Made by a program: the position numbers and the translations under genes. 26,350 nt of DNA from a virus. Below, piece after piece: positions 1 through 26,350 of the stretch. How positions within the stretch are numbered: position 1 is the first letter of the stretch; each line of letters opens with the position of its first letter. The notes under the pieces are model-generated. The model saw only the letters and a program-made list of their open reading frames with translations. It searched no databases and was not told the DNA's origin. The DNA is taken from positions 1-26,350 of IMG/VR virus record IMGVR_UViG_3300031952_000117; one strand, 5' to 3'.

Positions 1-582
1 CTGCTTAAAGCTCGGGAGAACGTTTCGCAACAGCATGTTTGCGTCCGTCCGGTATCTCGCTATCAAGTCAATATTATAGTAGAAGTTATACGCTTCTGCT
101 CGTATCTTGCTGTAAACTTCGTTCGGTCCAGTTACATCCCCCGATGGGGTTTCAATTGTTGAATATTTCGTATTTGGAGCCGGAAGTCTGAATCCCTCAA
201 GCTCCTGAGAATACCTCTGTAAATCTGGCTCGATCTGATCCCTGTGGATGAAAATACCCGGCAACTTCCAAATACTCATATACGATTCCGGATGCCCGAA
301 GGTTACCGGAACAACGATCTCTTCAAGCGGCTCCAGCTCCCTCTGACCCTCTGGCTTTAATCCCTTTACAAGAAGAACGAAAGCTGGCTCATTCACAGGA
401 GAACTGGCATCAACTATTGCTCCCATCGTCCTTACGATACCCAAGTCGAAGTCGTCTATAAAGACGCTACCGGGATCACGACCAAACTGTCCGGATACCT
501 GATCCCACGGAAGAAAAAAAGGATTCCCCTGATACTGGGAAGCCAGTTGTTGTTGAATACTCGTGTTTATAGGTACTGACAT
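1..582 (-). CDS. Unknown protein, 3' end cut by the window edge
   Basis: The frame is open from an ATG at 582 to base 1, giving 194 codons with no stop, so the C-terminus lies outside the window. The protein starts MSVPINTSIQQQLASQYQG. It then looks like a mixed alpha/beta soluble protein with no signal peptide or membrane segment, and has a Tyr-rich stretch near residues 165-175 (NFYYN). I do not recognise the family. Its place at the end of a head/neck gene run suggests a virion or neck/tail structural protein, but that is inference from position only. The ATG is preceded by GGGGGAAC, which forms the loop and right arm of a perfect 6-bp hairpin (585-600), so its translation may depend on RNA structure. 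Confidence 0.7.
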   Translation of the reverse strand, partial: MSVPINTSIQQQLASQYQGNPFFLPWDQVSGQFGRDPGSVFIDDFDLGIVRTMGAIVDASSPVNEPAFVLLVKGLKPEGQRELEPLEEIVVPVTFGHPESYMSIWKLPGIFIHRDQIEPDLQRYSQELEGFRLPAPNTKYSTIETPSGDVTGPNEVYSKIRAEAYNFYYNIDLIARYRTDANMLLRNVLPSFKQ

Positions 583-584
583 TA

Positions 585-600
585 CCGTTCCCCCGAACGG
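585..600 (-). promoter_or_regulatory. Hairpin with the ribosome binding site in its loop
   Basis: CCGTTC-CCCC-GAACGG on the plus strand is a perfect 6-bp inverted repeat with a 4-nt loop. In the minus-strand transcript the loop reads GGGG, and the arm ends 2 nt before the ATG at 582. The G-rich loop is the only Shine-Dalgarno-like sequence for that gene. There is no T tract, so it is not an intrinsic terminator. A translational control role is inferred. Confidence 0.5.
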
Positions 601-607
601 GGGTTAC

Positions 608-850
608 TTACGACTCTAGCACCTTTGTAAACGTGGTCCCGTTATGAGTCTTTAGAAACGCTTGCTCGGTCAGCTTGCTGTCAAAAATCTCGGAAAGACG
701 CTCGGCTTCTCGGGGGTCAATGTCAAGCTCGGCTACAAGGATGTCTTTCATGAGGCCGGACACGTTAACCCCGGTCTCTTCTTTCTGGGCGGTTTTCTGC
801 CACTCCAAGAGGCTCTTGATCTGGTCGGCAGCTTCTGAACGGAACTTCAT
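608..850 (-). CDS. Small unknown protein (80 aa)
   Basis: A short, charged, predicted all-helical protein beginning MKFRSEAADQIKSLLEWQK. Residues 1-62 look amphipathic helical and the C-terminus ends TTFTKVLES. A strong Shine-Dalgarno sequence, AAAGGAGAG, sits 5 nt upstream of the ATG and supports both the gene and its start. It follows the 448-aa gene by 42 nt, a gap holding one GGAACTTAGTTCC palindrome. There is no recognisable domain, no cysteines and no membrane segment. It is probably co-transcribed with its neighbours. A small virion or assembly factor is possible, but nothing in the sequence proves it. Confidence 0.75.
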   Translation of the reverse strand: MKFRSEAADQIKSLLEWQKTAQKEETGVNVSGLMKDILVAELDIDPREAERLSEIFDSKLTEQAFLKTHNGTTFTKVLES

Positions 851-872
851 TTTTGCTCTCCTTTATAGGATC

Positions 873-885
873 GGAACTAAGTTCC
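873..885. repeat. 13-bp palindrome GGAACTAAGTTCC, copy 1
   Basis: A perfect palindrome around a central A, lying between the stop of the 448-aa gene (893) and the Shine-Dalgarno of the 80-aa gene. The same sequence, allowing either base pair at the centre, recurs at 8711, 15074 and 24094. No T tract follows it here. Confidence 0.6.
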
Positions 886-892
886 CGCTCGG

Positions 893-2239
893 TTACTTTT
901 TCACCTTCTTGCTCTCTAAAGTCGGCTCGGGTTCCCGCTCGGGAACCTCTTCTGGATCGTCTTCTGGAACTGGCTCTTGGTCATCCGAAGGGACCGGCGC
1001 TACGTCGCCGCACTCCTTCTTCGGATCTGGAACCTCCATCCCCTTGTCGCGTGCGGCAGAATGCGCAGCTGCAATGGCTTGCTGCTGATCCATACCACCC
1101 TTAACCAGCTTGCTAATCTCGGCGGAAATAAACTCTTGAGCGGCCTTTGCGGCCTTGGACTTCTTCTTGGCCTCATCGGTCTCGTCGCCTTCTTCTTCCT
1201 CTCCCTCGTCAACGATGGCCGACTCCCCCGCGAGCCAGCGAGAAAGGTTCTCTGTATACTTCTCTGGCCCCTGCCTGATAGCTTCAATCTGTCCCTTGAT
1301 CAGCTCGCTCATTCTCCCGCTCATGTCCTTGAGACCCTTGCTAACCGCCTCCATGACGTTCTTCATGTCCTTCTCGCCAACCTCGTCAGACGGCCACTGC
1401 TCATAGCCAAGCCCGCGAAACATCTCTGCGAGGCGAACGAGGACCGCCTTCTCCAGATCCTCTTCCATCGCGCCAATGACCGTCGCGATGTCTGGCCGCT
1501 GTGACTCAGCCAGAACTGGGGCTCTTCCTGTGAGAGCGTCCAGCTCGGCGAGGGCTTCGAGATATTCGCTTCCATTGTCCACGGCGTCTCTCCTTATATC
1601 TGATTCGACTGGGACGATCTCTTTTTCCGGCTCGACCTCCCGCTCCAGCGGAACTTCAGTAGTTTTGTTTGTCTGTGTATTCCACACTCTCAGTTTTCCT
1701 TCCAAACCCTTTTCGGATAATTTCGAAATCAGATCCGAAAGCGCCTCTTTATCGGTTTCACCTTTTCCGGCAAAGCTATACCCGCCACTCTGCAGCTTTG
1801 TTTTAAATTTATTGTACGCGTAACGGTCTCCGTCCAAGAAGCGAACCTCACGAACAATCGCGCTCCACTCAGCTGGATACTGTTCTGGGTCAACGTCGGG
1901 CGTAAAGATAGCGCTTTTCCCCAGCTCTACCCGATAAGCAGCCTTGAACTCAGCGTCCCACGAGGGGAAAGAGCCGCCTTCAAGTGACTCCAGCGATTCC
2001 AGATGCTTCTGCGCCTCTTCCACTTCCTCTGGCTTCAAGAATCGCTTGAGGCACTCCTTGGTCCCGTCTTCCACGTCCGGATCATGAACGGCGATAGCGT
2101 AGCTCATTGACATCGCTTGCGTAGAATTAATTCCGTGTCGCTTCATTAGCTCCCGAACGTTCTTCATGAGATCTACCGGAGACAGAGCTTTGGGTACGCT
2201 CTTGTATAACTCGAAGAATTGTTCTGCTAAACGATCCAT
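893..2239 (-). CDS. Unknown acidic-tailed phage protein (448 aa)
   Basis: The family is not recognised. The N-terminal third (1-100) is helical. Residues 120-200 look like a small alpha/beta domain with aromatic and Gly-rich turns. Residues 215-345 are again helical. A Lys/Ala-rich helix at 357-400 contains the pattern ISKLVKGGMDQQQAIAAAHS, a type of amphipathic QAIA helix that I associate with assorted phage proteins of unknown role. The tail (404-448) is almost only Pro, Glu and Asp and ends in Lys-Lys-Val-Lys-Lys. AGGA lies 7 nt before the ATG, and the gene starts 9 nt after the preceding stop, consistent with one operon. Position among neck and head genes suggests a virion component, possibly internal or scaffold-like given its charge. 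Confidence 0.75.
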   Translation of the reverse strand: MDRLAEQFFELYKSVPKALSPVDLMKNVRELMKRHGINSTQAMSMSYAIAVHDPDVEDGTKECLKRFLKPEEVEEAQKHLESLESLEGGSFPSWDAEFKAAYRVELGKSAIFTPDVDPEQYPAEWSAIVREVRFLDGDRYAYNKFKTKLQSGGYSFAGKGETDKEALSDLISKLSEKGLEGKLRVWNTQTNKTTEVPLEREVEPEKEIVPVESDIRRDAVDNGSEYLEALAELDALTGRAPVLAESQRPDIATVIGAMEEDLEKAVLVRLAEMFRGLGYEQWPSDEVGEKDMKNVMEAVSKGLKDMSGRMSELIKGQIEAIRQGPEKYTENLSRWLAGESAIVDEGEEEEGDETDEAKKKSKAAKAAQEFISAEISKLVKGGMDQQQAIAAAHSAARDKGMEVPDPKKECGDVAPVPSDDQEPVPEDDPEEVPEREPEPTLESKKVKK

Positions 2240-2248
2240 CTATTTTTC

Positions 2249-2527
2249 CTACATCAGTGTCATCGCCATATCGCGTGAAAGCGGCTTTGCAGAGACTTCC
2301 CCGCACTTCTCCGAGCAAGCTTGCTTGAATGCGTCCAGCGCGTCCCCAATCGCAGAGGAAAGGGCAATACGTTCATCCTGTGTGACAAGCCCAATCTGCG
2401 CCATCTTGTCAGCAGTTAGCGTAAACGCTTCGTGTATTTTTGCTGAAAGGAAGTCACCCAGAGGAGGACCCTGCTGAGTCACCTCAAGGTCTTCCTTAAG
2501 TTCAAGAAGCTCTTTATTTAGATCCAT
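2249..2527 (-). CDS. Small helical unknown protein (92 aa)
   Basis: The ATG at 2527 (MDLNKELLELKEDLEV) is preferred over the longer open frame beginning at 2617. The extra upstream 30 residues are Lys/Arg-rich, overlap the neighbouring gene's coding end, and have no ribosome binding site of their own. GGGAAAGAAAG precedes 2527. With this start the gene overlaps the 3' end of the preceding gene by 14 nt, which fits translational coupling. The product is predicted helical with a short conserved-looking core at 15-65 (GPPLGDFLSAKIHEAF) and two cysteines near residue 70 (ACSEKC). Function unknown. Confidence 0.65.
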   Translation of the reverse strand: MDLNKELLELKEDLEVTQQGPPLGDFLSAKIHEAFTLTADKMAQIGLVTQDERIALSSAIGDALDAFKQACSEKCGEVSAKPLSRDMAMTLM

Positions 2528-2963
2528 CTTTCTTTCCCTTCTTTTCGTCTGCGCCTTGAAGATCATTATCCGGCTTTTCTGGCTTCTCGTCGCCTTCGAT
2601 TTTTTGGGCTTTACCAAGGAGCTTCTTCACGTCAGCATTATTAACTTCGTATTCCTGCCCCGGACAAACATAGAAGTGCGTATCCACTTCTTCTGCGTTT
2701 GCTTCCATAGCGATCTTGTTGTCCCGGACGAGACGAAGCGTATACCTATTCTCACTCTTGGCCTTGTCTACGACAACGAACTCTTCGTTCTGAAGACAAA
2801 GAAGATCACCAACGGAGAAAGGGCACTTTGCGATTAGCCTGCTCCCGATACCGATGCTCCAACGGTCGTGATGAACCTTCGTCAACCCCTGCTCCCTTGG
2901 AAGCGCAAAGGCGTCCTTCTCTTGGGGCGTTGGATTTCGCAGGGGATAAAGGAAGTGTGCCAT
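2514..2963 (-). CDS. Unknown protein with Lys/Asp-rich tail (149 aa)
   Basis: Residues 1-110 look like a compact beta-rich domain (SIGIGSRLIAKCPFSVGDLL, then a VVVDKAKSENRYTLRLV hairpin), resembling a small barrel. Residues 115-149 form a highly charged Lys/Glu/Asp tail. A good Shine-Dalgarno, GGGAGAAAAAA, stands before the ATG at 2963. The gene starts 12 nt after the stop of the 251-aa gene and its end overlaps the next gene by 14 nt. Family not recognised. In this position of a T4-like late operon, small head-completion or connector proteins are common, but this one cannot be assigned. Confidence 0.75.
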   Translation of the reverse strand: MAHFLYPLRNPTPQEKDAFALPREQGLTKVHHDRWSIGIGSRLIAKCPFSVGDLLCLQNEEFVVVDKAKSENRYTLRLVRDNKIAMEANAEEVDTHFYVCPGQEYEVNNADVKKLLGKAQKIEGDEKPEKPDNDLQGADEKKGKKDGSK

Positions 2964-2975
2964 TTTTTTCTCCCA

Positions 2976-3731
2976 CTAAATTGTATGCGGCGGATTCGGC
3001 TGATCGGTCGATTTCACTCTATAAAGAGTCTTCCTTTCAGCCTCAGGCGCATGGTGCACAGTTGGCGGAAGCGGATACAACTTTCCTTCCGCTGGAACCT
3101 GCGGCTTTAACTTTTCCGTGCGCTCGTGGAAATCGTAATCTTCGGCGTCTATAATCACGATGGGCTCACCCATCGTCAGGTCGGCACCAAACTGTCTCTC
3201 CGCTTCATAACGGCTGCGGCGTTGCAGGTTAATACGCCATTGCAGGTGAAGCGGCAAATCTCCCAAGAACTGGTCGCGCTCAAGGCTCTCGACGTCCCAA
3301 AAGGCTACGTCGCCTTGGTGCGTCGTCCATATTGCAATCACGTCTCCCGCGTCCGGAATAATGGAGCCACGTGCGGCAATAAGGACATTCGCAATATCTT
3401 CCGGAATAGTTTCCTCGAATAACTTTCGGCTAATATATGCTGTGGCGGACATGTCCTGATTTCCGCCCTTGTTTTCCTCGAACTCCTTCGGTTCATCTGG
3501 AGTTTGCATATGAACGGGCATAATCAGCGGCCCTGCAAACTTCCAGTTCTTTTTTTGTTCCCCGTATAAAACGTCCCGCTGGAAGCGGGACTCGTCCTGA
3601 GTAACTGGAGGCAAGATCTTCAAGTAGTACTTGCCACGTGGCGAAGTTAGCCGTTGAGCCTCCGCGTTTATGCTATCGAAGAAGCCCAGCTCTTCGGGCC
3701 GAAAAAAAAGGTTTCCAGTATCAGCGGGCAT
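2976..3731 (-). CDS. Probable neck or head-closure-type structural protein (251 aa)
   Basis: A soluble 251-aa protein without signal peptide or coiled coil. The order of its N-terminal blocks (EAQRLTSPRGKYYLKILPP, then a LYGE segment, then a long polar loop, then an ISRKLFEE segment) is loosely reminiscent of T4 gp14-type neck proteins, which also have a tyrosine-rich YYL strand followed by a GE loop and an SR helix. Length is also close (T4 gp14 is 256 aa). This is a by-eye resemblance and could be misleading. A later block, residues about 128-165 (GDVIAIW, then FWDVESLERD), is rich in Trp and acidic residues. The ATG lies 1 nt after the stop of the 157-aa gene, so the pair is probably translationally coupled. 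Confidence 0.6.
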   Translation of the reverse strand: MPADTGNLFFRPEELGFFDSINAEAQRLTSPRGKYYLKILPPVTQDESRFQRDVLYGEQKKNWKFAGPLIMPVHMQTPDEPKEFEENKGGNQDMSATAYISRKLFEETIPEDIANVLIAARGSIIPDAGDVIAIWTTHQGDVAFWDVESLERDQFLGDLPLHLQWRINLQRRSRYEAERQFGADLTMGEPIVIIDAEDYDFHERTEKLKPQVPAEGKLYPLPPTVHHAPEAERKTLYRVKSTDQPNPPHTI

Positions 3732-3734
3732 GGG

Positions 3735-4208
3735 TTATTGGCCCTCATCGCCTTCACCCTCTTCATCGGCGTCGGCTTCACCAACATGTGAATCGATCAT
3801 GATATCCTGCGCCGCAGGAGCAAACTCCATTGCGTCGGCAAGAAACTGAATCGCCTTCCCTATACGAACCGCATTATTGTCCTTGGCGTTTCCGTTAAAG
3901 ATCACAGCCAGCTGTCGCATACTGGATGGCCGCATCTCTTCTGCGTCGTCGGCCTGATACAGAATACCCTCGACTTCGTCCTGTACATCCTCTGGAAGCG
4001 TGGCGAACACCGACTCCCAGAGTTCCAAGTCCTTCACGAACTGCCCCATCAACTGCTGCAGTGATGGATAGACCTGCTGCTGCTCCTGCCCATGGGGCAG
4101 GACGCTGATCACGGGTTCCGAAGGAGGAGCAACCGGCGCTGCAGGCGGCTGCCCCTCTTCTTCCAGCGTATCCATCTTTACTAGCAGCGCTTCGATTGTT
4201 TTATTCAT
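3735..4208 (-). CDS. Unknown acidic protein (157 aa)
   Basis: The N-terminus (1-18) is helical, followed by a Pro/Ala linker (19-45), a helical central domain (46-140) and an extremely acidic C-terminus (EADADEEGEGDEGQ). No catalytic motif is visible. The start at 4208 has only a weak Shine-Dalgarno (GGA), and the gene begins 12 nt after the 772-aa gene stop, so it probably depends on coupling. The same design of helical core plus Pro linker plus acidic tail is seen in several neighbours. Function unknown. Confidence 0.7.
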   Translation of the reverse strand: MNKTIEALLVKMDTLEEEGQPPAAPVAPPSEPVISVLPHGQEQQQVYPSLQQLMGQFVKDLELWESVFATLPEDVQDEVEGILYQADDAEEMRPSSMRQLAVIFNGNAKDNNAVRIGKAIQFLADAMEFAPAAQDIMIDSHVGEADADEEGEGDEGQ

Positions 4209-4220
4209 GGCAAGTCCAGC

Positions 4221-5363
4221 TTAGATGGCCGGAAACGCCTTCTTGCTATAGTCCACCGATCCACGAAGAACGTTCATGAAATCGGACATGAAGCGAAGGT
4301 TCTTAACAAGCTCCGCGCCTTCCTGAGTGGCATCGCCCCACTCAACGACGTCGGCGAGAGCGCCCGCCAGCTTCGTCATCTCGGTAATATCGTTGGTCTC
4401 GGTGAACTTCCGGTAAATATTAACGAACTTTGCCTTGTCGTCCTCCTCGAAGCGACTCATCGAGGCGGCAATAAGATAAGGGAGAGCGCGTTCGAGATAC
4501 CCACCATAAGAGAACACATCGAGAACGCCGGTATCGCGAGCGCCACCGACTCCAGCGCCCGTGGTCTCCTCTTTCAGGATGGCGATGAACTTGGGAGCCC
4601 TGCGCTCTGTAACGGTGCCGGAACCCCACTGCTTCCCTGACGGGGCGAGAGCAAGGCGTAGAAGCTCGCCAAGCGCGTCATTCGTCTCGTTCTTCTTTCC
4701 CTCGTCCTCGTCGCCTTCCTCGTCATCATCCTCGTCGTCATCGTCTTCGTCGTCCTGCTCGTCCTTCTTCGGCTCTTTGTCGTCGTCCTTGTCGGCCTTC
4801 GGCTCATCGGCCTTTTCAGCCGGAACTTCTTCCTCGTCTTCCTCGTCCCCGTCCTTCTCGGGGGCTTCCGCTGGCTCTTCTGCGGGAACCTCTTCGGGAG
4901 CTTCAACGGGCGCTGCGGCAGGAACCGCAGGGGCCGTTGGGAGGGATACCACTGGAGCTGCTGGCGCTACGGGGGCTGCCGCCTGAGGCGCGGCCTGATC
5001 TCCCGTGATAACCGGCGGCTCGTCCTTAACTTCCTTGTCCTTCTTCTTGCCCTCTTCCTCTTCGTCCCCTTCTTCATCCTTTTCAGCTGCGGGGGCGGCG
5101 GGCTTCTTCTCGGCGGGCTCGTCCTTCGGCTCGTCTACGGGCTCGTCGTCTTCGTTCTTGGCCTTCTTCATGCTGCCAAGGTACGTCTCAAGATCCTTGA
5201 TCAGCTTCTCGGGCATGTGCTTCTCAGTCCCGAGCTTCTTGGCCACGCGCTGGGCGGCTTCGGCCAGAGGGATTCCGCCGTCAACGCACGCCTGTGCCAT
5301 CCGCTTCGCCTCACTGATCTCGCCCGGAAGCAACTCTTCAGGGGCCTCTACCACCTTGAACAT
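4221..5363 (-). other. Possible internally initiated C-terminal product of the 772-aa gene
   Basis: In frame at residue 393 the message reads CTTAGGAGAGACAAAATG, i.e. a near-ideal AGGAG with a 7-nt spacer before ATG. Translation from there would give a 380-aa protein containing the acidic low-complexity region and the C-terminal domain but neither FFKKLA module. The Shine-Dalgarno is made from two AGG/AGA arginine codons. The signal is directly visible; its use is inferred. Confidence 0.45.
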
Positions 5364-6539
5364 TTTGTCTCTCCTAAGTTTTCTGCTGTAAGGCAGGGGA
5401 ATACCAAGACGTCCTTCACGCTGAGACGCGTCTTCGTCGGAACTGTCGTCAACAGAAACGTCGTGCTTTGAAAGGATATCCACAAGTGCCGCCTCAAGCT
5501 CTTCGGGATTCTCGGACTTGTAAGCGGCACTGCTAAGAATCTCTTTCGTAATCTTTTTCCCTCTTGCAAGCTGTGCCAGAATAACATTGACGTCCTTCTT
5601 GGCCGCAGCCTTGTCGCCCGTATTCTGGCTGATAACGTCGAGCATTTCGTTGGCAAGTTCCTCCGGAGCGGCAATGGCCTGTGCTTCCAAATCCAGTTTC
5701 ATTTCCCTCTCCAGCATAAACTTGTCACCCTCCCCCTCCGCTTCCGTCTCTTCCGGAGGTGGAACTTCGGCAGGCGTATCTATTTCTGATCCCGCAGGCG
5801 GAAGATCAAGAGCCGCCTCGCCGTCGCTCCCGAGAGATACCGCAAGCTTCTTGAAGAAGTCGCTCAGGAACGTGTAGAATTCCGCAAGAGACAGGGACGA
5901 AACGGTTTCTACTTCTGTGTCGTGGCCATTCTTACCGAGAGCGTCGATAAGCTGGGACCGACGCGTAATATCAATCCCTTCAAGATACATGTCCATGACC
6001 GCAGAATTGATATCAAAAGTCGCTGGCTTCTTCTCGGGTACTTCTGGCTCGTCCGCCACGGGCTCTTCCGCAGGAGGAGCATCAGCAGAAGGCGCAGGGT
6101 CAAGCTTAATGTCATCTGGAATCGCCTCGGCTTCGTCAATTCCAGCCAGCAATCCCGGAGATTGCTTGCGAACTCCCGCCAGCTTCTTGAAGAATCCGGC
6201 CATCGCCTCGTAATAGGCGTGGCGGCTAAGCTTGTCTACCCACTCAGCAACCTTCGGATAGTTGTTTCTGGACAGCCATCTCCCCACGCGCTTCGGATCA
6301 CCAAAGTTAATATCATCTTCGAAGGCGTCCAGAAGCGCCTCCATGATATCAGACTCTGGCGGGCCAGCGGGCTTCGGAGGAGGAATCAGCTTCTCCTTCT
6401 CAGGCTGCTGTGCGGAAGCGTCTGGGGCCTCGTTCTCTTTCTTGGCATTGTACATCTGCCACTTCTGCAGGAGAGACCCCCCCAGCTTGGGCTCGCCTGC
6501 AGGTTGCTCCGGACGCTGCGTTGCGCGAGGATCGGTCAT
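4221..6539 (-). CDS. Large acidic, proline-rich protein of unknown function (772 aa)
   Basis: Four parts can be seen. Residues 1-60 are a polar, Pro-rich leader. Residues 62-235 contain two loosely similar helical modules separated by a Pro/Glu linker, each ending in FFKKLA (116-121 and 228-233). Residues 270-455 are helical. Residues 463-616 are low-complexity Glu, Asp, Lys, Pro and Ala, including runs of more than ten acidic residues. Residues 620-772 form a compact helical C-terminal domain. GGGGA lies 9 nt before the ATG, and a sigma70-like promoter is just upstream. A second in-frame ATG at residue 393 has a strong internal Shine-Dalgarno. The family is not recognised; an internal head, scaffold-like or decoration role would fit the charge and position but is inference. 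Confidence 0.75.
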   Translation of the reverse strand: MTDPRATQRPEQPAGEPKLGGSLLQKWQMYNAKKENEAPDASAQQPEKEKLIPPPKPAGPPESDIMEALLDAFEDDINFGDPKRVGRWLSRNNYPKVAEWVDKLSRHAYYEAMAGFFKKLAGVRKQSPGLLAGIDEAEAIPDDIKLDPAPSADAPPAEEPVADEPEVPEKKPATFDINSAVMDMYLEGIDITRRSQLIDALGKNGHDTEVETVSSLSLAEFYTFLSDFFKKLAVSLGSDGEAALDLPPAGSEIDTPAEVPPPEETEAEGEGDKFMLEREMKLDLEAQAIAAPEELANEMLDVISQNTGDKAAAKKDVNVILAQLARGKKITKEILSSAAYKSENPEELEAALVDILSKHDVSVDDSSDEDASQREGRLGIPLPYSRKLRRDKMFKVVEAPEELLPGEISEAKRMAQACVDGGIPLAEAAQRVAKKLGTEKHMPEKLIKDLETYLGSMKKAKNEDDEPVDEPKDEPAEKKPAAPAAEKDEEGDEEEEGKKKDKEVKDEPPVITGDQAAPQAAAPVAPAAPVVSLPTAPAVPAAAPVEAPEEVPAEEPAEAPEKDGDEEDEEEVPAEKADEPKADKDDDKEPKKDEQDDEDDDDEDDDEEGDEDEGKKNETNDALGELLRLALAPSGKQWGSGTVTERRAPKFIAILKEETTGAGVGGARDTGVLDVFSYGGYLERALPYLIAASMSRFEEDDKAKFVNIYRKFTETNDITEMTKLAGALADVVEWGDATQEGAELVKNLRFMSDFMNVLRGSVDYSKKAFPAI

Positions 6540-6564
6540 GTTCTAATCCCCTATATGCTAGGCT

Positions 6565-6593
6565 ATTATATAGAAGTTACTAAATTTTTTCAA
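6565..6593 (-). promoter_or_regulatory. sigma70-type promoter of the 772-aa gene
   Basis: On the minus strand, TTGAAA (6588-6593) and TATAAT (6565-6570) are separated by exactly 17 bp, a 5/6 plus 6/6 match to the bacterial housekeeping consensus. Transcription would start near 6558, about 20 nt before the ATG at 6539, leaving a short leader with the GGGGA ribosome binding site. It stands between the end of an endonuclease gene and the 772-aa gene, in the most AT-rich intergenic stretch of this half. Confidence 0.7.
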
Positions 6594-6601
6594 CCCACTA
6601 T

Positions 6602-6614
6602 GAGTAAGTTACTC
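6602..6614. repeat. Palindrome over the stop codon of the endonuclease gene
   Basis: GAGTAAGTTACTC is a perfect 13-bp palindrome that includes the TAA stop of the endonuclease gene (6609-6611), just upstream of the TTGAAA promoter. It could be an operator or a short RNA hairpin. There is no T tract, so it is not a canonical terminator. Confidence 0.4.
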
Positions 6615-7535
6615 TGCCACGGTTTTCTTTGAAAACATCCGATTAAAGACATCCGCGTGGTCTCTTTGATACTTAATCCACTTGTTATAATTTAGGTCTC
6701 CACGATTGAATTCGTTTGAATCTCGGTAAAACCAATCGCTTAAAGACAAGCTATCTGCCGTACCAAAGCTGAGCGTATGCCTTAGGTTCCTTGAAAAACT
6801 ATTTTTATTAACATAAGAATAAATACATCCACCTTTTACAACTTTCGCATCCTTTAAGTACGAAAAAAGGTCTTTTATAAAAGATTCTGCGGCAATGGCC
6901 AAGGAAGCAATAAATCTTGTTATGGTTCTTCCCTTTGGAAGAATCGATGAAAACGACCCATCTCCATCCCAAAACCCACGAACAAAATGCGGCATAAGTG
7001 GCTTTTCAAGGTTTACAAACTTCAAACTTGTGCACTTATCGTGCTCAATCCCAAAACGTGACCGCAAATCTTCACACATTTTTAAATTGCTAATAATTGC
7101 GCTATGAACATTAACATCAGGCCTCTTCTGGAGCTGGCCCCCCTTTGTTATTGCTATAAGTTTCTGACAAATATCCTCAGAAGCGGAAACGCACCAGTTA
7201 TTTCTTCTAACATGTCCATCTGACAATATAAGGCCTAGCACCCATGCCATATCGGGCGTATCTTTCTTGAAAAGATCTTCATCATACAAATACTTAAGAT
7301 TAAATCCGTTCGTATACGGATTTCTATGTTTTCCTTGTCGCCACTCAAGAGTACGCGCTTCCGAGCGAGAACGCATTAAACCAAGTCTCTTCAAAACATC
7401 ATAAGCTGTCCCGACTCCGATTCCTAGGCGCGTATTAATCTCATTTGCACCAACTCCTGCCAAGTGAAGATCGCGGATCTTCTCATATGTTTCCAAGCTA
7501 TGTTTTCTGGGTTTCCAGTTTATAACTATAGACAT
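6609..7535 (-). CDS. Free-standing LAGLIDADG homing endonuclease with N-terminal HTH (308 aa)
   Basis: Two LAGLIDADG-type motifs are visible: MAWVLGLILSDGHV near residues 96-109 and PHFVRGFWDGDGSF near 182-195. Each carries the acidic residue expected to bind the catalytic metal, so the protein is probably a single-chain, pseudosymmetric DNA endonuclease. Residues 16-52 look like a resolvase-type helix-turn-helix (LHLAGVGANEINTRLGIG) that would add DNA recognition. It starts 4 nt after the stop of the neck gene, with GAGG upstream, and ends just before the promoter of the 772-aa gene. Neither neighbour is interrupted, so it is free-standing rather than intron-encoded. Its DNA looks more AT-rich than the flanking structural genes, as expected of an acquired mobile gene. 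It probably cuts a cognate site in related phages lacking it. Confidence 0.9.
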   Translation of the reverse strand: MSIVINWKPRKHSLETYEKIRDLHLAGVGANEINTRLGIGVGTAYDVLKRLGLMRSRSEARTLEWRQGKHRNPYTNGFNLKYLYDEDLFKKDTPDMAWVLGLILSDGHVRRNNWCVSASEDICQKLIAITKGGQLQKRPDVNVHSAIISNLKMCEDLRSRFGIEHDKCTSLKFVNLEKPLMPHFVRGFWDGDGSFSSILPKGRTITRFIASLAIAAESFIKDLFSYLKDAKVVKGGCIYSYVNKNSFSRNLRHTLSFGTADSLSLSDWFYRDSNEFNRGDLNYNKWIKYQRDHADVFNRMFSKKTVAE

Positions 7536-7539
7536 TCTA

Positions 7540-8355
7540 TTAGCCTCGAAGGAATCTCCAAGGCCCTTGGCGTTGATGAGCCCACTCTGTCAACAAAGCT
7601 TTTTCATCGCGCCCCTGCTCGACCAGCTCTCTTCCGTTCAAAGACGCGGTTCCACCAGCCACGGGAAGCGAATCGTATTTCGACCGGATTTGGCCGAGGA
7701 TTTCCTTGCAGTGTGCACGAAAATACTTCTGGAACGTAATCAGCGCCTCTCCGAACAACTCTTCAATTTCCATAGAATTTGACGTGTATTCTACAACCAT
7801 CCGCTTCTCACCAACTTCGAATGCCGGATAGATGCGAAGGACTTGCGTGATCGGGTCGTAGTCCCAGTCAGGCTCCGCAGAGAATATTCTTTTTAGCGTG
7901 GAGATCCACTGTAACTGCTGGACGATCCCGCTATAGAGACCCGTTGGATAAGAAAAGCAGATTCCGCCTTCCGCCCGCATTGGGAACGGCGCGAAGAACG
8001 GAAAGTCCTTATCGAATACCAGAGGCGGAAGACGGAATGACTCGAATCGAACCTCCTGCACCTCCCGAACGTCATCCGTCATCTGTATCTCGCGGATTCC
8101 GGCATACAAATCAAACAACCGGAACCGCATAATGCCCCAGTTATCCACAAACCACTGCTTTGACTCCCGCAACCCATCCGCATACTGGTCTTCTGTCAGT
8201 TCAACAGTTATTGAAGGATACCCGAAGAATCTTCGTGTGTTCTCGATGACATCCCGATCCTTCATCCGTGCAGCGGTTTGTAACGGAATCTTGGTTGTGG
8301 AATCTACGCCGGGTGGGGTAGAAAAAGGCTGAGATGGAATAATGTTCTCTACCAC
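7540..8355 (-). CDS. Neck protein, T4 gp13-like head-tail connector (271 aa)
   Basis: Residues 33-70 carry a helix with the pattern ELTEDQYADGLRESKQWF, and the C-terminus carries AHCKEILGQIRSKYDSLPVA followed by a Gly/Asn/Gly-Glu-Leu-Val-Glu-Gln-Gly-Arg-Asp-Glu block (residues about 215-256). I recognise this pair as typical of gp13-type neck proteins of T4-like phages. The protein would close the filled head above the portal and provide the surface to which the tail joins. The first possible start is a GTG at 8355 with a weak upstream purine stretch; the next Met is at residue 31, so the N-terminus is not certain. The gene is flanked downstream by an endonuclease gene 4 nt away. Confidence 0.75.
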   Translation of the reverse strand: MVENIIPSQPFSTPPGVDSTTKIPLQTAARMKDRDVIENTRRFFGYPSITVELTEDQYADGLRESKQWFVDNWGIMRFRLFDLYAGIREIQMTDDVREVQEVRFESFRLPPLVFDKDFPFFAPFPMRAEGGICFSYPTGLYSGIVQQLQWISTLKRIFSAEPDWDYDPITQVLRIYPAFEVGEKRMVVEYTSNSMEIEELFGEALITFQKYFRAHCKEILGQIRSKYDSLPVAGGTASLNGRELVEQGRDEKALLTEWAHQRQGPWRFLRG

Positions 8356-8376
8356 GGGGCACTCTGCAAAAATCGT

Positions 8377-8395
8377 CTAGGCCGAATTAGCCTAG
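8377..8395 (-). terminator. Weak hairpin over the stop codon of the 140-aa gene
   Basis: CTAGGC (8377-8382) pairs with GCCTAG (8390-8395) across a 7-nt loop that includes the TAA stop. On the minus strand it is followed within 4 nt by TTTTT. The 6-bp stem is short, so at best this is a partial terminator or an mRNA end-stabilising hairpin ahead of the neck gene. Confidence 0.35.
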
Positions 8396-8809
8396 CAGGG
8401 AGTCAGTCTTGATCTTGGCGTTCTTCACGTGCGCCAGCACCATTGAAAGAGCGCCAATCTGTTCGGTATTCTCGTGAAGGCCCGCACGCACGATCTTGGC
8501 CTGAATCCCCATGATAATCAAGTCGAGTGCCCCGGACGTATGTTTTAGAATCTCCAAAACTTGAGGGTTTAACGAAATTCCGGACGGCCTTTTTTCTATA
8601 GCAGGCTGCTCAGCAGGGCTGGCAGCATAAGGAGTTGACTGTTCAGGAGCTGCAACCGAAGGAGCGGGCTCCTCGACTATGGGCGTCACAATCGGAGCCA
8701 AGTTCACGTCGGAACTTAGTTCCGCCTTTTCGCTACCAAGATTTTCTACACTTTCGGCCATTTTCTCAAGCTCTGCCAAACGCTTAATAATGTCGTTTTC
8801 GTCGCTCAT
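8387..8809 (-). CDS. Small unknown protein with coiled N-terminus (140 aa)
   Basis: The ATG at 8809 (MSDENDIIKRLAELEKMAE) is preferred over a longer frame to 8875. The extension lies inside the 3' end of the upstream endonuclease gene, and an AGGT sequence precedes 8809. Residues 1-25 form a likely short coiled coil. Residues 40-75 are a Pro/Ala/Glu linker, and residues 78-140 are a helical domain with a hydrophobic centre (ALDLIIMGIQAKIV). The gene contains one copy of the 13-bp GGAACTTAGTTCC palindrome, translated here as part of AELSS. It begins 11 nt after the endonuclease stop. Family and function unknown; position between capsid and neck genes suggests a virion protein. Confidence 0.65.
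   Translation of the reverse strand: MSDENDIIKRLAELEKMAESVENLGSEKAELSSDVNLAPIVTPIVEEPAPSVAAPEQSTPYAASPAEQPAIEKRPSGISLNPQVLEILKHTSGALDLIIMGIQAKIVRAGLHENTEQIGALSMVLAHVKNAKIKTDSLLG
8711..8723. repeat. 13-bp palindrome GGAACTTAGTTCC, copy 2
   Basis: Perfect palindrome identical on the opposite strand to copies 1 and 3. Unlike the others it lies within a coding sequence, that of the 140-aa protein. Confidence 0.6.
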
Positions 8810-8820
8810 AAGCACTTTAC

Positions 8821-9720
8821 CTAACTGGCGGACTTTAGTAAGCTGCGTTTCACACGACGGGCGCAAGCATGACACATCTCTCTATACTCGGAAACTCGCC
8901 CGCAACCGAACTTGCACGCCGGTCGCGGATTCTCTTTCCTAGTCTTCTCGGCCAGACAGGTTCGGCAAATCCCGGATTCCTTCAAGACCGGCGTCCTGCC
9001 GCACCCGCAAGGCTTATCGATCTCATCGGCGATCTTGAGATAAGACTGATAAACCCTGTACCCGTTATCCCCGCGATTCCCCGGAGACGAGCCGTTGTAC
9101 AACCAATTTGCAACTTTTAGGGCGGAAGAACCCGCCCACGAAAGCTTGTACTGAGTATAAATCTTTTCGGAATACTTGTCTTTCTTCGTGCTTGGACTAA
9201 CAGAAACTTCCGGAAGTCCTTCAGAAATCAACACTTTGTTCAGGTCTTCCGTAAAGCCCGGAACTGAAGAACTGAATGTAACTTTTAGGGAATCGTTTCC
9301 CCTCCATCCGTGTTTTGCCCTGTTTTCAATGAACGTGCTTCCATCAGAATCTATCAAGCCACGCACGAAATGATTCAGATATTCCTTTGGAATTCTATTG
9401 GCCGGGAACTTCAAGCAGCCCATCTTGTCGCCGCACAAACCCCAGTTACTCTCAAACCACTCAACAACTTTTCTTGATCCGAAGTAAGTCTCTATTCCAT
9501 TTTCTGTCTTTCTGCAAGTCGGAGCAGAAGGACAAATCAGCGCTTTCCATTTGTCAAGAAGATCGGCCTCTTTAGAATTACCACTCAACGAAACTCTACA
9601 ATTCTTTTTTGACTTGTATATATTTCCATCGCCAAAGGTAAGCCCGAGCATCCAAGAAAAATCGGCAGACCAACCGCCGTTCAGAACGTCCCACCTAATC
9701 TCTTTTCCCGGTCTTGCCAT
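8821..9720 (-). CDS. Free-standing LAGLIDADG homing endonuclease with zinc-ribbon tail (299 aa)
   Basis: Two LAGLIDADG-type motifs are present, FSWMLGLTFGDG (residues 21-32) and LNHFVRGLIDSDG (115-127), with the expected acidic residues. The C-terminus has two zinc-binding units: Cys238/Cys240 with Cys252/Cys255, and Cys269/Cys273 with Cys283/Cys286, probably extra DNA-binding ribbons. The start is placed at 9720 (MARPGKEIRWD). The longer frame to 9771 would translate through a large hairpin and has no ribosome binding site. The only candidate, GGAG, 12 nt upstream, overlaps the base of that hairpin. The gene sits between intact capsid and 140-aa genes, so no intron is involved. It is probably a mobile gene that spreads by cutting capsid-region DNA of related phages. 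Confidence 0.88.
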   Translation of the reverse strand: MARPGKEIRWDVLNGGWSADFSWMLGLTFGDGNIYKSKKNCRVSLSGNSKEADLLDKWKALICPSAPTCRKTENGIETYFGSRKVVEWFESNWGLCGDKMGCLKFPANRIPKEYLNHFVRGLIDSDGSTFIENRAKHGWRGNDSLKVTFSSSVPGFTEDLNKVLISEGLPEVSVSPSTKKDKYSEKIYTQYKLSWAGSSALKVANWLYNGSSPGNRGDNGYRVYQSYLKIADEIDKPCGCGRTPVLKESGICRTCLAEKTRKENPRPACKFGCGRVSEYREMCHACARRVKRSLLKSAS

Positions 9721-9721
9721 T

Positions 9722-9782
9722 GTGCAATTTGCTCCGCTTCCGATTTTACTCGGAAGCGGCCCAGATTGCACTACTAATCTGG
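9722..9782 (-). promoter_or_regulatory. Two alternative RNA hairpins between the capsid and endonuclease genes
   Basis: Structure B has an inner perfect 10-bp stem (CCGCTTCCGA 9734-9743 with TCGGAAGCGG 9750-9759) and an outer 7-bp stem (9722-9728 with 9765-9771). Structure A is a 7-bp hairpin (9761-9767 with 9776-9782) that shares bases with the outer stem of B, so the two exclude each other. B ends right before the endonuclease ATG at 9720 and overlaps its only Shine-Dalgarno. There is no T tract. Translational shut-off of the endonuclease is inferred. Confidence 0.6.
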
Positions 9783-9803
9783 CAAATTCGCTAAGCAGTC
9801 TCC

Positions 9804-11288
9804 TTACGGATTCTGCTGTTGAACTTGGCTGATAAGGATCGGTTCAGCGGCCCGAGTAGCCTTATCGATATTCACGACCGATACTGTCCCGTAAAATTCC
9901 GGACGGACTAGGCGTCTGCCGTAGCGCGTGCGGAGAGCCTTCCTCAACTCGAAGTTGTTCGGGTCAAGGAACGTAGGAGTTACTTGCAGCGGGATGTACG
10001 GCGCGAAGATGTATCCCGCGTCAAGGAACGTTGGTCCAAGGAACCCCATCAGAACCTTAGAGCGGGGGAACAGGGGGTCCTTGTAAACCGTGTAGCGGCT
10101 CTGAACGGCTCCGACCTTCACGATTGCGCCCGAGTACACGCTCTGGGACGCGTCCGGCGTGAAGAACGGAGTGCTGTCGAGCAAGCTCGCGACGTCAGGA
10201 GAAGTAACGCCCCAGTTGGCCGGTCCACGCAGCGTCTTCTTGTGGATGTCATTCGCGACCTTGTTCATCGCGACGATGAACGCCCAGAGATGGTCACGAG
10301 CGACGGTGCCCGCCGGGGGCTGTGCATCGAACACCGAGGTCGAGGGCGGGAACGGGCAGCCTTCGATTCCCGGAGTCTCAGCGGCGAGGAGCAGGTCGGA
10401 CAGGATCATGCGGTCCACTTCGAGCGAAATCTCGTTGGCCACGCCAGCCACGAGTTCGGCCTCGATGTCGCCGCCGTGCAGAGCGCGAAGATCTTCCGCC
10501 GCCTCAGCGGACCACAGGCTCTTCAGCTTGCGGGTTTCGGCCTCGATGGGGATGCGCTGCACGTCGATGTTGACCTGACCGATGCTCGGATTGAGTTCCG
10601 AGTCATAACGATAGGACCAAGTGAGGTCAGCCGTGATCACGCCTACGCCGTTGACGGTCAGACCGGCAACGAGTGCGGTTGCGTAGTTAATCGTTCCGGC
10701 GACTGCACCCGTAGAAGTCGGGACAGCAATGAAAGCGCCGTTCTGGTCCACGGCTTCAAGGTTTGCGCCTTGGAAGATGCGGATCGTTCCGGGCTTCACG
10801 GGCTTGAAACTCGCAGTAGGCGTAAACGGACCAGCGCCCGCTCCGTTGGCGGCGATCAACTCGCCGATCACGTCTTCGGACGAGTAGTTCTTGTCGAAGT
10901 TAGCGATCATTTCCGTCCCGGCAACCGTCGGACCCTTGTTCGTGCCGTAACGATAGCGCCAGAAGAAGACCGCGCCCACGGGCGAAGTCATCGGCTGGAC
11001 CGACACGAGGTTGTACGCGACGAGCTGCGGCCACGAGCGACGAACGGTGGGGAAGATGAACTTCGTGTAAGGCCCGACCATGAAGGCGCGGGTCTCTTCG
11101 TCCATCCGCTCCAGATCCTGAGCTTGGTTCTCAAGCAACAGGGCCGTCACGCGGCGACGATACTCTTCATTGATGCCCGCCAGAAGGCCCGTGGCCTCCC
11201 ACTTGCGAATGATGGGCTTCATGAAGTAGTCGTTCGCAACAGACGGTGCATCGCGCAACGCCTTGTTCGTGTCCTCTGTCAACTTCAT
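9804..11288 (-). CDS. Major capsid protein, T4 gp23-like (494 aa)
   Basis: Residues 77-115 show the signature of gp23-type capsid proteins: a FIFPTVRRSWPQLVAYNLVS segment, SVQPM, then a Gly-rich VGAVFFWRYRYGTNKG strand. Length (494 aa) is close to T4 gp23 (521 aa). It would form the hexameric lattice of the prohead. T4 gp23 is trimmed by the gp21 protease after L/I-x-E; candidate sites here are Ile39-Asn-Glu41 and Leu51-Leu-Glu53. A strong GGGAGGAAGAG Shine-Dalgarno precedes the ATG, as expected for the most abundant protein. The third codon positions look GC-rich compared with neighbouring genes, by eye only. It follows the protease-scaffold gene by 31 nt, the order seen in T4 (21-22-23). 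Confidence 0.9.
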   Translation of the reverse strand: MKLTEDTNKALRDAPSVANDYFMKPIIRKWEATGLLAGINEEYRRRVTALLLENQAQDLERMDEETRAFMVGPYTKFIFPTVRRSWPQLVAYNLVSVQPMTSPVGAVFFWRYRYGTNKGPTVAGTEMIANFDKNYSSEDVIGELIAANGAGAGPFTPTASFKPVKPGTIRIFQGANLEAVDQNGAFIAVPTSTGAVAGTINYATALVAGLTVNGVGVITADLTWSYRYDSELNPSIGQVNIDVQRIPIEAETRKLKSLWSAEAAEDLRALHGGDIEAELVAGVANEISLEVDRMILSDLLLAAETPGIEGCPFPPSTSVFDAQPPAGTVARDHLWAFIVAMNKVANDIHKKTLRGPANWGVTSPDVASLLDSTPFFTPDASQSVYSGAIVKVGAVQSRYTVYKDPLFPRSKVLMGFLGPTFLDAGYIFAPYIPLQVTPTFLDPNNFELRKALRTRYGRRLVRPEFYGTVSVVNIDKATRAAEPILISQVQQQNP

Positions 11289-11319
11289 AGCTCTTCCTCC
11301 CTTTGCAAAAAAAGGTTAT

Positions 11320-12489
11320 TTATTTGACACCGGCCAGTTTTCTCATAACGTTAATGTCTACGCCGTACAGGGTCTCCTTCGCGCCCCTCCCTTCGCTAAG
11401 AATAGACTTAGGAGCACTTCCATCCGGGTTAGTAACCCGACCAGTACCAAAGGACTTTGTAACACCTGCCTGCACCTGCTTCAGAAGCTCGCTATCCTTC
11501 GTTCCAGCCGTCGCTTCGGCGATGAACGCGTCGAGGTCTTTCGGGTTGGACGATTCAAACAGCTTCAGAAGCTTGGCCCGATCAGGGCGACCCGCGATCT
11601 TGGACTCGAACTGAGCCGTGCGGAGTCCCTCACGAGCAGCGTCTGTTGCGGTCTTCGTCAGATCCTTCAACTTCCCGTTCTGCTCAGCGAGCCTTCTGTT
11701 TTCGTCCTTGAGCGCAGCAATTTCGGACGCCAGCTTGCCCGTTTCGTTCTTAACTTCCTCACGAATCTGGGCAGAAATGGCGTTCAAGCGCTCTTGCTTC
11801 GACTCAATGGCCTTCTTGAACTTCCCGACAGCCTCGTCAACCTTCGTCTCGACGGTCTTCGCATCATCCCGCTCGGAAATGGACTTCATGATGAACTCAC
11901 GGACAAGTTCCTTGTCCGGAAGATCAGAAATCCGCTTCTCAACGTAGGACTTCACGAAAGACCTGCGAGCCGTCTCGGCGAGCTTGGACTTCTCGATGTT
12001 GGATTCCGCGATCTTCTTCTCAAACTCAGAAACCTTTGCGGTAAGAGCGGCAACCTGCTCGTCGCGCTCCTTGATCGTCGCAGCTAGCTTGTCGTTCTCT
12101 TCCTTCGGAACGAGAGTCTCGTCCGAAGAACCGAGAATGGACCGGATTGCTGCAATACGATTCTTTGCGTCAGCAATCTTAGGGTCGCTCATAATTTCGC
12201 TCTTTGCACTCTCGAAAGCTTCTTGCTTGACAGACTCGACCTGAGCCATGAGTTCCTTCTGCACCTGCTCCTTGATCGCTTCGCGCTCTTCTGCGCGAAC
12301 CTGATCTCGCATCTCTGTTACCGCCTTTTCCACTGCCTGTGCTGTCTGCGCCGAGCAAGCCTCAACGGTGATCATTTCATCACCCTGTGGCTTTACGTCG
12401 GAAGCGGGAGCATCGGAAGCGGCGGACTGGGGTGCGGGTTCGGCTGCGGGAGCCACTGCGCCCTGAACGTCCTTTGCAAAGTCAGACAT
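11320..12489 (-). other. Probable internally initiated scaffold protein nested in the protease gene
   Basis: Residue 194 of the fusion is a Met whose codon is preceded by TTAGGGAGGGTCGAAATG: a very strong GGGAGGG Shine-Dalgarno with 5-nt spacer, exactly at the junction between protease and coiled region. Translation from here gives a 389-aa protein (MSDFAKDVQGAVAP...) that is scaffold only. The arrangement parallels lambda C/Nu3, where a scaffold is nested in frame at the 3' end of a protease gene. The signal is seen; use is inferred. Confidence 0.65.
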
Positions 12490-13068
12490 TTCGACCCTCC
12501 CTAAATTCTTCGCCTCGTTCCACTCAAAAAACACATCAGGGTACGCACCTGAATGCGCGGGATCGGCTACCACGTCGTAAGTAATAAGCGTATAGTCGTC
12601 GTTCACGACATCCACGCCGTCATCGCGCTTGTGCGTTGTTCCAGTCCCACGAGAGGAAACTCCGACCGCGCCGCCCGCCTTAATGATGGCGGCAAGGTCA
12701 TTCCCACGCGCCGTCCCCAGAAGCTCAAGCTCCCCGACAATTGCCCCGTTGGGGGCAACGTGGAGGTCACGAATAATGTGGGACACGCGCTGGAACTGGG
12801 TTCTCCCATCAGCAGGGTGATCCAACTCGCCGTACAGCTTATTGCCCTTGGCTTCTTTCTGAAGCTTTGAAATCTCTCTCTCAATAACTTCCTTCGTATA
12901 AACGCGGTTATTCGATGTCGGAACGTCCGTGTGGCCAAGCTCGCCACGGAGGAAGATCCTTCCGTCAGTCGTCCGCTCCATGACAAGTCTCTTGCCGGTG
13001 CTACCGAAGACCGATCCGGTATCGACAAGAAGCTTGACTTGCTTCTGAGTTTCTGTAATCGTAGGCAT
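11320..13068 (-). CDS. Prohead protease (S80/gp21-like) fused to a scaffold-like coiled region (582 aa)
   Basis: Residues 1-185 match the T4 gp21 type of prohead serine protease: YGELDHP with likely catalytic His84, GVSSRG with candidate catalytic Ser138/Ser139, and DVVADPAHSGAYP near 165-177. Residues 186-582 have no protease features. After an Ala/Pro linker (200-230) they are dominated by long charged coiled coil (240-480), typical of core scaffolds such as T4 gp22. The protein would thus supply both the scaffold around which capsid protein assembles and the protease that later destroys it. T4 gp21 alone is about 212 aa, so this is a fusion of two T4 functions. AAGG precedes the ATG at 13068. 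An internal start at 12489 probably makes the scaffold separately. The capsid gene follows immediately. Confidence 0.85.
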   Translation of the reverse strand: MPTITETQKQVKLLVDTGSVFGSTGKRLVMERTTDGRIFLRGELGHTDVPTSNNRVYTKEVIEREISKLQKEAKGNKLYGELDHPADGRTQFQRVSHIIRDLHVAPNGAIVGELELLGTARGNDLAAIIKAGGAVGVSSRGTGTTHKRDDGVDVVNDDYTLITYDVVADPAHSGAYPDVFFEWNEAKNLGRVEMSDFAKDVQGAVAPAAEPAPQSAASDAPASDVKPQGDEMITVEACSAQTAQAVEKAVTEMRDQVRAEEREAIKEQVQKELMAQVESVKQEAFESAKSEIMSDPKIADAKNRIAAIRSILGSSDETLVPKEENDKLAATIKERDEQVAALTAKVSEFEKKIAESNIEKSKLAETARRSFVKSYVEKRISDLPDKELVREFIMKSISERDDAKTVETKVDEAVGKFKKAIESKQERLNAISAQIREEVKNETGKLASEIAALKDENRRLAEQNGKLKDLTKTATDAAREGLRTAQFESKIAGRPDRAKLLKLFESSNPKDLDAFIAEATAGTKDSELLKQVQAGVTKSFGTGRVTNPDGSAPKSILSEGRGAKETLYGVDINVMRKLAGVK

Positions 13069-13088
13069 TTTTAATTACCTTCTCAGGG

Positions 13089-13658
13089 TTACTGGATCTT
13101 CGACGCTTCCTGCACGAGCCCCTTGAAGATCTCTTCGCTGATGCCCAAGTCCTTGCGAACGATACCAACCGCCTTCACAAATCTCTTGAGAAGCTCGTTT
13201 GCATCAGAGCGGACGGCGCTCTCTTCGGCGAGAGCACCACCGAACACAGCCTGACGAATCTCGTCAGCCTTCCCGCTCAGCGCCTTAAACAGCTCGGTAA
13301 TCGTCTTGTTCTTTTCGTCCATTCTCCAGCCGAACTTCTTCACAACGGAGTCGGAAACCTTCTGGATGTGCTCAAGGCTCTCGACAACACTGCGGACCTT
13401 GGGCGACGGAACTTCCGAGAATACTGTCTTCATTTCCTGAGAGATCGTTTCGACCTGCTCAAGAAGGGCCTCGATGCGGCTCTTGGCTGCAACGGGCTTC
13501 TTCTCAGCCTTCTTCGCGGGGGCCAGAGGCGCAGCCGCCTTGGAGGCGGGCTTTACCTTGGATTCCGCGATAACCGGCTTGCCTGCAGGCTTCGGGGTTG
13601 ACTTAACCAGACCCCACGACCTCAAGTTTTCACCGATGGGGCGAACGGGTCCGTACAT
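13089..13658 (-). CDS. Unknown Lys/Ala-rich helical protein (189 aa)
   Basis: The start is placed at the second of two nearby ATGs (13658, MYGPVRPIGENL). The strong AAAGGAGG is 7 nt from it but only 1 nt from the upstream ATG at 13664. Residues 1-20 are Pro/Gly-rich. Residues 21-60 are a Lys/Ala/Pro-rich basic linker, and residues 61-189 are a helical domain without cysteines. The gene lies directly upstream of the protease-scaffold gene with a 20-nt gap, so it belongs to the prohead assembly run. In T4 this interval holds small core genes (67, 68), which are also short, charged and helical; the similarity is of position and composition only. Confidence 0.7.
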   Translation of the reverse strand: MYGPVRPIGENLRSWGLVKSTPKPAGKPVIAESKVKPASKAAAPLAPAKKAEKKPVAAKSRIEALLEQVETISQEMKTVFSEVPSPKVRSVVESLEHIQKVSDSVVKKFGWRMDEKNKTITELFKALSGKADEIRQAVFGGALAEESAVRSDANELLKRFVKAVGIVRKDLGISEEIFKGLVQEASKIQ

Positions 13659-13683
13659 GTCCATTCCTCCTTTTATCAGGCTG

Positions 13684-14907
13684 CTAAATTCCAGATTTCA
13701 GTTCACTCAATGCCTTCTTGGCGAACAGATACGCGAGCGCGTAGTTCGGGAACTCTTCAGCCAGAGTGTCGTAGACCATCGCTTGGAATGGAATGTCCCG
13801 CTCGCTCGAAACGGGCCGAACGTTCTCGGCAAGAGACGTCAGCGAGCTAGAAAGATCGCCGACGAAGCGATTCAAGAAGTTAGAAGTCTGCGCTCCGAAC
13901 TGGCGGTCGTAAGACGCTAGGCTATTAACAAGCCACTGATCCTTGGCATAGGTTTCCTGCAAGTCCTTCTGCATGTATTCAACTCGGTCCACCAGCTCGG
14001 AAAGAGCCTTCTGGACCGGCGTCTTATACTGCTCAACAAACTTCTCGTTCACTTCGCCGAGAGTTAGCTTGCGGAACTTCGGCTTCATGGTGAGCTTATT
14101 GAGTTCCTGAAGCTCTCCACGAAGGAAGTTCTTGATCTTTGCGCTGTTCTCGCGAACGTGCTTCTTCCAGAACGAAGACTGCTTTACGCTGTCAAGAACG
14201 TGCTGGAAGCGATTCTTGGAGAATTCGAGTGCATCGTTTCCTTCGGTCGCGTAGAGCAGATCGCGAAGGTGAACCTTGGCCTTGTGGGACTTCCCTTCCA
14301 CGAGGGCGGTGGCTGCGTCGAACAGCGTCTTGCTCAGATTAACCTTCGTGGCGTGACCCTCTGCAATCTTCTCGGACTTAATAACACGAATCGCGTCATT
14401 AGCTTCATCAAACTCCACGCGGAAGATATCGCCCTTCGAATTGATCGCAATGGCATGCTTGTGGAAGGTGGCAATCGGTGCCACCCAGCCGTCCTTGTCT
14501 TCGAGAATCCCTTTAACTGCCCCGAGAGCGCTTGCGATCTTAACCAGTCTGCGCTCGTTGGAGTGTTCAAAAAGTTCTTTAATGAGCGCGGAATTCCTCT
14601 TAAGGCTTTCCGCGACTTGCTTTGCTGGTTCAGATACAACACTCTTCAGTGCGCCGTAATCAAACGCGGGATTTGAGGATCGGGCAATGAGAAGAACAGG
14701 AACCGCTTCTTCGTAAGACCCGATTCCGAATTCAACTAACTTCAAGGCGGCGTTAATAAAATCGGCCTCTCCCATCCCGCCTTCCGGACTCTGGGGAGGT
14801 TTCGGCGTGGCACGAGTAAAAGGATCTTGTATCTCTTGGCCAGCGGAAACATACCCAGTCTTATCGTCGGCGGGCATCTTTTCCGGCTTGGCGAGTATCT
14901 CAGTCAT
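13684..14907 (-). CDS. Unknown protein, first gene of the capsid operon (407 aa)
   Basis: The N-terminus (1-45) is polar and Pro-rich. Residues 46-160 are helical, and residues 140-185 form a short beta-containing patch (WVAPIATFHKHAIAINSKGD). Residues 190-407 are largely helical, with a coiled-coil-like stretch near 295-330. There are no cysteines, signal peptide or membrane segment. GGAGAG sits 7 nt upstream of the ATG and abuts a 13-bp palindrome in a long structured leader. The gene is the first after the strong terminator that follows the portal gene, so it probably opens a new transcript with the protease and capsid genes. Family not recognised; a prohead core or internal protein is plausible from position. 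Confidence 0.75.
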   Translation of the reverse strand: MTEILAKPEKMPADDKTGYVSAGQEIQDPFTRATPKPPQSPEGGMGEADFINAALKLVEFGIGSYEEAVPVLLIARSSNPAFDYGALKSVVSEPAKQVAESLKRNSALIKELFEHSNERRLVKIASALGAVKGILEDKDGWVAPIATFHKHAIAINSKGDIFRVEFDEANDAIRVIKSEKIAEGHATKVNLSKTLFDAATALVEGKSHKAKVHLRDLLYATEGNDALEFSKNRFQHVLDSVKQSSFWKKHVRENSAKIKNFLRGELQELNKLTMKPKFRKLTLGEVNEKFVEQYKTPVQKALSELVDRVEYMQKDLQETYAKDQWLVNSLASYDRQFGAQTSNFLNRFVGDLSSSLTSLAENVRPVSSERDIPFQAMVYDTLAEEFPNYALAYLFAKKALSELKSGI

Positions 14908-15037
14908 GATTATCTCTCCGTGTTACACGGATAGACTTACTACGGTGATTGCAATCAATACTTGCTTGGAGCAAGTAATATATAAGAGTAAGTAACATTT
15001 ATATCTTACGTTGTCAATCCCCCATGAACGGATTCTA
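14908..15037 (-). promoter_or_regulatory. Structured leader and possible promoter of the capsid operon
   Basis: This is the longest gap between genes. Reading the minus strand from the terminator: TTGACA (15012-15017), with a weak extended -10, TGTTACTTA, at the correct 17-bp spacing (core 14989-14994), and a TATAAATG (14996-15003) that resembles the T4 late promoter TATAAATA. Downstream come a 7-bp hairpin (14959-14965 with 14971-14977), a 12-bp palindrome TGATTGCAATCA (14946-14957) and a 13-bp palindrome CCGTGTTACACGG (14918-14930) touching the Shine-Dalgarno. Which promoter element is real cannot be decided by eye. Confidence 0.5.
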
Positions 15038-15072
15038 TAAAAACAAAAACCCCCGATTTTATTCGGGGGTTT
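15038..15072 (-). terminator. Strong intrinsic terminator after the portal gene
   Basis: A 10-bp stem (15047-15056 with 15063-15072, five consecutive C:G pairs) with a 6-nt loop is followed on the minus strand by TTTTTGTTTTT. It lies 25 nt beyond the portal stop and should end the packaging transcript. Confidence 0.9.
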
Positions 15073-15073
15073 C

Positions 15074-15086
15074 GGAACTAAGTTCC
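15074..15086. repeat. 13-bp palindrome GGAACTAAGTTCC, copy 3
   Basis: Perfect palindrome between the portal stop codon and the strong terminator, only 1 bp from the terminator stem. It is identical to copy 1. Confidence 0.6.
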
Positions 15087-15096
15087 AATTTTTTAA

Positions 15097-17823
15097 CTAT
15101 GCGTTTCTTCGAGGACCCATACCGAGTGACTTGACAACCCTTTGCTGCCCTCGATAAGGTTGGAACATAATTGACGTCTTCAAATTCTTCATGAAGTCTT
15201 TGCTCTGGTCAAGACTCTCGGCGATGTCCTTGTTCTGTCCAAGCATCTCGTCCATTTTCTCTTTTAGAATACGCATGTTCTTGTCTTCTCTTTCTTCGTC
15301 TTTCGCGGCGACACGGGATAGCCGAGGGAGATCCATGATAGAGCCTTCTGTCTTCGCGGGAGCCTTCTTCTCGGGCTCTGCTCCGCCGCCGCCTTCGGCT
15401 TCCGCCGCTTCGCGCATCTCCTCTTTGCGCTCTTTACGGAGTGCATTAATTTCTTCGTCCGAGAATCCGAACACGAGACGAAGAATGGCTCTCTCGGAAA
15501 GATGGTCGCCGACCTTCTCGGCGAAATCGGCGCGGGCCGAACGGACTTCGATCTGTGCCATTTCGTAAGCCCATGAAGGAACAGTCATGAAAACTTCAAA
15601 GTTAACTTTTTCGGGATCAACGTTCATCGCGGCCAGATGCACTTTGCAGAGCCGCTTGATTCCGTTCTTCAGCTCACGCTGAATACGCATGATGGAACGG
15701 GCAAATCTGACGTCTTCGAGTGAAAGCGTCCTTGACCGTGAAACCTCTTCCGCAGCCAGATAAGCTTTCGGAATCCGAATGGCAGTAAACAACTTGTCAC
15801 GGAAGTAATTGATGTCGTCCATCACCTGCCATTCAGGTGTCGCCATCAATTCGACTTCCGTCGTTCTCTTTCCATCTACAACAGGGAGAAATAAATTTTC
15901 GTCAGAAGCTAATGGGCTGTAACGCATATCGAGCGAATTATGCGCGAAGATCCCTGCGGTAAGAGCGAAATTCTCTGTACCATCAATCGTCAGATCGTAG
16001 ACGTCTGCGTAACCGTCAAAACAAACTTCAACAACTTTGTGATTTTCGACTTTGACTAACTTTTTAGACTTTCTCGGCTTCCTCGCACAGTCGTTCTTGA
16101 AGTCGTGCACACCGGTATACCCGCAGCTCTTAATCCATTGAAAAATTGTTTCTTTAGAAATCTTCTTCGTTGAAGATCTCAGAGATTTAAAAAGACGCGT
16201 AGTATCTTCAGACACATTCATCCAATCCGCATAGTCCCGAAGGCTCCAATCCGGGTTTGACCGAACCTTGCTTTCAAGGACTTCCATCAACTGCTTTCTG
16301 GCTCCTCGTGTAGATTGCATCCACTTTCTATTGTTACGAATCATTCTCTGCCCAAGCTCAAATCTGAAATTGGCGTCTTCGCGCACCTTGCGCTTCCAAC
16401 CCATGACACGACGCGGAAGTAGATTGTCAGAATGCACCAAAGTGTGTGTTCTTGGGTCTAAGAGTTCAAGGAATCGCGGATCATTGTTTGTTTTTGAATC
16501 GAGATGATGAACAACCAGTCCTTTTTCTTTATAATTAGGGTCAAGTACTTCTTCGGCAACCATCTGATGAGCAAATTGCCATTGTCCACGTCCGACGTGC
16601 TTAACTCTTGCGTATCCGTATGTTCCTTTACTCCCGCGCATAAGATGGAACGGCATCATAGAACTTCCACGCTTCAAGTCTTTCGCTTCACTCCATGTTC
16701 CATCCCTAAGGAGGAATCGGTGATCCGGAGTACAGCGAACAACCGCTCCGTTATCTAAAACAACTCGCCAGACTTCAACGTTACTGGAGGTTTTTCTTGG
16801 GGCGCTAGCAAGCGCAGGAACAACCTTGTTCTTCTTTATGTCGTATGAATAAATCCAAGTTTCCTTTCCTTCGTCCGCAAGCTCCTTCATCGTTTTAATC
16901 TTGCCAGACAAAGTCTCAACACAGGTATCTCCCGTCAAGCACCCGCGTTCGTTAACAAATTTACTCTTCGTGAATTCGTTTTTAATTCTGCGAAGATAAC
17001 CGAGCGCCTGATTCGGCGGAAGCTTTCCGACGTCGATGTAGAAGAGCCACTTCTGCGGGCTCCGGGTCAGCCTATACAAAAGCGCAGAGTCTTCGAGCAA
17101 AAGCAGCCTTCTCCACAACCATCTTGCGCTCTCTAAAATGCTGTGGCCGTAAGGCGCTTGCCGCTGAAGACCCATCAGCCGCATATTAAGAATCTGCCAC
17201 GGCTCAAAATAGGCCATTCCAGTCGCAGTCGGATCATGTCCGCTAAGAGCCTTTTCGACGTCTTCAACCGTGACGCCGAACACGCCGCGTGGGTCTTGGG
17301 CGTATCCGACGAGGATGCCCTTGCCCTTTTCGTATCTGCGGATTGTCTCCGGAGGAAGGGCGTTCAAACCAATCACGCCTTCACCCGTACAAAGCAATTC
17401 GGAAAAACAATTTCCGTATTTGCAAAGCTCGTGACTTAGCCCCCAGATCTCTTCATCAAGCTGAAGACCCTTGTCAATAAGTTCCTGTAGAACATGCTTA
17501 ACGAAGGCGTCGTCCGATTCGACCCAAACGGTTCTTCCCGTCAGGATGTCGAACTGGCAGGACTCGTCCGCGTAGCACTCCAGCGCGGCACTTAGTTCCG
17601 GGTACACGCACATCTCATTATAATCCATGTACCGCGAAACGAGTTCCTGCTCGATGCGGAGATAGTCTACGAGAGGCTCGATGCCGTAGCGGCCATAAAT
17701 AGATGCAGTGTCAAATCCGACAGGCTGTGCGCCGACAGACAGGTCGGTCGCCCTCTCGATGTTGGTCCGTTCGCGGCTAAAAACAGACTTGATGCGATTG
17801 CGAACCGTGTCGATCATTCCCAT
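15097..17823 (-). CDS. Portal protein, T4 gp20-like, interrupted by an intein (908-aa precursor)
   Basis: The extein halves (residues 1-294 and 630-908) add up to about 573 aa, close to T4 gp20 (524 aa). N-terminal portal features include the DYLRIEQELVSRYMDYNEMC helix and YGNCFSELL (about 55-145), the LPPETIRRYEKGKG strand and the PYGHSILESARWLWRRLLLL helix (224-244). After the intein, DINYFRDKLFTAIRIPKAYL is the typical gp20 stretch before the crown. A Glu/Gly/Ala-rich low-complexity segment and a coiled tail end the protein. Twelve copies would form the DNA channel of the head. The start is placed at ATG 17823, with AAGGTGA 6 nt upstream; a GTG nine bases earlier is too close to that site. 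It begins 14 nt after the 303-aa gene. Confidence 0.9.
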   Translation of the reverse strand: MGMIDTVRNRIKSVFSRERTNIERATDLSVGAQPVGFDTASIYGRYGIEPLVDYLRIEQELVSRYMDYNEMCVYPELSAALECYADESCQFDILTGRTVWVESDDAFVKHVLQELIDKGLQLDEEIWGLSHELCKYGNCFSELLCTGEGVIGLNALPPETIRRYEKGKGILVGYAQDPRGVFGVTVEDVEKALSGHDPTATGMAYFEPWQILNMRLMGLQRQAPYGHSILESARWLWRRLLLLEDSALLYRLTRSPQKWLFYIDVGKLPPNQALGYLRRIKNEFTKSKFVNERGCLTGDTCVETLSGKIKTMKELADEGKETWIYSYDIKKNKVVPALASAPRKTSSNVEVWRVVLDNGAVVRCTPDHRFLLRDGTWSEAKDLKRGSSMMPFHLMRGSKGTYGYARVKHVGRGQWQFAHQMVAEEVLDPNYKEKGLVVHHLDSKTNNDPRFLELLDPRTHTLVHSDNLLPRRVMGWKRKVREDANFRFELGQRMIRNNRKWMQSTRGARKQLMEVLESKVRSNPDWSLRDYADWMNVSEDTTRLFKSLRSSTKKISKETIFQWIKSCGYTGVHDFKNDCARKPRKSKKLVKVENHKVVEVCFDGYADVYDLTIDGTENFALTAGIFAHNSLDMRYSPLASDENLFLPVVDGKRTTEVELMATPEWQVMDDINYFRDKLFTAIRIPKAYLAAEEVSRSRTLSLEDVRFARSIMRIQRELKNGIKRLCKVHLAAMNVDPEKVNFEVFMTVPSWAYEMAQIEVRSARADFAEKVGDHLSERAILRLVFGFSDEEINALRKERKEEMREAAEAEGGGGAEPEKKAPAKTEGSIMDLPRLSRVAAKDEEREDKNMRILKEKMDEMLGQNKDIAESLDQSKDFMKNLKTSIMFQPYRGQQRVVKSLGMGPRRNA
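15937..16941 (-). other. Intein in the portal protein, with HNH endonuclease domain (335 aa)
   Basis: It starts at Cys295 (CLTGDTCVETLSG, block A). Block B is RCTPDHRFLLRDG, with the T-x-x-H residues at 365-368. The end is VYDLTIDG followed by AGIFAHN, with penultimate His628 and Asn629, and Ser630 as the first C-extein residue. These are all residues needed for class 1 protein splicing. Between the splicing halves, VVHHLDSKTNNDPRFLELL followed by a His resembles an HNH nuclease (about 437-465), so it may still be mobile. The splicing blocks closely resemble those of the second and third terminase inteins, suggesting common descent. Confidence 0.92.
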
Positions 17824-17837
17824 TTCTGTCACCTTAC

Positions 17838-18749
17838 TTAGAGTTTAATTTCGGTCGTAATCTCGGGGTCGTCCAGCCAGTTCAGCTTGATCCACGTCCT
17901 GCGCTGACGCTGAATGGTTGGATCGGGAACTTCTCTGGGCTCCATAGACGGGTCTTCTTCCTCTTCGGCGGCAACTCTTTTGTCTGGCGGAGTCATGCTG
18001 AACGCGGACGAAACGATATCGGTTATTTCTGTTCTGGTGCCCATCGTGTTGCTCTCGATTCCGCCTAAGCTGATTGCTGCGTCTTTCGCGTTTGCCTCTA
18101 TCTTTTCAAGGCGCTGGATTTTTTCCGCCTTATACTTTCCCTTGCCCTTTCCCTCACGCGGAAGTCTTTCCAGCCGCTGCTCGGGCGGAAGATGCTTGTC
18201 AACGATAGCTTCGACAGAGCGGATAATGTTAGTCAGTGATCCAAAAAGCTGATCACTCACAGCCAAGTCAAAGGGAAGATAGGCTTCATTAAGCTCTTCC
18301 ACCATGCTTCTAAGATTCTCGTCACCCAATGACTTAGCTACATCTGCTGCAGATTCTACTTCCTCAATACGAAGCTTGAGGCTTGGAAATTGCTTTGAAA
18401 CGTGATTCTCAAACTCTCCCACAAATCGGGAAGCGGTCCATTTAAGATTTTCAGCAAGAAGCCCTTCCGAGACTTGCCGGATATCACTCGTGGACTTTGC
18501 GTACTTCCCACGCTTTGGAAGCGTCTGCATTCCATACGTTGAAAAGATGTCTCTGAGTTTTGCGCGGAGCACTCTAAACTTGGTATAAACGGTATTCCAA
18601 GTGTCCGCCAGCTTCTCGGTCTTGTGAATAACACTTTTAATATTGGCTGGACTCGTTCCTTCTGCCAAAAGATTTCCGCTCTTCTTTAGAGCGTGTATCT
18701 CTTGAAGAAGTCGATGCATCTGTTCGAAGAGATCTTCCGGCTTCTTCAT
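17838..18749 (-). CDS. Unknown coiled-coil-rich protein between terminase and portal (303 aa)
   Basis: Helical throughout: residues 1-75 and 105-190 suggest long amphipathic helices, 195-215 is a Lys/Gly-rich basic patch, and 265-285 is a Pro/Glu/Arg linker before a Trp-containing C-terminus (RTWIKLNWLDD). No known motif is visible. The start overlaps the terminase stop by 4 nt (ATGA), with GGGAGG 8 nt upstream, so expression is coupled to terminase. T4 has tail sheath and tube genes between terminase (17) and portal (20); this protein does not look like either. A packaging or prohead accessory role is inferred from position only. Confidence 0.75.
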   Translation of the reverse strand: MKKPEDLFEQMHRLLQEIHALKKSGNLLAEGTSPANIKSVIHKTEKLADTWNTVYTKFRVLRAKLRDIFSTYGMQTLPKRGKYAKSTSDIRQVSEGLLAENLKWTASRFVGEFENHVSKQFPSLKLRIEEVESAADVAKSLGDENLRSMVEELNEAYLPFDLAVSDQLFGSLTNIIRSVEAIVDKHLPPEQRLERLPREGKGKGKYKAEKIQRLEKIEANAKDAAISLGGIESNTMGTRTEITDIVSSAFSMTPPDKRVAAEEEEDPSMEPREVPDPTIQRQRRTWIKLNWLDDPEITTEIKL

Positions 18750-21700
18750 ATTGTTTTGCCTCCCAGTTTATCGACATAGACCCGCTCTATGTGCGATTTT
18801 ATCGCGTTTACGTAACGATGGTCAGTCAGTTGTTTCTCAAACAGAAATGCTTTTATAGATTCTACCGTCACGGTGGGTAGTTTGTCAATCCCGACTCGGC
18901 TGCAAAATTCCTGCGCTAAAACCTCAAGCCGAATAATAGGCTGTTTTGATATTGGAACATACCCCTGCGGCGTCTTTGGATTAACCTCGTCCCCCCACCC
19001 CGTCTCTTTTCCGTTAAACATCAAACCGTAGGAGGGGAAAGCCTGTGTGGGCTCGGGCTGTGCATTCTCTTGCATGGCTGATTTCTCCCCCGGAAGAAGC
19101 TCGAAGGGTGTCTCACCAATCCCTACTGTCTGATACGGCCCATTCTCGCCCTGTGGTTTCACGTAGTCCGTCTCGGGTGACACGGGCGAGAAGTCCTGCG
19201 CTCGGAACCCCTTGGAAAGCCGGTTCACCAGAAGGCAGACAGAGTCCGCTACGTCGTGGTGGATGTTGCCGAAATCCTCGACGGCTGTATCCACCTTCAT
19301 CTTCTTGGCGTCGTACTCAAGCATCGACAACTCATCGAGCAACGGCTTGTACGGATACGTCCGAATTCTTCCCTCGTAAACAGCATTTTTTAAAGTTTCG
19401 TATGCATTGATGTCTGTTTTTATTTTAGTCGTCTCAATTCCTTGTTCTGTTAGAAGCTGGGCGAAATCGTCCGAATTATGTACAAAAACACCCGAATTGA
19501 GCCCTTGCTTTTCGAGAAGCCTCTCTTGCCCAGAAACGACCGCAAAATTATGATAGGTATCTACAGAAATATCGTAAACGTCTTCAAACCCGGCATCGCG
19601 GACGCTAACAACTTTTTGAGCGTCTATTCTTCTGTAAACCGCCATGAGTGAATCGTTTTCTTTAAGCCCCTCAGCGTTCTTATACGTTCCGTTTGAAAGA
19701 AGAAACGGATGGTTTTTTGTACAACGTATTTTCTCTCCGTTATCTAAAGTCACCTCTACTATTGGAACTTTCTCTCCTGTTTTACCAACCGCACTCGCTT
19801 TTCCGGGAACAACTTTTCCATTCTTGGTATCATAAGAATAAACCCAGAACGGGGTATTATTTGGATATAGAGACTCTAAGTCTTTGATCGGGATCTCTTT
19901 ACCACTAAGAAGAATTATTCGTGTATCACCAGTTAGACACTGCCAATGGTCCATGACCGCGTACTTTATAGGAATTCCGTGCTCGATAAACTTAAATAGA
20001 AGTTCTCTAACCTGCCAGAACTTCACCTCTTCGCCTGCCACCGGGCTTATGCGAAGTGTAAACTCTACCACTATGTATGGCTGGTTCTCGTGGTAAATTC
20101 TTCCATCTGGCTGCTTCCTTTCGACCGTCTTGAAGCCCTTGACGAACCCGCACACAAAACCAGTGGGGTTCTTCGTTCTTCCAAGGTCAATCGCGATGCA
20201 TCTCGCCTTGTCTGGAAACAATATCGGTTGCATTTTTCCGCCAACAACCTGAGTAAGTTTTTCCCATTGGATATCCAAGTGCTCGTCAATTCTCCACTCC
20301 ACCGTGCGACACGGATGCGACCGTCCTTCATCGAACATCTCGCGTAACATCTTCTGGTTACTGAAGTACGGTGAAAGTGTGCGAATTGAAATTCCACCGA
20401 TATCCCGAAGACTGTTATGTACTACAATCCCGGAAGATAAAGAAAAGTTATTGTACGTGTCTACTGTAATATCATAAACGTCCGCAACCCCAGCTGGCGT
20501 AGCAGAAACAACCTTGTGATTATTTACAGGAAAACAACTCTTGCAATTTTCGTATTCTCCCGAATGCCACTTTTCATGAACACACGTACTGTACTTTGCA
20601 TTTTGTTTTCTGTGGCAAATCCCACAAGTTTCAAAAGACGTGGGATGCTTCCAGCGCTTGTGCATATTGAATCGGCCAGCCTCTGCTGGTGAAGAAAACT
20701 TTATCTTAAGCGGTTTCGGCCCGTGGCATTTCTGACAGGTTTCGTATGGGCCTTCATGAAAATACTTGTGAGCCCCTCGCTGGCTGCACTCAAATGGTGA
20801 CATTGGAGGAATGTTTTTCGGACGTCTGCGTTTTGGATTTGCACAGCGAAGACACCCCTCTTTTGGCCCTTTGTGAAATCTATTATGTATGACCGTTTGT
20901 ATCGAACGAAGACGCGCCTCCATTGGCATGCGCTTTAGCCTTTCAGAAGCCTTTTTACGATTTTCTTCTTTGTAGCACGGATTATTTGAAGACAGATTTA
21001 ACAAAGTAATATTCCTCGTTCCGTTTTCGCTTCTTGCCCTAAGAATGTTTGGATTATTAGATCCGAATCCGTAAAACTTTCCGATCTTTGAGGCCGTAGC
21101 ACGATGTGCGTCCGATCCAACATATTTATCGAGACCAATTTTTAAATTTTTTAACAACATCTTTCGATAACTTGGATCATCAGAGACTTTTCGCTTTCTT
21201 GTAAAAACGGACTTCAGTTTTGCGTAGGGACTGTGAATTGATCTGATCAAATTTGACTTATGAATATTAATATGCGCTTCAGTCGTTAGTGGCGCAAGAT
21301 TTTCCGGGCTGTTGTCAATTATCTTAAAGTTTCGATGATGGATAACCAAGTCTTCTGGAATTTGCCCACCGTTAAAAAACGCTTCCCGTGACACGACGCG
21401 ATGCGTATAAACCCACTTGCCCCCAACGTTAGACTTAACTAGTTCGTACCCATGCCTGTCTCTTTTTCGGTATAAAGGCATTAGGCTATCGCCAGCTTGA
21501 AGAAAACCCGCCTCTTTATAGGTTCCGTCGCGAAGCATGAACCTGTGATTTGGCGTACACCTTACTTTCTCTCCGTTGTCTAGAAGTACCTCAACTATAG
21601 GTGCATCCTTGCGCGTAAGCCTTGCTGAATGACCTCGTCCGGAGTGAAGTTTTCCATCTGATGTATAAGAATACGTCCAGAATTCTTTTCTTCCAACCAA

Positions 21701-23242
21701 ATCTTGAATAGCGACTTCACTGCCATCTAGCAAAGATATTTGCGTATCCCCAGTAAAGCACCCTTCACAGTCATCCACAAAGTCCTTGTAAAAATCATAC
21801 GGAACAGAAATAATTTGCATGCCCTGCGGAGGCTGCTCCCCTTCTGGAAGAACTCGTGACGGGATCGTGTCGTTACCAACGAGAACTTTAAACATCTTCG
21901 GGCTGAAATTTTCCAAGCCTCTCGCTTGCCACAATGAGAGATCTTTACAGAGTGCACTCTTGTCGTTCTGCAATTCACGAATTCTTCTTTCCACGAAGTC
22001 GGACGGATAGCGACGTGACCCGATGGTCATCAGAAGCGTCGGCGGACGCCCCTGCTTCATGAATGTAGTTCTAATGCGCCGTTTGACTGCTTGATAAATT
22101 GCTTCAGTTCTATCTGTAAGCTGGTTCCTTTCGTGAACCGCTTTTACTTTTCGACCGATATTGGCCTCGTCAATAATTACCGCACAGTTATGCACAAATG
22201 TTCTATTGGCAATAAAATTTGGATTCTTTCTTGCAGTCAGATCATATACTTTGCAGTCCTCTGCCAGCATCTTTTCTTCTATCTTTCTAAAAACGACTTT
22301 CAGGTCTAGCTCGCAACACACGGAATCCCCAATGGACAGCTCGGACAGCGATTTATACTGCATCAATTTTGGATCTATCAGTATTTTGTGATCCCCTGTA
22401 ATTCTTAAAGAAAACCCATCTGTGAGCTTTAGAGCGTAGACGGGCTTCACCCCCATCTCTGTAATAAACGCTAGATCGGATTCCACAATATCGCCGGAAT
22501 AGTTAAATATGGGAAACTTCTCCTTGCCGTATTTTATCAGAAGATAATCGATTGTTTTTTCACCGAGCGGCGTGTTTATTCTGGTATCTCCCGTCACGCA
22601 CGTTGACAAACCGATCACGCCTAAGTCGGTGGATTCCGCGCCCTTCACCACGAGTCCCTTCGGAAACCGGATTTCTTCCGAAAGGACTTTCATCGACTTG
22701 CCAAACTTCGAGAACCACGGCGATTGTTTTATTTTCTCAATCAAACCGCCAAACACGATTTCCTTGGCCATTTCTTGCGTTGCCGACAGCAACACAGTGT
22801 GAATCATGCTTCCTTTTGCCAGCCCGTAGCTGGTGGCTGGATCTTTCAAACATAGCAACAGGTGAAGAAGGTAGCTTACGGCAATGTGCGCAAAGGTGTC
22901 CTTTCCAGTTCTCTGTGCTCCCGTTAGAACGATTTCTTCGAATCCTTGGTTAAAGAGTCTCGCAATATCTTCCTTTACCCACGGATAAAGTCCTTTCCCA
23001 ACTTCACCAAAATAGTACGGGTCCGTCAAGAACTTTTCGGGAGAAGCGGGCGGCTCTTCATATTCCAGATTCTGTAGTGTCCTGATGACCGTTGTCTCGT
23101 TCTTGCACAACTGTGAGAAAACCATCCGCAGAAGCTTCCGCTCTTCCACGGACATCTTGTCGATAGCACCGAACAGACCTTCGATGGATTCCGAGTCCGT
23201 CCGAACGGTCTGCCACCGGCCTTCTACGTTCTTGATAATCAT
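18746..23242 (-). CDS. Large terminase (TerL, T4 gp17-like) interrupted by three inteins (1498-aa precursor)
   Basis: After removal of three inteins the protein is 756 aa. The ATPase domain shows a Walker A motif, TGAQRTGKDT (residues 107-116), and Walker B AVIIDEA (354-360, Asp358/Glu359), with a TIGSRR coupling segment near 406-411. The nuclease domain (RNase H fold) supplies Asp1019 in CIAIDLGRTKNPTG, Asp1098 in AVMDHWQ, and Asp1330/Asp1333 in HHDVAD. The enzyme would pump DNA into the prohead through the portal and cut the concatemer. Inteins interrupt it at 214/353, 494/944 and 1101/1257. The start overlaps the upstream candidate TerS stop by 4 nt (ATGA) and has no strong Shine-Dalgarno of its own. 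The C-terminal 150 residues are an extra Pro-rich segment plus a helical domain. The frame is fully open through all inteins. Confidence 0.95.
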   Translation of the reverse strand: MIIKNVEGRWQTVRTDSESIEGLFGAIDKMSVEERKLLRMVFSQLCKNETTVIRTLQNLEYEEPPASPEKFLTDPYYFGEVGKGLYPWVKEDIARLFNQGFEEIVLTGAQRTGKDTFAHIAVSYLLHLLLCLKDPATSYGLAKGSMIHTVLLSATQEMAKEIVFGGLIEKIKQSPWFSKFGKSMKVLSEEIRFPKGLVVKGAESTDLGVIGLSTCVTGDTRINTPLGEKTIDYLLIKYGKEKFPIFNYSGDIVESDLAFITEMGVKPVYALKLTDGFSLRITGDHKILIDPKLMQYKSLSELSIGDSVCCELDLKVVFRKIEEKMLAEDCKVYDLTARKNPNFIANRTFVHNCAVIIDEANIGRKVKAVHERNQLTDRTEAIYQAVKRRIRTTFMKQGRPPTLLMTIGSRRYPSDFVERRIRELQNDKSALCKDLSLWQARGLENFSPKMFKVLVGNDTIPSRVLPEGEQPPQGMQIISVPYDFYKDFVDDCEGCFTGDTQISLLDGSEVAIQDLVGRKEFWTYSYTSDGKLHSGRGHSARLTRKDAPIVEVLLDNGEKVRCTPNHRFMLRDGTYKEAGFLQAGDSLMPLYRKRDRHGYELVKSNVGGKWVYTHRVVSREAFFNGGQIPEDLVIHHRNFKIIDNSPENLAPLTTEAHINIHKSNLIRSIHSPYAKLKSVFTRKRKVSDDPSYRKMLLKNLKIGLDKYVGSDAHRATASKIGKFYGFGSNNPNILRARSENGTRNITLLNLSSNNPCYKEENRKKASERLKRMPMEARLRSIQTVIHNRFHKGPKEGCLRCANPKRRRPKNIPPMSPFECSQRGAHKYFHEGPYETCQKCHGPKPLKIKFSSPAEAGRFNMHKRWKHPTSFETCGICHRKQNAKYSTCVHEKWHSGEYENCKSCFPVNNHKVVSATPAGVADVYDITVDTYNNFSLSSGIVVHNSLRDIGGISIRTLSPYFSNQKMLREMFDEGRSHPCRTVEWRIDEHLDIQWEKLTQVVGGKMQPILFPDKARCIAIDLGRTKNPTGFVCGFVKGFKTVERKQPDGRIYHENQPYIVVEFTLRISPVAGEEVKFWQVRELLFKFIEHGIPIKYAVMDHWQCLTGDTRIILLSGKEIPIKDLESLYPNNTPFWVYSYDTKNGKVVPGKASAVGKTGEKVPIVEVTLDNGEKIRCTKNHPFLLSNGTYKNAEGLKENDSLMAVYRRIDAQKVVSVRDAGFEDVYDISVDTYHNFAVVSGQERLLEKQGLNSGVFVHNSDDFAQLLTEQGIETTKIKTDINAYETLKNAVYEGRIRTYPYKPLLDELSMLEYDAKKMKVDTAVEDFGNIHHDVADSVCLLVNRLSKGFRAQDFSPVSPETDYVKPQGENGPYQTVGIGETPFELLPGEKSAMQENAQPEPTQAFPSYGLMFNGKETGWGDEVNPKTPQGYVPISKQPIIRLEVLAQEFCSRVGIDKLPTVTVESIKAFLFEKQLTDHRYVNAIKSHIERVYVDKLGGKTI
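19475..19939 (-). other. TerL intein 3: mini-intein in the nuclease domain (155 aa)
   Basis: It runs from Cys1102 (CLTGDTRIILLSG) to Asn1256, with block B RCTKNHPFLLSNG (Thr1175, His1178), VYDISVDTYHNFAVVSG, then FVHN and Ser1257 as the +1 residue. It has no room for an endonuclease domain. A 13-residue insert (about 1239-1251) separates the usual block F strand from the final GVFVHN. It splits the nuclease segment MDHWQ/SDDFAQ three residues after the metal-binding Asp1098. Confidence 0.93.
20414..21760 (-). other. TerL intein 2: large intein with HNH domain and four zinc modules (449 aa)
   Basis: It runs from Cys495 (CFTGDTQISLLDG) to Asn943, with block B RCTPNHRFMLRDG (Thr563, His566), VYDITVDTYNNFSLSSG, then VVHN and Ser944 as +1. 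The central insert starts with an HNH-like segment, VIHHRNFKIIDNSPENLAPL (633-652), with His657 after it. It continues with a basic region and then four repeated H-x3/4-H-x6-C-x2-C units (786-903). It is inserted just before the RDIGG motif that precedes the nuclease domain. All residues for splicing are present. Confidence 0.93.
20534..20887 (-). repeat. Four tandem HHCC zinc modules inside TerL intein 2
   Basis: Putative ligands are His786/His790/Cys797/Cys800, His825/His829/Cys836/Cys839, His861/His866/Cys873/Cys876 and His889/His893/Cys900/Cys903. The last His is always seven residues before the first Cys, and the two Cys are always three apart. Most units have Gly, Tyr or Phe, and Glu between the His pair and Cys pair. 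The order is the reverse of classical C2H2 fingers. DNA binding that guides the HNH nuclease is inferred. Confidence 0.75.
22187..22600 (-). other. TerL intein 1: mini-intein just before Walker B (138 aa)
   Basis: It runs from Cys215 (CVTGDTRINTPLG) to Asn352. Block B is RITGDHKILI (Thr282, His285), followed by CKVYDLTARKNPNFIANRTF, then VHN, with Cys353 as the +1 nucleophile. The other three inteins here use Ser at +1, and their block B reads RCTxxH, so this one belongs to a different lineage. It has no endonuclease domain. It separates GVIGLST from CAVIIDEAN, immediately before the Walker B strand. Confidence 0.93.
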
Positions 23243-24057
23243 GCAACTGGCTTTTCACTTGGGGACGACGGTTGGGGTGGTTCTTTGGGCGGCTCAGGTG
23301 TTGGATGCTCCTTGTCAATCTTGTCTTGTTCTTCCTTGGCGTCCAGCCTCTCCATAACGACAGCAGCTACCTCCGGACTGACGCCTCTCAGCTTTTCAAC
23401 AACATCCAGAACCTTTCTGCGGCTGTCAGCGTTCGTCACGACTTCAGCTATCTTCGGGTCCAATATCGCCTTAGCCTTGGATTCAATCATCTGGGCTTCG
23501 ATAATCTTGTCCATGGTCGTTATATCAGGAGGAACAACCCCAGTCTGCATTAGAAGCTGGCTCTTGGCCATGATTGCTCGAAGAGCCGTCTGCAACAAAG
23601 ACGCCTTGGCCGCGTTACTCTTTGGGTCGTTCCCCGTGATATTAAGATAATCCATCGTTGAATTCTTGATGATCTCTTCCATCTGCCCGAGCAGCGTTCC
23701 AACATGTTCCGGAGCAGATTCTCTTGTCAGCCCGGTCTTTCTCTCCTTGGTAATAATTGCGATATCTTTTCTGACAGTCACGTCTGTGACGCCAAGAAGT
23801 CCGGCAATCTTAGCTGCGTTCGTAATCCCCTTATCAAGGAACTCCTTGATCCGCTCTCGCCGCTCAAATCGCTGTTTGTAGGTAAGGCGATTCTTTACCT
23901 CGCCAGAAGCCTTAGAGCCCTCTATGAGAGCTTGGCCCTTAGACTCCGGAGGAGCCGCAGGAGCTGGCGCGGGGGAAGGCGTCGGAGAAGGGGTCGTATT
24001 TTCCTTCTCCTCTTCCTCATCCTCTAAATTTTCGTCAGGTAAATTCTCGTTTTCCAT
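23239..24057 (-). CDS. Candidate small terminase subunit with HTH (272 aa)
   Basis: The start at 24057 (MENENLPDENLEDEEEE) is used. The longer frame to 24138 would translate through a terminator hairpin. Residues 1-40 are acidic then Pro/Ala-rich. Residues 66-105 form a helix-turn-helix (IKEFLDKGITNAAKIAGLLG followed by VTDVTVRKDI). Residues 110-235 are helical, and the tail (240-272) is Pro/Glu/Lys-rich. An HTH protein immediately upstream of and overlapping TerL by 4 nt is the usual setting of TerS, which recognises packaging DNA and regulates TerL; length is larger than T4 gp16 (164 aa). No Shine-Dalgarno is visible at 24057, which is unusual here. A transcription regulator is the main alternative. 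Confidence 0.65.
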   Translation of the reverse strand: MENENLPDENLEDEEEEKENTTPSPTPSPAPAPAAPPESKGQALIEGSKASGEVKNRLTYKQRFERRERIKEFLDKGITNAAKIAGLLGVTDVTVRKDIAIITKERKTGLTRESAPEHVGTLLGQMEEIIKNSTMDYLNITGNDPKSNAAKASLLQTALRAIMAKSQLLMQTGVVPPDITTMDKIIEAQMIESKAKAILDPKIAEVVTNADSRRKVLDVVEKLRGVSPEVAAVVMERLDAKEEQDKIDKEHPTPEPPKEPPQPSSPSEKPVA

Positions 24058-24083
24058 ATGTTTATTCAGCACAGAAAAGGAGA

Positions 24084-24110
24084 ATAAAAAAGCGGAACTC
24101 AGTTCCGCTT
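24084..24110 (-). terminator. Intrinsic terminator between the 314-aa gene and the terminase operon
   Basis: AAGCGGAACT pairs with AGTTCCGCTT around a single base (realistically a 9-bp stem and 3-nt loop), followed on the minus strand by a run of T (24085-24091 region). It starts 2 nt after the TAA of the 314-aa gene. The core of its stem is the fourth copy of the GGAACTNAGTTCC palindrome (24094-24106, central C). Confidence 0.85.
24094..24106. repeat. 13-bp palindrome GGAACTCAGTTCC, copy 4
   Basis: Same palindrome as copies 1-3 with a C:G at the centre. Here it is extended to a 10-bp arm and forms a terminator stem. Confidence 0.55.
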
Positions 24111-24112
24111 TG

Positions 24113-25057
24113 TTATGAACAGAACCTTGAAAGCGCACGCGTTAGCAATTCGATCTGCTCGGCCAAGCTACGTGCTCTCTGGCTACCGATTATTTCTACG
24201 TCTCCAGCATCCAAGAATTTCTGTAGTTTAGACATCGGGTACTTCAGGCTTGAACGAGTTGTACCCGTCTTAAGATCAACGTAATTCCGGACTTCGACGC
24301 TGTCCGCGCTTGGATCAATAATATCATCCCAAACATCAAACTGGACATCCCCCGTCGGAGTGTGCACGAGAACTTCCTTCTTGGCGATTTCCTTTATATC
24401 TGTTGCGAGAGCTGTCTCGGCGGCTTCTCTGTAATCTAACTCCCTCTCGATGTCTTTTTTGACTCTTTGTCTTTCAGCTGGTTTGTAATCGGTACGCTTC
24501 CCCATGGGGCCTCCAGTCCGAGGAGGCATGGGAGATCGGTGTCTCGGCGGCTCTGGCAGATGTTTCCTGTCACCTTCCATCTTGTTTCCTGCCGAAACGA
24601 TTTTTGTCGGGCGCGACATGTCCGCAGGCCACGAATCTTCTTTCTTATCGTACTTTCCCTTTGGGTAAACTTCTATCTCTACGGTTCCGAACTTGGAGAA
24701 GTGAACATCGTAATCATACTGCGGAATGAAGAAGCTGTCTAGTACTGATTTTAGTTCATCTCTCAGTTCATCCTCTAGCGCCTTCTCAGCTAACTCCATG
24801 GAACGCGAGTCGCTAACCGACTCAAAATCCTCGCTAGATGGTGGGATGTCTTCGCCACCCGCTTGAAAGGAGGTCTCATATTCAAACCAGATGTAAAATT
24901 CGTCGTCATTGGGCCTGTATTCTATGTGTATTGGTGTGGCCAATTTATTAAGGCTGATAATAACTTCATCCTCATACGAACCGACTCCCTCTTTGCCAAC
25001 AAAAGCCTTAGCAGCCTTTTCAAGGCTTTGGCTCAGCTTGCCCTGATCTATTGGCAT
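24113..25057 (-). CDS. Unknown protein with basic proline-rich linker (314 aa)
   Basis: Residues 1-150 look like an alpha/beta domain with alternating charged strands (EVIISLNKLATPIHIEYRP, VHFSKFGTVEIEVYPKG). Residues 150-200 are a basic Pro/Arg linker (PPRHRSPMPPRTGG). Residues 200-314 are helical with a C-terminal patch, DVEIIGSQRARSLAEQIELL. GAGAGGAAAG, 5 nt before the ATG at 25057, supports the start. A terminator follows directly, so this gene closes the upstream transcript. The only cysteine lies at the very C-terminus. The family is not recognised, and no packaging or structural motif can be named. Confidence 0.7.
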   Translation of the reverse strand: MPIDQGKLSQSLEKAAKAFVGKEGVGSYEDEVIISLNKLATPIHIEYRPNDDEFYIWFEYETSFQAGGEDIPPSSEDFESVSDSRSMELAEKALEDELRDELKSVLDSFFIPQYDYDVHFSKFGTVEIEVYPKGKYDKKEDSWPADMSRPTKIVSAGNKMEGDRKHLPEPPRHRSPMPPRTGGPMGKRTDYKPAERQRVKKDIERELDYREAAETALATDIKEIAKKEVLVHTPTGDVQFDVWDDIIDPSADSVEVRNYVDLKTGTTRSSLKYPMSKLQKFLDAGDVEIIGSQRARSLAEQIELLTRALSRFCS

Positions 25058-25073
25058 TTTTCTTTCCTCTCTA

Positions 25074-25097
25074 TTCTTAAGCGTGTCGTCTTAAGAA
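25074..25097 (-). other. Small inverted repeat between two genes
   Basis: TTCTTAA and TTAAGAA flank a 10-nt loop, 3 bp after the stop of the 348-aa gene and just upstream of the next gene's ribosome binding site. It is AT-rich and lacks a T tract, so it is probably a weak mRNA hairpin. Confidence 0.3.
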
Positions 25098-25100
25098 CTT

Positions 25101-26147
25101 TTACTTGATTTCGCGGGCAAACTCTTTCGCTAGCATATCATAAATTTCCTTCGCTATTTCGCCTTCGTCATCGACGGAAGAATGCGACGGCCCCGGCTTA
25201 AACTCTGAAGTAGACAAAATACTATAAAGCGGCGATGACTGCCCGCCATGATAATCCGAAGCTAGCCAGTAGATAGCCGCCTCTATATCAAAGTCGAGCC
25301 CTTCAAACTCGGACGACTTAAATTGGTCCTTTGCCTTCGCCACCATTCTGTCGTGCAAATCCTGCGCGGTACTCTTTTCGGTCTCCTCTTCTTCCGCAAG
25401 GCTAATCCCCGCTGCCTTAAAGAAACGCTCGCGGTCAAATCTCGGATTATCACTTGCAAAGAGGTCCGCAAGTCCTGCTGCGATCTCGTCCTTGTCGTTG
25501 GCGGTTTTTAGAAGATTGGCAACGACGTTATAATGCTGACGAGAAAAGCTCTCACCTGACTCTTGCTGGTCGGTTGCTTCCTCTTCGGCCTCAAGCTTCT
25601 GGAGAGCGGCGTCCATGCTCTCGTAGCTCATTGTCTCGGTCACCGCTGCGGGCTCTGGTTCCTTCTCCTTGCCCGCCGTCTCTTTCTCGGCGGCTACGCA
25701 TTCGGCGTGAGCCTTCTTACCGTGCCAGTATTCAATTTTATCGGCTTCCTTGGTATCTGTTTTTCCAGTAATGGGCTTTTTGCAGATTGGACAGATTCCC
25801 ATGTACTTGGACCCCGACTTGAGTTCCTGCATGTCCTTGTCCATGTCTGGGTCCTCTTCTGATGTTTCGGCGACTGCGGAAAGAGCCTGCGCCTGCGGAG
25901 TCCCACCCATTATAAGTAGAAGAGTCTCAATGCTTCTAATCAGCGCAGCTTCGTCTTTTGCGTGACGATCTACTTGGACAACCAGCTCTTCCCCAATCTT
26001 TGGAACAGCCGCATACGTCCGAATAAGGTGAATAAGAGCACGTTTTCCGTCTTCAAAGTCAATATCGCCTCTCTTCAGATTCGCGTGCAGCGGCTGAAGA
26101 GCGGATAGCATTCCCGGTTTAAAAGCATTTTCGTCAAGCTTAATCAC
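25101..26147 (-). CDS. Unknown protein with a zinc-ribbon-like cluster (348 aa)
   Basis: The start is a GTG at 26147 within a GTGA overlap with the preceding gene, so translation is coupled. Residues 1-95 are helical. Residues 117-150 hold CPICKKPITG and, further on, YWHGKKAHAEC: Cys119, Cys122, His142 or His147, and Cys150 make a plausible one-zinc treble-clef or LIM-like site. Residues 155-210 are acidic low complexity, and residues 215-348 are helical with a Trp/Tyr patch (AIYWLASDYHGGQ). Function unknown; the zinc module suggests contact with protein or DNA. It is co-directional with the terminase genes but separated from them by a terminator. Confidence 0.72.
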   Translation of the reverse strand: MIKLDENAFKPGMLSALQPLHANLKRGDIDFEDGKRALIHLIRTYAAVPKIGEELVVQVDRHAKDEAALIRSIETLLLIMGGTPQAQALSAVAETSEEDPDMDKDMQELKSGSKYMGICPICKKPITGKTDTKEADKIEYWHGKKAHAECVAAEKETAGKEKEPEPAAVTETMSYESMDAALQKLEAEEEATDQQESGESFSRQHYNVVANLLKTANDKDEIAAGLADLFASDNPRFDRERFFKAAGISLAEEEETEKSTAQDLHDRMVAKAKDQFKSSEFEGLDFDIEAAIYWLASDYHGGQSSPLYSILSTSEFKPGPSHSSVDDEGEIAKEIYDMLAKEFAREIK

Positions 26148-26350
26148 GTCTTGGGCTCCTCTTCCGGCGCGGTTCCCGGCTTCTCGACGGGCTTCGCTCC
26201 CGGCTCCTCTTCCGGTTCTTCCTCTGGCGAAACCTTCGGCTCAGGCATCGCTTCGTACTTGGCTATCTGAACGTCCAGCTTCCTTGCAAACGTCCTATAC
26301 CCAAGGCTCATCAACATCTGAGTTCCTTGTTTCAGCATGTCAAACGCGTA
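26144..26350 (-). CDS. Unknown protein, 5' end cut by the window edge
   Basis: The frame stays open to base 26350 (upstream codons read Tyr-Ala-Phe-Asp before the first Met at 26338), so the true start is probably outside the window. The visible 68 residues contain a helical stretch (LKQGTQMLMSLGYRTFARKL) and a C-terminal tail of nearly pure Pro, Glu, Lys and Ala with repeated EEEP units. The stop overlaps the GTG of the next gene by 4 nt. Function unknown. Confidence 0.6.
   Translation of the reverse strand, partial: YAFDMLKQGTQMLMSLGYRTFARKLDVQIAKYEAMPEPKVSPEEEPEEEPGAKPVEKPGTAPEEEPKT

Follow-up and report, generated by a model that had tools for sequence, protein, structure and literature searches.

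The major capsid gene of this phage is followed by a stable intercistronic hairpin and, directly behind it, by a gene for a putative LAGLIDADG homing endonuclease, which raises the question of which of the two genes the hairpin serves and how these elements came to lie together. The DNA analysed is an IMG/VR virus record of 26,350 bases from an uncultured T4-like virus, here called the window, and all genes of interest are on its minus strand (Table 1). No tRNA was found in the window, and no known RNA family matched it at gathering score.

Table 1. Genes and RNA elements of the window referred to in the text; stems are given as 5' arm / 3' arm.
Feature	Position	Strand	Details or basis
Major capsid protein gene, Gp23 family	9804..11288	-	Stop TAA 9806-9804; PF07068, E 8e-67; phrog_138
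Capsid gene tail with silent recoding, final ~43 codons	9807..9932	-	Change point versus L001, permutations
Putative LAGLIDADG homing-endonuclease gene, 299 aa	8821..9720	-	ATG 9720-9718; PF14528, phrog_4645
P0004, next gene of the capsid operon	8387..8809	-	Homolog in L001, 46% identity over 67 aa
Second LAGLIDADG-like gene	6609-7535	-	phrog_4645; low GC, 0.40
Canonical terminator with T-run, behind 911-aa gene	15046-15073	-	Loop CGARTAAAATCG
Inner 10-bp hairpin, CCGCUUCCGA-GUAAAA-UCGGAAGCGG	9734..9759; arms 9759-9750 / 9743-9734, loop 9749-9744	-	
Outer 7-bp stem, GUGCAAU/AUUGCAC	9771-9765 / 9728-9722	-	
Third, outermost 7-bp stem, UUUGCCA/UGGCAAG	9786-9780 / 9719-9713	-	Predicted from MFE and pair probabilities
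Competing 7-bp stem, CCAGAUU/AAUCUGG	9782-9776 / 9767-9761	-	Sequence; predicted probability 0.0006
Shine-Dalgarno-like GGAG	9732..9735	-	GG within inner stem; predicted P(unpaired) of GG 0.0

The downstream gene had been taken for a homing endonuclease in an earlier, sequence-only reading of the locus, and profile searches support a protein of this type. The product matched LAGLIDADG_3 (PF14528) with 24.0 bits, just over the Pfam cut-off of 22.5, and gave a clear match to phrog_4645 ('endonuclease', E 8.9e-15); the domain lies in a stand-alone ORF, as in free-standing LAGLIDADG genes. Alignment with the homologs from three relatives (L055, L095 and L067) supported the ATG at 9720, and the acidic residues D31, D124 and D126 were invariant in all four proteins. 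An N-terminal extension from GTG 9771 was considered, for which the frame is open, but homologs begin near ATG 9720. A scan of viral contigs with the single protein gave no match; a search with the alignment of the window protein and its three relatives did find homologs, in 51 loci, some of which are second views of loci from the capsid scans described below. The capsid gene was directly upstream in 9 of these 51 loci, including the seven best. No match to the endonuclease was detected in annotated phage records or, at E 0.01, among solved structures, and no close endonuclease-bearing relative of the window was found. Clustering of endonuclease genes near capsid and other essential phage genes is described in PMC10448857.

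Several additional features were observed in this endonuclease family. CxC/CxxC repeats, which in the alignment resemble small zinc-binding modules, were present at the C-terminus, two in the window protein (8821-9010, minus strand) and three in the L055 endonuclease. In three relatives, single ORFs behind the capsid gene (L067:4085-6310, L069:4122-6365 and L066:4022-5788) joined an endonuclease-like N-terminal part, with LAGLIDADG_3 recognized in L067 and L066, to a region similar to N6_N4_Mtase DNA methylases (E 0.007 in L067, 3e-6 in L069 and 4e-5 in L066; only L069 passes the Pfam cut-off). Such fusion ORFs possibly encode self-protecting endonucleases. Two other relatives, L105 and L002, had good sigma-70-like promoters, which match the consensus at 10 and 9 of 12 positions, respectively (fraction of 200 shuffles as good, 0.00). 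The -10 element of each ends only 6 bases short of the endonuclease ATG, and endonuclease transcripts in these loci could be nearly leaderless.

Between the capsid and endonuclease genes, the sequence-only reading had placed an inner, an outer and a competing stem next to the endonuclease AUG, and all of these elements are present where it put them. Its expectation that the region would fold is borne out by computation beyond chance: none of 200 dinucleotide shuffles matched the predicted stability of 9680-9830 (z -4.5; here and below, folds are of RNA alone at 37 C, and the host's temperature and the real transcript ends may differ). The hairpin is the longest inverted repeat with near-perfect arms among those listed for positions 1-24000 of the window (86% complementary, versus 79% and 74% for the 24-base and 23-base repeats in the same list), and its exact sequence had 0 matches in viral contigs. 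The AUG lies one base past the end of the outer stem, and a third, outermost stem, absent from the earlier reading, is predicted to extend over the first codons of the gene and to pair the U and G of the AUG. The hairpin had also been said to cover the endonuclease Shine-Dalgarno sequence. The pairing itself holds up in the predicted fold, in which the GG of GGAG lies in the inner stem, but this Shine-Dalgarno is only moderate (anti-SD duplex, -5.8 kcal/mol), with a long spacing of 11 nt to the AUG. Since a structure over the Shine-Dalgarno, the AUG or both is what defines a sequestered ribosome binding site, the computed fold belongs to this class.

The general shape of the hairpin, two stems around an internal loop, also brings to mind an RNA processing site. 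We take such two-tier stems to resemble phage RNase III sites, and cleavage by a double-strand-specific RNase would separate capsid from endonuclease mRNA. It is the general shape only that points this way, and the hairpins of most relatives are of a simple, terminator-like form, which makes processing a very improbable role.

A further proposal of the sequence-only reading was a switch, in which pairing shifts between the outer stem and a 7-bp hairpin by the capsid stop, the latter opening the endonuclease start. Both stems exist and are mutually exclusive, their local energies differ by just 1.5 kcal/mol (-29.3 kcal/mol for inner plus outer stem, -27.8 kcal/mol for inner plus competing stem), and the competing stem would presumably be the first to form during transcription. 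However, inclusion of the third stem makes the competing state less favorable by 4.7 kcal/mol, and its probability in the full ensemble is 0.0006. The exclusivity extends to the outer and third stems only, and its functional relevance could not be confirmed: the inner stem survives, the GG of GGAG is still paired when the AUG is partly freed, and exposure of positions -20 to +12 with the competing stem forced is predicted to cost 21.2 kcal/mol. Because of this low probability and because the Shine-Dalgarno stays paired in either state, we rejected the switch, which appears scarcely credible. Riboswitch-like alternation would involve two states of similar occupancy, with the start open in one of them, and the computed ensemble is not of this kind.

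How well the start is hidden was evaluated from the predicted cost of opening positions -20 to +12. This cost was 25.8 kcal/mol for the endonuclease, the highest of 20 starts in the window; the start of the second endonuclease gene (7535) was next with 19.9 kcal/mol, and the remaining starts required at most 14.2 kcal/mol. Compared with dinucleotide shuffles, z was 3.0 for the start at 9720 and 3.2 for that at 7535, and did not exceed 1.3 in the 18 non-endonuclease genes of the window. The claim of an occluded endonuclease start is therefore supported as a prediction, this being the least accessible start of the window, and the hairpin behind the capsid gene probably hides it, which would repress translation of the endonuclease. 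Among 14 endonuclease starts (two in the window and 12 in relatives, with L096 scored as a carrier here and in the recoding tests below), four had z of at least 2.3, compared to 3 of 63 controls (Fisher p 0.018); the controls comprised next genes from loci in which no endonuclease was detected (3 of 45) and the other genes of the window (0 of 18). Thus, predicted occlusion is strong in the window, yet it is no general rule of this endonuclease family, because only 4 of the 14 starts are unusually occluded.

Endonuclease start sites hidden in this way have a known solution in T4-like phages. For I-TevI, PMC2988022 and PMC3014915 describe a structure that acts on early and middle transcripts and a late promoter whose own transcript escapes it. 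A comparable internal promoter in the window would leave the capsid transcript locked and allow translation of a short transcript that lacks the 5' arm, the layout documented for I-TevI (PMC2988022). A candidate, GTGCAA-17-TAAAAT, ends in the hairpin loop, with its -10 element ending 22 nt before the ATG, and transcripts starting 5-9 nt downstream of it would need only 5.0-7.9 kcal/mol for opening, versus 25.7 kcal/mol. However, this candidate matches 8 of 12 positions, which is equalled by 10% of shuffles, and it was absent from a stricter scan. We consider this explanation improbable; in contrast to I-TevI, no convincing internal promoter was found in the window, and the transcript concerned is presumably that of the capsid gene.

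The distribution of hairpins behind capsid genes was then examined in related phages. IMG/VR scans with the capsid protein gave 21 loci and those with a capsid alignment gave 80 loci; genome contigs yielded a single distant capsid, L156, which was left out. From 102 matched capsid loci, three (L026, L075 and L086) were dropped as too short behind the stop, and merging of loci with identical first 60 downstream bases left 65 distinct capsid ends, in some of which the capsid stop is uncertain. A strong hairpin, defined as a stem-loop below -15 kcal/mol within 80 nt past the stop, was present at 52 of these 65 ends (window included), compared to 25 of 314 ends of other ORFs within these loci and to 5 of 325 shuffles. 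Such hairpins were about equally common with an endonuclease gene behind the capsid gene and where none was detected (13 of 14 and 39 of 51, respectively; Fisher p 0.27; L096, a short locus with an endonuclease start, stands outside the 14 and was scored as endonuclease-free in this comparison, and the endonuclease assignments of L059 and L092 are weak or partial), and the hairpin is therefore primarily a feature of capsid gene ends. The idea that it exists for the endonuclease alone finds no support in these relatives; the loci with a comparable hairpin but no detected endonuclease include the closest relative of the window, L001 (capsid 83% identical), whose hairpin also has an inner and an outer stem and is followed directly by the P0004 homolog.

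The hairpin might accordingly stabilize or end the capsid message only, burial of the endonuclease start being a by-product of gene position. Besides its occurrence irrespective of endonucleases, this explanation is favored by the T content around the stem end, where 41 of the 52 hairpins have 5 or more T within a 12-base span, as in intrinsic terminators, and by the terminator at 15073-15046, which has the same loop, CGARTAAAATCG, as the capsid hairpin. However, the common loop is only weakly significant (two matches in 7 of 100 shuffles), the window hairpin, like that of L001, lacks a T-run, and its two extra stems reach exactly over the AUG. We regard an exclusive capsid role as unlikely. 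An intrinsic terminator was considered for the window hairpin itself and rejected: it has no T-run, with only 2 T among the 8 bases that follow the stem and 2 in the 12-base stretch across the stem end, and a terminator scan of the window did not list it.

Among endonuclease carriers, the layout of the window, with hairpin and gene abutting, was also seen in L095, where the endonuclease ATG is 7 nt past the stem of a terminator-like hairpin. In six other measured carriers the ATG was located 33 to 112 bases further on from the hairpin. The endonuclease AUG of L055 is within the loop of a weaker hairpin.

The capsid gene itself is altered at its 3' end. When the window was compared with L001, the one relative on which recoding in the window is based, 32 of the last 35 capsid residues were conserved, and just 8 of these 32 codons had the third base in common. 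The best change point was at 9932, before which the third base was common in 224 of 362 same-residue codons and after which it was common in 10 of 39, a contrast that was reached in 0 of 2000 permutations. GC content at third positions was 0.51 in the last 35 capsid codons, 0.75 in the whole capsid gene and 0.52 in the endonuclease gene. No donor of the recoded tail was detected in phage records.

Recoding of the capsid end was linked to the presence of an endonuclease in the relatives as well. In a pairwise test of capsids with 70-97% identical residues, which covered 55 of 69 capsid genes, the tail was significantly diverged (p<0.01) in 11 of the 238 pairs that combine a carrier with a non-carrier, in 1 of 28 pairs of two carriers and in 1 of 453 pairs of two non-carriers, and the strongest pair was that of the window and L001. 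Per locus, tail identity was lower in carriers than in non-carriers (16 versus 44 loci, p 1.3e-5; 67 of 69 genes were covered, with a usable partner in 16 of 19 carriers and 44 of 48 non-carriers). The effect persisted when the window was left out (p 3e-5) and when near-duplicates were removed (p 5e-6), both calculated from rounded input values; since the loci are related rather than independent, these p-values are indicative. A scan along the capsid gene located the difference between carriers and non-carriers in the last windows only. Change points 24 to 48 codons from the capsid end were found in L106, L002 and L017, and the comparison of L095 with L088 had its change point at the capsid 5' end rather than in the tail (tail versus body, p 0.0014).

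Genes that have received a replacement C-terminus together with an endonuclease are recognized by two features: a 3' end that is synonymously diverged from carrier-free relatives, and C-terminal codons that occur once more past the endonuclease gene. The window capsid gene has the first. The second was not found behind its endonuclease, but is seen in relatives: L055 and L095/L110 encode the last eight capsid residues again past the endonuclease gene, with 8 of 8 residues matching in each and base identities of 21/27 and 26/27, respectively. In a native-copy comparison of L055 with its 12 nearest relatives, the remnant was closer in 8, further in 3 and equal in 1. The second copy of L055 is at about 4981-5007. 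Positions in L110 are about 3174-3200 and 4230-4256, with a further partial copy beyond the first, apparently two in series. A TGCTTA direct repeat was tried as an insertion boundary and rejected, all eight listed flank matches being equally good (10 of 14 bases). A scan with the neck protein found no relative, and a search past the second endonuclease gene for a duplicated end of the neck gene gave nothing convincing.

Considering these data together, we lean, slightly, toward a dual role, in which a post-capsid intercistronic hairpin also locks the start of a LAGLIDADG endonuclease, with capsid tail, hairpin and endonuclease gene forming one tract. Here, the post-capsid hairpin would be lengthened by two extra stems and abutted by the free-standing endonuclease gene, so that its 3' side would double as the endonuclease ribosome binding site. 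Folded on capsid mRNA, this hairpin would delimit the capsid message and bury GGAG and AUG, leaving translation of the endonuclease low and unswitched. When a co-infecting phage has an unmodified capsid 3' end, the enzyme would cut there, and repair of the break from the carrier would install the tract of tail, hairpin and endonuclease. The hairpin would then serve the capsid message as its predecessors did, while its position would keep the endonuclease low. Because the recoded tail and the endonuclease gene flank the hairpin, we infer that the three arrived together. More tentatively, and with some doubt, the endonuclease may spread as a capsid-end replacement cassette that consists of its own recoded tail, a stand-in post-capsid hairpin and the endonuclease gene locked by that hairpin; the tail, being silently recoded, would therefore be immune to the enzyme. 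Both the target site and the mobility of the enzyme are suggested here by sequence comparison.

Several known systems resemble this arrangement in part. The sequence-only reading had pointed to hairpins that hide ribosome binding sites of phage homing endonucleases, and these are indeed documented for I-TevI, I-TevII, I-TevIII, segB and mobE (PMC2988022). According to PMC2988022 and PMC3014915, the genes of T4 (I-TevI/II/III and segB) and Aeh1 (mobE) share with the window a stable RNA structure over the endonuclease Shine-Dalgarno in a T4-like phage; however, these enzymes are of the GIY-YIG or HNH type, whereas that of the window is LAGLIDADG. T4 segD adjoins the major capsid gene 23 and has intrinsic terminators up- and downstream, but it encodes a GIY-YIG enzyme and is in the opposite orientation (PMC2988022). 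Aeromonas phage 25 seg43(25) is immediately preceded by a hairpin of high stability, but its ribosome binding site is described as free (PMC2988022). For the recoded tail, the closest likeness is with fungal mitochondrial ORFs that carry a replacement C-terminus, in Allomyces atp6 and in Glomus atp6, atp9, cox2 and nad3 (PMC3630166). As described in that paper, an endonuclease, mostly LAGLIDADG, lies right after a gene whose 3' end has diverged mostly at the DNA level, and the native C-terminal codons are left behind the endonuclease, as they are here in L055 and L095/L110. Unlike the fungal cases, the gene concerned is a phage capsid gene rather than a mitochondrial gene, and the window itself has no left-over copy. 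Intronless homing of free-standing T4 endonucleases, with co-conversion, is similar in that an endonuclease lies beside a gene that differs in sequence between carriers and non-carriers (PMC2988022); in the window phage, unlike in that system, the cleavage site and homing are putative.

Hairpin locks on phage endonuclease genes are thus already known, and the window hairpin alone would be a further example. Among the openly licensed papers matched by literature searches on this subject, none had a title or abstract opening that reports recoding of the capsid end together with a phage endonuclease. The association of endonuclease carriage with silent rewriting of the capsid end only points to a homing target at this site and to avoidance of self-cutting. 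If true, capsid 3' ends would be traded by selfish genes, and these elements would be a phage counterpart of the fungal mitochondrial elements that carry a C-terminus, located at a gene whose expression is among the highest in the virus.
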